DNA of 64,000 nucleotides from an uncultured Ruminococcus sp. (GTDB lineage: Bacteria; Bacillota; Clostridia; Oscillospirales; Acutalibacteraceae), in contig CALYBP010000003.1 in NCBI GenBank assembly GCA_944415425.1, positions 1-64,000 of the forward strand, written 5' to 3'. Each line of letters begins with the position of its first letter. Position 1 is the first letter of the stretch. Positions 1 to 64,000 of this stretch are shown piece after piece. The translations under genes were made by a program, and so were the position numbers. The notes beneath the pieces are model-generated. The model saw only the letters and a list, made by a program, of their open reading frames with translations. It had not been told where the DNA came from and did no database searches.

Positions 1-18
1 ACTTTTCGATACAGCGGT

Positions 19-930
19 TTATTCTTTTACCGAAGCCTTGATGTTTTTACAAGGCTCAATTTTTAAATTATCCGATTCATTAGGCTTTGCACGCTTTTCA
101 ACTGTTTTTTTCCGCACTTCTATCTCATCAAATTTCTTTTTGAAAGAAATTCTGCCGATAAACGTCCTTTCACAGTTCTTGCAGTAAAACTCAGCGGAAA
201 AGCTCTTGTTTCTCTGTTTCCATTTTCCTGTTCTTTTTGCAAGTCTGCCGCATAAATCACACTTGAATTTAAGCTGGCTTCTGTCGATTTCATCGCTGTT
301 TATATCGGTTATAAAACGGGCTTTGTATGTGAGCTTTTCATAAAAGTTATTTTCTCCCGCATCAACTATAAAACCGTCAAGAGACTTTTTTCCGCAGAGC
401 TTTCTAAGGCATCTCAAACTAAGCTCAGCGTCTGCAAATGCTCGGTGCTGATCATCCTGAGAAAAATCAATTTCCAAAAGCTCGGCGCATGATGAAAGAC
501 CGAGCTGACAGGATTTTTTGGATTTATCAAGGCAGTTTTCACAGTAAGCCTGCAAATTACAGTATTTTTTTAAAAAAGGAAGCTTGCAGTCACCCGTAAA
601 GTAACTGTAATTTTCAACGAGGGCGTGAATATCCGATGTGCTCCAAGTCATCAAAACACAACCTCTTGAAAATTCGGTAAATTTATTTACCGCATCAAGA
701 AAAGGTATACCCTTTTCGTAAAGCTCTTCTGTTGTAATCTTTGTCAGCTCACGAACCTTTCCGCTTATCTTCTTGCCTATCTGCGGTTTTATGAGAACCG
801 AAAAAGTATCTGTAATATTAAACTCATCGTCAACCTTAACCGCTCCGAACTCGATAATTTCATTGACAAATCGGTGCAGAGCCTTACTGTATGAGCCGTT
901 CCACTCTAAATCAAGTACTACATATTCCAT
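19..930 (-). CDS. DEDDh-type 3'-5' exonuclease with C-terminal zinc ribbon
   Basis: Probable 3'-5' exonuclease of the RNase T / DNA polymerase III epsilon superfamily. The N-terminus has the Exo I motif (LDLEW, Asp7 and Glu9) and a later HRAFADAELS segment fits the ExoIII region. The last third has a CDLC...CKNC pair about 30 residues apart, a likely zinc ribbon, followed by a lysine-rich tail. It resembles KapD-like exonucleases, but the substrate (RNA or DNA) cannot be read from sequence. The start ATG overlaps the bipA stop by one base (TAATG), so the two genes are translationally coupled in one operon. Confidence 0.8.
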   Translation of the reverse strand: MEYVVLDLEWNGSYSKALHRFVNEIIEFGAVKVDDEFNITDTFSVLIKPQIGKKISGKVRELTKITTEELYEKGIPFLDAVNKFTEFSRGCVLMTWSTSDIHALVENYSYFTGDCKLPFLKKYCNLQAYCENCLDKSKKSCQLGLSSCAELLEIDFSQDDQHRAFADAELSLRCLRKLCGKKSLDGFIVDAGENNFYEKLTYKARFITDINSDEIDRSQLKFKCDLCGRLAKRTGKWKQRNKSFSAEFYCKNCERTFIGRISFKKKFDEIEVRKKTVEKRAKPNESDNLKIEPCKNIKASVKE

Positions 931-2750
931 TATTTTTTACGAAAAGCCTGCTTCATACGCTGCTCTTTTGACAAAATACGCTTACGCATTCTTATATTCT
1001 GAGGCGTTACCTCAACAAGCTCATCGTCAGCGATGAACTCAAGACACTGCTCAAGGGACATCTGGGTCGGAGGCGTAAGCTTGAGCGCATCGTCGGAACC
1101 GGACGCACGGGTATTTGTAATGTGTTTCTTTTTACATACATTTACTGTAATATCCTCAGCCTTCGGACTTGCACCTACAATCATTCCCTCGTATACGGGA
1201 ACACCTGCGCCTATAAACAGTCTGCCCCTCTCCTGAGCGGCGTACAAACCGTATGTCACCGATTCACCTGTTTCAAACGCAATAAGCGAGCCCTGGTGAC
1301 GGGTGACGATCTCGCCCTTAAAAGGCTCGTAACCGTCGAAAACATGGTTCATAATACCGTTACCGTTTGTATCGGTAAGGAACTCAGGACGGTAGCCCAT
1401 AAGTCCTCTTGCGGGGATTCTGAATTCAATATGCGTAACGCCGCCGTCACGAGTACCCATATTTACAAGCTCTGCCTTTCTTGAGCCGAGCTTTTCCATA
1501 ACTGCACCCACATAAGAATCAGGCACCTCAATAATCAAAAATTCAATAGGCTCATAGAGCTTGCCGTCGATAGTTTTCGTTATAACCTGAGGACGGGATA
1601 CCTGAAATTCATAATTTTGACGGCGCATTGTTTCAATAAGGATTGAAAGGTGAAGCTCTCCCCTGCCCGACACCTTAAATGTGTCTGCGCTGTCAGTTTC
1701 TTCTACACGCAAAGCCACATTGGTTTCTATCTCCTTAAAAAGCCTGTCACGAAGATTTCTTGAAGTAACATACTTTCCTTCTTTTCCGGCGAAAGGTGAA
1801 TTGTTTACAATAAAGTTCATTGATACGGTAGGCTCGTCAATCTTTACAAACGGCAGAGGCTCTACACAATCGGGAGAACAAATTGTTTCTCCGATGTTAA
1901 TATCCTGTACGCCGCTGATGCATATGAGATCACCGAGCTCAGCTTTGTCGCACTCAACTCTTTTAAGTCCCTCAAACTGATAGAGCTTTGAGATTTTAAC
2001 ATTTTGCGTTGTTCCGTCAGTATGGCACAAAACAACGCTCTGACCGCTTTTAACGCTTCCTCTTTCAACTCTTCCTACGCCTATTCTTCCCACAAACTTA
2101 TCGGAATCAATATTTGAAATAAGTATCTGGAGTCCGCCGTTCATATCACCTGACGGCGCGGGGATTTCATTTACTATTGCATCAAACAACGGTTTCATAT
2201 CGCTTGCAAGGTTGTTATAATCCACACCCGCATATCCGTCGCGTGCCGAAGCGTAAATCACGGGGAACTCAAGCTGGTCTTCATCGGCACCAAGCTCTAT
2301 AAACAAATCTAATACTTCGTCCACAACCTCTTCGGGGCGCGCGCCCGAACGGTCGATTTTATTAAGCACAACAAGCGGCTTTTTTCCGAGCGAAAGAGCC
2401 TTTTTCAGAACAAATCTTGTCTGAGGCATACAGCCCTCAAATGCGTCAACAAGCAACACAACGCCGTCAACCATTTGTAAAATACGCTCAACCTCGCCGC
2501 CGAAATCGGCATGACCGGGAGTGTCAACGATATTGATTTTAATGCCGTTGTACATTACCGCAGTAGGTTTTGACAAAATTGTAATTCCTCTTTCACGCTC
2601 AAGGTCGTTTGAATCCATTACCCTTTCTTCAACAACCTCATTTTCTCTGAAAATACCGCTCTGCTTCAAAAGCTGATCAACAAGAGTCGTCTTGCCATGG
2701 TCAACATGAGCAATAATGGCTATATTCCTTATATTTTCTCTAACATCCAT
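930..2750 (-). CDS. typA: Ribosome-binding GTPase BipA/TypA
   Basis: Translational GTPase of the elongation factor G family that binds 70S ribosomes and acts in ribosome assembly and stress adaptation. The G-domain motifs are HVDHGKTTL, RERGITI, DTPGHADFGGE and NKIDR, followed by EF-Tu domain II, EF-G-like domains and the BipA-specific C-terminal domain; the length of about 606 residues is normal. The start is set at the ATG at 2750, preceded by an AGAGGGA ribosome binding site; a longer reading frame begins 12 codons upstream but lacks such a site. First gene of a two-gene operon with the exonuclease. Confidence 0.95.
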   Translation of the reverse strand: MDVRENIRNIAIIAHVDHGKTTLVDQLLKQSGIFRENEVVEERVMDSNDLERERGITILSKPTAVMYNGIKINIVDTPGHADFGGEVERILQMVDGVVLLVDAFEGCMPQTRFVLKKALSLGKKPLVVLNKIDRSGARPEEVVDEVLDLFIELGADEDQLEFPVIYASARDGYAGVDYNNLASDMKPLFDAIVNEIPAPSGDMNGGLQILISNIDSDKFVGRIGVGRVERGSVKSGQSVVLCHTDGTTQNVKISKLYQFEGLKRVECDKAELGDLICISGVQDINIGETICSPDCVEPLPFVKIDEPTVSMNFIVNNSPFAGKEGKYVTSRNLRDRLFKEIETNVALRVEETDSADTFKVSGRGELHLSILIETMRRQNYEFQVSRPQVITKTIDGKLYEPIEFLIIEVPDSYVGAVMEKLGSRKAELVNMGTRDGGVTHIEFRIPARGLMGYRPEFLTDTNGNGIMNHVFDGYEPFKGEIVTRHQGSLIAFETGESVTYGLYAAQERGRLFIGAGVPVYEGMIVGASPKAEDITVNVCKKKHITNTRASGSDDALKLTPPTQMSLEQCLEFIADDELVEVTPQNIRMRKRILSKEQRMKQAFRKK

Positions 2751-2949
2751 ACAATCCCTCTGTTTCTGTTTTCTCTTATACTTCACACATCATTATATTA
2801 TATCACCGCTTGCAATAAAATTCAATTTGCATTTTTAAACACCTTTTTCTGAGTAATCAAATATATTTTGAAACATTTTCCCAATATAACGCCTTTTAGG
2901 ACAAAAAATCAGCATTTTCCGATTAATATCTGATTAATATAAATTTTAC

Positions 2950-2978
2950 TTTACATTAAATGAAGATTGTTATATAAT
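2950..2978 (+). promoter_or_regulatory. Sigma-A promoter of the aconitase operon
   Basis: TTTACA (2950-2955), 17-bp spacer, TATAAT (2973-2978). Nearly perfect vegetative promoter about 65 bp before the aconitase start. The rest of the 292-base gap back to bipA is AT-rich and holds no gene. Confidence 0.8.
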
Positions 2979-2990
2979 TAACATAGTATT

Positions 2991-3008
2991 TTGTGTTTTT
3001 GGGCACAG
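2991..3008 (+). promoter_or_regulatory. Candidate Rex operator
   Basis: The 18-base sequence TTGTG-N8-CACAG closely matches the known Rex operator (TTGTG...CACAA), with one mismatch in the last base. It lies 12 bp after the -10 box, over the expected transcription start, where a repressor would block the operon. The operon itself ends in rex, so this would be autoregulation by NADH/NAD+ ratio. The operator role is inferred. Confidence 0.5.
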
Positions 3009-3042
3009 AGTAAATTTGCACATCATTTCAGGAGGTAATACT

Positions 3043-4974
3043 ATGGGTTATACAATTGCGCAAAAGATTATTAAAGAGCACCTTGTATGCGGTGAAATGG
3101 CAGTTGGTAACGATATTGGTCTGAAAATCGACCAAACTCTCACACAGGACGCAACGGGCACTATGGCTTACATTGAATATGAGGCTATGGGTATTCCGAG
3201 AGTAAAAACCGAAAAAAGCGTTGCGTACATAGACCACAACACGCTTCAGACAGGTTTTGAAAACGCCGATGACCACAGATTTATTCAGTCGGTCTGCAAA
3301 AAGCACGGCATATATTTTTCACGTCCCGGCAACGGTATCTGCCACCAGGTTCACCTTGAAAGATTCGGAAAGCCCGGCAAAACTCTTATAGGCTCAGACA
3401 GCCACACTCCGACAGGCGGCGGCATAGGAATGCTCGCAATCGGCGCAGGCGGTCTTGATGTTGCTGTTGCCATGGGTGGAGGAGCTTACTATATTACAAT
3501 GCCCAAAATGGTCAGAGTTAACCTCACGGGCAAGCTTAATCCATGGGTATCGGCAAAAGATATAATCCTCGCTGTTTTGCGCGTTATGAGCGTTAAGGGC
3601 GGTGTAGGCAAAATTGTTGAGTACGGCGGAGAGGGAGTTAAAAACCTTACTGTTCCTGAAAGAGCTACCATCACCAATATGGGTGCGGAGCTCGGTGCAA
3701 CTACTTCCGTGTTCCCCTCGGATGAAATTACAAGAGAATTTCTCAAGGCTCAGGGTCGTGAAGAGGATTACAGAGAGCTTTCTGCCGACGCTGATGCTGT
3801 ATATGATGAGGTTATCGAAATTAATCTTTCAGAGCTTGAACCTCTTGCAGCCTGTCCCCACTCTCCCGACAATGTAAAGCCGATAAAAGAGCTTGAGGGA
3901 AAGAAAATCGATCAGGTTTGTATCGGATCATGCACAAACTCAAGTTATCTCGACCTTATGAGAGTGGCATATATTCTCAAGGGAAAAAAGGTTGCCGATA
4001 ATGTATCCCTTGCTATTGCTCCCGGAAGTAAGCAGGTATTTAATATGCTCGCTCTAAACGGTGCTCTCGGCGATATGATTGCGGCAGGTGCCCGTATTCT
4101 TGAAAGTGCCTGCGGTCCGTGTATCGGTATGGGTCAGTCCCCTAACAGCCACGGAATTTCGCTTAGAACCTTTAACCGTAACTTTGAAGGCAGAAGCGGT
4201 ACTGCCGACGGTCAGATCTACCTTGTTTCTCCCGAAACAGCCGCTGTATCGGCAATTAAAGGCGTATTTACGGATCCGAGAATCTTAGGTGATGCCGCAG
4301 AAATCGAAATGCCTGAAAAATTCCTCATTAACGATAATATGGTTATTGAGCCCGCTCCCGTTGAAGAAATGGACAGCGTTGAGATACTTCGCGGACCGAA
4401 CATCAAGGAGTACCCGAAAACAAGTCCGCTTACAGACTCTATCGAGGCTTCCTGCTCTCTTAAAGTCGGCGATAACATTACTACCGACCACATTATGCCT
4501 GCGGGTGCAAAAATTCTTCCGCTTCGTTCAAATATTCCGAAAATTTCCGAGCATTGCTTTACCGTGTGCGATAAAAACTTCCCCGAGCGTGCCAAAACTC
4601 TCGGCAAGAGCATTATCGTCGGCGGAGAAAACTACGGTCAGGGTTCATCCCGTGAGCATGCCGCTCTCGCCCCCCTTTATCTCGGCGTTAAAGCCGTGCT
4701 TGTAAAGAGCTTTGCAAGAATTCACAAGAGCAACCTCATTAATGCGGGTATTCTGCCGCTTACATTCAAGAATACTGCCGATTACGATAAGATTAAGCTC
4801 GGCGATATGCTTGAACTTCCCAATGTTAAAGAAGAAATTGCAAACGGCTCTGATATTACTGTCCTGAACAAGACAACAGGCGAAAAAATCATGGCTGAAT
4901 GTGAGCTTTCAGACAGAACAAGAAAAATAATCATTGCAGGCGGATTGCTTGACTACACAAAGGAGAACAGCTGA
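3043..4974 (+). CDS. acn: Aconitate hydratase
   Basis: Interconverts citrate and isocitrate using a [4Fe-4S] cluster. The cluster ligands are visible: CIGSCTNSS (Cys297) and ACGPCIG (Cys357, Cys360). The C-terminal swivel domain has the [11 protein letters not shown] motif. The 643-residue length fits the shorter, Aquifex-type aconitase subfamily rather than the ~900-residue AcnA. The ATG at 3043 is chosen because GGAGGT lies 7 bases upstream; the reading frame extends nine codons further but without support. It is 2 bases from icd and forms a citrate-to-2-oxoglutarate operon with it. Confidence 0.95.
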
Positions 4975-4976
4975 TA

Positions 4977-6185
4977 ATGGATAAGATTAAAATGACCACT
5001 CCTCTCGTTGAGATGGACGGGGATGAAATGACAAGAATAATCTGGCAGCAGATTAAGGATATTTTGATTCTTCCCTATGTTGACCTAAAAACCGAGTATT
5101 ATGACCTCGGACTTGAGTACAGAAACGAAACGGACGATCAGGTTACTGTTGACAGCGCAAACGCTACCAAAAAGTACGGCGTAGCAGTTAAGTGCGCAAC
5201 AATTACCCCGAATGCCGCAAGAATGGACGAGTACAACCTAAAACAGATGTGGAAATCTCCTAACGGTACTATCCGTGCTATCCTTGACGGTACCGTTTTC
5301 AGAAGCCCGATTCTTGTAAAGGGAATCACTCCTTATATTCCTACCTGGAAAAAGCCGATTTGCATTGCCCGTCACGCATACGGAGATGTTTACAAAAACA
5401 CGGAAATGCGTGTAAACGCAGGCAGCAAGGCTGAGCTTTGTGTTACAAAGCCCGACGGTACGGAAGAAAGAAGCCTTATATTTGATTTTAAAACTGACGG
5501 CGTTATTCAGGGTATGCACAACATTGACAAGAGTATATCCTCTTTTGCACGTTCGTGCTTTAACTACGCTCTTGACCAGAAAATTGATGTTTGGTTTGCA
5601 ACAAAGGACACGATAAGCAAAACCTATGATCACAGATTCAAGGATATTTTTGCGGAAATCTTTGAAAACGAATATAAGGACAAATTCGCCGAAGCGGGAA
5701 TTGAGTATTTTTATACTCTGATAGATGACGCGGTTGCCCGTGTAATCCGCAGCGAAGGCGGCTATATGTGGGCTTGCAAAAACTACGACGGTGATGTAAT
5801 GAGCGATATGATAGCAACTGCTTTCGGCTCACTTGCAATGATGACAAGCGTGCTTGTATCTCCCGACGGCACATATGAATATGAGGCTGCACACGGAACG
5901 GTTCAGCGCCATTATTACAAATACCTGAAGGGCGAGGAAACATCAACAAACTCTGTTGCTACGCTGTTTGCATGGACAGGCGCACTGAGAAAGCGCGGAG
6001 AGCTTGACAATTTGCCTGAGCTTATGAACTTTGCAGATAAACTTGAGGGAGCGACTATAAAAACTATTGAGGACGGAATTATGACGGGAGATCTATATGC
6101 CATCTCCACTCTTGAGAACAAAACCAAGGTAAACACGGAGGATTTCCTCAAGGCAATAAACGAGCGTCTTGCAGCTTCACTTTAA
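4977..6185 (+). CDS. icd: NADP-dependent isocitrate dehydrogenase (eukaryotic-type)
   Basis: Oxidatively decarboxylates isocitrate to 2-oxoglutarate with NADP+. The N-terminal [17 protein letters not shown] stretch and 402-residue length match the homodimeric eukaryotic/mitochondrial-type NADP-IDH rather than the E. coli type. The AAGGAG site lies within the end of the aconitase gene. With aconitase it supplies 2-oxoglutarate for glutamate synthesis; no other TCA enzyme is in the window, so an incomplete oxidative branch is likely but not proven here. Confidence 0.95.
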
Positions 6186-6214
6186 TTGCTTATATAATAA
6201 AGGAGCAAAAAGCA

Positions 6215-6850
6215 ATGTCAAAAGGTGACAGTATATCAATGTCGGTTATTCGGCGTCTGCCGAGATATTACCGATTTTTATCCGAATTAAACGAACAGAA
6301 TGTTGACAGAATTTCATCGACTAAGCTCGCTCAGATAATGAATGTTACAGCTTCTCAGGTAAGGCAGGATCTTAACTGCTTCGGCGGCTTCGGCCAGCAG
6401 GGATATGGTTACAGCGTAAGCCAGCTTAAAGACGAAATTAAAAATATTTTGGGTCTTAATAATGGTTATAAGGCGATATTAATCGGTGCCGGAAATCTCG
6501 GAAAAGCTGTCGCTATGCATATGAATTTTGAAAAGCTCGGGTTTGAGCTTATAGCCTGCTTTGACAATAACGAAAACAAGGTTGGTCAAAAGCTTAATGA
6601 CCTTGTGGTTAAAAACGAATCGGAGCTGGAGGAATTTTGCAATAACAATCGTGTTGACACCGCTTTTTTATGTATTCCCCGTATTTGTGTTGAGAATATT
6701 CTCGACAAGCTTTATGCTCTGGGGATAAAGAATTATTGGAATTTCAGCCATTATGACATTACGGCAAGATATGCCGATACTTTGGTTGAGAATGTGCATT
6801 TAAGCGACAACCTAATGACGCTTTGCTACCGAATGAATAATACAAAATAA
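6215..6850 (+). CDS. rex: Redox-sensing transcriptional repressor Rex
   Basis: NADH/NAD+-sensing repressor. The N-terminal winged helix includes RLPRYYRFLSEL and SSTKLAQIMNVTASQVRQD; it is followed by a Rossmann domain with GAGNLGKAVA. The 211-residue length is normal. AAGGAG precedes the ATG. It lies 29 bases after icd in the same direction, so it is probably co-transcribed and controls the operon through the site at 2991-3008. Confidence 0.95.
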   Translation: MSKGDSISMSVIRRLPRYYRFLSELNEQNVDRISSTKLAQIMNVTASQVRQDLNCFGGFGQQGYGYSVSQLKDEIKNILGLNNGYKAILIGAGNLGKAVAMHMNFEKLGFELIACFDNNENKVGQKLNDLVVKNESELEEFCNNNRVDTAFLCIPRICVENILDKLYALGIKNYWNFSHYDITARYADTLVENVHLSDNLMTLCYRMNNTK

Positions 6851-6861
6851 ATTTTAAAACA

Positions 6862-6911
6862 AAGAGCATACACGCAATTTAACGGTTAGGTTTAAGTTGC
6901 TGTATGCTCTT
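6862..6911. terminator. Bidirectional terminator between rex and cotJC
   Basis: AAGAGCATACA pairs with TGTATGCTCTT, with the inner stem extended by GCAA/TTGC. A-rich and T-rich flanks on both sides let it serve the two convergent genes. Confidence 0.7.
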
Positions 6912-6918
6912 AGTTTAT

Positions 6919-7467
6919 TTACTTCTTTTTTTTACAGTTGTTAAAACATTTTTTATCAAACGACGGGTTGAAAGCGTAATAATTTTTAGAGTCGAGTTTA
7001 TCTGTCATCAATCTTAAATTCTCTCCGAAACGCTGGTAATGTACTACCTCGCGCTCACGGAGAAATCTTATTGCGTCCTTAACATCATAATCATCGCAGA
7101 AGCGCAGGATATTGTCATATGTGGAGCGAGCTTTCTGCTCTGCCGCCATATTTTCATGCAGATCTGTTATCGGGTCTCCCTTGACCTGCATTGATCCTGC
7201 CGAGAAAGGCATTCCGGAAGCGGACTGAGGATATATTCCCGTTGTGTGATCTACAAAATAATCCTCAAAGCCGGCTTTCTTTATTTCTTCTTCAGTTAAA
7301 CCCTTTGTTAACTGGTATACGATTGCGCCTATCATTTCAAGGTGTCCCAATTCCTCTGTACCTATATCGGTCAAGGTTCCTTTAAGCTCAGGAAGAGGCA
7401 TTGAAAATCTTTGACTCAAATATCTAAGCGACGCGCCCAACTCGCCGTCAGGACCGCCGTATTGCAA
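6919..7467 (-). pseudogene. cotJC: Spore coat protein CotJC, 5'-truncated (manganese-catalase family)
   Basis: The reading frame matches CotJC, a ferritin-like dimanganese protein of the inner spore coat, from the QYGGPDGEL segment to the C-terminus. Metal-ligand segments are kept: DGEL, TEELGHLEM, AAEQKARSTYD and REREVVHYQRF. CotJC proteins normally start with about 27 further residues (typically MWxYEKKLxYP...). These are absent, and homology stops exactly at the glutamine before YGG. Upstream, 13 bases of unrelated AT-rich sequence lead into the end of a serine recombinase. Only a TTG without a ribosome binding site is available, so translation from here is unlikely. cotJA and cotJB are not found nearby. 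Best read as a gene split by recombination. Confidence 0.8.
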
Positions 7468-7510
7468 AATGTTATATTTTAACTTATTGTATTGAATTGT
7501 ATTGCAAATC

Positions 7511-8938
7511 TCATACTGAAAAATACAGTTCTATGCTTGATGATGCCCTGTCAAATATTATTTTTTCGGTAAAGCTTGAAAGAATTATGTTTTTTTCTTT
7601 TTCCGAATAATTTTTACTTTCAAGCATATCAATCAATTTGAATTTTATAAATATAGGAGAGCACGGCTTTCTTTGCTCTGATTCCGCGCTTTTTAATAAG
7701 CGTTTAATACGGTCGATTCTTTCTTCGGCAAGGCTTTTTCTTTCGCTGTATTCGCTGAGAGAATATACGCCGTTTTCATATGCATCTTTAATACGCAAAA
7801 CCCTATTTTGCTCCCTTTGTAAAAGCATTTCATTTTCGTTTATACAAGCTCTTTTCGACTGTTTATTTAAACATATTTTAACAACTCTGTTTCCGACTGC
7901 CTTTTCAAGAGCCGAAATAACCGCTGCGTTGATTTTTTCTAATGTAACAGAGTGCGATTTACTGCATTTTCCGTGCGCATAAGCGATACATTGAAGCGAT
8001 TTACCTTTTTGTGCCATTGAGAGTGCGGAACCGCAGCTTGAGCATTTTAAAAGTCCGTGGAGCATATATTCTGCCGCCGTCTTTTCGTGGACTCGGCGAA
8101 TTTTATTTTTACTGTTCTTTTCAATAAGCGTTTGAACCTTGTAAAACAAGCCGCTGTCAATTATAGGCTGATGACGTCCGTCTGAGATTATTATATCGGG
8201 ATCGTCATAATTTTTGCCTGTTTTCCTCTTTGGATTCCACCTTATTTTCCCCATATATACCGGATTTCTCAAAATATATTCAACCGTCCTGCTCTCCCAA
8301 CTGTTTCCTCTTGTCGTCTTTACTTTTAATTCATTTAATTTTTCGGCTATTTTATTTACAGGCACTCCGTTTAAGTAATCATCAAACATTTTTCTTACAA
8401 AATAAGAAGTTTCAGGATTAATTTGATATTCCTTGTTTTTCATTGTATAACCGAACGGCGCAACGGATACCGCCCCTCCTCTTTCGACTTTCTCACTCAT
8501 CCCCCTTTTTACTTCGCCCGAAAGTCTTATTGAGTAATATTCGTCCGACCACTCTATTATCCTTTCAATAAGTGAGCCGAACGGCCCCTCCGTTATCGGC
8601 TCGGAAACGCTTATAACTTCAATTCCGTTTTTTCTTAGCATCGATTTGTAAAATATGCTCTCCTCTTGATTTCTTGCGAAACGTGAAAATTTCCATAAAA
8701 GCACGGCGCAAAACGGCGGAGGCTTTTGTTTTGCCTCTGAAATCATCAGATTAAAATTCGGCCGCTTTTCCGCTGTCCTTCCCGAAATTCCGTCATCCCT
8801 GTAAATGTATTTGTCATACAGAGCATACCCGTGATTTAAAGCATACTGTTTTACAAGCTTTATTTGACTGTCAGGCGAAAGCTCGGTTTGACTTTCCGTA
8901 CTCACTCTTATATATGCCGCCGCAATCTTTTGTTTCAA
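7511..8938 (-). CDS. Large serine recombinase
   Basis: 475-residue site-specific recombinase. The N-terminal resolvase domain has the catalytic serine in YIRVSTESQ (Ser13) and the conserved YIYRDDGISGRTAEKRPNF segment. A Recombinase domain follows (around 160-260). A zinc beta ribbon with CSSCGSAL...C...C comes next (around 300-335), and the C-terminus is coiled-coil rich. This is the architecture of phage integrases and of SpoIVCA/SprA-type enzymes that excise elements from sporulation genes. Its stop codon lies 44 bases from the cotJC break and it reads in the same direction as cotJC, as expected for an integrase at the end of its element. Confidence 0.92.
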   Translation of the reverse strand: MKQKIAAAYIRVSTESQTELSPDSQIKLVKQYALNHGYALYDKYIYRDDGISGRTAEKRPNFNLMISEAKQKPPPFCAVLLWKFSRFARNQEESIFYKSMLRKNGIEVISVSEPITEGPFGSLIERIIEWSDEYYSIRLSGEVKRGMSEKVERGGAVSVAPFGYTMKNKEYQINPETSYFVRKMFDDYLNGVPVNKIAEKLNELKVKTTRGNSWESRTVEYILRNPVYMGKIRWNPKRKTGKNYDDPDIIISDGRHQPIIDSGLFYKVQTLIEKNSKNKIRRVHEKTAAEYMLHGLLKCSSCGSALSMAQKGKSLQCIAYAHGKCSKSHSVTLEKINAAVISALEKAVGNRVVKICLNKQSKRACINENEMLLQREQNRVLRIKDAYENGVYSLSEYSERKSLAEERIDRIKRLLKSAESEQRKPCSPIFIKFKLIDMLESKNYSEKEKNIILSSFTEKIIFDRASSSIELYFSV

Positions 8939-9023
8939 ACTATTTCATCTCCTTTCTCTACAATCTATAACTTACAGTCCCTATATTAGAACCAAAACCG
9001 AAATCACAATAATTCAATTTTAC

Positions 9024-9051
9024 TTGACAGAAAAATTATAACTTATAAAGT
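9024..9051 (+). promoter_or_regulatory. Possible promoter for the small ORF next to the recombinase
   Basis: Perfect TTGACA -35 box at 9024-9029, followed after 16 bp by TAAAGT. The -10 match is moderate, so this is only a candidate. Confidence 0.35.
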
Positions 9052-9080
9052 AAATTCATATTATTTTATGAGGTGGTTTT

Positions 9081-9302
9081 TTGAAAGGACAAGATAAATC
9101 GGATACAGCAAAATGCTATATAAAAAAGGGAGATAAAAATATCTTATGGTGCGAGGTAAATCTCAAAACAAGTGAAGCGGTCAATTATCTTTCTGAAAAG
9201 GAAGCAGAAAAATATAAGATACAGATTATTAAAAAAGCAGAAGATGCAATAAGCAGATATGCAGTTAATTACACGGACAGCACATTTTGGAATAATTCGT
9301 AA
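9081..9302 (+). CDS. Small hypothetical protein divergent from the recombinase
   Basis: 73 residues, started by TTG with a GAGGTGG ribosome binding site 5 bases upstream. No recognised domain. The centre (LSEKEAEKYKIQIIKKAEDAIS) looks helical and highly charged, and lysine is abundant. It is transcribed away from the recombinase and followed by a strong terminator. Small proteins beside serine integrases are sometimes recombination directionality factors; that is a guess from position only. Confidence 0.55.
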   Translation: MKGQDKSDTAKCYIKKGDKNILWCEVNLKTSEAVNYLSEKEAEKYKIQIIKKAEDAISRYAVNYTDSTFWNNS

Positions 9303-9337
9303 CATCGCAGTATCATAACAGTCATATGTATTATAAC

Positions 9338-9382
9338 AAAATCCGATAAAAACCTTTTAAGTCATGGTTTTATCGGATTTTT
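9338..9382 (+). terminator. Rho-independent terminator after the small ORF
   Basis: AATCCGATAAAA...TTTTATCGGATT stem of about 16 bp followed by a T-rich run. The rest of 9303-9445 shows no gene. Confidence 0.75.
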
Positions 9383-9445
9383 AATTTACAAATATATAAT
9401 AAATTTATAACCGTTTAAAATGCAACACCAAATATCACACAAACT

Positions 9446-9474
9446 AAAAAAGCGCCGACAAAACGGCGCTTTTT
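9446..9474 (-). terminator. Terminator of tRNA-Thr
   Basis: On the minus strand AAGCGCCG-TTTTGT-CGGCGC is followed by six T residues, immediately after the tRNA CCA end. Confidence 0.8.
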
Positions 9475-9548
9475 GGAGCTGGAGATGGGACTTGAACCCA
9501 CGACCTATTGATTACGAATCAATTGCGCTACCACTACGCTACTCCAGC
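9474..9548 (-). tRNA. tRNA-Thr (anticodon CGT)
   Basis: Cloverleaf read on the minus strand: acceptor GCTGGAG paired with CTCCAGC; D arm GCG...CGC; anticodon stem ATTGA/TCAAT around loop TTCGTAA (anticodon CGT, threonine); T arm with GTTCAAGTCC; genome-encoded CCA. Bases 9549-9845 to its right are AT-rich without a gene. Confidence 0.92.
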
Positions 9549-9845
9549 AAAATTAAAATTACTTAATGATTATACACTATAATCAAACGTTTTTCAATAC
9601 CTTTGTTTAATAATTTTTTAAACTCAGCTTTCAAAATAAAAATTATTTTCGGAAATAAATATTAAGCTGACAGATATATTTTTTGCCTTGCAACATATAT
9701 TAACAATAGTCTGAAAATTGCCCTTGAATATTTAAAAGCTAAAAAATATAGTGATGATTTATAACAGTTGTAGATAAAAGATTTAAAAAGTTGTATAATG
9801 TAACAAAGTGTAAATAATTGTAAATATGATTTTGGATGTGACGTT

Positions 9846-10232
9846 ATGCCAAGAAGAAAATGCAGTTCCGTTGATCAGTCGTTTGGAAAGAACCTGTTAA
9901 AATACAGAAAGCTTTGTGACTATACCCAACAGGAAGTTGCCGATTTACTCAACCTAAACCGTACGACATACACAAAATATGAAACGGGTGTTTCCGAACC
10001 GAGTTATGATATTTTAAAAAAAATAGCCGCCATATACGGCGTAGATATTAATTCAATTTTAGGTGAGGAGAATTTTAAGCCCAAAGTTGAAGACTCACAT
10101 ATAAAAATAAATAATCTGAGCATGGATGAAAAAGAGCTTGTCGGTATATATCGCATTTTGTCGGGCGATGAAAAACATGAATTTTTACAATACGCAAGAG
10201 AAATAAAGGTTAAAAAAAATAACGATTTTTAA
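9846..10232 (+). CDS. Xre-family helix-turn-helix regulator
   Basis: 128 residues. An HTH_3 domain fills residues about 12-70 (LLKYRKLCDYTQQEVADLL, NRTTYTKYETG), typical of Cro/CI repressors. A short C-terminal helical tail (LSMDEKELVGIYRILSGDEK) may be used for dimerisation. No strong ribosome binding site precedes the ATG; TATAAT occurs at 9794-9799. It stands alone between the tRNA and rpsO, so its target is unknown. Confidence 0.85.
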   Translation: MPRRKCSSVDQSFGKNLLKYRKLCDYTQQEVADLLNLNRTTYTKYETGVSEPSYDILKKIAAIYGVDINSILGEENFKPKVEDSHIKINNLSMDEKELVGIYRILSGDEKHEFLQYAREIKVKKNNDF

Positions 10233-10241
10233 CATAAACCC

Positions 10242-10270
10242 TTTACATTTAGGCTATTGTGTGATACAAT
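10242..10270 (+). promoter_or_regulatory. Sigma-A promoter of rpsO
   Basis: TTTACA (10242-10247), 17-bp spacer, TACAAT (10265-10270), about 115 bp upstream of the rpsO start. Confidence 0.8.
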
Positions 10271-10280
10271 GTAGCAGTTG

Positions 10281-10367
10281 ACCCATATCACGGAGCAGGG
10301 GTAAAGCCGCTGTGCGGAATTTCACGGCCCTGTCCTGAGATATAGCCGTTGGCTTTGGGGTTATAAA
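10281..10367 (+). ncRNA. Structured 5' leader of rpsO (S15 leader candidate)
   Basis: About 90 bases of GC-richer leader between the promoter and the rpsO ribosome binding site. It contains pairable segments such as GCAGGG with CCCTGT and AGCC with GGCT. S15 is known to repress its own mRNA through leader structures in several bacterial groups, so this is likely an S15 autoregulatory leader. The Rfam class was not determined. Confidence 0.5.
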
Positions 10368-10385
10368 ATGAAAGGTGGAATAAAA

Positions 10386-10649
10386 ATGTTAAAAGAAGAA
10401 AAGCAGGCTATAATGGCTGAATATGCTACACACGAGGGCGACACAGGTTCTCCCGAGGTTCAGATTGCTCTTCTTACAAAGAGAATCAACGACCTTACCG
10501 AGCACCTCAAAACTCACAAAAAGGATCACCACAGCAGAAGAGGTCTTCTCAAGATGGTAGGTCAGAGAAGAAGCCTGCTCGCTTACCTTACAAAGGTAGA
10601 CATTGAAAGATACCGTTCAATTATCGCAAGACTCGGTATCCGTAAGTAA
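10386..10649 (+). CDS. rpsO: 30S ribosomal protein S15
   Basis: 87-residue S15, which binds the 16S rRNA central domain early in 30S assembly. Hallmarks are [27 protein letters not shown] and RRSLLAYL. The ATG at 10386 is chosen because AAAGGTGG lies upstream; the in-frame ATG at 10368 lies before that site. pnp follows, the common rpsO-pnp order. Confidence 0.97.
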
Positions 10650-10661
10650 TTTTACACACAC

Positions 10662-10683
10662 AGGGCAAGCGCAAGCTTGCCCT
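10662..10683 (+). terminator. GC-rich hairpin after rpsO
   Basis: Perfect 9-bp stem AGGGCAAGC/GCTTGCCCT with a GCAA tetraloop. No T run follows, so it may be a 3'-end-protecting or attenuating hairpin rather than a full terminator. Confidence 0.5.
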
Positions 10684-10697
10684 AAATTCGGTTTATT

Positions 10698-10811
10698 GCG
10701 GGATTTTTATATGCTGTATTTTAGCGGTAAAACGATCAAACAAACGCTTTAAATTTACTTGTAAATCAGAGTGTTTGATGGTTTTATTGCTAAATCGGCG
10801 TAAAATCCCGC
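10698..10811 (+). other. Long imperfect hairpin in the rpsO-pnp intergenic region
   Basis: The ends GCGGGATTTT (10698-10707) and AAAATCCCGC (10802-10811) are perfect complements. Inside them TTTAGC/GCTAAA, TAAAAC/GTTTTA and ATCAAACA/TGTTTGAT also pair, up to an apical ATTTAC/GTAAAT hairpin. About 114 bases fold as one stem 35 bases before pnp. In E. coli a comparable rpsO-pnp hairpin is cut by RNase III and used by PNPase to control its own synthesis; the same role here is inference. Confidence 0.7.
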
Positions 10812-10846
10812 TTTGAAAATATAATTGGAAAAGAAAGGACTTTACA

Positions 10847-13069
10847 ATGAACAAGTTAATGACTTTTGACAAGTACAGAGTATTTGAAACTGAGCTTGCC
10901 GGCAGAAAACTTACTGTTGAAACAGGCAAAATGACACAGCTTGCTAACGGAGCGTGTCTTGTACATTACGGAGATACGACGGTTCATGTTGCCGTTACGG
11001 CTTCTCCTAAGCCAAGAGAAGGGGTTGACTTCTTCCCTCTTTCGGTTGACTATGAAGAAAAAATGTACTCCGTAGGCAAAATTCCCGGCTCATACCTGAA
11101 AAGAGAAGGCAGACCCTCTGAAAAGGCAATTCTTACAAGCCGTGTTATCGACCGCCCTATCAGACCGCTTTTTGACAAGAGCATGAGAAACGATGTTTCA
11201 ATCGTCTGCACGGTAATGAGCGTAGATCCCGACTGTCAGCCCGAAATTGTTGCAATGATTGGCGCCTCAATAGCAATTTCAATCTCAGATGTTCCGTGGA
11301 ACGGACCTATCTCGGGTGTTTCGGTAGGTTTGGTTGACGGCGAGTTTGTCATTAACCCGACCGAGGAACAGAGAAAGGTATCAAAAATGGCTACAACCGT
11401 TGCTTCGACGAGCTCAAGAATTGCCATGATCGAAGCAGGCGCAGACTGCGTTTCCGATGAGGAAATGTACAACGCTATTATGGCAGGTCACGAAGCTAAC
11501 CAGCCGATTATCAAATTCATTGAAGAAATTAAGGCTGAAATCGGCAAGCCTAAATTTGAGTTTGCAAGTCTTGAGCCCGATCACGAGATGTTTGAAGCAA
11601 TCAAGGCTTTTGCAGAGGAAGATGTAAAGGCTGCCCTTGATACGGACGACAAAACCGTTCGTGACGAAAGACTCAAGCCGATTTATGAGGCAGTTCACGA
11701 GAAATTCGATGAAATATATCCCGAAAGCGAAGCTCTTATTGACGAGTGTCTCTACAAAACACAGAAGTTCATAGTGCGCCGCTGGCTGCTCGACGAGCAA
11801 AAACGTGTTGACGGCAGGGGTATGGACGATATTCGTCCGCTTGCTTCCGAGGTCGGTGTAATTCCGAGAGTTCACGGTTCCGGTCTGTTTACAAGAGGTC
11901 AGACACAGGTACTTACCATAGCAACACTCGGTCCCGTATCAGACAAGCAGCTTCTCGACGGTATTGACGGAGAAACTGAAAAAAGATATATTCACCACTA
12001 CAACTTCCCGAGCTATTCGGTCGGCGAAACAAAACCGAGCCGCGGTCCCGGAAGAAGAGAAATCGGTCACGGAGCGCTTGCGGAGCGTGCTCTCGTTCCC
12101 GTAATTCCTCCCGTTGAGGAGTTCCCCTACGCTTTAAGACTTGTATCCGAGGTTCTTTCATCAAACGGTTCTACCTCTCAGGGTTCCATCTGCGGTTCTA
12201 CCCTCGCGCTTATGGACGCAGGTGTTCCGATTAAGGAGCCTGTTGCAGGTATTTCATGCGGACTTATTACTGAGGGCGACCGCTGGATGACAATGGTTGA
12301 TATTCAGGGACTTGAAGACTTTTTCGGCGATATGGACTTTAAGGTTGCAGGTACACACACAGGTATTACTGCTATTCAGATGGACCTTAAAATCAGCGGT
12401 CTTACACCTGAAATGGTAAAAGAAGCTCTTGAAAAAACACACAAGGCTCGCTTGTTTATTCTTGACGAGGTTATGCTCAAGGCTATTCCCGAACCGAGAG
12501 CTGAGCTTTCAAAATACGCTCCCAAAATGTACACAACAACTATTCCCGCCGACAAAATCAGCGAGGTTATCGGCAAGAGCGGTAAGGTTATTAAGGAAAT
12601 TCAGGCTGAATGTGATGTTAAAGTTGACATTGAAGAGGACGGAGAGCACGGTCAGGTATTTGTATCAGGCTTGGACGCAGACAAGTGTAATCGTGCTATT
12701 GAAATCATCAATACCATTGCTGTTGATCCCGAGCCGGGTGCTATGTACCTCGGAAAGGTAACACGCATTATGGATTTCGGCGCTTTCGTTGAAATTGCGC
12801 CCGGTAAAGAAGGACTTGTACACATTTCTCAGCTTGATGTTAAACGCACCGAGAATGTTACCGATGTTGTAAATGTCGGCGATATTATCAGAGTAAAGGT
12901 TATGGAAATTGACGACAAGGGAAGGCTCAACCTTTCACGCCGTCAGGTTTTGATTGATGTTGACGGACTTACTCCCGAAAACGATGTTGAAAACGAAGAT
13001 TCTTCACGTCCGAGAAGAGGGCACGGAAATGACCGCAGAGGCGGACACGGCAGAGGCGGACGCAGATAA
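10847..13069 (+). CDS. pnp: Polynucleotide phosphorylase
   Basis: 3'-5' phosphorolytic exoribonuclease of mRNA turnover. 740 residues: two RNase PH-like domains (around 20-230 and 330-540), KH domain (TTTIPADKISEVIGKSGKVIKEI) and S1 domain (GAMYLGKVTRIMDFGAFVEI). The C-terminus is an Arg/Gly/His tail (PRRGHGNDRRGGHGRGG), often an RNA-binding extension. AGAAAGGA precedes the ATG. Confidence 0.97.
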   Translation: MNKLMTFDKYRVFETELAGRKLTVETGKMTQLANGACLVHYGDTTVHVAVTASPKPREGVDFFPLSVDYEEKMYSVGKIPGSYLKREGRPSEKAILTSRVIDRPIRPLFDKSMRNDVSIVCTVMSVDPDCQPEIVAMIGASIAISISDVPWNGPISGVSVGLVDGEFVINPTEEQRKVSKMATTVASTSSRIAMIEAGADCVSDEEMYNAIMAGHEANQPIIKFIEEIKAEIGKPKFEFASLEPDHEMFEAIKAFAEEDVKAALDTDDKTVRDERLKPIYEAVHEKFDEIYPESEALIDECLYKTQKFIVRRWLLDEQKRVDGRGMDDIRPLASEVGVIPRVHGSGLFTRGQTQVLTIATLGPVSDKQLLDGIDGETEKRYIHHYNFPSYSVGETKPSRGPGRREIGHGALAERALVPVIPPVEEFPYALRLVSEVLSSNGSTSQGSICGSTLALMDAGVPIKEPVAGISCGLITEGDRWMTMVDIQGLEDFFGDMDFKVAGTHTGITAIQMDLKISGLTPEMVKEALEKTHKARLFILDEVMLKAIPEPRAELSKYAPKMYTTTIPADKISEVIGKSGKVIKEIQAECDVKVDIEEDGEHGQVFVSGLDADKCNRAIEIINTIAVDPEPGAMYLGKVTRIMDFGAFVEIAPGKEGLVHISQLDVKRTENVTDVVNVGDIIRVKVMEIDDKGRLNLSRRQVLIDVDGLTPENDVENEDSSRPRRGHGNDRRGGHGRGGRR

Positions 13070-13097
13070 TTAATTTTAATTAAACACTTAAAAAATT

Positions 13098-13137
13098 ACA
13101 CGGTATATGATAAAAGATGTCATATACCGTGTTTTTT
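13098..13137 (+). terminator. Rho-independent terminator of pnp
   Basis: 13-bp perfect stem ACACGGTATATGA/TCATATACCGTGT followed by a T run. Confidence 0.9.
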
Positions 13138-13199
13138 GATTTTATATGGTAAAATACTTAACATTGTCGTGCAAAGTAAGCTAAATATTAATAAAATTA

Positions 13200-13415
13200 T
13201 CAATCAAAAAGCTTATCCATAAGAGATTTAATTTTTTGACTTCTTTCCTCGGTTTCTTCTTTATCAAGAAAGCAACTGTTCTGTTCAAAATTTAGAACGT
13301 CGCCCTCCCCTATATTTTTCGGCAGCGCGCTTAAATCCACACTTACAAATTCACCGTTTTCGCATTCGAGAACGGCCTTTGTGTTTTCTATTCTGTCAAC
13401 AGTAAATTTCTTCAT
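13200..13415 (-). CDS. DUF3006 family protein
   Basis: 71 residues with the DUF3006 pattern (MKKFTVDRIENTKAVLEC, small beta-rich fold, then GDVLNFE) and a charged C-terminal helix. DUF3006 genes commonly sit next to ComEC-like MBL-fold hydrolases, as here, 17 bases downstream of one. Molecular role unknown. Confidence 0.8.
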   Translation of the reverse strand: MKKFTVDRIENTKAVLECENGEFVSVDLSALPKNIGEGDVLNFEQNSCFLDKEETEERSQKIKSLMDKLFD

Positions 13416-13432
13416 AAATCAGTTCTCCTCAT

Positions 13433-14326
13433 TTAATTTTCTCCGTTTTCGACCTTTATTAAATTGCCGTCATAACTAAACACGATGGTTTTATCAATAT
13501 CTGTTCTGTACACTTCACAGCCAAACTGCGAAAGCAAATCGCAAACGCATTTATCGGGATGTCCGTAACCGTTATCCGCACCAACAGAAATTACGGCATA
13601 ATCGGGATTTGCCCTTTCGATAAATTCAAGCGAGGTTGAGGTTTCGCTTCCGTGATGTCCGACTTTCAAAACATCGCAGGATAAATCCGCATTTATATTT
13701 TCTATTTCCTCGTTTTCAGCGTCTCCCATAAAGAGAAATTCGGCATTTCCACATTCAAGCTTAATTACTGCGGAACAGTTGTTAAGATTATCCTCGTCTA
13801 TTACGTCGGGCGCAAGCACCTCTATTTTATACGAAGAATTTTCCGAAATCACACAACCTGCTCTTGCACAAGTAATTTTCAAGTCTTTATCATAGATTGA
13901 CTCGAGCAGATTTTCATATGTCTTGGTATTAGAGGAAACACGAGGCATAAATACCGAGCCGATGTTCATATTATCAACAATGTAAGCCATTCCCCCAATA
14001 TGGTCTGAATGCGGGTGTGTTGCTACAAGATAATCGACGGTATCAAAGCCGCGGGCGTTAATATAATCGGATACACCCTCACCGCAGGATTTTTCGCCTG
14101 CATCGATAAGTAATGTTTTTTTATCGGGCAGCTCAACAAAAATTGAATCCCCCTGCCCTACATCGAGAAAATGAACCCTTAATTGTTCATCAGTATAATT
14201 GTCGTTGACGCCTTCGGCCGATTGATATGGGATAAGCGTACACGAGCTAATACACATAACAAACAGCAACGCCGAAAGCAAAATGGAACAACATCTAAAT
14301 TTAATCGGATGTTTTGATAAATTCAT
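13433..14326 (-). CDS. Secreted MBL-fold hydrolase, ComEC/Rec2-like
   Basis: Lipoprotein-type signal (hydrophobic LLSALLFVMCISSC, likely lipobox cysteine) followed by a metallo-beta-lactamase domain. HPHSDHIGG holds the metal-binding histidines, and DVGQGDSIF and KVGHHGS are typical of the soluble domain of ComEC-like nucleases. It lacks the ComEC membrane channel. Related free-standing proteins are extracellular nucleases or phosphohydrolases. The ATG at 14326 has GGCGGTGA before it; a GTG 12 codons upstream is less likely. Confidence 0.85.
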   Translation of the reverse strand: MNLSKHPIKFRCCSILLSALLFVMCISSCTLIPYQSAEGVNDNYTDEQLRVHFLDVGQGDSIFVELPDKKTLLIDAGEKSCGEGVSDYINARGFDTVDYLVATHPHSDHIGGMAYIVDNMNIGSVFMPRVSSNTKTYENLLESIYDKDLKITCARAGCVISENSSYKIEVLAPDVIDEDNLNNCSAVIKLECGNAEFLFMGDAENEEIENINADLSCDVLKVGHHGSETSTSLEFIERANPDYAVISVGADNGYGHPDKCVCDLLSQFGCEVYRTDIDKTIVFSYDGNLIKVENGEN

Positions 14327-14516
14327 ATTTATCACCGCCGTTTCATTAATTAAGTCTATCACAAAATAATTTAATTTTAAAGTATTTTTGATACAAAAAA
14401 GAAAAAAATCTTATTTTCATAAATAAGAGTAATTAATCAAAAAATCTTAAAATATGGTAATAAAATATGCAAAATTCCGTATTATTTTATTTGTTTTATT
14501 TGCAGTTGAAAAACCG

Positions 14517-14544
14517 TTGACATTTTATTTGAAGGTGGTATAAT
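14517..14544 (+). promoter_or_regulatory. Promoter of the MarR-ABC operon
   Basis: TTGACA (14517-14522), 16-bp spacer, TATAAT (14539-14544): full consensus in both boxes. The rest of 14327-14516 is AT-rich without a gene. Confidence 0.85.
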
Positions 14545-14555
14545 TAAGTAAATTT

Positions 14556-14586
14556 AGTTTTATATAAAACTATTTTATATAAAACT
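14556..14586 (+). promoter_or_regulatory. Tandem palindromic operator, likely MarR site
   Basis: AGTTTTATATAAAACT (14556-14571) is a perfect 16-bp palindrome. It is followed at once by a near copy, ATTTTATATAAAACT (14572-14586). Lying just downstream of the -10 box and before the marR ribosome binding site, it is well placed for autorepression. Confidence 0.65.
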
Positions 14587-14602
14587 TTCGGGAGGCGAAA
14601 AT

Positions 14603-15055
14603 ATGAAAGAGTTATCTCCGGACGAAACAATAGGACACACAGTAAAAGCAATTAACCACCTGATGCAGAGAAAAATATTTACAGCCGCTGCAAAAGAGGG
14701 ACTTGATAAGGTGACGGTTATGCACGGATGGATAATCGGGTATCTTATTAACAACGACGAAAAGGATATTTACCAAAAGGACATAGAAAGTAAATTCTCG
14801 ATTTCTCCCTCCACCGTTACAAATATCCTTAAACTAATGGAGAAAAAAGGATATATTAAAAGGACTTCGGTTGACAGCGACGCAAGACTTAAAAAAATTT
14901 CCCTGACCGAATCGGGCAAACAGATTGGCACGGTGATTGTCAATGCATTTTTGGAAAACGAACAATTTGTAAGCAATATTTTAAACGATGAAGAAAAGGA
15001 AATGTTTTTTATCCTCGCAAACAAGCTGAGAAACGGTCTTGAATATCAAAAATAA
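14603..15055 (+). CDS. MarR-family transcriptional regulator
   Basis: 150 residues with a winged helix-turn-helix (FSISPSTVTNILKLMEKKGYIKR, then DARLKKISLTESGK). It probably represses the downstream exporter and itself through the palindromes at 14556-14586 and is released by a ligand of unknown nature. GGGAGGCG precedes the ATG. First gene of a three-gene operon. Confidence 0.92.
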   Translation: MKELSPDETIGHTVKAINHLMQRKIFTAAAKEGLDKVTVMHGWIIGYLINNDEKDIYQKDIESKFSISPSTVTNILKLMEKKGYIKRTSVDSDARLKKISLTESGKQIGTVIVNAFLENEQFVSNILNDEEKEMFFILANKLRNGLEYQK

Positions 15056-15075
15056 TCATACGAAAGGAGTATACT

Positions 15076-16824
15076 ATGATAAAAACCCTAACAAAACACA
15101 TAAAAGGATTTGTTAAAGAATCACTTTTGACTCCGTTGTTTATGATTTTGGAAGTTATAATGGAAACACTTATCCCCCTGCTTATGGCTTCAATGATTGA
15201 CGACGGAATTAATAAGGGGGATATGAATCACATTATAACCACAGGTCTTTGGATGGGGCTTTGCGCACTTATCGGACTTTTCGCCGGAATTATGGGCGGT
15301 CTGTACGGTGCAAAGGCATCAGCCGGATTTGCAAAAAATCTTCGTTTTGCTATGTTTGAAAACATACAGACCTTTTCATTTGCAAATATCGACAAATACT
15401 CAACAGCAGGACTTGTAACACGTATGACAACCGATGTTACAAATGTTCAAAACGCTTATCAAATGATTCTCAGAATGTGCTTCAGAGCGCCGTTTAGCCT
15501 GATTTGCGCAATGACAATGACATTCATAATAAACGCAAAGCTTGCGAGCGTTTACCTGTTTGCCATTGTATTTTTGGGAATTGTACTGGCATTCCTAATG
15601 AAAGCCACAAGCAAATACTTCAGCCAGGTATTTGAAAAATACGACGACCTCAACGCAAGTGTACAGGAAAATGTGTCGGCTATCAGAGTTGTTAAGGCTT
15701 TTGTAAGAGAGGACTACGAGGTATCAAAGTTTAACAAAGCTGCTAACAACCTTTACAAACTTTTTGTAAAAGCAGAAAAATCAATGATTTCGGTATCCCC
15801 TATCATGATGCTTACCGTTTATGGTTCAATCATTGCAATAAGCTGGATAGGCGCAAATATGATAGTCGGCTCAGAACTAACAACCGGTGAACTTACAAGT
15901 ATGCTGACCTACTGTATGAATATACTTATGAGTCTGCTTATGGTTGCCATTGTGTTTGTTATGATTACAATGAGCCTTGCCAGCGCAAAGAGAATATCGG
16001 GAGTATTGAACGAAACCTCAACTCTTCAGAATCCCGAAAATCCCGATTTCAATGTTCCCAATGGCAGCATTGATTTTGAGAATGTATATTTCAGTTACAG
16101 CAAGACAAGCGAGAAACCGGTACTCAGCAACATTAATTTGTCAATCAAGTCGGGTGAAACCGTCGGCATAATCGGCGGAACGGGAAGCTCAAAAACAAGT
16201 CTTGTAAATCTTATCGGACGACTTTACGACACAAGCAGCGGTGTTGTAAAGGTAGGCGGAAAAGATGTTCGCACATATGACCTTGAAACGCTGAGAAACG
16301 AGGTATCCGTTGTACTTCAAAACAATGTCCTGTTCAGCGGTACTATTCTTGACAACCTGCGCTGGGGCAATGAAAACGCTACTGAGGAAGAATGCATAAA
16401 CGCATGCAAACTTTCGTGCGCCGATGATTTTATTCAGTCTTTCCCCGAAAAATACAACACCTATATCGAACAGGGCGGTACAAATGTATCCGGCGGACAA
16501 AAACAGCGTCTTTGCATTGCAAGAGCTCTTCTTAAAAAGCCGAAAATCCTTATACTTGATGATTCAACAAGCGCAGTAGACACTGCTACCGACGCTAAAA
16601 TAAGAGAAGCTTTTAAAAATGAGATTCCTAATACAACTAAAATTATTATTTCCCAGAGAATTTCAAGCGTGGAACATGCAGATAAAATAATCATTATGGA
16701 TAACGGAGAGATAAATGCTGTCGGAACTCATGATGAGCTTGTAAAATCAAACGATATTTATAAAGAGATTTTTGAAGCTCAGACAAAGGGCAGCGGAGAT
16801 TTTGATAAGGAAGGAGAGCTTTGA
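15076..16824 (+). CDS. ABC exporter half-transporter, degenerate ATPase site
   Basis: Six-helix membrane domain (1-310) then a nucleotide-binding domain. The Walker A is GGTGSSKT (Ser replaces the usual Gly before Lys) and the signature VSGGQ is intact. After Walker B the residue is Asp (LILDDSTSAVD) instead of the catalytic Glu. One degenerate and one canonical site is typical of heterodimeric multidrug exporters of the BmrCD/LmrCD/TM287-288 kind. The partner is the next gene. Confidence 0.93.
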   Translation: MIKTLTKHIKGFVKESLLTPLFMILEVIMETLIPLLMASMIDDGINKGDMNHIITTGLWMGLCALIGLFAGIMGGLYGAKASAGFAKNLRFAMFENIQTFSFANIDKYSTAGLVTRMTTDVTNVQNAYQMILRMCFRAPFSLICAMTMTFIINAKLASVYLFAIVFLGIVLAFLMKATSKYFSQVFEKYDDLNASVQENVSAIRVVKAFVREDYEVSKFNKAANNLYKLFVKAEKSMISVSPIMMLTVYGSIIAISWIGANMIVGSELTTGELTSMLTYCMNILMSLLMVAIVFVMITMSLASAKRISGVLNETSTLQNPENPDFNVPNGSIDFENVYFSYSKTSEKPVLSNINLSIKSGETVGIIGGTGSSKTSLVNLIGRLYDTSSGVVKVGGKDVRTYDLETLRNEVSVVLQNNVLFSGTILDNLRWGNENATEEECINACKLSCADDFIQSFPEKYNTYIEQGGTNVSGGQKQRLCIARALLKKPKILILDDSTSAVDTATDAKIREAFKNEIPNTTKIIISQRISSVEHADKIIIMDNGEINAVGTHDELVKSNDIYKEIFEAQTKGSGDFDKEGEL

Positions 16825-16825
16825 T

Positions 16826-18721
16826 ATGCGCGGACCTATGAAAAACGCCCGCGGTGCGGGTCAAAAGGTTGATAATCCGATGAAGGTTTTTAACCGACTG
16901 CTCGGAATAATATTAAAAAAGCACAAATTGCAGATGATAGTTGTATTTATCTGTATTTTAATAAGCGTAATAGCAAATGTTCAGGGTACTTTGTTTATTC
17001 AAAGGCTTATAGACGACTACATCGAACCTATGATAGGCGCCGCAAACCCTGACTTTACGCCGCTTTTGCTTGCAATAGCAAAGGTTGCTGCGTTTTACCT
17101 ATTGGGTGTAATCTCAACATACACATATTCGAGAATTATGGTATATGTCACTCAGGGTACTATGAGAGATTTAAGGTGCGATATATTCTCTCATATGGAA
17201 AGTCTGCCGATAAAATATTTTGACACTCATAAACACGGAGATATAATGAGCGTTTACACAAACGATGTCGATACTCTCCGTCAGATGATAAGCCAAAGTA
17301 TGGTTCAGGTATTTTCAAGCGTAATTACCATAATTTCGGTAGTCGCAAGTATGATATTTTTAAGCATACCGCTAACAGTTCTTACACTTGTAATCGTATT
17401 TATAATGCTGATGATTTCAAGAAAACTTGCCGGAAAAAGCGGTAAATACTTTCTTGCTCAGCAGATTGATCTCGGCGCCGAAAATGGCTATATCGAGGAA
17501 ATGATGAACGGTCAAAAGGTTGTAAAGGTATTTAACCACGAAAAGAAAAATATCGAGGATTTTAAGAAGCTCAACGACAAGCTCTTTAACAGTTCTTACA
17601 ACGCTAATAAATTTGCAAATATCATAATGCCGATTAACGCTCAAATCGGAAATGTGAGCTATGTTATATGCGCCATTGTCGGCGGTATACTTGCGCTTTC
17701 AAATTTCGCAGGATTCACACTCGGTATGCTCGTAAGCTTTTTGACATTCAACAAAAACTTCACTCAACCTATTAACCAAGTCAGCCAGCAGTTTAACAGC
17801 ATAATTATGGCTCTTGCGGGAGCGGAAAGAATATTCAATCTCCTTGATGAAAAAAGCGAAGAGGACAACGGCTATGTTACGCTTGTCAACGCCAAAAAAG
17901 AAAACGGCAAAATTACTGAAACCGATGAACGCACAGGCCTGTGGGCATGGAAACACATTCATCAGGCAACCGGCGAAGTTGAGTACAGAGAGCTTGAGGG
18001 CGCGCTTGTTATGGATGATGTTGACTTCGGATATACCGACGACAAAATAGTCCTTCATAACATAAAGCTCTACGCCGACCCCGGCCAAAAGATTGCCTTT
18101 GTCGGTTCAACAGGCGCCGGCAAAACTACTATTACAAACCTGATAAACAGATTCTATGATATTCAGGACGGAAAAATCCGATACGACGGTATCAACATAA
18201 ACAAAACTAAGAAATCTGACCTTAGACGCTCACTCGGAATTGTATTGCAGGATACCCACCTGTTTACCGGAACCGTTATGGAGAACATCAGATACGGAAA
18301 GCTTGACGCCACGGACGAAGAAGTTATCGCTGCCGCAAAGCTTGCAAATGCCGATACTTTTATCCGTCAGCTCCCCGAAGGTTACAACACCATACTAAAG
18401 AGCGACGGCGGAAACCTCAGTCAGGGACAAAGACAGATGCTTGCTATTGCAAGAGCCGCAGTAGCAGACCCGCCCGCACTTATCCTTGACGAGGCTACAA
18501 GTTCCATTGATACAAGAACCGAAAAAATTGTACAGGACAGTATGGATAAACTGATGAAAGGCAGAACAACATTTGTTATTGCTCACAGGCTGTCAACAAT
18601 TATGAATTCGGACTGCATTATGGTGCTTGAGCACGGCAGAATAATCGAAAGGGGTACTCACGACCAGCTCATAGAGCAAAAGGGCAAATACTACCAGCTA
18701 TACACGGGCAAAACAGCCTAA
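16826..18721 (+). CDS. ABC exporter half-transporter, catalytic partner
   Basis: 631 residues: a 35-residue N-terminal extension, six membrane helices and a canonical ATPase domain (GSTGAGKTT Walker A, LSQGQ signature, LILDEATSSID with catalytic Glu). Between membrane and ATPase domains there is an extra ~40-residue insert (around 355-400), common in the long subunit of such heterodimers. The ATG at 16826 has AAGGAGAG upstream and follows the previous stop by one base. MarR control suggests drug or toxin efflux. Confidence 0.93.
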   Translation: MRGPMKNARGAGQKVDNPMKVFNRLLGIILKKHKLQMIVVFICILISVIANVQGTLFIQRLIDDYIEPMIGAANPDFTPLLLAIAKVAAFYLLGVISTYTYSRIMVYVTQGTMRDLRCDIFSHMESLPIKYFDTHKHGDIMSVYTNDVDTLRQMISQSMVQVFSSVITIISVVASMIFLSIPLTVLTLVIVFIMLMISRKLAGKSGKYFLAQQIDLGAENGYIEEMMNGQKVVKVFNHEKKNIEDFKKLNDKLFNSSYNANKFANIIMPINAQIGNVSYVICAIVGGILALSNFAGFTLGMLVSFLTFNKNFTQPINQVSQQFNSIIMALAGAERIFNLLDEKSEEDNGYVTLVNAKKENGKITETDERTGLWAWKHIHQATGEVEYRELEGALVMDDVDFGYTDDKIVLHNIKLYADPGQKIAFVGSTGAGKTTITNLINRFYDIQDGKIRYDGININKTKKSDLRRSLGIVLQDTHLFTGTVMENIRYGKLDATDEEVIAAAKLANADTFIRQLPEGYNTILKSDGGNLSQGQRQMLAIARAAVADPPALILDEATSSIDTRTEKIVQDSMDKLMKGRTTFVIAHRLSTIMNSDCIMVLEHGRIIERGTHDQLIEQKGKYYQLYTGKTA

Positions 18722-18736
18722 AACCGAATAATAATA

Positions 18737-18783
18737 AATGCCTCCTGCAATTGAAGTAAATCGCTTTTGCAGGGGGCATTTTT
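18737..18783 (+). terminator. Terminator of the MarR-ABC operon
   Basis: AATGCCTCCTGCAA pairs with TTGCAGGGGGCATT, followed by TTTTT. Confidence 0.85.
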
Positions 18784-18837
18784 AATAAAGAGAGATTTAA
18801 TAATATAGTACAGATTAATTTAATACCTTAATACCGA

Positions 18838-19665
18838 TTAAGTATTTTTTTCCTTGTTTCTGTATTCAACGGGCGTACATCCGTAAACCTTTTTGCATTG
18901 CTCGATAAAAGATTTTGTGTTTGCGAATCCGTTATTTTTTGCCGCCTCCTTAACGGAGCAATCAAAATACAGCATATCCCTTATGGCGTTTTCAAGTCTT
19001 ATCCCCTGCAAAAATACATAAATGTACAGTTTGTGGCTTTCTTAAAATAATTTGAAAAATATGTCGGAGTAAGACCTATGTACGATGATATGTCATCCAA
19101 TGTGATTTCATTTTTATAGTTTTCTTCAATATAGCTTATCGCCTTTTTTGCGTATCCGACATTGGGCATATTTGAAAAAGAAACATTATCCTTTTTTACA
19201 AGACAATCGGTAAGTAATATTTTACAAATTTTTATAATGTCGATGTTGAGTGATAGCTGATAAAAAGTAGGCTTGTCCTCCACAACGGGAATCATACCGC
19301 GTATTATCTGAGAAAGCTCATCCTTAGCCCTGCCGTTTAATACAAATTTATAATCGTCAATCTTTTTATAAAAGCTCTTGATAAAATCATATGAAAGCAA
19401 AATTACAATATGATAATTGTTATCGATATATTCCGGTGTACTTGTTTCATGAAGCTCGTCGCTGTTTGCAAGATACATATCTCCGTTTTTGATACAAACA
19501 CTTCTCTTGCCGAACTTTGCGTCAAGCTCTCCTCTTACCATATACACAAGCTCTATTTCACTATGCCAATGTAGATGGCTGTGACATCTGTATGCGGGCT
19601 TGTTCTGTATAAGCAGTTTTGCGGGTAAATTTCATCATATTGTACAGTCTCAAAGAAAAAACTCA
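18838..19665 (-). pseudogene. AraC-family regulator with two frameshifts
   Basis: The coding potential is spread over three frames. The N-terminus (MSFFFETVQYDEIY) is followed after a missing base near 19622-19628 by the cupin segment PAKLL...HSHLHWHSEIELVY. The main frame (18999-19547) carries the rest of the cupin domain and the first DNA-binding helix-turn-helix (ITLDDISSYIGLTPTYFSNYFKK). A second missing base, in a five-A tract at 19010-19014, separates this from IRLENAIRDMLYFDCSVKEAA...TPVEYRNK, the second helix-turn-helix. Neighbouring starch-binding genes suggest a former carbohydrate regulator. Either a decayed gene or sequencing errors. Confidence 0.8.
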
Positions 19666-19881
19666 TAATATTCTCCGTAAAAACTTTTTAATTATATCCT
19701 AGTATATAAGTATAACATATTTTTACAATATTGTCACCATATTATTATCATTCTCTTGATAAAATAATATATAATATTTCATAAATTTATTTAAGTTTAG
19801 TGTTATTTGATATGTATTTAATTAAGAGAGTAAATTTTAATGAAGTATATGGCAATAAATTATGATGTTTTACACAATTTA

Positions 19882-19910
19882 TTGCATTATGTTAATAATT
19901 TTTATATCAT
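19882..19910 (+). promoter_or_regulatory. Candidate promoter of the starch-binding protein gene
   Basis: TTGCAT, 17-bp spacer, TATCAT, in an otherwise AT-rich 302-base gap. A small hairpin (ATCTCAT/ATGAGAT, 19924-19946) lies between it and the GGAGGA ribosome binding site. Confidence 0.4.
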
Positions 19911-19967
19911 AATAGTGTAATAAATCTCATTGAAGAAAAATGAGATAATAAAAGAAGGAGGAACATT

Positions 19968-22115
19968 ATGAAAAGAATTTCAAAAAAAGCAGTCAGTATT
20001 TTGCTGACAGTTGCAATTCTTGCTGCTCAGTTAATAGTGTCGGTATTTCCCGCGTCAGCAGCACAACTGACTGCGTCGTCATCACAGGGCGAAACAGTTT
20101 ATTTTAAATTACCGCAGGAGTGGACAGGTCGAGTAGACACAACATCAGGTGAAACAGTGCTACCGGGCGTTTATGTAACAGGCGGTACTCACGGCGAGCA
20201 CACACCTTGGGTAGGCGAACATATGCCGCTTGTGCCCGGAACAAGTGATATTTACTCTTATGTTATTCCGGAAGACCAGACAGACATCATTTTCAACACA
20301 GGTATGCAGCGTGACTGGCAGACAGGCGATGTTGCAATAAGCGGCGGCGATATGATTTACATTATCGATAGCGATGTTGAAACCAAAAACGCACAGGGTC
20401 ACTGGGAACCCTACAACACAGACGAGCCTAAGGTTGCTACCGATTCGGGTGTATTCAGCTTTGTGGGCAAAAAGTCCGTCAGACTTAACTGCTACAATCA
20501 CACAACGGCAACTTACAGAATAGACGACGGTGAGGAAATTCCGTTTGAAAACGGAGATGTAATCACAATCGGCGAATCTGCTAAAATCGACACCGATGTT
20601 TCACTTACATTAACAGCTTCAAACGGCACTCAATCAACCTCTTATACTTATGTTTACCATAAGCTCACAAGCTTCCCCGTTTATGCTAAAAACAATGCCG
20701 GCTGGGAGCATATTTTCGTGCACTACTGGGGCGGAGATACCGTTTCAGTATGGCCGGGCGTTGAGATGTCGCTTGTTGAGGGAAGCGAAGATGTTTACTA
20801 CGCAGAGCTTCCGATGAACACAACAAACTTTAAGTTCAACAACGGCGATGCGGCTTACGGCGACGGAACAAAAGAAGAACAGACAAGCAATCTTGCTACG
20901 CAGAGTCTTGTGTCGGGTATTTCCGACTGCTACATAATTAACGCACTCTCAAGCGGCGAAACTGCAAACTCAGGTGAATATACATCCCTTGAGAAAGCTC
21001 TTTCAGGCAGCGTTGAAGAAGGAAAACCGATTATTGATAACGATGAAAACTCAGATTTAATTGCAAATATAACATCTGACGGCGAGCTCAAACTCGTATA
21101 CGCAACATCAGAGGATCTTGATTTTACGGAGGAGAAAACTCTTGTTACGGTACAGTTCGAAGTAGTTGCGGAGCAAACAGCACAGATTAATGTAAAGGCT
21201 ACTCCCGTTCAGATGTATTCGGGACTTGAAACAAAGGTTAACTTCCCGTCGTCTAACATTGTTTCGGGTAAAGTGACGGTGGGCGTTGACAGATCAACCC
21301 TTGCAGACCTTCTCACACAGGCTGATACTTATGAAGAAAGTATGTACACGGCGGCTTCATATCAGAACCTTGTTACAGTAAAGACAAACGCTCAGATTGT
21401 TTACGACAATCCAACATCGACACAGGCTATGATAGACGAGCAGGCACAGCTTCTTCAGACTGCTATTGATGAGCTTGTTGAAGAAAGCGACGACGGAAAT
21501 TATTACTACTTTAAGAATACAGTAGGATGGGATGAAGTTTACTGCTACTGGTGGGGCGGAGAAACAGCTTGTCCCGCATTCCCCGGTGTTAAGATTTCAC
21601 TTGCTCCCGGAGCTACCGATATTTACAGAGTTGACCTTCCTCTTGACGCAACAGGACTTAACTTCAACGACGGAAGCAACGAGGACGGCAACAAGTTCCA
21701 GACAGATTCTATCACAGGCGACGACATTATGGTAAACGGTAATATGTTCGTTGCAGACCCTGAAATTACAACGGAGAAAAACAACGGAATCCGTTACGGC
21801 GGTACAGTTGAAACATATGTTCCGAGAAAAATTTACTTTGTGAACAACGCAGGCTGGGACGATGTATACTGCTACTGGTGGGGAACTACAACCGACGCAA
21901 CAGCTTGCCCCGCATTCCCCGGTGTTCAGGCAAGACTTGTTGAAGGCACGGAGAACATTTACTACTGCACTCTTCCCGACGACGCAACCGGATTTAACTT
22001 CAGCAACGGTAAGGAAGGCACAAACGGCGGAGAACAAACTGACAGTATGTCTGCGTTTGAGGGCGGCAAGCTTTTGAAGATGTATCTGACAAGTAAGTAC
22101 GAAAAGAACGGCTGA
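19968..22115 (+). CDS. Secreted starch-binding protein with CBM26-like modules; dockerin cut off by TGA
   Basis: 715 residues. The signal peptide ends near ...FPASAAQ. Modules in order: CBM26-like (33-145), Ig-like (146-225), CBM26-like with NNAGWEHIFVHYWGG (226-315), a beta-rich segment reminiscent of half a cohesin (350-430), a FIVAR-like helical domain (440-510), then two CBM26-like modules (GWDEVYCYWWGG; GWDDVYCYWWG). The frame stops at TGA, 22113-22115. The same frame continues open for 49 codons with a dockerin. CBM26 modules bind starch, and no catalytic domain is visible. Likely a substrate-binding subunit of an amylosome. Confidence 0.85.
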   Translation: MKRISKKAVSILLTVAILAAQLIVSVFPASAAQLTASSSQGETVYFKLPQEWTGRVDTTSGETVLPGVYVTGGTHGEHTPWVGEHMPLVPGTSDIYSYVIPEDQTDIIFNTGMQRDWQTGDVAISGGDMIYIIDSDVETKNAQGHWEPYNTDEPKVATDSGVFSFVGKKSVRLNCYNHTTATYRIDDGEEIPFENGDVITIGESAKIDTDVSLTLTASNGTQSTSYTYVYHKLTSFPVYAKNNAGWEHIFVHYWGGDTVSVWPGVEMSLVEGSEDVYYAELPMNTTNFKFNNGDAAYGDGTKEEQTSNLATQSLVSGISDCYIINALSSGETANSGEYTSLEKALSGSVEEGKPIIDNDENSDLIANITSDGELKLVYATSEDLDFTEEKTLVTVQFEVVAEQTAQINVKATPVQMYSGLETKVNFPSSNIVSGKVTVGVDRSTLADLLTQADTYEESMYTAASYQNLVTVKTNAQIVYDNPTSTQAMIDEQAQLLQTAIDELVEESDDGNYYYFKNTVGWDEVYCYWWGGETACPAFPGVKISLAPGATDIYRVDLPLDATGLNFNDGSNEDGNKFQTDSITGDDIMVNGNMFVADPEITTEKNNGIRYGGTVETYVPRKIYFVNNAGWDDVYCYWWGTTTDATACPAFPGVQARLVEGTENIYYCTLPDDATGFNFSNGKEGTNGGEQTDSMSAFEGGKLLKMYLTSKYEKNG

Positions 22116-22265
22116 TACAGATATAAGGCAGATTATGTTGACCTTGACGCATATATCAACAGTATCGGCAAGGTTATCGGCGATGTTGACAACGACGGAA
22201 ATATTTCCGTTAAGGACGCAACACTTATTCAAAAATATCTTGCCGAAATAATAACAGAAATCTAA
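22116..22265 (+). pseudogene. Dockerin module downstream of an in-frame TGA
   Basis: In frame with the preceding gene. After the TGA come YRYKADYVDLDAYINSIGK and then GDVDNDGNISVKDATLIQKYL, a good dockerin calcium loop, ending at TAA 22263-22265. The frame and the dockerin are intact, so the TGA looks like a recent TGG-to-TGA change or a read-through stop. Only one canonical calcium loop is present. Confidence 0.75.
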
Positions 22266-22279
22266 ACTCTCTTTTACTA

Positions 22280-22310
22280 AAGGGCGGCTGTATTTTATAC
22301 AGTCGCCCTT
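22280..22310 (+). terminator. Hairpin terminator after the dockerin
   Basis: AAGGGCGGCTGTAT pairs with ATACAGTCGCCCTT. It lies just after the TAA of the dockerin rather than after the TGA, which supports the longer gene as the original unit. The following T run is weak. Confidence 0.6.
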
Positions 22311-22374
22311 GCTTTGCGTATATTTCACGTTAATTAACACCCGGATTTTATAAATCTAATAGTATGCACATTTC

Positions 22375-23208
22375 TCATTTCTTTATGCACATAAAAGCAC
22401 ACATCGTTCCCCTCTTTCCCTTTGTGGCTCTGTGGCTCCAAAGCAAATCGCTGTTGCAGTTTGTACATACATCCGATACCGTAATGTTTTCTTCTTTAAC
22501 ACCCGCATTTACGAGTATCTGCCTGTTAGTTTCAAGCAAATCAATCATAAATTTTCCGTTATCCTTAGGAAATACAAATTTTTTGCAGTCAAGGTCACTT
22601 AATTCATAAAACCTGTCGGCGCACGGCTTATCAACCTCGTAACAACAGACGGAAATTGCGGGTCCTATTGCCGCAACAATATCACAAGGGTCTGTTGAGT
22701 AACATTCTTTCATCTTTTGTATTACCTTTTCCCCTATTCTGCCTACTGTGCCTCTCCAGCCCGCGTGAGCAAGAGCGATGACTTTTTTCTTTGTATCAAC
22801 AAAAAACAAAGGCGTACAGTCGGCATAGTACGTCACAAGCGTTACTCCTGCCTCGTTTGTTACAAGAGCGTCAACGCTTTGCATATCACGGGGTTTATAT
22901 ATTCCCACTCCGCAGTTTTCATGTGTTACGGCTCTTACAACCGTGTTGTGGTCCTGAGCAGAGGCGGTAAGGGTGTTGTAGTCAAAGCCTGCACTTTCGC
23001 AAAATCGTTTGTAATTTTCAGTTACATTATCAGGGTTGTCTCCCCTGTTAAACGCAAGATTCATCGAGGAAAATTCGTTTTCGGACACTCCCCCGAGCCT
23101 TGTGGAAAATGCGTGATTTATGAATTTTATTTCCGACAAAGAATTATATGTTAGATATGGAACTGCGTTTGAACAGTTCAGCGACATATTTTCAGATGAA
23201 AAATTCAA
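22375..23208 (-). CDS. pgeF: Laccase-domain multicopper/purine nucleosidase family protein (PgeF/YfiH)
   Basis: 277 residues of the YfiH family, whose members act on purine nucleosides and in peptidoglycan editing. Conserved blocks are FSTRLGGVSENEFSSMNLAF, ADCTPLFFVD, ALAHAGWRGTVGRIGEKVI and LWSHRATKGKRGTMCAFM, including the zinc-binding Cys and His residues. The TTG at 23208 is taken as start because GGAGGA lies upstream at proper spacing. Confidence 0.9.
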   Translation of the reverse strand: MNFSSENMSLNCSNAVPYLTYNSLSEIKFINHAFSTRLGGVSENEFSSMNLAFNRGDNPDNVTENYKRFCESAGFDYNTLTASAQDHNTVVRAVTHENCGVGIYKPRDMQSVDALVTNEAGVTLVTYYADCTPLFFVDTKKKVIALAHAGWRGTVGRIGEKVIQKMKECYSTDPCDIVAAIGPAISVCCYEVDKPCADRFYELSDLDCKKFVFPKDNGKFMIDLLETNRQILVNAGVKEENITVSDVCTNCNSDLLWSHRATKGKRGTMCAFMCIKK

Positions 23209-23265
23209 AATATCTTCCTCCGTAATTTATTGACTTTATGTTGATGTACAGAACAAAAAATTATC

Positions 23266-23294
23266 TTGAAAATGGAAATGAATAATGCTATAAT
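23266..23294 (+). promoter_or_regulatory. Promoter of the small cysteine-rich protein
   Basis: TTGAAA (23266-23271), 17-bp spacer, TATAAT (23289-23294). Confidence 0.75.
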
Positions 23295-23316
23295 TAGCCT
23301 ATGCGGGGTGAATACA

Positions 23317-23523
23317 ATGAAAAAGAAACTTTTTGGTCAAAACATCATACCCAACTGTGCATACTGCGAAAATTCCACTGCTGAAAATGAAATCGTTTAC
23401 TGCAAAAAAGGCAAGCGTATTCAAAACAATAAATGCAGGGCTTTTCGTTATGACCCACTTTTGAGAACACCGAAATCCTCGGCGTTTAAGAACCAATATA
23501 CAGCCGATGATTTTAAAATATAA
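23317..23523 (+). CDS. Small cysteine-containing hypothetical protein
   Basis: 68 residues with CAYCENS, VYCKKG and NKCRAFRYDPL: four cysteines in a CxxC...C...C pattern suggesting zinc binding. The basic sequence ends in a short polar tail. Similar small proteins are frequent in Clostridia and have no assigned role. The ATG at 23317 has GGGGTGA upstream; the longer frame would overlap the promoter. Confidence 0.75.
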   Translation: MKKKLFGQNIIPNCAYCENSTAENEIVYCKKGKRIQNNKCRAFRYDPLLRTPKSSAFKNQYTADDFKI

Positions 23524-23541
23524 ACAAATACTACATATGTT

Positions 23542-23576
23542 AAAAGCTTTATCTCAACCGATAAAGCTTTTTTATT
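23542..23576. terminator. Bidirectional terminator
   Basis: AAAAGCTTTATC pairs with GATAAAGCTTTT, flanked by T runs usable from both sides by the convergent genes. Confidence 0.8.
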
Positions 23577-23595
23577 TGTCTATATTATCACAAAT

Positions 23596-24132
23596 TTATG
23601 CGAGCTGAAAATCCTTTATGTAGCTGTCTATTGACTTCTTTATGATTTCTTTCGCTTTTTTCACACCGTTTATTTCTGTTACCGAGGTAGTCTTATCCGC
23701 CTCAAGCGTTTTATAAACCTGGAAGAAATGCTGGATTTCCTCAAAATAATGCTTGGGAAGCTCCTTAATATCGGTATAAAAATTGTAGTTAGGGTCATTT
23801 ACGGGCACTGCAATTATCTTTTCATCACAGCTGTTGTTGTCTATCATATTTAAAACGCCGATAGGTTTGCACTCAACAAGCGTCATCGGCTGAATCTGCT
23901 CACTGCACAAGACAAGTACATCAAGCGGATCTCCATCCTCTGCGTAAGTTCTGGGAATAAATCCGTAATTTGCAGGGTAATGGGTTGATGTAAACAAAAC
24001 TCTGTCAAGCTTTAAAAGTCCCGTTTCCTTATCAAGCTCATATTTATTTTTGCCGCCCTTTGAGATTTCAATAACAGCATAAAATTTTTCTGTCGTAATC
24101 CTTTTCGGGGAAATATCGTGCCATATATTCAT
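23596..24132 (-). CDS. ppa: Inorganic pyrophosphatase (family I)
   Basis: Hydrolyses pyrophosphate to phosphate. 178 residues with EISKGGKNKYELD, HYPANYGFIPRTYAEDGDPLDVLVL (the DxxxxD metal-binding segment) and NDPNYN. The start is the ATG at 24132 with AGGGTGAT upstream; the frame extends 21 codons further upstream without support. Confidence 0.95.
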   Translation of the reverse strand: MNIWHDISPKRITTEKFYAVIEISKGGKNKYELDKETGLLKLDRVLFTSTHYPANYGFIPRTYAEDGDPLDVLVLCSEQIQPMTLVECKPIGVLNMIDNNSCDEKIIAVPVNDPNYNFYTDIKELPKHYFEEIQHFFQVYKTLEADKTTSVTEINGVKKAKEIIKKSIDSYIKDFQLA

Positions 24133-24219
24133 ATAAATCACCCTTTTTAATATATATTCTAACACAATTATAAAGAAAGCTGCGATTGTTGTCAACCGCA
24201 GCTTTTAGATTGAAAGGAT

Positions 24220-26847
24220 TTATTTCTTAATTTTCTCAAATACAACTTTAATAATCTGAATAATAACCGTAGGTATCACGGCAAGAAGTCCGATAAAGCC
24301 GATTTGAACAGCATTGAGTGTTTCTACGCTGAAAAGCGGGTGCATAAACGGAACGAAGAGTACAAAAGCAAGCAGGAATACACCGAGGAAAAACGCACCC
24401 ACGCTGTATATATTGGATGTAAAGCCGATTTTAAATATTGAGTGACTGCTGCGGCAGTTAAAGCCGTGGAACAGTCTTGCAAGCGTAAGCGTTGCAAAAG
24501 CCATGGTGCTTGCGGTTGCGGCATTAACCTGTAAGCCGATGTAAAATGCGATCAGAGTTGAAATTGCGATAAGTGCTCCCTGACCGAACATACGGGCAAT
24601 GAAATCCTTTGTCATTATTCCCTTTTTGGGGTCACGGGGTTTTTGCGACAGCAAATCTCTTTCGGGCTGTTCCATTCCTATTGCAAGAGCCGGCAAAGAG
24701 TCGGTAAGCAGATTTATAAATAGGAGATGAACAGGCTCAAACGGTACGGGAAGCGCAAAAAGCGAGGTGTAAAGCACGGCAAAAATACCTGCCATATTGC
24801 CCGAAAGCAAGAACTGTATTGCGTTTTTAATATTTCTGAATACATTTCTGCCGTTTGCGACCGCCTTTATGATGGTTGCAAAGTTGTCATCCTGAAGTAT
24901 CATAGATGCGGCGTCTTTTGAAACCTCGGTGCCGGTTATTCCCATTGCAACGCCGATGTCAGCTTTTTTGAGAGCGGGAGCGTCGTTTACTCCGTCGCCT
25001 GTCATTGAAACGAAATTACCTTTTCTCTGCCAAGCTTCAACTATCCTGATTTTGTTTTCGGGTGAAACACGGGCATAAACTGATATTTTTTCTATCTTTT
25101 CATCAAGCTCTTCATCGCTCATCGCGTCAAGCTCAAGTCCCGTAACGGAAATATCACCGTCACGGAAAATTCCGATTTGCTTTGCAATGGCTGTTGCCGT
25201 AATTTTATGGTCGCCCGTAATCATTACAGGCTTTATTCCCGCACGGACAGCGTCAGCTACGGCTTGTTTTGACTCCTCTCTGGGAGGGTCGATCATTGCA
25301 ACAAGACCTAAGAAAATATAATCATATTCCGTATCAATACTGAGCTTTTCGTCCGATTCCTTATACGCAAATGTAAGAACACGCAAACCATCCTCGGAAT
25401 ACTTTTTATTCTGTTCAAGAATTAATTTTTTGTCCTCTTCGGTAATAGGGCGAACCCCGTCCTTTGTTGCAATGCTAATACAACGGTCAAGTATAACATC
25501 AAGCGCACCCTTTGTGAGAATATGATTCTGACCGTGCATTTTATATTTGGTGCTCATCATCTTTCTGTCGGAGTCAAACGGAACCTCTTCCACTCGTGAA
25601 ATTCCGCTTCTCATAACATTTTCATCAAGTCCCATATTTCGGAAAGTTTCAAGCAATGCGTATTCTGTCGGGTCGCCTATTCCCTTTCCGTCAACAATGC
25701 TTGAGTCATTGTTAAGAACCATATCATAGAGCAAGTGCCTGTGGCTCTCATACTGCAAATCGAGCTGGTCCTCACGGATACTTTCTCCGTTTACATAGAT
25801 TTTTTGCACAGTCATCTTGTTCTGCGTCAGCGTACCTGTTTTGTCAGAGCATATTACGGATACGCATCCGAGGCTTTCAACCGCTTTCAAGTCTTTTATT
25901 ACCGCATTTTCCCTTGCCATTTTTTGTGTACCCATTGCCTGAACAATAGTTACAATCGAGCTGAGTGCTTCGGGGATAGCGGCAACCGCGAGCGCAACGG
26001 CAAACATAAGAGCGTTCAGGATTTTATCCTGATTTAAACCAACCACGCCAACCGAATAGTTCTGCCACAGATTAAGAGCAAATACCACGGCGCATATTAT
26101 GAGAATAACGGTTGCAAGCACTTTTGAGAACTTGTCGAGACTTTGCTGAAGCGGAGTTTTCTTTTCCTTTGCGGCGTTCATCAGGGAGGCGATTTTGCCG
26201 ATTTCGGTATGCATTGCGGTGGAAGTAACCGCAACCAAGGCTCTGCCGTAGGTTACAAGACTTCCTGAGAAAACCATATTTGTCCTGTCGGCAAGCGGAA
26301 CCTCACCGTCAATTACAGAGTCCGTTTTATCTACATTTGTTGATTCGCCCGTAAGCGAGCTTTCGTTCACCTGCAAAGAGTAGCTATTGATTATTCTTCC
26401 GTCTGCAACAATCAAATCGCCTGCTTCAAGGACAATTATATCTCCCTCAACAACATCTTTTGAGTCAATTTCAATCTTTTGACCGTCGCGGATTACCTTT
26501 GCGCTGGGAGACGACAAAGATTTTAAACTTTCAAGTGATTTTTCAGCCTTAATGTGCTGAACAGTTCCGAGAACGGCGTTTATTATAATAACTGCAAAAA
26601 TAACAATGGTGCTTTCAATATTTCCCGAAAACATTGAAATTATTGCGGCTATTATCAAAATGATTACAAGAAAATCTGCAAACTGACTTAAAAATATCTG
26701 CATAACAGATTTTTTCTTACCCTCATCCAAAACATTCTTTCCGTTTTTCTCCAAAAGCTCCTGCGCTTTTTGAGATGAAATTCCGTCACTTGTAACTCCA
26801 AGATAATCTAAGACTTCCTGCTTTGACATCTGATACAAATTTTTCAT
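24220..26847 (-). CDS. P-type cation-transporting ATPase (Ca2+/Mn2+ type)
   Basis: 875-residue P2-type ATPase. Visible are an N-terminal cation ATPase domain, TGES in the actuator domain, the phosphorylation site CSDKTGTLTQ (Asp335), KGA in the nucleotide-binding domain, the hinge TGDGVNDAPALKKADIGVAMG, and a C-terminal six-helix block. PEAL in helix 4 fits the Ca2+/Mn2+ (PMR1/PacL-like) group. The leader carries a Mn2+-sensing yybP-ykoY riboswitch, so Mn2+ (or Ca2+) export is the best guess. Confidence 0.93.
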   Translation of the reverse strand: MKNLYQMSKQEVLDYLGVTSDGISSQKAQELLEKNGKNVLDEGKKKSVMQIFLSQFADFLVIILIIAAIISMFSGNIESTIVIFAVIIINAVLGTVQHIKAEKSLESLKSLSSPSAKVIRDGQKIEIDSKDVVEGDIIVLEAGDLIVADGRIINSYSLQVNESSLTGESTNVDKTDSVIDGEVPLADRTNMVFSGSLVTYGRALVAVTSTAMHTEIGKIASLMNAAKEKKTPLQQSLDKFSKVLATVILIICAVVFALNLWQNYSVGVVGLNQDKILNALMFAVALAVAAIPEALSSIVTIVQAMGTQKMARENAVIKDLKAVESLGCVSVICSDKTGTLTQNKMTVQKIYVNGESIREDQLDLQYESHRHLLYDMVLNNDSSIVDGKGIGDPTEYALLETFRNMGLDENVMRSGISRVEEVPFDSDRKMMSTKYKMHGQNHILTKGALDVILDRCISIATKDGVRPITEEDKKLILEQNKKYSEDGLRVLTFAYKESDEKLSIDTEYDYIFLGLVAMIDPPREESKQAVADAVRAGIKPVMITGDHKITATAIAKQIGIFRDGDISVTGLELDAMSDEELDEKIEKISVYARVSPENKIRIVEAWQRKGNFVSMTGDGVNDAPALKKADIGVAMGITGTEVSKDAASMILQDDNFATIIKAVANGRNVFRNIKNAIQFLLSGNMAGIFAVLYTSLFALPVPFEPVHLLFINLLTDSLPALAIGMEQPERDLLSQKPRDPKKGIMTKDFIARMFGQGALIAISTLIAFYIGLQVNAATASTMAFATLTLARLFHGFNCRSSHSIFKIGFTSNIYSVGAFFLGVFLLAFVLFVPFMHPLFSVETLNAVQIGFIGLLAVIPTVIIQIIKVVFEKIKK

Positions 26848-26873
26848 TTTTTCCTCCGTAAAATCAGGGAAAT

Positions 26874-26894
26874 AAAAAAGTCGAGTACCTCGAC
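26874..26894 (-). terminator. Riboswitch-controlled terminator before the ATPase
   Basis: On the minus strand GTCGAG-GTA-CTCGAC followed by TTTTTT, about 30 bases ahead of the ATPase start. An upstream CTCGA can pair with the same TCGAG, giving an alternative antiterminating stem. Confidence 0.75.
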
Positions 26895-26961
26895 CGCAAT
26901 TCGAGCAGAAGATTGATATATCAAACCTTATCCCCGACCGTTTTCGAGCGGTTTCCGATTA
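26874..26961 (-). ncRNA. Conserved leader element, copy A (unknown class)
   Basis: On the minus strand this holds GGAAACCGCTCGAAAACGG, then TCGGGGATAAGGTTTGATAT and ATCAATCT. It includes a small ACCG/CGGT hairpin and a TTGATATATCAA palindrome and ends in the T-run terminator. About 38 of the first 48 bases match a second leader at 37335-37416, ahead of an unrelated gene. It sits between the yybP-ykoY aptamer and the ATPase. I do not recognise the class. Confidence 0.6.
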
Positions 26962-26971
26962 TAAAACAAAA

Positions 26972-27100
26972 GAGACCCTTATTGCAAAAGACAAAAAGTC
27001 CGTGCAATAAAAGTCTCGTTCTTTAAGATATAACCGATACCCGAGCGGGTATGTACTGACGATTAATATCACAGATTATCTGCGAACTACTCCCCTTTAA
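26972..27100 (-). ncRNA. yybP-ykoY (Mn2+) riboswitch aptamer
   Basis: On the minus strand the order AAAGGGGAGTAG, CGTCAGTACA, a GC hairpin (ACCCGCTCGGGT), then GAACGAGAC...GTCTC matches the conserved yybP-ykoY layout. This class binds Mn2+ and turns on exporters. The long second arm pairs GAGACTTTTATTGCA with TGCAATAAGGGTCTC. Confidence 0.85.
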
Positions 27101-27110
27101 ATTTGCCCAA

Positions 27111-27139
27111 ATTATATCATATATATTTTCAGTTGTCAA
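27111..27139 (-). promoter_or_regulatory. Consensus sigma-A promoter of the riboswitch/ATPase transcript
   Basis: On the minus strand TTGACA (27139-27134), 17-bp spacer, TATAAT (27116-27111). It overlaps the end of the 80-aa gene, so the ATPase has its own transcript starting just before the aptamer. Confidence 0.85.
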
Positions 27140-27371
27140 GATTTATTTCCTTCTCGTCGACTTCAGCCTTACACTCTTTAGGCTTGCTCATCATAACGAG
27201 AATTATACCCACAAGCGCTAAAAAACATCCGCCAGCCGAAAAAACAGCGGAAAAATATATTTCTTCAAAAAGATAAGCTGTTATTATCGCCGCGATAAAT
27301 AACGCGATACACACCATAAGTAAAATAAAACCCGTTTTATAAAGTCCGTTCATTTTTGTACTGCCACGCAT
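27129..27371 (-). CDS. Small two-helix membrane protein
   Basis: 80 residues with hydrophobic segments around 10-34 and 42-65, followed by a charged tail (KPKECKAEVDEKEINLDN). No family recognised. It starts 17 bases after rsmA with an AAAGGCG site, so it is the last gene of the rRNA-methyltransferase operon. Confidence 0.7.
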   Translation of the reverse strand: MRGSTKMNGLYKTGFILLMVCIALFIAAIITAYLFEEIYFSAVFSAGGCFLALVGIILVMMSKPKECKAEVDEKEINLDN

Positions 27372-27388
27372 GATTTAACGCCTTTCTA

Positions 27389-28237
27389 TTATAGATTGTT
27401 TGCAATATCGGCAAAATTTTGAAGCGAAAGCTGTTCCGCTCTCGCATTTTGTGAAACACCCGACTTTTCAAGAATTTCAAAAGCCTTAGCCTTATTGATT
27501 GACAAGCCTGAGCTTATGGAATTTGAAACAACCTTGCGTCTTTGAGAAAACGCCGCCTTAACAACGGAAAAGAACTTCTTTTCATCATAAACCTTAACGG
27601 GCGGTTCATCTAAAATATTTAACCTTATAACAGCGGAGTCAACCTTTGGCGCAGGCATAAAAGAGCCTGAGCTGACAGTAAAAAGCATTTCGGGCTTCGC
27701 GTAATAATTGACAGACACGGTAACCGCTCCGCTCTGACGGGAACCGACCTCGGCGCATACTCTCTGCGCCGCTTCTTTCTGCACCATAACGGTAATTGCC
27801 GAAACAGGGAGTTTATCCTCCAAAAGCTTCATAATAACGGGAGAAGTGATATAGTAAGGCAAATTTGCGCACACAACCACCTCCATACCTGAAAATTCAT
27901 CCTCAATCAGCTTGTTAAGGTCAATTTTAAGTACATCGGCATTAATCACCTTTAAATTATCATATTCAGAAAGCGTTTCATCAAGCACGGGCAAAAGCCG
28001 TTTGTCAAGCTCAATCGCCACCACCTTATCCGCAAGCCTGCAAAGCTCATTTGTAAGCACGCCTATACCGGGGCCTATCTCAATTACTCCTACACCCTCA
28101 TCGGCTCCCGAAAGCTCCGCCATTCTCGGACAGACAGACGGATTTATCAAAAAATTCTGCCCCAGTGATTTTGAAAAAGTGAAGCCGTGCCGGTTTAATA
28201 TGTTTTTAATTGTGCCAATATCGGATAATCTGTTCAT
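27389..28237 (-). CDS. rsmA: 16S rRNA (adenine1518-N6/adenine1519-N6)-dimethyltransferase
   Basis: KsgA/RsmA dimethylates two adjacent adenines in the 3' hairpin of 16S rRNA. 282 residues with GQNFLINPSVC, EIGPGIGVLTNEL (SAM binding) and the catalytic NLPYYITSPVI. The start ATG overlaps the stop of the upstream methyltransferase (ATGA), so the genes are translationally coupled. The longer frame upstream is inside the neighbour. Confidence 0.96.
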   Translation of the reverse strand: MNRLSDIGTIKNILNRHGFTFSKSLGQNFLINPSVCPRMAELSGADEGVGVIEIGPGIGVLTNELCRLADKVVAIELDKRLLPVLDETLSEYDNLKVINADVLKIDLNKLIEDEFSGMEVVVCANLPYYITSPVIMKLLEDKLPVSAITVMVQKEAAQRVCAEVGSRQSGAVTVSVNYYAKPEMLFTVSSGSFMPAPKVDSAVIRLNILDEPPVKVYDEKKFFSVVKAAFSQRRKVVSNSISSGLSINKAKAFEILEKSGVSQNARAEQLSLQNFADIANNL

Positions 28238-29556
28238 TTTAATATTCTTAAACCTTTCGGATATTTGTTTTTTAATCTGCCGTTTGACGCTTTTCCGAAT
28301 CCCAGCGTCATAGATTCCACGCAAACTGCGGTAAAACCTTTTACATCATCCGGTACAGAAATTTCTTCACCGTGCATAAACGCCTTAATTTCTTCGCTGT
28401 CTGCATTGAAATTTACATAGCTCTTGCAGTATTCGGGCTTAGCGGCGGCAAATACGCTGTGGTGCGGCTCAATTCTGTTTTTTAAAATTTCTCCGAGAAT
28501 AACCCCGCAACGAAGAACGGACAGACCGCTGAAATCAATGTTAAATTTTTGAGGGTATATATAAATTTTATTATTCACTTCATTTATATTTTCTCCGAAC
28601 GGACGGTCGTAAAATAAACTGTCGTAAAATTCCAATGAGGATTTGCCTATTTTATCAGGCAAAATATCGGGGTGCGCCGATTTTATACAATCACCTTTTT
28701 TGCGCAGTCTTGCGGCAAAATGCCCCTCCCCTCCGTCCATGGGAAATATCCTTCGTGCATATTCAAGCGTTGGTCGGCCGAAATTTACGCCCGCATCCTC
28801 AAGCTCAAAATCGGGATTGTTTTCAAGAAAACGGGTGATAACTCCCTCGTTTTCTTCAAAAGAAAATGTACAGGTTGAATACACAAGCACGCCCGACGGC
28901 TTGAGCGCACGCTTTGCGCTCTCAAGAATGTTGAGCTGGCGAACCGCACAGCTTTTTACATGCTCCTCGCTCCACTCATTTTGCGCCTCCTGATTCTTTC
29001 TGAACATTCCCTCGCCGCTGCACGGGGCGTCAACCAAAACCTTGTCAAATCGGTTTTCAAGCCTTTGACACAGTACATCGGGATGACAATTTGATACTAC
29101 GGCGTTAAAAACACCCATACGCTCAATATTCGATAAAAGAATATTTGCTCGGCCTTTTACAATCTCGTTGCTCCACAAAAGTCCGTTTCTGCCGAGTTTT
29201 GCGGCAATCTGAGTGCTCTTACCACCCGGAGCCGCACATAAATCAAGTACAAAATCATCTTTTTCTACCCCAAGCATTTCAACCGCTGAGGTAGCGGACG
29301 GCTCCTGAATGTAAAACGCTCCGCAGTGATGAAGAGGGCTGTTGCCGAGCGATGTAATATTTTGCGGAATATAGTAGCCCTCATTACAGAAAGGCGTTTT
29401 TTCGGCCTTAAAATCAAGCAGCGGCAAAAGCTTTTCGGGAGTAGTTTTCAAGGTGTTTACTCGTAAGCCTCTGAAATTTTCAGACTCATAATATTTTAAA
29501 AATTCATTGTATTCATCACCGAGAAGTGATTTCATCTTTAATAAAAATTTATTCAT
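28234..29556 (-). CDS. rRNA (cytosine-C5)-methyltransferase, RsmF/RsmB (NOL1/NOP2/Sun) family
   Basis: 440 residues. The Rossmann core has VLDLCAAPGGKSTQIA. The two catalytic cysteines lie in VDAPCSGEGMFRK and YSTCTFSFEENE, diagnostic of m5C methyltransferases. The C-terminal extension looks like the PUA-type RNA-binding domain of RsmF. Likely modifies 16S rRNA, but the exact site is not predictable. AAGGAATT precedes the ATG. Heads the operon with rsmA. Confidence 0.92.
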   Translation of the reverse strand: MNKFLLKMKSLLGDEYNEFLKYYESENFRGLRVNTLKTTPEKLLPLLDFKAEKTPFCNEGYYIPQNITSLGNSPLHHCGAFYIQEPSATSAVEMLGVEKDDFVLDLCAAPGGKSTQIAAKLGRNGLLWSNEIVKGRANILLSNIERMGVFNAVVSNCHPDVLCQRLENRFDKVLVDAPCSGEGMFRKNQEAQNEWSEEHVKSCAVRQLNILESAKRALKPSGVLVYSTCTFSFEENEGVITRFLENNPDFELEDAGVNFGRPTLEYARRIFPMDGGEGHFAARLRKKGDCIKSAHPDILPDKIGKSSLEFYDSLFYDRPFGENINEVNNKIYIYPQKFNIDFSGLSVLRCGVILGEILKNRIEPHHSVFAAAKPEYCKSYVNFNADSEEIKAFMHGEEISVPDDVKGFTAVCVESMTLGFGKASNGRLKNKYPKGLRILK

Positions 29557-29585
29557 TTGAATAATTCCTTATTTTAGGATAATAA
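29557..29585 (+). promoter_or_regulatory. Candidate promoter of the Asn/Gln-rich mini-gene
   Basis: TTGAAT, 17-bp spacer, TAATAA, ending 26 bp before the start codon. Confidence 0.5.
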
Positions 29586-29610
29586 TAAGGTCAAAGGGAG
29601 GTGCTAAATA

Positions 29611-29742
29611 ATGGATTTTAAGCAGAACCAAGAAATGAAGCACAACAACAACCAGAATAAAAGCCAGCAGAACAATCAGAACAAGGACCAGAAAAACTGC
29701 CAGAACAAAACTCAGCAGAACAGCGGTCAGAACAAGAAGTAA
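29611..29742 (+). CDS. 43-residue Asn/Gln/Lys-rich protein
   Basis: Short gene with an excellent AAAGGGAGGTG ribosome binding site, upstream promoter and its own terminator. The product begins MDFKQNQEMKHNNNQNKSQQ and is almost entirely Asn, Gln and Lys, with one cysteine and no hydrophobic core. It must be disordered and basic. Low complexity and self-contained expression signals recall small spore or coat proteins, but no family is recognised. Confidence 0.75.
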   Translation: MDFKQNQEMKHNNNQNKSQQNNQNKDQKNCQNKTQQNSGQNKK

Positions 29743-29761
29743 TTTATAATTTACTCTGCTG

Positions 29762-29799
29762 CAAGCCGTGGGTGCACAACATCCACGGCTTGTAATTTT
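29762..29799 (+). terminator. Terminator of the Asn/Gln-rich mini-gene
   Basis: CAAGCCGTGG pairs with CCACGGCTTG, followed by AATTTTTA. Confidence 0.85.
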
Positions 29800-29815
29800 T
29801 ATGCCGATTAAAGCA

Positions 29816-30478
29816 TTAATAACCGTACTCTTCGCCGATGATAATTACCTTGATTCTGTTTAAATGGCGCTGCTGAGCACAGACTACGAAGTTACAGCAG
29901 ATTCTTCCGTCGCTGTGACAGCCGTCGCACATCTCGGCTCCGTCGCGTGTGAGTGATACACAGCTTCCCTCTTTTGCGCAGTATGTATCGCAGTTAAGTC
30001 TTACCGTATTCTTCGGTGCCGCAACGGTTTTAACACGCTTTACGGCTTCATCAAGATTTTTTACCAGCTTGTTTATTCCGCAGACGACAACAACGCTCTT
30101 CGGTCCGTAAAGAATTGCTGCAACACGGTTGGAGTTACCGTCAACATTATAAAGCTCGCCGTTTTCGGTTACTGCGTTTGTGCTTGTAAAAAATGCGTCG
30201 GCCGAAAAAGTCTTGCGGTAAACCTCCTCTACTTCCTCTCGGGTAATACCCGGTGCGGTTCTGTCGAGGTAGTTATAATCGGCGGAAGTGATTATATCAT
30301 AAATTCCCGTTTCTTTTAGTGTAACCGAGCCTCCGCTTGAGATAACATCATTCTTCTTTATAAGCGTCCTAACAAGCTCACACGCTTCTTCCTTTGTATT
30401 GCAGAAATAAGGCTCCATTTTATTACGCTTTAAATTAAGCATTGTTTTATCTATTCTTGCTTTAAGTTCTTCTGTCAT
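29816..30478 (-). CDS. LUD-domain (LutC/YkgG-like) lactate-utilisation family protein
   Basis: 220 residues of the LUD superfamily. SSGGSVTLKETGIYD and GNSNRVAAILYGPKSVVVVCGINKLV are typical of stand-alone clostridial members. The C-terminal part has a cysteine cluster (CDTYCAKEGSC, CDGCHSDGRICC) that may bind a metal or Fe-S cluster. No LutA/LutB partner is nearby, so a role in lactate oxidation is uncertain. Confidence 0.85.
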   Translation of the reverse strand: MTEELKARIDKTMLNLKRNKMEPYFCNTKEEACELVRTLIKKNDVISSGGSVTLKETGIYDIITSADYNYLDRTAPGITREEVEEVYRKTFSADAFFTSTNAVTENGELYNVDGNSNRVAAILYGPKSVVVVCGINKLVKNLDEAVKRVKTVAAPKNTVRLNCDTYCAKEGSCVSLTRDGAEMCDGCHSDGRICCNFVVCAQQRHLNRIKVIIIGEEYGY

Positions 30479-30511
30479 TTTAATATCCCCCTAATCTTAA
30501 AACTTTATTTT

Positions 30512-30540
30512 ATTATACAATACTTTTTAATATTTATCAA
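30512..30540 (-). promoter_or_regulatory. Promoter of the LUD-domain gene
   Basis: On the minus strand TTGATA (30540-30535), 17-bp spacer, TATAAT (30517-30512). Confidence 0.7.
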
Positions 30541-30543
30541 CGC

Positions 30544-30577
30544 AAAAAGGCGCAAAGCGCTGATTTACGCTTTGCAC
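30544..30577 (-). terminator. Terminator of the amidase gene
   Basis: On the minus strand GCAAAGCG pairs with CGCTTTGC, followed by a T run. Confidence 0.7.
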
Positions 30578-30584
30578 CCGTAAA

Positions 30585-31127
30585 TTACGGCTCTACAAAA
30601 GGCACATTAAAATACTGAGCTATCGACTGCGACAAACTCCTTGCGATATTGTCAATATTATCTCTTATCCATTGTGCCTCCGACGGATTATCGTGGTATG
30701 CTACCTCTATTAAAGCGGCAGGCGCAGCCGTTCTGCGAACCTCCGCAAGAGAAGTTGTCGGAATTATCTCTATGTTTGTCGGGTCGTAATAGGTATTTTT
30801 ATAATTATCCTGAAGAATCTGAGCAAAACGCCTGCCGTTTGTACTTGTGGGATAATAGTAAATGTCAGCACCCGTAAACCGCCCTGCTGAATTTTCGGGA
30901 GCCGCGTTGCTGTGAATCGCAAGGTGAAGCTCGGGCGATTTTTGATTTGAGTCCGCTATCGCCTGCGACAATGTCATCTCAGGGCTGTTGCGGTAAAATT
31001 CAATCCCGCTTGCGGTCAAATACGGCTCCATAGCGTCGGCAATCAGATTCATATAATATTCCTCGTTGCCTCCGTCAACATAAGGATTGAACTCCTGAAG
31101 CGACGGACTTAAGTATACTTTAGGCAT
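30585..31127 (-). CDS. N-acetylmuramoyl-L-alanine amidase (Amidase_3, CwlD-like)
   Basis: 180 residues of the zinc-dependent amidase_3 fold, which cuts the bond between MurNAc and L-Ala in peptidoglycan. LHLAIHSNAAP contains a metal-binding His and PAALIEVAYHDNPSEAQWI contains the catalytic Glu. There is no signal peptide, unlike most cell-wall amidases, so export or compartment is unclear. Confidence 0.85.
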   Translation of the reverse strand: MPKVYLSPSLQEFNPYVDGGNEEYYMNLIADAMEPYLTASGIEFYRNSPEMTLSQAIADSNQKSPELHLAIHSNAAPENSAGRFTGADIYYYPTSTNGRRFAQILQDNYKNTYYDPTNIEIIPTTSLAEVRRTAAPAALIEVAYHDNPSEAQWIRDNIDNIARSLSQSIAQYFNVPFVEP

Positions 31128-31196
31128 ATAGATTTCCCCTTTGGCAATATTCTATATCACCTATAATATTACGGAATAAATATTTTGCGACAATAA

Positions 31197-32126
31197 TTAA
31201 TGATTTTTTCTGCGCTTTAAGCAGTTGAATTTTTTTCTGATAAAGGAGTATACCGACCTGAATTTAAAGTTTTTTATTTTGTCGTGATATACATAATTAA
31301 TTTCGGCACACGCCATAAGGCAAATCATACAAAAATACAGCCATATCATAATACCCGCAAGTGCGGTAAGACCACCGTAGATTGAAAATCCGTTGAAATT
31401 ATCAACATAAATTGAAATACCGAATGAAAGCGCATACCAGGAAAGCGTACACAAAAACGCGCCGGGAAGCTGATATTTAAAGCCGTATTCCTTGTGCTGA
31501 GCACGGCTTATGTTAGGGAAATTTCGGTACAAAAGACCGAACAAAACGACGAGAAAAGCAAAAATCAGAAAATATCTCAAATGATAAATCAGAGCGACAA
31601 TATCGGGGAGATATTTGAGATACGGCGAAAGCCATTCGTTTATAGATGAGCCGAGGACAATAATTACGAGAGAAACAAGAATTATTGCAAAAAAGGCTAT
31701 TGTATAAAACATCGCCCTCACCCTCAAAAACAACCAACTTCTGTTTTCGTATGCGTCGTAAATCCTGTTAAGACCGTTTGTAATCGCATATATTCCCTGT
31801 GCGGCAGACCAGAGAGTAACAATAAGTGTAATCAAAGAGATTCCCACCGAATTTTTATAAGCATTAGTCAGAAAATCTGTAATTTCACCTACTATCTCCT
31901 GCGAGAAAATTCCGCTCAGACCTTTTTCAATAAAATCAACGGGAATATGCAGGTTTTGGAGAACGGATACAATAAACATTGAAAGCGGGACAGATGAAAG
32001 TATAAGAAAAAAAGCCGACTGACCTGCGATTGCAAAAATATTATCGTGAATACACTTACCGACTATGGGTTCGAACCTGTCTACTATTTTCATCACAAAA
32101 TCAAGAAACCGCTTTTTGGATTTCAA
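31197..32126 (-). CDS. YihY/UPF0761 family inner membrane protein
   Basis: 309 residues with about six membrane segments and the family's SAAQGIYAITNGLNRIYDAYENRSW block and YGGLTALAGIMIWLYFC near the C-terminus. Once annotated as ribonuclease BN, the family is now regarded as membrane proteins of unknown function. The start is set at a TTG (32126) directly after GAGGAGGGG; longer ATG-started frames overlap the upstream SDR gene. Confidence 0.85.
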   Translation of the reverse strand: MKSKKRFLDFVMKIVDRFEPIVGKCIHDNIFAIAGQSAFFLILSSVPLSMFIVSVLQNLHIPVDFIEKGLSGIFSQEIVGEITDFLTNAYKNSVGISLITLIVTLWSAAQGIYAITNGLNRIYDAYENRSWLFLRVRAMFYTIAFFAIILVSLVIIVLGSSINEWLSPYLKYLPDIVALIYHLRYFLIFAFLVVLFGLLYRNFPNISRAQHKEYGFKYQLPGAFLCTLSWYALSFGISIYVDNFNGFSIYGGLTALAGIMIWLYFCMICLMACAEINYVYHDKIKNFKFRSVYSFIRKKFNCLKRRKNH

Positions 32127-32166
32127 ACTTGTCCCCTCCTCTCTGTTTAATTCACAAGTAATAAAA

Positions 32167-32925
32167 TTACTTTCCGTTCTTTCTTTGCTGCACATTGTAA
32201 GAAAGCCGAGTAATAATTTTTTCGCTAGCAAAATGTTCAAAAAACTTGACCGCTTTCATTTCAAATCCTGGCGTTATAATCATTTTTCGCTTAAACGTTT
32301 TATCAACTGCGTATTTTGCGACATATTCGGGGGTAAGTCCCCTAACGCAAAATTTAACATTCGCAACATCGTTAAAATTCGTCCTCACAGGACCCGGGCA
32401 AAGCACAGACACACCAACATTTGATTTATCCCGTCTTAATTCCTCGTGGATTGCCTGTGTAAGACGGACTACATAATTCTTTGATGCGTAGTAGCTTGAA
32501 AATGTAGGACCTGCAACAAAGCCTGCCGCCGAGCCGACATTAAGAATGAATCCGCTGTCACGCTTTATCATATCCTGCAAAAACAGCTTGGTAAGAACAT
32601 GAACAGCCACAACATTAGTGTGAATAAGCCCGATTTCCTTTTCAAGCGGAACGTCGCAAAATTTTCCGTAAGCACCAAAGCCGGCATTGTTTACAAGAAA
32701 ATCAATTTTTTCTCCCTTTAAATGCTCATACAAATCAAAGCTGTCCTGCTCTCTGCAAAAATCAAGCGTGATGACCCGAACGCTTACATTTTTAATCTCA
32801 TCTCTGAGCTCATAAAGCTTCTTTGTATTTCTTGCAACGACTATCAGGTCATAGCCCATTGTCGCAAGATATTTCGCAATTTCTCTGCCTATTCCGGAGC
32901 TTGCGCCGGTTATTAAAGCCTTCAT
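32167..32925 (-). CDS. Short-chain dehydrogenase/reductase
   Basis: 252-residue classical SDR with the cofactor motif TGASSGIG, NNAGFGAYG and the active-site YxxxK (YYASKNYV). The C-terminal half resembles the DltE/YqjQ-like group of SDRs. Substrate unknown. The ATG at 32925 has AAGGAG and lies two bases after the stop of the methyltransferase, so they are one operon. Confidence 0.9.
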   Translation of the reverse strand: MKALITGASSGIGREIAKYLATMGYDLIVVARNTKKLYELRDEIKNVSVRVITLDFCREQDSFDLYEHLKGEKIDFLVNNAGFGAYGKFCDVPLEKEIGLIHTNVVAVHVLTKLFLQDMIKRDSGFILNVGSAAGFVAGPTFSSYYASKNYVVRLTQAIHEELRRDKSNVGVSVLCPGPVRTNFNDVANVKFCVRGLTPEYVAKYAVDKTFKRKMIITPGFEMKAVKFFEHFASEKIITRLSYNVQQRKNGK

Positions 32926-32927
32926 AA

Positions 32928-33557
32928 TTACTCCTTCTCGGCAGTAACGCACATCCAGCCCGTGCTGCTCTTTGAGTATGTCCTTATATTCTGATAGCCT
33001 GCATGGAGCAGTATATCAGTAATATCCTCCTTAGATACCGCCTTGATTCCCAAAAGATTTTCAACCTTGTCCCATTTATGCGGTTTTTCTTCGCTTGTAA
33101 CCATTTCAAATACAAGCAGTAATTTGCCGCAAGGCTTTAACACTCTGTAAATTTCCTTTAGGTCGTTTAGCTTGTCCTGCCAAAAATAATATGTTTCAAC
33201 AGCCGTTACAATATCAAATTTATTTTCCTCAAACGGAAGCGCAGATACAGAGCCCTGTAATATTGTCGCCTTGGCGCACATAATATTGTTCTTGTTAAGT
33301 TTTTTTGATTTTTCAACGCAAAGTTCCGAATAATCCACTCCGAAAACCTTGCCGTTTCCAACCTTTTCGCAAAGTTTTGATACGGTTTTACCTCCGCCGC
33401 AGCCGACGTCAAGCACATTGTCGTCACGGTTGATTTTTATGTGCACAAGCGCCCAGTCGGTAAGCTCTGAATGGCCTTTATTCATCGAGCGAATCATAAG
33501 CTTACCCCAAAATCCCTGAGGGCGCACTGCGTTTTCAACAAGTTTACGGTATTTCAT
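32928..33557 (-). CDS. Class I SAM-dependent methyltransferase
   Basis: 209 residues with VLDVGCGGGKTVSKL, VDYSELCVEKSKK and the post-motif I VTAVETYYFW. The N-terminus (MKYRKLVENAVRPQGFWGKLM) suggests a small-molecule methyltransferase of the UbiE-like type. The ATG at 33557 has GGGAG upstream. Located between rlmD and an SDR gene in the same direction. Confidence 0.88.
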   Translation of the reverse strand: MKYRKLVENAVRPQGFWGKLMIRSMNKGHSELTDWALVHIKINRDDNVLDVGCGGGKTVSKLCEKVGNGKVFGVDYSELCVEKSKKLNKNNIMCAKATILQGSVSALPFEENKFDIVTAVETYYFWQDKLNDLKEIYRVLKPCGKLLLVFEMVTSEEKPHKWDKVENLLGIKAVSKEDITDILLHAGYQNIRTYSKSSTGWMCVTAEKE

Positions 33558-33577
33558 CTTTTTCTCCCATATTAATA

Positions 33578-34942
33578 TCAATTCTTTTCTATTAAGCATA
33601 CGCTCTCGACGTGAGCGGTGCGGCTGAACATATCGCAGGGTGTAATTTCTTTTACGGAATAATTATACTCCTCAAAATACTTCAAATCCCTTGCAAGTGT
33701 CGCCGGATCGCACGAAACATAAACCACCCTGCTCGGCGACATTTCAAAAATAGTTTTAACAAGATCTTCACCGCAGCCCTTTCTCGGCGGGTCTAAAATT
33801 ACTGCGTCTGGCTTTAGACCTTCATTTTTTAGCTGTTCCGCAGCAGAGGATGCGTCGCCGCAAATAAACCGTGCATTGTTTATTGAGTTTATTTCGGCAT
33901 TCTCTTTTGCGTCGTTTATCGCATCGGAAATAATCTCAACTCCGACAAGCGTCTTACATTCTTTTGCCATTGTAAGTCCTATTGTACCCGTTCCGCAGTA
34001 TAAATCAAGGAGAATTTCGTCGGATTTCAGATTTGCATAATCCTTTGCCTTGTTGTAAAGCTTTTCAGCCTGACTTCTGTTAACCTGCCAAAATGAAAAA
34101 GGAGAAATTTTAAATTTCAAACCGCACAATTCATCTGTTATATAGTCCCTGCCGAAAGCTGTTCTGTTCTTTTCTCCGAGGATAACATTAGTGTCGTTTC
34201 GATTTGTGTTTATAATGACGCTTGTAAGCGCAGGCAGATTTTCTCTGAGCATTTTAATCAGAATATCCTCCTGCTTTAAACCGTTGCCGTTTACGACATA
34301 GCAGACCATCAGTTCCTTTGTTACCTCACCCATTCTTATATACAGGTGTCTGAGCCTGCCTTTGCCCGTTTTTTCATCATAAATATCGTTGTCCGACTGT
34401 TCGATAAAGCTTCTTGTGACAGAAATCACCTTTGCAAAAATTTCAGGCTGAAGCAGACAATCATTGCAGTCGATTATTCGGTGACTGTGAAACGCGTAAA
34501 ATCCTATCAACAAATTTCCGTTTTTATCAGCTCCGACGGGTAACTGCGCTTTGTTTCTGTAACGGGAAACATTATCGTTTTTTATTATCGGCGAGAAAAC
34601 CGCATCTTTGATTCCGCCGATTCGTGTTACTGCGTCAACTACCTTTTGATGCTTTATCCTGCACTCTTCATCGTAGCTTACATGACGCCATACGCAACCG
34701 CCGCATTTTGAAAAAACGGGGCAATCAGGCTCAATCCGCGCTGAAGACGGAGTTACAATCCTCTCGATTTTTCCGAAAGCATATGTCTTTTTAGCCTTTA
34801 ATACACGCACCTCAAGCTCATCTCCGACAGCGGAAAGCGGTACAAACACCGCCATACCGTCCTGTGTTTTGCCTACCCCGCTTCCATCTGCCGATGTTGA
34901 AGTTATTGTTAAATTTATAATATCATTTTTACTTAATGCCAT
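33578..34942 (-). CDS. rlmD: 23S rRNA (uracil-C5)-methyltransferase, RlmD/RumA family
   Basis: 454 residues: N-terminal TRAM domain, [4Fe-4S] cysteine cluster (CPVFSKCGGCVW...C), then the methyltransferase core with QVNRSQAEKLY, DLYCGTGTIG and the catalytic cysteine in YVSCDPATLARDL. Methylates a uracil in 23S rRNA; whether it is the RlmD- or RlmCD-type site cannot be said. The ATG at 34942 is preferred to a GTG four codons upstream, which lies inside the GGTGG site. Confidence 0.92.
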   Translation of the reverse strand: MALSKNDIINLTITSTSADGSGVGKTQDGMAVFVPLSAVGDELEVRVLKAKKTYAFGKIERIVTPSSARIEPDCPVFSKCGGCVWRHVSYDEECRIKHQKVVDAVTRIGGIKDAVFSPIIKNDNVSRYRNKAQLPVGADKNGNLLIGFYAFHSHRIIDCNDCLLQPEIFAKVISVTRSFIEQSDNDIYDEKTGKGRLRHLYIRMGEVTKELMVCYVVNGNGLKQEDILIKMLRENLPALTSVIINTNRNDTNVILGEKNRTAFGRDYITDELCGLKFKISPFSFWQVNRSQAEKLYNKAKDYANLKSDEILLDLYCGTGTIGLTMAKECKTLVGVEIISDAINDAKENAEINSINNARFICGDASSAAEQLKNEGLKPDAVILDPPRKGCGEDLVKTIFEMSPSRVVYVSCDPATLARDLKYFEEYNYSVKEITPCDMFSRTAHVESVCLIEKN

Positions 34943-35134
34943 ATTATATACCACCGATTATTTATACATATATTTTACCATTGACTCAATTATTTGGCAA
35001 CAGGGTAGAATTTGAAACCTACAAAATATTAACTGCAAAATTTAATAAATTTGAATTTAGGTATTTATTTTTTGTCGTTTTAGACTTATAATATAAATTA
35101 GAATTACCCAAATTATTACAAAGGCGGTTGTATT

Positions 35135-36526
35135 TTGAATTACGATAAACTTATGGATAATATAAAAAGAATACATTTTATCGGTATAGGCGGAAGCGGA
35201 ATGTGTCCGCTTGCCGAGATACTTAGGAGCGAAGGCTTTGAGCTTTCGGGCTCGGATATGAACGAGGGTGAAACACTCGACAGAATCAAAAGCTACGGTA
35301 TTCCCGTATATATGGGTCACAGAGCCGAAAATATAAACGGCGCAGAGCTGGTTGTTTATTCGGCCGCAATCAAAGAAACAAACCCCGAAAGAATGGCTGC
35401 AAAGGAACAGGGTATCCCCTGCATAGAGCGAAGCGTTATGCTCGGCATTGTTACAAGGAGATATAAACGAAGCATAGCGGTATCAGGCACGCACGGAAAA
35501 ACAACTACAACCGCAATGTTATCGCAGATATTGATAGGAAGCGGTTTTGACCCGTCGGCAATCATAGGCGGCAAGCTTCCGTTTATAGGCGGCAACAGCT
35601 ATGTGGGTCACAGCGATATTATCGTATGCGAAGCATGCGAGTATGTAGATACTTTTTTGGAGCTGAACCCTTATATTTCAATTATCTTGAATATTGACGC
35701 GGATCACCTTGATTATTTTAAAAATCTCGACAACATCAAGAAATCCTTTAATAAATTTGCAAAGCAGACAACAGGACTGCTTGTAATAAACGGCGACGAT
35801 GAAAATACGCTCGAAGCTGTAAAAGATGTTAATATTCCGAAAATAACCTACGGTTTCGGTGAGAACTGCGATTACAGAGCTGTTAATGTTTCCGCTGACA
35901 AGGGTGTTCATGAGCAGTTTGATTTGTATTATAAGGGAGAAATCCTCACAAACATAAAGCTCATTGTTCCCGGCAGACACAATATTTACAATGCGCTTGC
36001 GGCAGCAGCCACTGCACACTACCTTGGTGCTACGCCCAAAGAACTATCTGAAAACCTGCACAAATTCGGCGGTGTTCACAGAAGATTTGAAATTTTAGGC
36101 ACCCCATGCGGAATTACCGTTGCCGATGATTTTGCGCATCACCCCACAGAGCTTACCGCAACGCTTAACGCCGCTATGAATATGGGCTTTAAGAAGGTGT
36201 GGGCAGTATTTCAGCCGCATACATTTTCAAGAACAGCTATGCTGCTTGATGATTTTGCAAAGGCGCTTAAAATTCCTGATGTTGCCATTATTTCTGAGAT
36301 TCTGCCCGTTAGAGAAACAAACACCTACAACATATATTCAACCGACTTAGGTGCAAAGGTGCCTAACTCAGTTTGTCTTGATACATTTGAGGAGATCACG
36401 GACTATGTGTGCAAAAACGCAAAGGAAGGCGATTTGATTCTCACAATGGGCGGCGGAAATGTGTATATGTGTGCGAATATGATATATAAGCAGCTAAAAT
36501 ATATTGAAGAAAATCAAAACGATTGA
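35135..36526 (+). CDS. murC: UDP-N-acetylmuramate--L-alanine ligase
   Basis: Adds L-alanine to UDP-MurNAc in peptidoglycan synthesis. 463 residues with HFIGIGGSGMCPLAEI, the ATP-binding VSGTHGKTTTTAM and C-terminal DDFAHHPTEL. Start codon TTG with AAGGCGG upstream. A hairpin (36553-36579) follows. Confidence 0.95.
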   Translation: MNYDKLMDNIKRIHFIGIGGSGMCPLAEILRSEGFELSGSDMNEGETLDRIKSYGIPVYMGHRAENINGAELVVYSAAIKETNPERMAAKEQGIPCIERSVMLGIVTRRYKRSIAVSGTHGKTTTTAMLSQILIGSGFDPSAIIGGKLPFIGGNSYVGHSDIIVCEACEYVDTFLELNPYISIILNIDADHLDYFKNLDNIKKSFNKFAKQTTGLLVINGDDENTLEAVKDVNIPKITYGFGENCDYRAVNVSADKGVHEQFDLYYKGEILTNIKLIVPGRHNIYNALAAAATAHYLGATPKELSENLHKFGGVHRRFEILGTPCGITVADDFAHHPTELTATLNAAMNMGFKKVWAVFQPHTFSRTAMLLDDFAKALKIPDVAIISEILPVRETNTYNIYSTDLGAKVPNSVCLDTFEEITDYVCKNAKEGDLILTMGGGNVYMCANMIYKQLKYIEENQND

Positions 36527-36552
36527 TTAAATACTTCAAATACCGAAAAAGA

Positions 36553-36579
36553 ATAAGCGGCAGCAAAAGCTGTCGCTTA
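36553..36579 (+). terminator. Hairpin terminator of murC
   Basis: AAGCGGCAGC-AAAA-GCTGTCGCTT, followed by AATTTATG. Confidence 0.6.
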
Positions 36580-36613
36580 ATTTATGTACAGTATATTTTA
36601 TTTGAAGGAAAAA

Positions 36614-37315
36614 TTATTTTACAATCGCTTCATATGCTATGTAGGCTGCTGAAATATCCGTGTTACAGGTTAAATTATAAAAATCACAAGACAAAATTAA
36701 ACTTTCAATATTACTTAACAGTTTGTGTGCGTTATAATAGCTTTTATAACCCGAAAACGAAGAATAAATCCTGCTTATAATTTCATTTTGAGATGCTTTT
36801 CTGACAGAATTTTCACTTCCACGCTCAATAAAAACAATACCGCCAATCGGGGCAGAAATATTGTTTGCAACCCCACTTCCCCCGTCAAACGGGGTCGAAT
36901 AAGCATAAAATACTTCGTTAACCTTTCTTACGGCGGTTTTGTCATCATTCATCATCTCTACCGCAGAGCCGAAAGCCTTTTTCCAAAGCGAAGTATGGGT
37001 AGATTTGCCGGTTCCGGACGGTGCCAAAAACAAATACGACTTATCACCCAATTTTAATGATGAAGAATGAAGTAAAATTCCTCCGAAATTTATTATTTCC
37101 CTGCTGAACAAGCACGAATACGCATAACTCTCGCATCGGTCTTTGCCGATATTTTGATTCATTTTATCGCAGATTTCTCTGAAAAACTGTCCTTCTAACG
37201 CAAGTTTAATCTGACTTGCGTTCTCCCCTCTATACAAAAACGGCTTAGAAAAGCGGGTAAGATACTCGTATTTAGGAGAAAACTCAGTAACAATATCGGC
37301 AATTAAATATCTCAA
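36614..37315 (-). CDS. HprK/PEPCK-like serine kinase
   Basis: 233 residues with a P-loop LAPSGTGKSTHT (99-106 core), NDDKTAV (the second acidic motif, 122-128) and YSTPFDGGSG, the pattern of HPr kinase/PEP carboxykinase-like proteins. Stand-alone members often occur in RiPP gene clusters, where some phosphorylate the precursor peptide. The genuine HprK that phosphorylates HPr is longer. Start is a TTG preceded by GGAGG. A conserved leader element (37335-37416) and, further up, a 62-aa peptide and dockerin genes lie upstream on the same strand. Confidence 0.8.
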   Translation of the reverse strand: MRYLIADIVTEFSPKYEYLTRFSKPFLYRGENASQIKLALEGQFFREICDKMNQNIGKDRCESYAYSCLFSREIINFGGILLHSSSLKLGDKSYLFLAPSGTGKSTHTSLWKKAFGSAVEMMNDDKTAVRKVNEVFYAYSTPFDGGSGVANNISAPIGGIVFIERGSENSVRKASQNEIISRIYSSFSGYKSYYNAHKLLSNIESLILSCDFYNLTCNTDISAAYIAYEAIVK

Positions 37316-37334
37316 AACAGCCTCCAAATAAAAA

Positions 37335-37416
37335 AGTAATCGCTTCGCACACAATTCAAACGGTCAGACTGATATTATCAAACCTATCCTGACCGAGCGT
37401 TTTCGAGCAATTTCCT
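37335..37416 (-). ncRNA. Conserved leader element, copy B (unknown class)
   Basis: On the minus strand this holds GGAAATTGCTCGAAAACG, TCGGTCAGGATAGGTTTGAT and ATATCAGTCT, aligning closely to copy A before the P-type ATPase and ending likewise in ACTTTTTTATTT. GGTCAG can pair with CTGACC around the GTTTGATA segment. It lies directly between a terminator and the kinase ribosome binding site. Confidence 0.6.
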
Positions 37417-37426
37417 ATAAAGAAAT

Positions 37427-37450
37427 AAACAGACTCTTGCGAGTCTGTTT
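37427..37450 (-). terminator. Terminator of the LRR-dockerin gene
   Basis: AAACAGACTC pairs with GAGTCTGTTT around a 4-base loop, flanked by T-rich sequence on both sides. Confidence 0.8.
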
Positions 37451-37454
37451 TATT

Positions 37455-38321
37455 TTATAAGTTAACAATGTGACGTTGAATCTGCGTTGCGTCAGAAACA
37501 TCGACACGACCATCGCCGTTAAAATCGGCAAGCGCAATCTGTGTTTCATCAAAATCAATCAGCAACACGCAGTAACGCTGAATATCGGTGGCATCCGCAA
37601 TCGAAATTACACCGTCTTTATTTACATCACCGATCTGATACGAATTATCAACATCAACAAACTCAAGTCCGTTGAGTACGGCAAAACGCTCGGCAAGGGT
37701 ATCTTTATGTCCGTAAATAACAACGTCGGTAGTATTCTTAAACGCATACTTACCTATCGTTTCAACGGATGCCGGAATGTAAACTCGTTCAAGCGAGGGA
37801 CATTCAGCAAAAGCATGATTTTGAATTTCCGTAACAGTTTCGGGAACATCAAAAGATTTGAGACTTGTGCATTGATAAAAAAGCTGAGACGGAATTACCG
37901 TAATATCAGCGTCAAGCTTAACGTCTGTCAAAGAAGTACAGCCCTGAAGCAGTCCCGAGCCGATTGAAGTACAGCTTGCAGGGATATTAATAGATTTAAG
38001 GTTAGTCATACCCATAAAAACAAATCTATCAAGTGAAGTAATAGTATCGGGTAAGGTTATTGATTCGATAACGCTGCTGTTTTCGCAATTTGCAAACGCC
38101 ATAAAATCAATAGATACAACAGTATCGCCGAAAATTGTTTCAGGCACAACGAGATCCTTATCGGCACCGTGATAATCACAAAGCTTTATCTGATCTGTTC
38201 CGACACGCATAAACTTGTACACGCCGTTGTCAAAGTATGTTTCAGCAAAAACGCACTGAACCGAAAGGACAAATACAAGCGATACAGCGAGTAAAGACAA
38301 TAAAATCTTTTTAATTTTCAT
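37455..38321 (-). CDS. Secreted leucine-rich-repeat protein with dockerin
   Basis: 288 residues: signal peptide (1-26), BspA-type LRR_5 repeats (around 50-205, e.g. ESITLPDTITSLDRFVF, LERVYIPASVETIGKYAF), then a complete type I dockerin at the C-terminus with two calcium loops (GDVNKDGVISIADATDIQRY and ADFNGDGRVDVSDATQIQRH). It should be exported and anchored to a cohesin on a scaffoldin. LRR_5 domains mediate binding, so a non-catalytic adhesive role is plausible. Confidence 0.9.
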   Translation of the reverse strand: MKIKKILLSLLAVSLVFVLSVQCVFAETYFDNGVYKFMRVGTDQIKLCDYHGADKDLVVPETIFGDTVVSIDFMAFANCENSSVIESITLPDTITSLDRFVFMGMTNLKSINIPASCTSIGSGLLQGCTSLTDVKLDADITVIPSQLFYQCTSLKSFDVPETVTEIQNHAFAECPSLERVYIPASVETIGKYAFKNTTDVVIYGHKDTLAERFAVLNGLEFVDVDNSYQIGDVNKDGVISIADATDIQRYCVLLIDFDETQIALADFNGDGRVDVSDATQIQRHIVNL

Positions 38322-38346
38322 AAATAATCACCAAATGTAAAACTGC

Positions 38347-38372
38347 GGGGCAAATACAGAAGTATTTGCCCC
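38347..38372 (-). terminator. Strong hairpin after the 62-aa peptide gene
   Basis: GGGGCAAATAC pairs with GTATTTGCCCC around a 4-base loop; a short TTTT follows on the minus strand. Terminator or attenuator between the peptide and LRR-dockerin genes. Confidence 0.65.
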
Positions 38373-38384
38373 TTTAAAGTCAAA

Positions 38385-38573
38385 TCAATAAATATTTCCC
38401 GGATCTTCGCCGGAGAAAGGATCAACAATCACGTCACCCGTAGAAGACTGAGTTCCTACTTCGTCCTCAGACGGCCATGTTGTAGTAAGACTGTCTACAA
38501 TTGCAGAAGCCAAAGTGCTTTCAAATTCAAACTTTGTAACGTTGAATTCCGGAGAAGTGTATGATTTTTTCAT
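38385..38573 (-). CDS. 62-residue peptide, RiPP-precursor-like
   Basis: Starts MKKSYTSPEFNVTKFEFEST, a pattern (basic start, Y..PE..V..FE) seen in many short clostridial peptides of unknown role. The C-terminal half is acidic and Ser/Thr-rich (SLTTTWPSEDEV, SSTGDVIVDPFSGEDPG). No signal peptide or membrane segment, no cysteine. GGGGTGA lies 5 bases before the ATG. It sits 51 bases after the 1553-aa gene and has its own downstream hairpin. Proximity to an HprK-like kinase suggests a modified peptide, but no other RiPP enzyme is nearby. Confidence 0.7.
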   Translation of the reverse strand: MKKSYTSPEFNVTKFEFESTLASAIVDSLTTTWPSEDEVGTQSSTGDVIVDPFSGEDPGNIY

Positions 38574-38624
38574 AAGTATCACCCCATTGATTAAATAAAC
38601 ATAACATACATATATAACTGATTA

Positions 38625-41600
38625 TCAGTTAGACTGGTTGGCTATCTGATAAAGGTTGAAGTAAACAGCCTCAGTAATCTGATATGAATCCGGAATAATG
38701 TCACCATTTGCATCAACCTGATATACATAGTAATATGCCTTCATAACATAGAGCTGCATTGCAGAGCTGTTCTGGAACTTAACAAAGTAGTCAAGCCTGT
38801 TAAGGTTATTATAGTCAGCGTTAAGAATTGTGTAATTATATACAACTCTGTTATCGCCGTCCATAGCATACCTGTTAGTTGAGGCCTGTCCCGAAGTAGC
38901 AAAACTCATAAGTTTCTCATCATCACTTGCAAAAGTAATATCAGAGTAATCTGTGCTTGTATTCGGATCAAGTTTTGTGTTCTGGCTGATTTCTACCATA
39001 AGACCTGTACGATATTGAACTGCATCAGTATCGGATGTAGAGTTAAGCTGTGTATAAGCGCTGTCCATAAACGATACTATGAAGTCTGCATACAGATAAT
39101 CATACTTGTTGCCAGCTTCGTCAGTATACTGCTCTCTTGAGTATGTCGGAGTACCGATTGACATTGAGGTTTCAGCAGGATCACCGAATACTGCAACGAT
39201 ATCGTAATCGTCAACAATCTTGAGGTTGAACTCCTTAGAGAAGCATTTTGCTACTTCCTTAGTTGTACCAAACTCATAAACAATCCAGTATGAGAAGTTT
39301 GGATCATCACAAGAATAGAACGAACCGTCTTCTTTTGTTAGATATGAGTTATAAGGAATATTGCTGATAGGAGTTTCTATGTCGCCCTCGCTTACGGTAA
39401 TTGTAACATTGCAAGGCTTAGAAACCTGTGTTGCCGTAAGAGTAGCTGTTGTACCGACAGAAGTGTACTTCTGATCAGTAATCTCCCAAGTACAGTTCTT
39501 ATAAAGGTCATCGATGTAAGGAGCGTTGTTATAAATCAAATCCTCAGTAATCTTGTAACCGTTTGTATCTATATATGTGTCATCAAGAGTTAGATTAACA
39601 GTATATGTCTTCTTGCCGCCGAATCTATCAATATATTCATAGTTAAGTACAGCTTCAGCGGTTACAGAAGCAATATCTGAATAATAGTTGAATGTATTTA
39701 CAAGAAGCTTTTCATTGTCATAAATATCATCAACATAAACATCAAATGTAAACGATACCTCCTGATTAACAGGAACAACAGCATCCTCAGGCTCAACAAT
39801 CTGATATTCGGTTCCGTCAAGACGATACCAGTTAACAAATTCATTCTTACCCATCATATGAGTAATGAGGGTAACCGTGAAGTAATCATCATCAATAGGA
39901 TTAATCTGAAGTGCGAATGTATTTTCAGCTCTTGTGCAAAGTGTTTCGGTAGAACCGTCGGTTCCGTGGCGAACAATTGATAAGTAGTAATAACCACCGC
40001 CGCCGAGTGCCCCGGGTCCTGTATACTTATTGTGGTTAAAAATCAATGTCTGGTCAGAAACCTTAACAAACCTTGCAACAAATGTATAAGACTTATCAAG
40101 GTTAACTTCCGATACCTGTTGATTTGCATTTACGGCGAACGCCTTGTAGTTACCGTCCTCATCAAGATAACCCCACTCGACAAACATATATCCGTCGCCG
40201 GCGGTAGCAGAAATCTCGACAGTAGTATTACGGTTTACTGTAATTGACGTTTCACCTGCAATTGTTGCAGTATTGCCGGTTGTACCGTCAACATCTGTTG
40301 TCCAAGAATCAGAATCAGAAGAATCTGCATACTGAACCATCGTTGAACCTGTTACTTCCTGAATCGACTTTGAATAGTACCATTGACCGTCAACACGGCT
40401 GTCAGCACCTGAAATCGACTCGTAAGAAACATAAGCAGGAGAATTTGCATAGCCCGCAGCCTCAATTGCCTTGTATGCAGCAGTATTTTCATCGGTACCG
40501 TTCAATCTCGGTAAAAAGTCTGAAGGCACACCGCGTGTGATGTAATTGCCGTCTTTATCAAATACATACCATACGGTTGACCACTGACCGTGACCGGCAA
40601 TGTTCTGGTTGCCGACAGATACGATTCTAAGTTCATCCTTTGACATATCCTCTTCTGTAAGAATATTTCCGAGGAGAGAAGTTTCGTTGCCGTCGTAGTC
40701 TTTGATAATATCCCAGCCGTTATTATCAGTAAACAAGGAAAGATCGACATGAGAAGCTACATCGGGATTGTTGGTAGCATCATCAAGCAAGATGTTCTGG
40801 TTAGTTCGTTTTCTGCTGTACTGCATCTTAAACTCAACAACATCGTAGCCGTTTCTGTCAATTAGTACGAGATCATCGTAGTCGTATGTCTGAGCGTTTG
40901 CTTTACCCTCAGCTACCATAAACTGATTGTGAAACTTATCATTTGAATAGTTACTTACAACAACGCCGGATATAGCATATTCTGTCTTCTGGCCGTTTTC
41001 ATCGTAATAATACTTTGCAACCTTAGTAAAGTACTTACCGTTGTTATCACGAAGCATCGGCTGACCGGGATATGAACCGTCACCCTTCTTAGCGTCAGGT
41101 TCAGCTGCCGTTCCGGTCTCGCCGGTGTAATAATATGTGTATACAGCAAGAGTGTTACCTGCAAGCTTCGATGCATATTCGTCATTAAGTACTTCAGAAG
41201 CATCTACATAAAACGTGATATAATCATCGTTTTCATTAATATGCGAGTTAAAATAAACGGGTGTGATTTCCAAGGACTTAGAAGTCAAACTCTCTGAGAG
41301 AAGATATGATGCTTCATATTTACCGTTACCCTGAGAGCTTGCCCTAACAGTTTCACCGTTTATTACATAAGCTCCTACATAATAACCTGCGTTATAAAAA
41401 GGTGTAGCCACTTGAGTCTGAATTCTGATCATGTTACCCTTTGTTGCAGTATATACAGAATAGTGAACATTAGGATCATCAGATACAACCTCATCGTATC
41501 CGCTGATTAATGTTGTTGAACCGTAATCAGATGTTGTAGAAACATTATCTACAATCGTACCGTCCTTTGCATTAATTGTAACTTTATTGGGATCTTCGGG

Positions 41601-43286
41601 AGTAGTATCTTCACTTGCAGTCAAAGTGTATGTAATATTTCCGTTACCGGATGTAATACTTGAAAATTCAAATGTGATTTTATTAACATTCGGATTTGAA
41701 ACTCTGAAATAGGAGAAGTTGTAATTTTTGCCGTTATCATTATTGTAATTCTGAGCATATGCAGAAACAGAACCGTTTGTTACATAACTTACTCCCGTAA
41801 CATTTACCATACCGCTTACATCCTGAGTGGTAGATAAACCAAAATAATAATTTATAGTGGAGTTCAAAGTAGTTTCCAAATATGCCGTATAAGTACCGGA
41901 CACATTATATACCGGTAATACAAGCATATTGCCAGCCCATGCAGAAGGTCTGTTGTTATTGTTTGTGGTTACAAGCAGGTATGTACCTGTTTCCTCACCG
42001 AGAGACTCTTCAAACACAGCCATAAGCTCTACATCAGCAGTAGGAACAAATGTAATTTCAGAGCTTGTGAGGTCTCCTGCATATGTGCCGCTTACTACCT
42101 GCCATTCCTTGAACGCATAGCCTGTATTAGCAGATGCAGTAACAGTAACAGAAGTACCCTCAGTTACCGTGTTCGAAGGAGCTACCGAAACACTACCCAT
42201 TGTTTCATTATTAACAGAAGCTGTTACCGAATATGTCTCAGCAGCTCGTGTAGTTGCCGAAACAGTCACATCGCTTGCGGGCATTTTAAATGTGTATGTA
42301 TTTCCGCTTCCGCTAACCTCAGTAGCGGGGTCAACCGTAACACCACTGCAAACGTAGCCATCGTTAGGCGCAACTGTAACAGTAACAGTCTGTCCCTCGG
42401 ACGCTGTCTGTGGGTCAACCGAAATTGTACAGTTTTCCTGTGTTCCTATATTTACATTATAAGTTTCTAACGCAACAGCTTCTTCCCAAATTTCTTTAGT
42501 CATTGTGTCGACGCAAATTCTGACTGTGCTTGCGCCGCTGTGCAAAAGAGCAATGTTTGTCTGTGGAGTGAGCGTTATTTTACTTGAGGAATCTCCAAGC
42601 GGCTGACGGTCATATGATCCTGCGTACTGAGCAGAACCGTCAGAAAGTCTGAAAAATGTATCGCCCTCATTAAAGGTTACGGTACGGCATACAACATCCG
42701 GGTCGGTCGGATGAGTTTCATCAAGCGGGTAATCTTTCATAGAAGGATCCCATTTACCGGAAGGACCGCCTATGAGATACCATGTAGTTACTGGTGTAAC
42801 TTCGCCTGTATTATATTCAGACCACGAACCGTTACTATAATATACGGTTTCGTTGTATGTGCCGGACGAGTTTGTATCAGGTGTGAACAAAGGCTTATCT
42901 ACGGAGAAGTCTCCTCTGTAAACAGCCTCAGTTTGCCAGAAATTACCGCAATTTGGCTGACTGCTTTTTGTAAAGGAAATATAAGCGGAATAATCACCGG
43001 TGTAAGTACACTTATAAATATCCTCTGTACCGTCAACCTTTTCCATTTGAATCGGTCCGCCGGCAATACCTGAAGAACCGGTACCCTTACCATCGTCCCA
43101 ATAATTACTGTTATAAAAATAAGCGTATACTTGGTTCCAGCCAACAGTATCCTTGAAATATACATCAATAGTACCGTTGGCAGCGTCAGCAGCAACAACA
43201 CCCACGAGTAATGTCGAAATCACCATCATAACCGACAAAACTATTGAAAGCGTCTTGTTACCGATGCGCTTTACACTATGACTCAT
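38625..43286 (-). CDS. Giant secreted modular protein with starch-binding-like and beta-repeat domains
   Basis: 1553 residues. Signal peptide (1-36), CBM26-like module with FKDTVGWNQVYAYFY (38-160), a second possible binding module (165-265), then two Ig-like/InlB B-repeat-type segments (275-430, e.g. YAFKEWQVVSGTYAG). Long beta-rich regions follow, including another repeat near DGYMFVEWGYLDEDG. No catalytic domain, dockerin, LPXTG or membrane anchor is visible. Its signal peptide closely resembles that of the next gene upstream, with which it is probably co-transcribed. How it is retained at the cell is unclear. Confidence 0.8.
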   Translation of the reverse strand: MSHSVKRIGNKTLSIVLSVMMVISTLLVGVVAADAANGTIDVYFKDTVGWNQVYAYFYNSNYWDDGKGTGSSGIAGGPIQMEKVDGTEDIYKCTYTGDYSAYISFTKSSQPNCGNFWQTEAVYRGDFSVDKPLFTPDTNSSGTYNETVYYSNGSWSEYNTGEVTPVTTWYLIGGPSGKWDPSMKDYPLDETHPTDPDVVCRTVTFNEGDTFFRLSDGSAQYAGSYDRQPLGDSSSKITLTPQTNIALLHSGASTVRICVDTMTKEIWEEAVALETYNVNIGTQENCTISVDPQTASEGQTVTVTVAPNDGYVCSGVTVDPATEVSGSGNTYTFKMPASDVTVSATTRAAETYSVTASVNNETMGSVSVAPSNTVTEGTSVTVTASANTGYAFKEWQVVSGTYAGDLTSSEITFVPTADVELMAVFEESLGEETGTYLLVTTNNNNRPSAWAGNMLVLPVYNVSGTYTAYLETTLNSTINYYFGLSTTQDVSGMVNVTGVSYVTNGSVSAYAQNYNNDNGKNYNFSYFRVSNPNVNKITFEFSSITSGNGNITYTLTASEDTTPEDPNKVTINAKDGTIVDNVSTTSDYGSTTLISGYDEVVSDDPNVHYSVYTATKGNMIRIQTQVATPFYNAGYYVGAYVINGETVRASSQGNGKYEASYLLSESLTSKSLEITPVYFNSHINENDDYITFYVDASEVLNDEYASKLAGNTLAVYTYYYTGETGTAAEPDAKKGDGSYPGQPMLRDNNGKYFTKVAKYYYDENGQKTEYAISGVVVSNYSNDKFHNQFMVAEGKANAQTYDYDDLVLIDRNGYDVVEFKMQYSRKRTNQNILLDDATNNPDVASHVDLSLFTDNNGWDIIKDYDGNETSLLGNILTEEDMSKDELRIVSVGNQNIAGHGQWSTVWYVFDKDGNYITRGVPSDFLPRLNGTDENTAAYKAIEAAGYANSPAYVSYESISGADSRVDGQWYYSKSIQEVTGSTMVQYADSSDSDSWTTDVDGTTGNTATIAGETSITVNRNTTVEISATAGDGYMFVEWGYLDEDGNYKAFAVNANQQVSEVNLDKSYTFVARFVKVSDQTLIFNHNKYTGPGALGGGGYYYLSIVRHGTDGSTETLCTRAENTFALQINPIDDDYFTVTLITHMMGKNEFVNWYRLDGTEYQIVEPEDAVVPVNQEVSFTFDVYVDDIYDNEKLLVNTFNYYSDIASVTAEAVLNYEYIDRFGGKKTYTVNLTLDDTYIDTNGYKITEDLIYNNAPYIDDLYKNCTWEITDQKYTSVGTTATLTATQVSKPCNVTITVSEGDIETPISNIPYNSYLTKEDGSFYSCDDPNFSYWIVYEFGTTKEVAKCFSKEFNLKIVDDYDIVAVFGDPAETSMSIGTPTYSREQYTDEAGNKYDYLYADFIVSFMDSAYTQLNSTSDTDAVQYRTGLMVEISQNTKLDPNTSTDYSDITFASDDEKLMSFATSGQASTNRYAMDGDNRVVYNYTILNADYNNLNRLDYFVKFQNSSAMQLYVMKAYYYVYQVDANGDIIPDSYQITEAVYFNLYQIANQSN

Positions 43287-43309
43287 TGTATAACCTCCAT
43301 TTTATTTTT

Positions 43310-43338
43310 GTGCCGAAGCCAAAGATAGACTTCGGCAC
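43310..43338 (-). other. Hairpin between the two giant genes
   Basis: GTGCCGAAG pairs with CTTCGGCAC. On the coding (minus) strand it is followed by AAAAATAAAA rather than T residues, so it is not a terminator. It may be a processing or stabilising structure within one mRNA, 24 bases ahead of the 1553-aa start. Confidence 0.5.
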
Positions 43339-43372
43339 TTATGACATTATTATACACCTTTTAAAAAATATG

Positions 43373-46300
43373 TCAATTATTCACCAATGCTTTTTGAATT
43401 AATGTTGCGTCGCGGACATCAACTACACCGTCAAGGTTTACATCGAGAAGCGCATTCTGTAAATCAGAAGGATTGCTCAAAGCAACTTGTATCTTCTGAA
43501 CCTCAGTTGCACTCATAACGCTCATATTCTCAACACCGTATTCAGTTACATATGAACCCATCTTGTAACGTGTTCCGCCGATATTTGTAAAGCCGAGAGT
43601 TTTATCCGTGGGCTTAGCGGGTGTATAAACCATATGAATTGCTGTGTAATAGAAGTTCCTGATGTATTCCGGCTGAGATGTCAGATCAACAACCTCCGTG
43701 CCGCTCATAAGATTATCTACTGCTAAATAATAAGTATCTAATGAGAACCTATCGGTTATGGAGGCATTTACATCGGTCTTTTTAGTTGTAAATGTGAGTG
43801 TGTTCTGCTTTGAAGAATCAATTGAAAGAGTAACTTTGAACTGATACATCTTAAGAGATCCTGAATAATCCTGTCCGAGATAAAGATCCTTTGTCATTGC
43901 AACAGCCTGCGCACCGTTAAGTGAAACATAGGGAGCGTAAGACTGAGCTGACGGAGCCTTGAAGTAGATTGTAACATCGTGAACACCTACCGAAGCAGTA
44001 ACGGTTACAGAAACGATGTTTGATGAGATAGCTTCTTCACCAAGAGTTGCAATTACAAAGTAGTAATAAGTACCCTGCGTTTCGGATGTTACTGTAAGTG
44101 TGTTCTGAGCAGATGCAGCGCCCATCGACTGTGCACCTGAGCCGTCAGGCGATGTCGAAACAAAGTACTCAAATGTATAATCGCCTTCGCCCGGAGTTAC
44201 GGTAGAAGTGAGTGTGAACTTATCACCCTCAATTACCGAGCTTGCATCCGTCTTGAGAGAAAGCGTAAAGCTCGGAGCTTTTTCGGTTACAGAAACAGTA
44301 ATTTCATTTGAATCTTCTGAAACTGCACCCTCATATACTGCCTCAACAGTATATGTATGTTCACCAACCTCCGCGTTATCTATTGTGAATACACCGGTAG
44401 AGTTTTCAGCAATCATTTCTCCGTTATCAAAGAGCTTATAAGTGTCTGCCTCGCCGTCTGTTGTAGCTGTAATAATGATTACTGTTCCTTCTTCAACAGT
44501 TGCGGGAAGCTCTTCGCCTGTTCCATCAGCAGCTGTGATTGTAGGAGCAGCTACTAAATCATAATCAGGATAAAGCTGAATCTGTGTGTCGAGCCACTGT
44601 GCACGGGTCTTAGTCCATGTATTTTTAAGATAGTTTACAGCGTCTGAATGTGTATCGCCGGTATTTTTAGAACCCCAGGTAATCATCGGGTTATCTTTAA
44701 TGAATCCCCAGCGTGTTTCGTTCATATCAACAGATGCAGAAATCTGGTTGTACCATGTGTCAAGCTTTCCGCCATCCGAATAATATGTCTGGATAAGCTC
44801 ATAGAAGCCGGCGTTTGAAGAAGTTCCGTTCCAAGCCTTTTTAATAACTTTCTGGAATTCATAGTTATTTGCAAGCTTTGACTGCAAACTGTAATTAGTG
44901 TTTGGAGTATGGCTGTCATCAAAAGCCTTGTTCTTAGTATACCAAACCTGTGGATTGTCGGGAATTATCTCAGTAGATGAATTTGCCTCATATTTTGCTT
45001 CGCCGAAACCATTTTCACGAGTGTACTGTCCGTAAGCCCAGTCATAGTCCCAAACAGGAGATGCTACAAACTTAGGTGATGCGCCAGTACAATCATACAT
45101 TACATAGTAACTTGATGATGCAGAATCAAGGTTAGATGAAAGCTCCTGAATGAGATATACCATTGCGAAGGAATCTACATCCATCTTCTGGCTGAGCTGC
45201 TCAAGGTCAAGGTTGTCGCTGAATGCGATAGCTTCCATTTCGGCATATTTCTGAGCAATAAACTCAACCTGCTCCTTTGTTGCGAACTCGGGAGATTTAA
45301 CAACAATGTGCTGACCTGTGGGAGTTACAAACCAAGAAGCCTCAGCTGTGTATCTTGAACTTATCTCAAATTCAAGGAGATAAGTACCTGTGTTGTCAAA
45401 AGGAATTGAAGAAGTGTTTCCGTCAGCAGAAACCTGTGCATACTGCATCTGATAATTCTGACCGTTGTAGGAATAAGTGCCTGAAGCTGTTGTTTCGTTT
45501 ACTTCGCCGACAGCGTCCTCATTGATGTCGTCGAATGCTTCGCCCTTAATAAGCTTTGAGCTGCCGACATCAACTTTTTCCGTAACAAGGTACTGACCCA
45601 TATACTCGCCGTTGTCATAAATATCGACGAATCTGTATTCGGGTGTGTAAGGAAGACCAAGCGCATTTGCGAGGTCAAATGTAAGAGCGTTTCTCAGCAT
45701 AGATTCATCGGCGTTGTTTGCAAGGAGACACCAGCTCTTTGCGCCCTTTGACTCAGCGGTATCCATACCGAGGAGATTTGTTTTTGAATCAAGCTTCATA
45801 TTGAAAGCGTATTTACCAAAGAGCTGCTGGCTTGCTTCCCAAGATGAGTTGCCTCTGCCCTTTACCTGCTCAAGGAGCATTGCGTCGGAGAATGAACCCG
45901 AAGCGCTGTTATCCATTGTTACGCAGTCGCCGCCCTTAGCCTTTACATCATCTTTTGTGCCCTGTGCGCGGGTGTCTGTGTACATATCGGCTGTCGGGAG
46001 CGGATATTCAGTACCCTTACCGTCTGTTGTGTAAAGGAACATAGCGTCCGTTGAACCCTGCATAACTTTTACATTGCCGTTGTATGCGCCGCTTACCGTG
46101 TTATCGCCGATTACAAGATTAACCGCAGCGCTGCGGTTAGGCTGTATTTCCGTGCCTGCAACATTTACTGCGCTGTCAAATCCGTTGTAAACAACCGCGC
46201 CGTTTAACGAAGCGTTCTTAGGAAGATAGAATGTATAGGGATTAGTTGCAGCGTGCTTAGCGCCGTAATAATTATTCCACTTTATAAGAGTTGAAACCGA

Positions 46301-47881
46301 ATCAGCAGCTGACGGATTCACATCAATCCACAAGCCGTCGCCTGCAGACGCGATGTATGCCGCCTTGTTGTATTCATAAGAAGCGGTAATTGTTACATTC
46401 TGAGCAGGCATTGTAAATGTGTATGTATTGCCGCTGCCGCTTGCGATGATTTCAGAACCGTCGTCTGCTTCAACCGTGATGCCTGTGCATACAAAGAAAT
46501 CCTTGCTAGGCAGAGCAGTTACGGTTACAGTATCGTCTGCATCGGCAGTATTCTCGGCTTTACCCTCAACCTTTGCCGAAAGTGATACAGTACCGCTTAC
46601 TGAATTATCTGTAATAGTATACTGTCCGGTTGTTGACTGTGAACTGTCAATCTCATAAGAAAGAGTATGTGTTGCAGGAACATACTTAATAACAACATTA
46701 CCGGATGAGGACGAGCTGTTAAATCTTACAAGTCCGTTGTTATTGTCAGTCGATGCACCTGCACTTAAAACATCGAGAACCACAGAGGTTGTGCTGTCAG
46801 TAAATTCTGCCCCTGTTTTACCGTACCACTCATCAGTGTTACCGTTGCCTGTGTGAATCATAAAGTAATTGGGAACCTGCTGCTGAGTACCGCTGTAATC
46901 CAGTGTAACTGTTTCCGAAAGCTCAGCAAGCGTGCTATAGGTATTAAGTGTGTAAATACCGTCGCCGTCAGAATCAGTAAGCTGCATAGTCTGAGAATCT
47001 ACATCCCATGCATAGCTGTCGCTGTCGGTATATGTGTAAATATACTCTCCCAGAGAATTTTTAATTCTGAAACGGCCGCCGATATAATACGACTTATCGC
47101 CCGGAGTAACCGAACCCGACTCAAGCCATACAAGAGGAGTAGGATCTGTATCGCTTGTAGCTTTTATGCATACATTGTATGTATTTGAACCGTCAGGCGT
47201 AAAGTAAAACGCCTTGTCGTTACCTTTCTGAGATGAAACGGGGTTCTGAGCAGAAGTGTTTGCAATCGAAACATCTTCCGAATCGAGAGGACGGTACTCG
47301 GTGTTATCTGCAAAAATTCTGAACCATGCGTTACCGTTAGCATTGCTGCCAGAACCTGCAGACGTAATTTCAAATTTATATATTCCGTCATCGGTAACCT
47401 CTGTTGCCTCGGTTTTTACCTTGCTGTCCCAAGTGTAGCTACCGTTAAAGTTACCGTAGATTGTATATACAGCTGACGAAGTGTCTCCGCCTTCTGAATA
47501 CGGCATCCATCTTTCAGAAGCAGCATCATAAATCTGGGGAGTTGTTGCCCAGCCGCTGGGAAGCGTTATATTTTCTGATTGACTTCCGCCGTTGCTCGAA
47601 AAAATACATTTCTGAGCGTCATTGGGAATATCAAGATAGTAGACATCATCACTCAAGTGTGTCATCCTGACACCCGGCCATGTTGAAGAGCTGCCGCCGT
47701 CAATCCAATAGTGCATATAAGGATCAGCCCAAGGATTACTTGCGTTATTTCTCAAATAAACTCTTGCATCCTCAGCTGCGTTTACATTTACTACGCCGAC
47801 AAGAGTCATTGAAAGAATCATAACAAGCGCTATGATTACCGACAATGACTTTTTGCCGACGCGCAAAATACTTGTTTTCAT
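43373..47881 (-). CDS. CotH-kinase dockerin protein with CBM26-like module
   Basis: 1502 residues. Signal peptide (1-35), CBM26-like module (36-130, DPYMHYWIDGGSSSTWPG), further beta-rich modules and a repeat (430-510), then a CotH domain (about 640-1010) with KGRGNSSW, LLGMDTAESKGAKSWCLLANNAD and the active-site WDYDWAYGQ. Ig-like domains follow (1055-1240). The C-terminus ends with DVNLDGVVDVRDATLIQKALVN, a dockerin half; the preceding half (SATEVQKIQVAL) has lost its calcium loop. CotH proteins are atypical protein kinases, first known from spore coats; dockerin-borne versions occur in Ruminococcus cellulosomes. A cohesin-bound extracellular kinase is likely. Confidence 0.85.
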   Translation of the reverse strand: MKTSILRVGKKSLSVIIALVMILSMTLVGVVNVNAAEDARVYLRNNASNPWADPYMHYWIDGGSSSTWPGVRMTHLSDDVYYLDIPNDAQKCIFSSNGGSQSENITLPSGWATTPQIYDAASERWMPYSEGGDTSSAVYTIYGNFNGSYTWDSKVKTEATEVTDDGIYKFEITSAGSGSNANGNAWFRIFADNTEYRPLDSEDVSIANTSAQNPVSSQKGNDKAFYFTPDGSNTYNVCIKATSDTDPTPLVWLESGSVTPGDKSYYIGGRFRIKNSLGEYIYTYTDSDSYAWDVDSQTMQLTDSDGDGIYTLNTYSTLAELSETVTLDYSGTQQQVPNYFMIHTGNGNTDEWYGKTGAEFTDSTTSVVLDVLSAGASTDNNNGLVRFNSSSSSGNVVIKYVPATHTLSYEIDSSQSTTGQYTITDNSVSGTVSLSAKVEGKAENTADADDTVTVTALPSKDFFVCTGITVEADDGSEIIASGSGNTYTFTMPAQNVTITASYEYNKAAYIASAGDGLWIDVNPSAADSVSTLIKWNNYYGAKHAATNPYTFYLPKNASLNGAVVYNGFDSAVNVAGTEIQPNRSAAVNLVIGDNTVSGAYNGNVKVMQGSTDAMFLYTTDGKGTEYPLPTADMYTDTRAQGTKDDVKAKGGDCVTMDNSASGSFSDAMLLEQVKGRGNSSWEASQQLFGKYAFNMKLDSKTNLLGMDTAESKGAKSWCLLANNADESMLRNALTFDLANALGLPYTPEYRFVDIYDNGEYMGQYLVTEKVDVGSSKLIKGEAFDDINEDAVGEVNETTASGTYSYNGQNYQMQYAQVSADGNTSSIPFDNTGTYLLEFEISSRYTAEASWFVTPTGQHIVVKSPEFATKEQVEFIAQKYAEMEAIAFSDNLDLEQLSQKMDVDSFAMVYLIQELSSNLDSASSSYYVMYDCTGASPKFVASPVWDYDWAYGQYTRENGFGEAKYEANSSTEIIPDNPQVWYTKNKAFDDSHTPNTNYSLQSKLANNYEFQKVIKKAWNGTSSNAGFYELIQTYYSDGGKLDTWYNQISASVDMNETRWGFIKDNPMITWGSKNTGDTHSDAVNYLKNTWTKTRAQWLDTQIQLYPDYDLVAAPTITAADGTGEELPATVEEGTVIIITATTDGEADTYKLFDNGEMIAENSTGVFTIDNAEVGEHTYTVEAVYEGAVSEDSNEITVSVTEKAPSFTLSLKTDASSVIEGDKFTLTSTVTPGEGDYTFEYFVSTSPDGSGAQSMGAASAQNTLTVTSETQGTYYYFVIATLGEEAISSNIVSVTVTASVGVHDVTIYFKAPSAQSYAPYVSLNGAQAVAMTKDLYLGQDYSGSLKMYQFKVTLSIDSSKQNTLTFTTKKTDVNASITDRFSLDTYYLAVDNLMSGTEVVDLTSQPEYIRNFYYTAIHMVYTPAKPTDKTLGFTNIGGTRYKMGSYVTEYGVENMSVMSATEVQKIQVALSNPSDLQNALLDVNLDGVVDVRDATLIQKALVNN

Positions 47882-48014
47882 AGATTATTACCTCCATAAC
47901 CTTTAATACTGAAACATTAAAACATTGAACAGATCGTATAAATTTTACCTTTTACTGTCTGACCCACAGTGGAAAATCCGGGAAAAATACACACGACCTC
48001 AATCATTTCAGTTT

Positions 48015-48043
48015 ATTATAACATTTTACTTAAAATAATTCAA
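48015..48043 (-). promoter_or_regulatory. Promoter of the CotH-dockerin operon
   Basis: On the minus strand TTGAAT (48043-48038), 17-bp spacer, TATAAT (48020-48015), giving a leader of roughly 125 bases. The remainder of 48044-48292 is very AT-rich without a gene. Confidence 0.65.
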
Positions 48044-48292
48044 TACTTTTTAATTTCTTTTATTGTATTTGTTTAATTGATTGTATAATTTATAAAGATT
48101 ATGTAAAATAAGGCATCATTATATCAATAATTTAACGGAAAATTTATATTTTTCCATATGATATATTGCTTATTATTCAATATATAGTATATTTTTATGC
48201 GTTTTATAGGTTTATATTAATTTATGCATACTACATAAAATTTTGAATAAATTTATATGCAAATTAAATTTCAGTTGTATATTTTTTATAAA

Positions 48293-48331
48293 TAAAAAAG
48301 CATGGTATGTGAAATACTCACAAACCATGCC
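48293..48331 (-). terminator. Terminator of the acyltransferase operon
   Basis: On the minus strand GCATGGTTTGTGA pairs with TCACATACCATGC, followed by TTTTTTATT. Confidence 0.85.
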
Positions 48332-48341
48332 GCAAAAACAG

Positions 48342-49373
48342 TTATTTTTGTTTTCCGAAACGCAAAATCTGTTTTGTCGGAAATGAAAACACGGACAACG
48401 AACATATGAATGTAATCATTACCGCTATTAATATGTAAATTAATGTTGCCAATGTATCGCCTGTGAACAGGGCAATCCTGTCGTACACATCAAAATGCTC
48501 CATGACAAACAGAAACGCTTTGTGCCAAAAATATATTTGCAAAGTCTTTGTGCCGACTTTTGAAATAAATCCGAGGTTTTTGTTAGGGACAAGGCAAATG
48601 AGCGAAAATCCAAATACCGCTGATACAACATAGGAAACCGCCCTTACAGCAAAGCCCAAATCGCTGTACTGTTCAAGATAGCTGTAATCGTTTCTGCCCG
48701 TAAACATTGAACGGAAAACATCGTAAGCTAAGGGACTTACCAAAAAGATGATAAAAACAACTATTGCAACAAATGCCGCTGAAATTTTAATCCATTTTGC
48801 AGATATTAATTTTAATATTTGCTCGGGTTTAAGCATATAACCTACGAGAAAGAACGGGAAAAATACAACTATTCTCATAAGGACAAGCTCGTCGCCGAGA
48901 TTTTTATCAAACCCCGACATACAGCCGACGGCTAAAGAAATGAGCAAAATCACTTTTGTGTCGTATTCCCTGAAAAACCATGCAAGTGAAATGAACACCG
49001 CCATCGCCCACATAAACCACGCAAAAGAATCATACATATCAAGAACGGAATACCTGAAATCTTCCCTGCAAACTATTGCGAGAAGAGCCATAATTATTCT
49101 CAGCGCAATTCCAATTAATATGTATGCAACAACCTTTTGTTTGGGAAATTTAGTTTCCTTTGTCATCGGTTTCATAAAAAGTCCGCTTATAAATATGAAA
49201 AGCGGCATATGAACTGAATAAATTATAAGAAAAAGACTTTTTTCAAGGTGATTGCCGTCCTGACGCGATATAAAATCTATTGCGTGTCCGATTACAACAA
49301 GTATGATAGCAAGAAGCTTTATGTTGTCGAAGAGAAATATCCTCTCTTTTGAAATAGGTTTTTCAGACATCAT
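48342..49373 (-). CDS. Acyltransferase 3 family membrane protein
   Basis: 343 residues with about ten membrane segments and the family start FDNIKLLAIILVVIGHAIDF, containing the catalytic His, and HMPLFIFISGLFMK. Such proteins O-acetylate surface sugars or peptidoglycan. Last gene of a minus-strand run with the anchored proteins below; it may modify the same envelope polymer, though that is only suggested by position. Confidence 0.88.
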   Translation of the reverse strand: MMSEKPISKERIFLFDNIKLLAIILVVIGHAIDFISRQDGNHLEKSLFLIIYSVHMPLFIFISGLFMKPMTKETKFPKQKVVAYILIGIALRIIMALLAIVCREDFRYSVLDMYDSFAWFMWAMAVFISLAWFFREYDTKVILLISLAVGCMSGFDKNLGDELVLMRIVVFFPFFLVGYMLKPEQILKLISAKWIKISAAFVAIVVFIIFLVSPLAYDVFRSMFTGRNDYSYLEQYSDLGFAVRAVSYVVSAVFGFSLICLVPNKNLGFISKVGTKTLQIYFWHKAFLFVMEHFDVYDRIALFTGDTLATLIYILIAVMITFICSLSVFSFPTKQILRFGKQK

Positions 49374-49383
49374 TTATTATTTA

Positions 49384-49893
49384 TCATTCCTTTTCAAAAT
49401 AAATTTGATAGTCGTCATAATTTAAGCTTATCCCGTCGGCGTTGCCGTCGGTTCTGTGTATTTTGAAAACGGTATTTGTTCCGTTATCAAAATATGCCTC
49501 TATCTCGTCGTCGGATTTTACTTTAAAGGTTCCCGTATGAGTTCCGTCCGAGTCCTCTCCCGGGGTAAGCCACAACGAGAATTTCCCGTCGGAGAAGAAT
49601 GTAAGCGCACCTTGGTAATTGGAGTATTGAGTATTGTAAATTTCTGTAAGCTCAACCTCATCACCGCTTGCATCGTTAGCATATGACGGCACCCATCTGC
49701 CGTCTGACAGCTCGTTCGTGCGCGCTGAGTCATTTATTCGGTAGATTATATAGATCACAGCCGCAGCCGCAGCCATAATGATTACCAAACCGGTAACAAG
49801 GCGCTTGACTGTTCTGTTTCTTTTTGAAACTTTATTATTATTTGTATTCGATTTGTTATTTAACTTTTTGTTTTTCTTTGATTTTTTTGCCAT
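49384..49893 (-). CDS. Membrane-anchored protein, paralogue 1
   Basis: 169 residues: very basic Lys/Asn-rich cytoplasmic N-terminus (1-30), one membrane helix (31-50) and an extracellular beta-rich domain with GALTFFSDGKFSLW and YDDYQIYFEKE. The same pattern recurs in the next gene. No known family. The domain of about 100 residues looks lipocalin-like in strand pattern, which is only an impression. Confidence 0.75.
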   Translation of the reverse strand: MAKKSKKNKKLNNKSNTNNNKVSKRNRTVKRLVTGLVIIMAAAAAVIYIIYRINDSARTNELSDGRWVPSYANDASGDEVELTEIYNTQYSNYQGALTFFSDGKFSLWLTPGEDSDGTHTGTFKVKSDDEIEAYFDNGTNTVFKIHRTDGNADGISLNYDDYQIYFEKE

Positions 49894-49921
49894 AATATCT
49901 CCGAATGTTCAGGTTGATTTT

Positions 49922-50563
49922 CTACATATTAAAATATACATCGTAACCGCCGTAATTAATTACAAGCTCCGTAGGGGTATCGCCGTCCCAGCCAAGGGCT
50001 TTAATCTGCATATTTTTATCGTTTGAATATGTTGCCGAGATTTCCGTACCCTCAACCGCATATTCACCGTAATTTGACGAGGCTGAAATGACCGAATCGG
50101 TAAATGTTCCGTCGCTGTTAAATGTCAAAACTCCGTTTGAAAACGATGAGCCGAATACCTCTCTCAGCGAACATTCCGAATCAGTAATAGTATCAACAGC
50201 TTTGTACGGAACATATGTTGCGTTAAAATAACTTATCTCTCCGCTTCCCTTTGTGGGGACAACTACCTGATTATGCTCCGAAATTGTCTCCTCCGCACTT
50301 TGAGAATCACCGCTGTCATTATTGTCCTGAGTTTCAGACTGCGGCTGAGACGACGCATCAGAATATACGGCGTCAGTCTGATAAGTCAGAGTTGTTTCAG
50401 ACGTCAAGGTTGAAGCGTCGTTAGGCTTTTCGCTATTTTCGTTTGTGCCGTTCATTGAAAAATAAATATAAACTCCGACAGCGGCTGCAATCAGAACAAC
50501 AATAACTATAATTATTGCTGCTATCGGCTTTTTGGAGGTTTTTTTACTGTATCTGTAATCCAT
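49922..50563 (-). CDS. Membrane-anchored protein, paralogue 2
   Basis: 213 residues: short basic N-terminus, membrane helix (13-35), a long Ser/Thr/Asp-rich linker (40-95), then a domain with GVLTFNSDGTFTDS and YGGYDVYFNM, matching paralogue 1. Starts two bases after the stop of the upstream polytopic protein gene, so they are one operon. Function unknown. Confidence 0.75.
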   Translation of the reverse strand: MDYRYSKKTSKKPIAAIIIVIVVLIAAAVGVYIYFSMNGTNENSEKPNDASTLTSETTLTYQTDAVYSDASSQPQSETQDNNDSGDSQSAEETISEHNQVVVPTKGSGEISYFNATYVPYKAVDTITDSECSLREVFGSSFSNGVLTFNSDGTFTDSVISASSNYGEYAVEGTEISATYSNDKNMQIKALGWDGDTPTELVINYGGYDVYFNM

Positions 50564-50565
50564 AT

Positions 50566-51522
50566 TTATTCTCCTTTGTCATCTTTTGAGCTGTTTTTCA
50601 TTTTCAAAAGAACGCCTCGTTTTATCATCTTTCCGTTATAAAATATATATTCGTCGGCGTCGCCGAACTCGTCAATATCTATTTCGGTAAAATCATCAGC
50701 CAAACTGTCGGCATTTATATTTTTGCCTTGCAATGTATTGGCGGCTTCATTTATCTTTCCGTTAATTTCCGACGACCTTTTATCCTTGCAGGAAATCATA
50801 TTATACATCGGCATATAGACTGATGAATTTATGATAAACGACATCACAGACGGCACGATAAGCAGAGAAAGCGACGCCGTTACGATAACAATCAAAACAG
50901 GATAATAACAGCACATCAGCACGGTTGCACACAAAAGAAAAAGAACAAATATCCCGAATGTAGCCGCAAGGTTGTGCTTCAGCTCACCGAAAGACATAAG
51001 CGCGCTGTTTTTATAAATATTTTTCATTGATATATCAAACGTCACCGTCATGGGAGGAACATAGTAAAATACAAAAAGAAAAAAGACGCAGATTATTATG
51101 CTTACAACAAGAAGCATATAAAAAACACCGTTCTCCTCGCCGAGCTTAGTGTAAAGACTTATTGAAAAGTAGCTGAATACAACAGCCGCATACATTATAA
51201 TGCCGTGAACTAAAAAGCAAAGAAAATTCTCTTTTAATCCCGCAAAAAAATTAGACCGTACATCAATGGCTTTATCGTCACGGACCATATGAGATGTAAC
51301 CTGTACGACCCCCGCGTAAAAAGGGAAAACGGGAATGATCGTGAGAAAAAGTATAAAATAGCTGTTAATTGAAAAAGCGGTATTAATAAAATAAAACAGC
51401 CCGAAAAAAACTGCCGTCGGCACGGCAAAAAACAGATTTGTCAGCAGAAGTTTCGGAAAATTACGAAACAGCCTTGAAAAAAAGTCCGTCAATGCAAAAG
51501 CGCTGTTATTTGACGACATCAA
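50566..51522 (-). CDS. Polytopic membrane protein, DUF624/YesL-like
   Basis: 318 residues with about six hydrophobic segments in the first 245 residues and a hydrophilic acidic tail (SLADDFTEIDIDEFGDADEYI). The layout and the FFSRLFRNFPKLLLTNLFFAVP start resemble DUF624 (YesL) proteins, which often accompany polysaccharide-use genes. Role unknown. Confidence 0.7.
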   Translation of the reverse strand: MMSSNNSAFALTDFFSRLFRNFPKLLLTNLFFAVPTAVFFGLFYFINTAFSINSYFILFLTIIPVFPFYAGVVQVTSHMVRDDKAIDVRSNFFAGLKENFLCFLVHGIIMYAAVVFSYFSISLYTKLGEENGVFYMLLVVSIIICVFFLFVFYYVPPMTVTFDISMKNIYKNSALMSFGELKHNLAATFGIFVLFLLCATVLMCCYYPVLIVIVTASLSLLIVPSVMSFIINSSVYMPMYNMISCKDKRSSEINGKINEAANTLQGKNINADSLADDFTEIDIDEFGDADEYIFYNGKMIKRGVLLKMKNSSKDDKGE

Positions 51523-51540
51523 ATACCTCCGTTTAATTAG

Positions 51541-52212
51541 TTAAAATTCAAAAACTCCCGCAAGAAGAGTCCAAAGCGCCGCGTCGGTAAGCGCCGCCAG
51601 AAAAGTTACAATAAGTGAAGCGGTAAAACGAGACGCAAAAGCAAGTGTTCTTTCCCTCATGGAAACGGATTGAGGGTACTTGCCGAAAACCGTGGAAATC
51701 ATATCCTTTGAAAACACAAAAGCGTTTGAACAGAACCTTATCAGCGCCGCACAAAACAAAAATGTTCCCGGTAAAAGTATAAGCAGGTAAAATCCTATTC
51801 CCGCAAACTGATGGACATAAAACAGATACCCTGCCGTGATTCCCGTTCCAAATCCCTTGAACATCAATAAAAACGGCATAATAAAGGCGCCCCACGGCGA
51901 AAGTCCCAGCAGAAACGCCGAAAACAAAAAAATAAAATCTGACGCAAAGCAAGCGCAGAAAGTACCCGCAGGGTTCTGTGCAAGCCTTGCGTCGAGGTTA
52001 GTTGTAAATAAAAAATCGAGCGATGCAATAAATCCGGAATCCGATGACTGTGCGTAAACCGAACCGGAGGCAAGGCCGAACAGCAGCACGGACGAAAAAA
52101 GCACAGTTATCCCGTAGCGCTTCAGAAAATAACGAACATCGGAAAATGTTATGCGCTTAAAGCTTTTTTTGCCTGCCCTCGACTTTTTAAGTGAAAATAC
52201 TAAGGTTTTCAT
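51541..52212 (-). CDS. SpoIIM-like (DUF95) membrane protein
   Basis: 223 residues with five or so membrane segments and GLSPWGAFIMPFLLMFKGFGTGITAGYL, a good match to the core of stage II sporulation protein M. In spore formers SpoIIM works with SpoIID and SpoIIP in engulfment; other DUF95 members have general envelope roles. SpoIID and SpoIIP are not adjacent, so identity as the true SpoIIM is likely but not certain. The ATG at 52212 follows AAAGGAATG. Confidence 0.75.
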   Translation of the reverse strand: MKTLVFSLKKSRAGKKSFKRITFSDVRYFLKRYGITVLFSSVLLFGLASGSVYAQSSDSGFIASLDFLFTTNLDARLAQNPAGTFCACFASDFIFLFSAFLLGLSPWGAFIMPFLLMFKGFGTGITAGYLFYVHQFAGIGFYLLILLPGTFLFCAALIRFCSNAFVFSKDMISTVFGKYPQSVSMRERTLAFASRFTASLIVTFLAALTDAALWTLLAGVFEF

Positions 52213-52302
52213 AATCAAATACATTCCTTTCTCATAAAACGGCAAAATCCAAACAAGGTTGTCCGTTAAATCATTATGCGAAATGTATTTGCAATATGAA
52301 TA

Positions 52303-53103
52303 TTATTTTCCGAGTTCCTCGGCGCGTTTTGTACAGGCCTCCATGGCATCCTGAACAGCGTTATAAAATCCGTGCTTTTCAAGACGTTCAAGAGCTGCAA
52401 TAGTGGTGCCGCCCTTTGAGCTTACTTTTTTTATAAGTTCATCGGCGCTGTCACCGCTTTGCATAAGCATTGCCGCCGCACCCTCAAAAGAGGCGCAGAC
52501 AAGGTTGAGCGCTTTGTCATAGGCTATACCCTTGCTTTCGGCGTAATCAGCCATCGCCTTAGCAAAAAGGTAAATGTATGCCGGACTGCTTCCGTTTACG
52601 GAAATAATCTCGTTCATATGTTCTTCTTCGATATACTCGCAGACTCCGCTCTTGCTGAACATATCAAAAATAATGCGGTTGTCCTCATCGGAAAGATTTT
52701 TAGACGGACAAAGCGCCGTAGCTCCCTTTTTTAGCAAAAGAGGCGTATTGGGCATTACCCTCATCACGGGACATTGACAGCAGAGCGCCTTTTGAACATA
52801 TGAAATTGAAATGCCTGCCGCGATAGAAACAAAAGTTTTACTTTCATTTACACAGGGCTTGATTTCCTCAAGCACCTCGGCGTAATTCTGAGGTTTTACA
52901 GCGAGAACAACTATATCGCTGTTTATAACCGTGTCACAGCCGGAGGTACAAACATTTACACCGAGCTGAGCCGCAGCATCTCTTTTTTGGCTGTCCGTAT
53001 CAAAAACATTTATCTGCGCGGCATTATCGGAGCTTTGGGAAATAAGGCCGCTTATTATCGCAGTTGCCATATTTCCCGCACCTATAAAACCTATTTTTTT
53101 CAT
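52303..53103 (-). CDS. proC: Pyrroline-5-carboxylate reductase
   Basis: Last step of proline synthesis. 266 residues with the N-terminal GFIGAGNMATAIISGL dinucleotide-binding motif, VVLAVKPQNYAEVL, and the C-terminal signature GGTTIAALERLEKHGF. No other proline gene is adjacent. Confidence 0.95.
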   Translation of the reverse strand: MKKIGFIGAGNMATAIISGLISQSSDNAAQINVFDTDSQKRDAAAQLGVNVCTSGCDTVINSDIVVLAVKPQNYAEVLEEIKPCVNESKTFVSIAAGISISYVQKALCCQCPVMRVMPNTPLLLKKGATALCPSKNLSDEDNRIIFDMFSKSGVCEYIEEEHMNEIISVNGSSPAYIYLFAKAMADYAESKGIAYDKALNLVCASFEGAAAMLMQSGDSADELIKKVSSKGGTTIAALERLEKHGFYNAVQDAMEACTKRAEELGK

Positions 53104-53142
53104 TAAAATACCCTCTTACAAACTTAATTTATTCTCATACCG

Positions 53143-55905
53143 TCAAATTCCGAACGACGGATAGACCTGACATCTGAATTCAAAGCCTTTTTTATTATAC
53201 TGTCCGTCACGGATATAGTCGCCGTAGAAGAACACCTCGGCCTCGTCGATTCTTCTGTAAAGAAGTCCCCAATAACATGAGCCTGCCGCATGGTGATACT
53301 GCAAATAATATTTGAGATAATCGTCCATATCGACATTATCCAAATCTCTTGACGCTCCCGAAAGCGACGCATAAGACTTATAAATATAGCCTACCGTACC
53401 GTTTGAAAGCTTTATCTTATACCAGCTTGAATTATACACATTGCCGTCAACAAAAGTAAACTTTGTATTTTTGTCCATACATGTAATAACAGAGTAATTT
53501 GTACCGGCGTTGCTTCTGAGGTTGACATCGCTTGCGTTTACATATCCGCTTGCGCCCGCCTTTATCTGAGTGCTTCCCGATGAAGTGTTGAGCAATACCG
53601 ACTGCAAATCCGAATCGTTATATATTGCGCTTGCTCCGACATTGTATGTAAAGCAAACAAGCGCGTCAAACTGCTGCTGGTTAAATTTTATACCGTTATC
53701 AAGCAAATATTTATTTGTTCTTGTGGTATAACCGCCCGAATTGACGGTCTGGCACAAATACGCATACGCCTCGGTTTTTGTGAGGTTGTTATAAAACTGC
53801 TCGTTTGTAAGAACCACCTTGCCGTATCCGAGCGTTGGATCTGTCGTAATGCTGTCCGCCGTTACGCTGCTCAAAAAGCCTTCGTAATCGGCAATAAGAT
53901 TAATTACCTCGTCGCTTGCTCTTCTTTCGGCGCAGACGGTGGTTGTTTTATCAGTTGACGAAGTAACAAAAACCGTGCCCTCGCCGTTGACGGGCGTTGT
54001 GAGGTATTCGGTAGAATCCTTATACTTTGCGTACGCCTTTACCGTCCACTCTCCCGAAGACGTGAGCTTCTTTGACGCCGACCATATATAGTTGTTTCCG
54101 TCTTTTACCTTTTTGTCGGCGTAAACGGTGTACGATGTGCTGCCGTTTGATACGACAAATCTCAAATCTACCCTGTCGGTATCCGTAATCGCCTTAAAAG
54201 TGACGGTCGAATTTTTCGGGGCTGAGTTCGGGCTTGCGTATACAAACCTTACATTATCTCTGCCGATTACATTGATAAGACAGGTTGCGGCTCCGCTCGA
54301 CGTGTAAGCCGTTATTGTTACATAGCCATTAGATTTTGTATCTACTATTCCGTTATCCACTGTGGCAATCTTTTCATTAGAGGATTTCCAGTTTACCGAG
54401 CCCGTATTGGAACGCAGAAGCACCGACTTACCTCTTCTCATATTACTGATTGACGTCGAGGAAATATGTACGGAGGTTCCGTTTTTAACGGTAATTTTAC
54501 AGGTTGCAGAAGCAGAACCCGAAACCGCCTTAATATTCGCGCTGCCGCTTGCCTTGGCCGTTATAACGCCGTTTGAGTCAACCGTTGCTACCGATGTATT
54601 TGAACTGCTCCACTTAACCGAGCCTGAAGCCGTTGCGGTAACGGCATACTTATTCCCTACATAAATCGTCTCGCTCGTATCCGAAAGTTTTACCGAAGCA
54701 GACGAAGAACTGCTGTTATTATTATTTTTATCGTCATCGTCTTTGTCGTTCGATGAAGACGAAGAATTTTTGGTAGCGTACTGGCTTGAAATATAGCCTT
54801 TTTTTCCGTCGGAAAGCTTGATGTTATACCAGATTGAGTTATAAAGCTTTGTGCTGATAAATGTAAACTGAGTATTTTTTCTCATACAGGTAACTACCGA
54901 ATAATCAGTACCAGCCCCGCTTCTCAGGTTTACGTAATCTGCATTCACATATCCAGTCGTCGTGCTCGAAGAACCAGATCCTGACGAACCGGAAGAAGAC
55001 GAAGAAATTGTTGCGTACATCTTTGAGACATATCCTTTTCTTCCGTCGGTAAGCTGAATATTATACCAGTTTGAGTTGTAAACCTTTGTGCTTAGAAGCT
55101 TGAACGCGGTGTTTTTTCTCATACAGGTGATTACCGAATAATTTGTACCTGCACCGCTCCTTAAATTGACATAATCTGAGTTTATATATCCCGATGAAGT
55201 GTCAGATGAACCCGACGAACCGGAAGAACCAGAAGATGTCGAGGAAACAGTCGCATATGTTTTGTAAATGTACCCCTTTTTGCCGTCGGAAAGCTGAACA
55301 TTGTACCAGCTTGAATTATAAAGCTTCGTGCTTAAAAACGTGAGCTTTGTATTTTTTCTCATACAGGTGACAACCGAATAGCCTGTTCCCGCTCCGCTTC
55401 TTAAGTTTACATAATCAGCGTTAACATAACCGCTCGCCTTTTCAGACGACGAGGACGAAGACGCTGACGAAACACCTGCGTAATCTTTGTAAATATATCC
55501 TGTTTTTGAATTTGAGCTGAGCTTGATTTTATACCAGCTTGAATTGTACAGACTGCCGCTGACATATGTAAACTTCGTGTTTTCTCTCATACAGGTTATT
55601 ATAGAATAGCCTGTTCCGGCTCCGCTTCTTAAGTTTACATAATCACCCTTTACATAGCCGCTTGCACCCGTGGACGGAGAAGCATAGCTTGCTTTAAGAA
55701 GATTTGTGCCTACGGTGGCGACAAAATCGCTCTTTATGGTCTGAAAATTTTGAGATACCGCCTGCTGTTCATCATTATCGGACAGCACGGAGGATTCTGA
55801 CGCAGCTTCGGCGGAAACTGCCGCTGTCACACCGAAAAAAGCCGAAACGGCTATTACTGCGGCAAGCGCGCCGCACATTAGTCTGAACCGAACTTTCTGC
55901 TTCAT
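53143..55905 (-). CDS. Secreted GH24 lysozyme with five SH3b and two Big2 domains
   Basis: 920 residues: signal peptide (1-33); four SH3_3 repeats (about 82-380) each with YVNLRSGAG and TGYSVVTCMRKNT; Ser/Asn/Asp linker; two Big_2 domains (402-550); a further beta domain (about 555-640); then a phage-type lysozyme (GH24) from about 645 with IADYEGFLSS and TDPTLGYGKV, FDALVCFTYNVG. A fifth SH3b (778-840) follows and the protein ends with HHAAGSCYWGLLYRRIDEAEVFFYGDY, which looks like the last helices of GH24. It should cut peptidoglycan outside the cell; multiple SH3b domains are wall-binding. Probably an autolysin or a bacteriolytic enzyme. Confidence 0.85.
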   Translation of the reverse strand: MKQKVRFRLMCGALAAVIAVSAFFGVTAAVSAEAASESSVLSDNDEQQAVSQNFQTIKSDFVATVGTNLLKASYASPSTGASGYVKGDYVNLRSGAGTGYSIITCMRENTKFTYVSGSLYNSSWYKIKLSSNSKTGYIYKDYAGVSSASSSSSSEKASGYVNADYVNLRSGAGTGYSVVTCMRKNTKLTFLSTKLYNSSWYNVQLSDGKKGYIYKTYATVSSTSSGSSGSSGSSDTSSGYINSDYVNLRSGAGTNYSVITCMRKNTAFKLLSTKVYNSNWYNIQLTDGRKGYVSKMYATISSSSSGSSGSGSSSTTTGYVNADYVNLRSGAGTDYSVVTCMRKNTQFTFISTKLYNSIWYNIKLSDGKKGYISSQYATKNSSSSSNDKDDDDKNNNNSSSSSASVKLSDTSETIYVGNKYAVTATASGSVKWSSSNTSVATVDSNGVITAKASGSANIKAVSGSASATCKITVKNGTSVHISSTSISNMRRGKSVLLRSNTGSVNWKSSNEKIATVDNGIVDTKSNGYVTITAYTSSGAATCLINVIGRDNVRFVYASPNSAPKNSTVTFKAITDTDRVDLRFVVSNGSTSYTVYADKKVKDGNNYIWSASKKLTSSGEWTVKAYAKYKDSTEYLTTPVNGEGTVFVTSSTDKTTTVCAERRASDEVINLIADYEGFLSSVTADSITTDPTLGYGKVVLTNEQFYNNLTKTEAYAYLCQTVNSGGYTTRTNKYLLDNGIKFNQQQFDALVCFTYNVGASAIYNDSDLQSVLLNTSSGSTQIKAGASGYVNASDVNLRSNAGTNYSVITCMDKNTKFTFVDGNVYNSSWYKIKLSNGTVGYIYKSYASLSGASRDLDNVDMDDYLKYYLQYHHAAGSCYWGLLYRRIDEAEVFFYGDYIRDGQYNKKGFEFRCQVYPSFGI

Positions 55906-56013
55906 ATAATCACCCTAATTCCCGAAAAACTTCTTAAATATACCAAAAATGCGCCGAAAACCGAGCATTTATTAAATTATAACATAATTTTTCTTTTTTC
56001 GCAATAAGAAATA

Positions 56014-56562
56014 TCAACTTTTTCTGAATATTTTGTTCCTGATTTTAACAATATATTGATTTACAAGAATTGTTACTGCGTAGTCATACAAGGCAAAAAA
56101 CACATTGCCCGCAGCTAACAGGAGAACGGGAATATAAACCCCGAAAATCTCGAACTCCTCATACGGAACCGAAAGAAGTAAAACAGCGATATAGAATGAG
56201 GCGATTGCCGCCGCATTGAATACCGCAAACTTTAAAATATACTGTAAAACCCTGTTTTTTATATTCCTTTCAAAAACTCCCTTTAAAATCGGGTAATATC
56301 CGAACAATGCAATAAAATAAAGAACTGCCTCCTTGTCCGCACATACAAAAACACAAATCAGCGATACGGCCGCATACACTGCCAAAGCCCACTTCCACCT
56401 GTACTCAATTACAACCGATGTGATTATTATTCCCGCAAAGCAAGGAAGAGTATAGCTTCCTATGGGCACAACAGAAGCTATAATCATCAAAACGACGGAA
56501 ATCGCAGCAATGACCGAACAAAAAGCGATTTTAAACGACTGAGAACCGAACTGTCTCTTCAT
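56014..56562 (-). CDS. Five-helix membrane protein
   Basis: 182 residues, almost entirely hydrophobic with about five membrane segments and a basic C-terminus (KIRNKIFRKS). Size and pattern resemble ECF-transporter substrate-binding (S) components, but no diagnostic motif is seen. Separated by one base from the DnaJ-like gene. Confidence 0.65.
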   Translation of the reverse strand: MKRQFGSQSFKIAFCSVIAAISVVLMIIASVVPIGSYTLPCFAGIIITSVVIEYRWKWALAVYAAVSLICVFVCADKEAVLYFIALFGYYPILKGVFERNIKNRVLQYILKFAVFNAAAIASFYIAVLLLSVPYEEFEIFGVYIPVLLLAAGNVFFALYDYAVTILVNQYIVKIRNKIFRKS

Positions 56563-56563
56563 A

Positions 56564-57181
56564 TCAGCAACCCGCCCCGCAGCAATCGCACATACAATCG
56601 GCGCACATCATTGCCGCACAAACATCGCAGCATGAGCAGCCCATACCACCGTTTGGATTGTTCGGCTGATTATATCCGCCGTAGTTGTAGGCGCGCTGAC
56701 TTTGCATATTGTTTAAAGCCGCACGGTACTCGCCGTTGTTTGGATCCATATTGCACGCCGTTGTAAAATTATTAAACGCCTGCTCATTAAATCCGCGTCT
56801 GTACGCACACATTCCTTTCAGATAGTACCACTCAGCCGTGCGATTACCCATAGGCGTTGAATCAAGCACCTGTTCAGCCTGATTTATCATATTGCGCTGA
56901 ATATAAATTCTTACGCTGTAAAACTGCGAACTTGACGCACCGTAATACGACGACGAACCCGATGATCTTTGAGAGTCGGTACCTTTGCCCTTCTGCCTCA
57001 TCTGGTTTATCGCGTCATAAGCCTCGTTTATTTCCTTCATTTTCTGTTCGGCAATATCCGCAAGCGGACTGTCGTTGTAGTTATCGGGGTGATATTTTTT
57101 CGCAAGCTTTCTGTACGCCGCTTTTATCTCTTCGTCTGTGGCAGTTTCGGACACCCCGAGAACCTCATATGGATTATTCAT
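56564..57181 (-). CDS. DnaJ-domain protein with cysteine-rich tail
   Basis: 205 residues: N-terminal J domain (1-65) with [13 protein letters not shown] containing HPD, the Hsp70-stimulating motif; linker; a TPR-like helical segment (95-160); Asn/Gly-rich spacer; and a tail [20 protein letters not shown] with ten or more cysteines. The tail could bind a metal cluster. Its start overlaps the stop of the DUF5685 gene by eight bases, showing coupling. Confidence 0.85.
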
Positions 57182-58046
57182 TGTTTCCTCCGTTAAATCT
57201 GTCAGTAATTTTATTTTGAACCGTTGGAAGCCCTAAAAGAAGCAAATTGTCGAAAATCCCCCTGAAATCTTTAAAATCAGTCAGGCCGTAAGCGTCATAT
57301 GCCCGTGCAAGACATTGATTAAGCGACGACTCAAGACGGTTTATATCTTCTTTTTTTGACAAAGAAACATAGGGGTTAAAACGGCCTCTTTTTTTGTCCT
57401 TTTCATAATCATCCGCGGCGTCAAGCAAATATATCCATCTTCCGAGCTGGTATCCGAATTCACTCAGCACACGCTTTTGAGCTTCGTCTGATACTTCACT
57501 TGAAAAAAGACTTGAAAGCATCTGAGCGGTAGGATGAGCGGCTTGGTCGAGCGAACAGTCGTTGAGCATTTCGGCATTTGTCTGTTTTTCGGTCATATCA
57601 CGGAGATAATCGTCTGTTTCGGGATATTTTTTGGCGGCTTTCTTTCTCCAATGTGAAAAAAAAGGCAAAACCGCGCGGATCATAAGCTTCTTAAAAAAGC
57701 CTTCGTCGTTTAAGTCGTCTTCAAGCTTATAGTATGCGGAAATTACGGAAAACGCTGAGGCCTTTGAATAAGCATCGCCTGTACACAAAGCGTATTTGCA
57801 CTTTTTGAGCGGGTTAAAAGCGCACCTTCCGCTTTCAAATCCGCTGCAGCTTTTTGACAGCGCCATTAAAAGCATCGCATAAAATGTGCAGTCATAACTG
57901 AGGATGAGTCTTGCAAGGTGAGAGTAATCCCTGCCCATTTGTCTGCAAAGCCCGCAGTAAACGGATTTATATGCCTCGTATTCACGCACAAGCAGTTCAC
58001 TTTTTTGAATTTGTAAATAACCAAACACAGTCTTTCTCCAAAACAA
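57174..58046 (-). CDS. DUF5685 family protein
   Basis: 290 residues. [41 protein letters not shown] and [16 protein letters not shown] are hallmark segments of DUF5685, which usually neighbours a small J-domain gene as here. The conserved cysteines and a helical fold suggest a metalloprotein or prenyl-transferase-like helical bundle, but no function is established. Confidence 0.8.
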
Positions 58047-58103
58047 TAAACTTACAGTTTATTCTACTACAAAACATAATAAATTGCAATAAAAATATTA
58101 ACT

Positions 58104-58132
58104 TGAAAAAATTGCCATTGTAGATTATAATG
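58104..58132 (+). promoter_or_regulatory. Promoter of the HAD phosphatase gene
   Basis: TTGAAA (58104-58109), 17-bp spacer, TATAAT (58127-58132). Confidence 0.75.
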
Positions 58133-58190
58133 TAAACAGATTTATGTTTAACTTACGGCTTTATGCGCTTTGCAAAGAGGGATTTAATTT

Positions 58191-58757
58191 ATGAATGTTT
58201 ACGACTTTGACAAGACGATTTACGACGGTGATTCGACTTTTGATTTTTATATGTTCTGTTTAAGAAAACATGCGGATATTATTTTACTTGTGCCGTCGCT
58301 TATATTCGCTTTTGCTAAATTTTATATTTTTAAAAAAGGCACAAAAACCGAGTTTAAACAAACAATGTACAGATTTCTTACAAAATGCGACGCTCACAAG
58401 GAAGCGAGGCTGTTTTGGAAGAAAAACGTTGATAAAATAAAAATATTCTATCTCGGTCAGCATGAGGACGACGATGTTATCGTATCGGCTTCTCCGGAAT
58501 TTTTGCTCAAACCCGTTTGCGATGCTTTAAACATCCGCTATCTTATTTCATCAAAGGTTGACCCGTCAAGCGGAGAATATGACGGCATTAACTGTCACGG
58601 AGAAGAAAAGGTAAGACGGTTTTATGAAATATTCGGCGAAAATACCGTTATTGACGAATTTTATTCCGACAGCAAAAGCGATACTCCTCTTGCAAAGTTA
58701 GCCCGCTCGGCTTTTACCGTTAATAAAAATGATATTACAAAATGGAATTTCAACTGA
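58191..58757 (+). CDS. HAD-superfamily (subclass IB) phosphatase
   Basis: 188 residues with motif I YDFDKTIYDGDST, motif II VSASPEF and motif III YSDSKSDTPL, typical of HAD-IB small-molecule phosphatases such as phosphoserine or lipid-head-group phosphatases. A hydrophobic insert (30-52) may associate with the membrane. GAGGGA precedes the ATG. Confidence 0.9.
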   Translation: MNVYDFDKTIYDGDSTFDFYMFCLRKHADIILLVPSLIFAFAKFYIFKKGTKTEFKQTMYRFLTKCDAHKEARLFWKKNVDKIKIFYLGQHEDDDVIVSASPEFLLKPVCDALNIRYLISSKVDPSSGEYDGINCHGEEKVRRFYEIFGENTVIDEFYSDSKSDTPLAKLARSAFTVNKNDITKWNFN

Positions 58758-58844
58758 TTGTTGCGGAGATATTCGGAGGTTTAGAGTATATTTAAGCCCA
58801 TACTGCAAACCGCAACCACGTCGCACAAGAGGTGAACAAAAGGT

Positions 58845-59819
58845 ATGAGCGAATACCCTGAGGAATACGAAAGCAAAAAATATCTTGATAATTTTTCTGA
58901 AGACGCACAGGACAGCTCTTTGAGGAGAAGGCGCAGTAATACAAATGCTTCAAAAAACAAATCCCGCAGGAAAAGAAAGGGACTTAAATGGAAGCTCATT
59001 GCGCTTTTTCACAGCAAATTGTTTGCGGGCGCTGTGATACTGGTTGTGTGCATCTGCGTGATTTCGGCTTGTGTTTCTTCATGCAGCAAATCTAAAGGAA
59101 CCGGGCACGACGCCGAAAACACGAATCCGACAACGGCTGACGTTAAAAAAACAAATTCGTATAAAATTGACGGTGTGCCGGTAATCGCCCAAAGCGATTT
59201 GCTCGCCGCCTGTGAAACATACGCCTGCACTATGCTTTTGCAGTATTACGGATTTGATATTGACGAACACGAATTTGTTGACAACTACCTTATTACAAAA
59301 CCCGTATATTACGGGGCGGACGGAAATATGTACGGCCCGGATATGAACTCGGCGTATGCGGGAGATGTGTACACGGGCTACGGCATCAACGCAAAGGGAA
59401 TGGCTAAATGTATGAATAATTACCTGAGTACTGCCGATTCAAACCTCACCGCTTCTCCCCTTCTTAATGTTGAGCTTGACGAACTCTGCAAAAAATACAT
59501 TATGAACGACACACCGGTAATGGTTTGGGCAACTACATATATGGACGAACCGTATGTATTTGCAAACTGGATTGTCGATTATGTAGACGACCAAACCGAT
59601 ACAAAAATCGGAGACACGGTAAGCTGGCAAATGCATGAGCATTGTCTGGTGCTTATCGGATTTGATGAGGAAAATTACTACTTCTGCGACTCCGTGTCGG
59701 GAAAGGTCTCGGAATATGACAAAAGTCTGTGTGAAAAGCGTTACGAGCAAATAGGCAAACAGGCGATTGTACTCACGCAGTCAGACGGCGAAAAAAACAC
59801 TGGTTCCGATCACACCTGA
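58845..59819 (+). CDS. Membrane-anchored C39-like cysteine peptidase
   Basis: 324 residues: basic cytoplasmic head with RRRRSNTNASKNKSRRKRK, one membrane helix (53-77) and an extracellular papain-like Peptidase_C39_2 domain. Catalytic Cys123 is in LAACETYACTMLLQYYG and the His in MHEHCLVLIGFDEENYYFCDS. Such proteins are common in gut Firmicutes. Substrate unknown; there is no ABC transporter, so it is not a bacteriocin-processing ABC peptidase. Confidence 0.85.
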   Translation: MSEYPEEYESKKYLDNFSEDAQDSSLRRRRSNTNASKNKSRRKRKGLKWKLIALFHSKLFAGAVILVVCICVISACVSSCSKSKGTGHDAENTNPTTADVKKTNSYKIDGVPVIAQSDLLAACETYACTMLLQYYGFDIDEHEFVDNYLITKPVYYGADGNMYGPDMNSAYAGDVYTGYGINAKGMAKCMNNYLSTADSNLTASPLLNVELDELCKKYIMNDTPVMVWATTYMDEPYVFANWIVDYVDDQTDTKIGDTVSWQMHEHCLVLIGFDEENYYFCDSVSGKVSEYDKSLCEKRYEQIGKQAIVLTQSDGEKNTGSDHT

Positions 59820-59948
59820 AATCTTATGCGTACGCAAGCGTAAAGTAAATGAAATCGGATAAAATTAATTTTCATCGGCTTTAATAATTAAACTCACGGA
59901 ATAAACGCTCAGATTTTGCTAATACTCTATAAAAAGGAGTGAAGCAAT

Positions 59949-60383
59949 ATGATAAACGACGACACAATAAAACTTTTGCGTGAATGTGATTCGGGAATAA
60001 AAATGGGCGTTTCGTCTATTGACGAGGTTGAAAACTACGTAAAAGACAAGAATTTTTTAAGACTGCTTGATGTGTGCAAGGACGAACACAACGAGCTGAA
60101 AAAAGAGGTTCTGACGCTTCTTGAAAAGTACGGCGACGACGGCAAGGATCCAAACCCGATGGCAAAGGGAATGTCGTGGATAAAAACAAATGTTATGCTT
60201 GTCATAAATGAATCCGACGAAACAATAGCCGATTTGATGACCGACGGGTGCAATATGGGCGTAAAATCGCTCAACAAGTATCTTAACAAGTACAAGGCGG
60301 CGGACGAAGTCTCAAAGGACATAACAAAAAGGCTTATTAATCTTGAGGAAAAGCTCGCCGTGGACATCAGAGATTTTTTATAA
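59949..60383 (+). CDS. Ferritin-like helical protein (DUF2383-like)
   Basis: 144 residues predicted as four helices. MINDDTIKLLRECDSGIKMGVSSIDEVENYV and the following helices resemble DUF2383 ferritin-like proteins. It has Glu and His in the second helix (CKDEHNELKKEV) but metal ligation is not proven. AAAGGAG precedes the ATG. Confidence 0.65.
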   Translation: MINDDTIKLLRECDSGIKMGVSSIDEVENYVKDKNFLRLLDVCKDEHNELKKEVLTLLEKYGDDGKDPNPMAKGMSWIKTNVMLVINESDETIADLMTDGCNMGVKSLNKYLNKYKAADEVSKDITKRLINLEEKLAVDIRDFL

Positions 60384-60391
60384 CAAAACAT

Positions 60392-60436
60392 AAAGCAACC
60401 GTGTTGCCGATAACAACGGCAGCGGCTGCTTTTATT
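60392..60436 (+). terminator. Imperfect terminator after the ferritin-like gene
   Basis: AAAGCA...GTTGCCG pairs with CGGCAGC...TGCTTT, followed by TATTTTA. Confidence 0.6.
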
Positions 60437-60463
60437 TTACATTTTATGTTTTAATTTTTATAA

Positions 60464-60925
60464 TCAATTCAGAGCGTAAATACCTAAGTTGAGATAACCC
60501 GCAAAAACGACCCACACAAAATACGGCACCATAAGCCATGCGGCAGGCTTTGAGATTTGATAAAATAAATATATTGTCGCCGCAATAAGCGCCAAAAGAA
60601 TTAAGAGCCAGACAAACGAAAACAGATACATTTCAAATTTAAAGAAAAATATCGGCCACATAAAATTAAAAAACAGCTGCAATCCGTAGGCAAACAGCGC
60701 CGTTTTGCTGTACTTTGACGAGGTTAAAATTATATAAGACGCAATCCCCATAAGCACATACAGCACAGTCCAGACTACGGGAAAAAGCCAGCCCGTAGGA
60801 GAAAGCGGCGGCTTGTTTAAAGCCTCAAACGACTCCCTTCCTCCTCCGCTTACAAGCGCGGACAGTCCACCGACCAAAAGAGGAATAGCAATGCACAGCG
60901 CAAGCTTTTTAAATTGAATTTTCAT
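60464..60925 (-). CDS. TspO/MBR family membrane protein
   Basis: 153 residues, five membrane helices, with PPLSPTGWLFPVVWTVLYVLMGIASY, the family core, and later FFFKFEMYLFSFVWL and the Trp-rich C-terminus. TspO binds tetrapyrroles and influences their turnover. The ATG at 60925 has GGGGTG before it. Confidence 0.92.
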   Translation of the reverse strand: MKIQFKKLALCIAIPLLVGGLSALVSGGGRESFEALNKPPLSPTGWLFPVVWTVLYVLMGIASYIILTSSKYSKTALFAYGLQLFFNFMWPIFFFKFEMYLFSFVWLLILLALIAATIYLFYQISKPAAWLMVPYFVWVVFAGYLNLGIYALN

Positions 60926-61081
60926 AATATTCACCCCTAAAAAATTTTATGCAGCAAAATCGTGATTTATTCTGCTTTAATTAAATCATTATTTAATATT
61001 TCTTTCATTTTTCTTTAAAATATATCAAAATAAAACATATATTTGATAAAATGAAAAAAATCAAAGAAAGCTGTGTTTTTT

Positions 61082-62149
61082 ATGACGAATAAGAATTTGA
61101 TTGACCTTGAGGCCATGAGCACCGAACAGATTGATAAAATAGTAAAAAAGGCTAAAAAAATTATGCAAAGCCCCGCCGACTACCGACACGCCTGTGACGG
61201 CAAAATACTCGCGACTCTTTTTTATGAGCCGAGCACAAGAACCCAGATGTCGTTTCAGACCGCCATGCTTAAACTCGGCGGAAGAACAATAGGATTTGAC
61301 AATCCGATGAATTCGTCTGTGTCAAAGGGCGAAAGCCTAAAAGATACTATTAAAATTGTAAGCGGTTATGCAGATATTATAGCAATAAGACACCCTGTTG
61401 AAGGCTCGGCTATGGCGGCGTCTCTGTATGCCGATGTTCCGCTTATCAACTGCGGCGACGGCGGTCACCTGCACCCAACTCAAACGCTTACCGACATAGT
61501 TACTCTTAGCTGTGAAAAAGGCAGACTTGACAACCTGAAAATCGGCGTTTGCGGTGATCTATTAAACGGGAGAACTGTTCATTCGCTCATAAAAACACTT
61601 GCTAAATACGAAAACAACTCATTCGTTCTTATTTCTACAAAAGAATTATCAATCCCCCTTTATATTATTGATATACTTGAGAAAAACGGATGTAAATATG
61701 AATTTTCAAACAACCTCTCAGACGCGGTATGCGACCTAGATGTTTTGTATATGACGAGAATACAGCGTGAAAGATTCAAAAGTGAGGAAGAATATCAGTC
61801 TCAGAAAAATGTTTTTGTGCTCGACCGAAAAAAACTGGATAGAGCACGGGATGATATGATTATTCTTCACCCCCTGCCCAGAGTAAACGAAATTACAGTC
61901 GATATTGACGATGACCCCAGAGCCTTGTATTTTAAGCAGGCTCAGTACGGAATGTTCGGAAGAATGGCGCTTATCCTTTTACTGCTTCAGGATGAAGAGT
62001 TTATAATAAAAGCAAGAAAAACCGATATTTCACAGCAAAAATGCAACAATCCTAAGTGCATCACCCGTTGTGAGGAATATCTGCCGCACTTAAGCTATGA
62101 AAAGCTGAATATGATAATGTGCGATTACTGCGACAAGAGAATTGACTGA
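61082..62149 (+). CDS. pyrB: Aspartate carbamoyltransferase with fused PyrI-type zinc domain
   Basis: 355 residues. Residues 1-305 are the catalytic chain that joins carbamoyl phosphate to aspartate in pyrimidine synthesis: FYEPSTRTQMSFQTAM, RHPVEGSAM, GDGGHLHPTQTL and HPLPRVNEI. The last 45 or so carry CNNPKCITRCEEY and MIMCDYCDKRID, the four-cysteine zinc pattern of the regulatory subunit PyrI, whose allosteric nucleotide-binding domain is missing. AAAGAAAG precedes the ATG at 61082; a GTG three codons upstream is less likely. A hairpin TATCAAA/TTTGATA lies just upstream (61023-61048). Confidence 0.93.
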   Translation: MTNKNLIDLEAMSTEQIDKIVKKAKKIMQSPADYRHACDGKILATLFYEPSTRTQMSFQTAMLKLGGRTIGFDNPMNSSVSKGESLKDTIKIVSGYADIIAIRHPVEGSAMAASLYADVPLINCGDGGHLHPTQTLTDIVTLSCEKGRLDNLKIGVCGDLLNGRTVHSLIKTLAKYENNSFVLISTKELSIPLYIIDILEKNGCKYEFSNNLSDAVCDLDVLYMTRIQRERFKSEEEYQSQKNVFVLDRKKLDRARDDMIILHPLPRVNEITVDIDDDPRALYFKQAQYGMFGRMALILLLLQDEEFIIKARKTDISQQKCNNPKCITRCEEYLPHLSYEKLNMIMCDYCDKRID

Positions 62150-62159
62150 GGAAGAATCT

Positions 62160-62771
62160 ATGAACACTAAAAAAACCGGAAAATCCAATATTTTCAGCAA
62201 GGAAAAATCCGCTGCCGGAACGGCGATTATCGCTTCTCTTTCCTATCTTGTTTTAGGACTGTTTATGATGTTGTTTTCGTCCTCTATAAGCACGGCACTT
62301 TGCGTTGCTCTCGGAATTGTGCTTACCGTGTACGGACTTTTTAATATTATTTCGTTTTTTATCAATAAAGAAATGAATTTGTATACGGAGCTTGTTGTGG
62401 GAATTATCGCAACCGCTTTCGGCATATTTGCTCTTTTTACTCCTGATATAATTATTGATATAATATATATCACACTCGGTATAATCATAATCATTGACAG
62501 TCTTATGGATATAAAACATTCATTTCAGCTAAAGGCGTTCGGTATGAAAAAGTGGTGGATATGCACGGCTCTTTCGCTGCTGGTGATAATACTCGGCTGT
62601 TTTACAATTTTCTTTCCCGACTTTTTTAAAGGCTTTCTGATTTTTCTTCTCGGCGCCGTTTTGGTATATGAGGGGGTTTCGGGACTTGTAATCGTATGGC
62701 TGTTCGGCCGTTACGCAAAGAAAATGACCTCCGAAAATATGATTGACACAAGCGCTCGCGATGTAGAATAA
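62160..62771 (+). CDS. DUF308 (HdeD-like) membrane protein
   Basis: 203 residues with six membrane segments in three hairpin pairs, each starting with the repeated pattern seen in DUF308 (SLSYLVLGLFMMLFSSS, VGIIATAFGIFALFTPD, LSLLVIILGCFTIFFPD). Some relatives help acid resistance. The ATG at 62160 has GAGGAAG that overlaps the pyrB stop, so it is co-transcribed with pyrB. Confidence 0.85.
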   Translation: MNTKKTGKSNIFSKEKSAAGTAIIASLSYLVLGLFMMLFSSSISTALCVALGIVLTVYGLFNIISFFINKEMNLYTELVVGIIATAFGIFALFTPDIIIDIIYITLGIIIIIDSLMDIKHSFQLKAFGMKKWWICTALSLLVIILGCFTIFFPDFFKGFLIFLLGAVLVYEGVSGLVIVWLFGRYAKKMTSENMIDTSARDVE

Positions 62772-62782
62772 GTCATTTATGT

Positions 62783-62817
62783 AAAATCACTCTGAACTTC
62801 GGAGTGATTTTATTTTT
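62783..62817 (+). terminator. Terminator after the DUF308 gene
   Basis: AAAATCACTC pairs with GAGTGATTTT, followed by ATTTTTA. Confidence 0.85.
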
Positions 62818-62857
62818 ATTTTTTATATAAATTTACCGTCATTGATTAAAATTTCTA

Positions 62858-62886
62858 TTGACTATTTCTTCCTGTTTTTTTATACT
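62858..62886 (+). promoter_or_regulatory. Promoter of the alpha-amylase gene
   Basis: TTGACT (62858-62863), 17-bp spacer, TATACT (62881-62886), only 22 bp before the start codon. Confidence 0.75.
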
Positions 62887-62908
62887 TATACTGAAAGGAG
62901 TTTTCAGC

Positions 62909-64000
62909 GTGAAAAATTTATTTAAAAAATCGCTTTCTGTTGCTTTAGCGGCTGTAATGACGCTTTCGGCGGTTACATTCTCCGTAACGGCTGCAGAAAG
63001 CAGTACAAGCGGTGTGAGTGCGTCGGAAAATTCAAATCCGTACGGACTTACGGAAAAAATCAGCGACGGGGCTATTCTTCATGCATGGTGCTGGAGCTTT
63101 GACACAATCAAGGAAAATCTTCCGAGAATAGCGGAGGCAGGCTTTACCTCGGTACAGACGTCGCCGATTAACGAGTGCAAGGTCGGCGATAACGGCGGTA
63201 TGGAGCTTATGGGCAACGGCAAGTGGTACTATCACTACCAGCCTACTCTTTATACGATAGGAAACTATCAGCTCGGAACTTTAAGCGAATTTGAGGCCCT
63301 CTGCGATGAAGCCGACAAGTACGGTATCCACATTATTGTTGATGTTGTGGCAAACCATACTTCGGGAGATACAAACGCCGTATCGTCCGAAATTAAAAAC
63401 ATTGCAGGCGGAGCTTATCACAAATATATGGGCATATCCGACTACAACAACCGTTATCAATGCACACAGGGCGAGCTTTTGGGACTTAAAGATTTGAACA
63501 CACAAAATGTAAATGTTCAGAAAATGATTTTAAATTACCTTAAAAGCTGCGTTGAAGCAGGTGCGAGCGGATTCAGGTATGACGCCGCAAAGCACATTGA
63601 GCTTCCCGACGAAGAACCCGAAAACGGCGTTGATTTTGCAAGCGATTTTTGGCCCGTGATTCTAAATAACGGCTCTGAGTTCCAGTACGGCGAAGTATTA
63701 CAGGACAAAGGAAGCCGTACAGCGGCTTATGCTGAGTATATGAGCGTTACCGCCTCATCATACGGTTATATTTTAAGAGATGCGATACAGGCTGACGACC
63801 TTAACGCGGAAAATCTTGAGGACTACGAATCAGACGGCGCTCCGGCTAATAAGCTTGTTACATGGGTTGAGTCGCACGACAACTACACGGGAGACGGAAC
63901 GTGGTCACAGCTTGATAACAGTGAAATCAGACAGGCTTGGGCAGTAATTTCCGCAAGAGGCGAAACCACTCCCCTGTTTTTCAGCCGTCCCGACGGAAGC
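62909..64000 (+). CDS. Secreted GH13 alpha-amylase (5' part)
   Basis: First 364 codons; the gene runs off the window end. GTG start with AAAGGAG upstream. Signal peptide (about 1-28, ending SVTAAE). The (beta/alpha)8 barrel shows the four GH13 regions: DVVANH (145-150), GFRYDAAKH with nucleophile Asp225, GEV with acid/base Glu262, and VESHD with Asp324. HAWCWSFDTIKENLPRIAEAGF resembles Bacillus subtilis-type (GH13_28) alpha-amylases. A downstream dockerin or CBM cannot be seen here. It is the enzymatic counterpart to the starch-binding proteins at 20-22 and 38-48 kb. Confidence 0.93.
   Translation, partial: MKNLFKKSLSVALAAVMTLSAVTFSVTAAESSTSGVSASENSNPYGLTEKISDGAILHAWCWSFDTIKENLPRIAEAGFTSVQTSPINECKVGDNGGMELMGNGKWYYHYQPTLYTIGNYQLGTLSEFEALCDEADKYGIHIIVDVVANHTSGDTNAVSSEIKNIAGGAYHKYMGISDYNNRYQCTQGELLGLKDLNTQNVNVQKMILNYLKSCVEAGASGFRYDAAKHIELPDEEPENGVDFASDFWPVILNNGSEFQYGEVLQDKGSRTAAYAEYMSVTASSYGYILRDAIQADDLNAENLEDYESDGAPANKLVTWVESHDNYTGDGTWSQLDNSEIRQAWAVISARGETTPLFFSRPDGS

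Follow-up and report, generated by a model that had tools for sequence, protein, structure and literature searches.

The window analysed here (64,000 nucleotides; positions 1–64,000 of contig C3 of genome G000) contains a spore-coat gene, cotJC, that lacks its 5' end and stands next to a recombinase gene. This raises the question of where the rest of cotJC lies, and whether the cell may rebuild the gene. G000 is a draft genome, apparently metagenome-derived, of a gut bacterium of the Ruminococcus bromii group (1.73 Mb in 81 contigs, 99.7% complete).

The two parts of cotJC

The original prediction held that cotJC is cut beside a large serine recombinase gene reading in the same direction, with tRNA-Thr, rpsO and pnp beyond it, and all of these features are present (Table 1). 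Homology to CotJC begins at the glutamine of Q-Y-G-G, as had been proposed. The cut had been placed at about codon 28, which is nearly right: the actual break is at codon 30/31, within the codons for Y-G-G (codons 29–31). The 3' part contains nearly all of the manganese catalase domain.

The arrangement had been likened to that of skin in sigK and SPbeta in spsM. The missing half had been suspected to have been moved, for example by inversion, or lost, and a whole-genome search for cotJA-cotJB followed by the first codons of cotJC and an att-like core had been suggested. Such a locus was found in the same genome, on contig C12, where a sequence encoding the CotJC N-terminus directly follows cotJB and cotJA. 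This 5' part reads MFVYEKKLQYPVNIKQPNPKLAKIIITQYGG, beyond which homology ends. Absence of any 5' fragment would have refuted the prediction; as the fragment is present on C12, cotJC is neither without its 5' part nor a dead remnant on that ground. An intact second cotJC would also have spoken against a developmental role, and none was found in G000, in which the two cotJC parts are the sole Mn-catalase matches. Joined, they score 177 bits against the Mn_catalase profile, versus 140 for the 3' part alone. The gene has the features of one encoding a CotJC manganese catalase: the domain itself, and third place in a cotJABC order with CotJA and CotJB upstream.

Table 1. Features of the split cotJC locus in the window and on contig C12 (C12 positions are marked as such).
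Feature	Position	Strand	Basis or content
Terminator hairpin arm, 19-mer TACAGCGGTTTATTCTTTT	10..28	+	Other arm at C12:6-24; only two genome occurrences, ≤2 mismatches
Putative invertible segment, window part	1..7455	.	Exonuclease, typA/bipA, acn, icd, rex, cotJC 3' part
Putative invertible segment, remainder	C12:1-19930		C1 peptidase, htrA, rpiB, tsaB, tsaE, fhs, rodA/ftsW, GHKL kinase, spo0A, spoIVB, P-type ATPase, cysK, cca
cotJC 5' part	C12:19877-20020	-	CotJC N-terminus
Terminator-like hairpin between convergent rex and cotJC 3' part	6862..6914	.	-28.2 kcal/mol, z -8.1
cotJC 3' part, open reading frame	6919-7467	-	Pfam Mn_catalase, E 1.4e-40, profile positions 28-198
cotJC 3' part, codon 32 to stop (177 codons + stop)	6919..7452	-	Pfam PF05067
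Putative attR: B' half (cotJC), core, P arm	7440..7485	-	Core and 18-bp inverted arm in common with attL on C12
attR core CCGCCGTATTGC (= GCAATACGGCGG on the minus strand)	7454-7465
attR predicted crossover dinucleotide	7454-7455
attR P arm	7463-7480
Large serine integrase, 475 aa	7511..8938	-	Pfam (Resolvase, Recombinase, zinc ribbon); PHROG 95 integrase, E 2.9e-105; alignments
orf73, 73 aa, candidate recombination directionality factor, divergent from integrase	9081..9302	+	Homologues beside the integrase family
tRNA-Thr(CGT), first host gene beyond the integrase module	9474..9548	-	ARAGORN; synteny

Attachment sites

The joint on C12 reads ..AACGCAATACGGCGG|AGCATACTGCAAAATGTTATATTTT, and the joint in the window, on the minus strand, reads AAAATATAACATTTTGCAATACGGCGG|TCCTGACGG. 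Both contain a 12-bp core, and the P arms that flank it in the two joints, AAAATATAACATTTTGCA and TGCAAAATGTTATATTTT, are perfect 18-bp inverted repeats. Because a common core with perfectly inverted arms is expected of the halves of one attP, the joints are interpreted as attL (C12) and attR (window) of a single attP, with the halves arranged around a central GG. This dinucleotide is the predicted point of crossover and is complementary to the window positions given in Table 1. An att core containing GTATTGCAA had been anticipated, which is partly right: the sequence common to both joints is GCAATACGGCGG.

The same att architecture is found in approximately 17 further genomes of the genus. 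Half-sites match better within genomes than between them (sum of 165 versus a permuted mean of 134, with 0 of 20,000 permutations reaching 165). In G000, where the two half-sites are on separate contigs, they nevertheless agree at 19 of 20 positions.

Contig adjacency and site orientation

The 19-mer listed first in Table 1 occurs only at C3:10-28 and C12:6-24 in the whole genome, even with up to two mismatches allowed. When C3 and C12 are joined left end to left end, they overlap by 6 nt (AAAAGT) and fold into a 21-bp hairpin (-28.6 kcal/mol) with A and T tracts, which has the form of a bidirectional terminator between two convergent genes. Over all contig ends, the expected number of coincidences of this kind is approximately 0.0002. 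In the relative G080, a single contig (C36) carries consecutively htrA (C12:2066), the exonuclease gene (C3:19), typA, acn, icd and rex. Based on the overlap, the hairpin arms and this one relative's gene order, C3 and C12 adjoin left to left. The unique 19-mer and the G080 order thus set the contigs head to head and the att sites in inverted orientation, 27.4 kb apart; there are no reads across the inverted joint.

Beyond attL, C12 carries cca, cysK, a P-type ATPase gene, spoIVB and spo0A, while rex, icd, acn, typA and the exonuclease gene lie beyond the 3' part of cotJC on C3. With the 5' and 3' parts written as cotJC' and cotJC'', contig adjacency gives the order thrS, cotJA>, cotJB>, cotJC'>, attL, cca ... 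spo0A ... htrA, peptidase on the C12 side and exonuclease, typA, acn, icd, rex, <cotJC'', attR, <integrase, orf73>, tRNA-Thr, rpsO, pnp on the C3 side. An HTH gene lies between tRNA-Thr and rpsO-pnp in the window.

With inverted sites, inversion is the sole conservative outcome. When the 27,377-bp stretch from one GG dinucleotide to the other is inverted in silico, cotJC encodes an intact 208-aa protein, and cca and the integrase gene are separated by a perfect attP. The locus resembles a skin-type interruption in that cotJC is split in frame, the core is present at both joints, rejoining gives a full-length product and a site-specific recombinase gene adjoins the joint. It does not meet the definition in one respect: G000 has core genes between inverted sites rather than an excisable element between direct ones.

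Other approaches to the history and orientation of the region were set aside. GC skew and gene strand bias were only suggestive of site orientation and were superseded by the contig-end evidence, and a search of the window for a dif site that would fix the replication terminus gave no match. An ancestral simple inversion with breakpoints cca|tRNA-Thr is unsupported, since cca and tRNA-Thr are not neighbours in G105, G080 or G062. The closed genome G149 was too rearranged in gene order (dnaA, icd, cca, pnp) for the ancestral event to be traced.

Conservation in a sister species

In genome G029 both joints recur, flanked by the genes that flank them in G000 (cca|attL-cotJC' and rex-cotJC''-attR-integrase-orf73-tRNA-Thr-HTH-rpsO-pnp), and the orf73|tRNA-Thr junction is shared too. 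That G029 also has the inverted orientation is an inference, as its contigs stop short of the link. The two genomes are almost saturated for synonymous change, yet both parts of cotJC are under strong purifying selection. In the 5' part, 0 of 70 nonsynonymous sites and 11 of 20 synonymous sites have changed (Fisher 4e-9). Codons 1–22 of this part are outside the att site, so that recognition of the site cannot explain conservation there. The 3' part is 96.6% identical at the amino acid level (pN 0.028, pS 0.69; pN/pS 0.04, 2e-53), a constraint like that of rex and pnp; the corresponding ratio for the integrase is 0.35. The simplest reading of these substitution patterns is that full-length CotJC is still made.

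The integrase and its phage relatives

The integrase reading frame is intact. Its product has the catalytic Resolvase, Recombinase, zinc ribbon and coiled-coil domains of a temperate-phage large serine integrase, and the nearest solved structures are those of SPbeta YokA/SprA. Close homologues lie beside an intact attP, together with lysis genes, in G044 and G050 (L046, L044), and homologues with an intact attP occur in many viral contigs (such as L140, L142, L143, L150 and L194); in these phage relatives (G044, G050; L140, L142, L194) the attP of inverted arms adjoins the integrase gene. Among the other viral contigs are prophages terminating in attR and cotJC''. Within the genus, 20 genomes have a member of this integrase family next to a split cotJC, and in G113 and G083 phage tail genes lie between the halves.

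In some phages (viral contigs L206, L210, L175 and L179), the 3' end of the integrase gene faces attL, on the cotJC 5' side, rather than attR, which indicates that the orientation of attP relative to the integrase has flipped within the family.

Upstream of the window integrase gene, no promoter for a sporulation sigma factor could be recognised, and in a scan upstream of integrases sigma-E-like promoters were not enriched, relative to shuffled sequences, to a degree that would support a claim.

A candidate directionality factor

Members of the orf73 family are small proteins encoded beside this integrase in approximately 15 elements and phages. The gene is co-inherited with the integrase: elements with an intact integrase retain it, whereas those whose integrase has lost the coiled coil do not carry it. 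Integrases of the latter kind are found in R. bromii (G032, G144 and G034) and in G091, where just the coiled-coil region is lacking and orf73 is absent. These shortened integrases (L094:13364-14575, L103, L098 and L077:9490-10665) apparently lost the region independently in R. bromii and in G091. In the Listeria LI integrase, removal of the coiled coil abolishes direction control, whereas in phiC31 the same removal abolishes activity (PMC10754689). Given the LI precedent, the joint loss of orf73 and the coiled coil makes orf73 a good candidate for the directionality factor, and its candidacy predicts factor-free integrases in R. bromii. This role is inferred, with no recombination assay. The G000 protein has diverged from the family consensus; its predicted structure is weak (pTM 0.45) and a fold search gave no significant match, so that there is no structural support for a directionality role.

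cotJC as an insertion hotspot in the genus

We surveyed 150 genomes of the genus, among whose named members are R. bromii ATCC 27255 and 5AMG. Counts of cuts are approximate, as they derive from profile boundaries and from the DNA of part of the genomes. cotJC is cut in approximately 55 of the 150 genomes, by three recombinase types: at codon ~31 (20 genomes), codon ~64 (approximately 28) and codon ~137 (13), with other recombinases adjoining the joint at the latter two positions. Six genomes (G009, G083, G086, G105, G080 and G141) have two cuts in one cotJC. The gap at codon 31 ranges from approximately 2 kb (G091) to 41 kb (G113), and the gaps in relatives hold prophages, minimal remnants or host genes. 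That of R. bromii at codon 31 holds its sole Maf copy, and that of G149 a spoIIM-like/proC cluster located elsewhere in G000, G080, G105 and G062.

Several individual loci illustrate this variety. The in-frame splits by the two further recombinase types are seen at L102, L090, L099 and L101 (codon ~64) and at L221, L222 and L227 (codon ~137), and nested double splits of one cotJC occur in several species. In R. bromii ATCC 27255 the gap (L094:4345-13183) contains host genes, for a LysR regulator, an SNF transporter, Maf, CobW and an amino-acid ABC transporter, rather than phage genes. In G141 (L080:4411-13870) the only rpsO-pnp of the genome lies between directly oriented attL and attR, with the integrase facing attL and not attR; excision in the mother cell would thus remove both genes from the chromosome. 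In G033 (L085:5934-6161) and G126 (L100:6926-7042), a cotJC that is intact or longer is followed, some kilobases further downstream, by an additional copy of the cotJC 3' end, possibly left by past insertions at codon ~137. In G062 (L090:9273-9743) the cotJ operon adjoins the tRNA-Thr-HTH-rpsO-pnp block that follows the integrase in G000, and the tRNA-Thr flank looks like a rearrangement hotspot. G130 (L231, G130:C61) has two cotJB genes, one by a split cotJC and one by another recombinase, possibly reflecting two cotJ operons or a mixed bin.

A proposed inversion switch and its alternatives

The split, the matched att sites, the inverted layout, the in-frame restoration, the intact integrase and the conservation of both parts are all established at the sequence level. 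On this basis we consider it likely that a phage integrase kept by the host flips the 27.4-kb segment in sporulating cells and so rebuilds cotJC; the reaction, its timing and the cell in which it takes place are inferred. The enzyme would be a temperate-phage large serine integrase with codon 31 of cotJC as its attB, which the host has retained to switch the gene. The assembled arrangement, presumably the vegetative one, has attL at the end of cotJA-cotJB-cotJC' and, 27.4 kb away in inverted orientation, attR between cotJC'' and the integrase gene. In sporulating cells, probably in the mother cell, the integrase and a directionality factor (for which orf73 is the candidate) would recombine attL with attR. 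Given the inverted sites, the outcome would be a flip of rex-icd-acn-typA ... spo0A-spoIVB-cca with no element excised; cotJABC would be restored in frame, and attP would come to lie between cca and the integrase. That this constitutes a natural, integrase-controlled developmental inversion switch of 27.4 kb of core chromosome (spo0A, acn and icd included), conserved in at least two species, we hold to be probable with some reservation. The suggestion that an inversion- or excision-based developmental switch was possible is thereby supported, through the 5' part with its matching, inverted half-site and the conservation of both parts; sporulation timing remains an inference.

The segment could instead flip at low frequency in growing cells, producing mixed populations with no tie to sporulation. 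We regard such phase variation as unlikely, though a directionality factor allows an integrase to act in either direction and the lack of a recognised sporulation promoter would suit it. Against it stand the target, which is a spore-coat gene, and the precedents: in the papers searched, those phage-type interruptions of sporulation genes that have been studied are repaired around the time of sporulation (PMC5595907, PMC4191935, PMC5025042), with the exception of the yin element, which was found excised at all time points (PMC10747680). Rebuilding of cotJC by deletion of a circle, as in skin, would require attL and attR to be in truth direct around a very large segment. Relatives do have direct sites on one contig (G149, G032, G144, G034, G141, G022 and G113), and in G141 these enclose the rpsO-pnp pair described above; in G000, this is quite improbable given the unique 19-bp hairpin arm at the left end of each of the two contigs and the arrangement of genes in G080.

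Two further readings involve no rebuilding of the gene. It is very doubtful that the prophage simply decayed, that a rearrangement separated the halves and that cotJC was lost: both halves have stayed under strong purifying selection since G000 and G029 diverged, the att half-sites continue to match each other, and the reading frames of the integrase and orf73 remain open. What such a reading has in its favour is that some genomes of the genus have no cotJ match at all and that loss of cotJC in B. subtilis causes no apparent spore defect (PMC12122855). Scarcely credible is a split protein whose halves are translated separately and assemble without DNA rearrangement. An in-frame TTG start for the 3' part does lie inside the P arm, yet the 5' product would be only about 30 residues with a random tail, there would be no need to keep the att arms and the integrase, and the three-way splits of relatives at other codons fit DNA rejoining better. 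Inversion by the integrase remains our preferred explanation.

Comparison with known systems

To our knowledge, every known phage-interrupted sporulation gene is rebuilt by cutting the intruder out. Inversion between inverted sites is the means by which small serine invertases (Hin/Gin) bring about phase variation, and in this regulatory use of inversion the two cases are alike. The window differs from Hin/Gin in its large phage integrase, non-identical attL and attR, candidate directionality factor, 27-kb segment and rebuilt coding sequence; it does not fit the invertase definition (approximately 180–200 aa, identical sites), having a protein of 475 aa with zinc ribbon and coiled coil, and hybrid sites.

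The skin element in sigK (B. subtilis spoIVCA; C. difficile CD1231/CD1234, PMC5025042) shares with the window an in-frame split at a short core, a large serine recombinase beside one half and, should the candidate orf73 prove to be one, a small directionality factor. It is prophage-like and excised from between direct sites, whereas here the sites are inverted with core chromosome between them. SPbeta in spsM (SprA/YokA, SprB/YotN; PMC4191935) likewise has a phage integrase that targets a spore-envelope gene; in that case the gene is a different one and the whole phage is excised. The gin element in gerE (PMC5595907) and the yin element in yabG (PMC10747680) are also serine-recombinase elements interrupting sporulation genes, and gin, like the present case, is not prophage-like (PMC5595907). 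Both differ from the G000 segment in being excised, in having no core genes among their described contents and in interrupting genes other than cotJC. The C. difficile phage phi027 has its attachment site at a CotJC-family gene, cotG (PMC11222575, PMC12122855); it is described as adjoining cotG, with no split gene and no rebuilding described (PMC11222575, PMC12122855). Within the open-licence literature, we found no report of an interrupted cotJC or of a sporulation gene rebuilt by inversion, and such absence is not proof.

Significance

The halves of cotJC are separated by genes that the cell cannot lose, and inversion is the only reaction available; a phage enzyme would therefore run a chromosomal switch in development. 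The genus offers a graded series from phage to switch, comprising free phages with attP, full prophages, 2–3-kb remnants, gaps filled with host genes and inverted halves. All of this takes place within one spore gene, at three codons and with three integrase types, in abundant human gut bacteria such as R. bromii. The domestication of viral recombinases, and the keeping or shedding of direction control, thus become testable. If our interpretation is true, the genus shows how cotJC prophages turn into host-owned switches, including the joint loss of the integrase coiled coil and the directionality-factor candidate.
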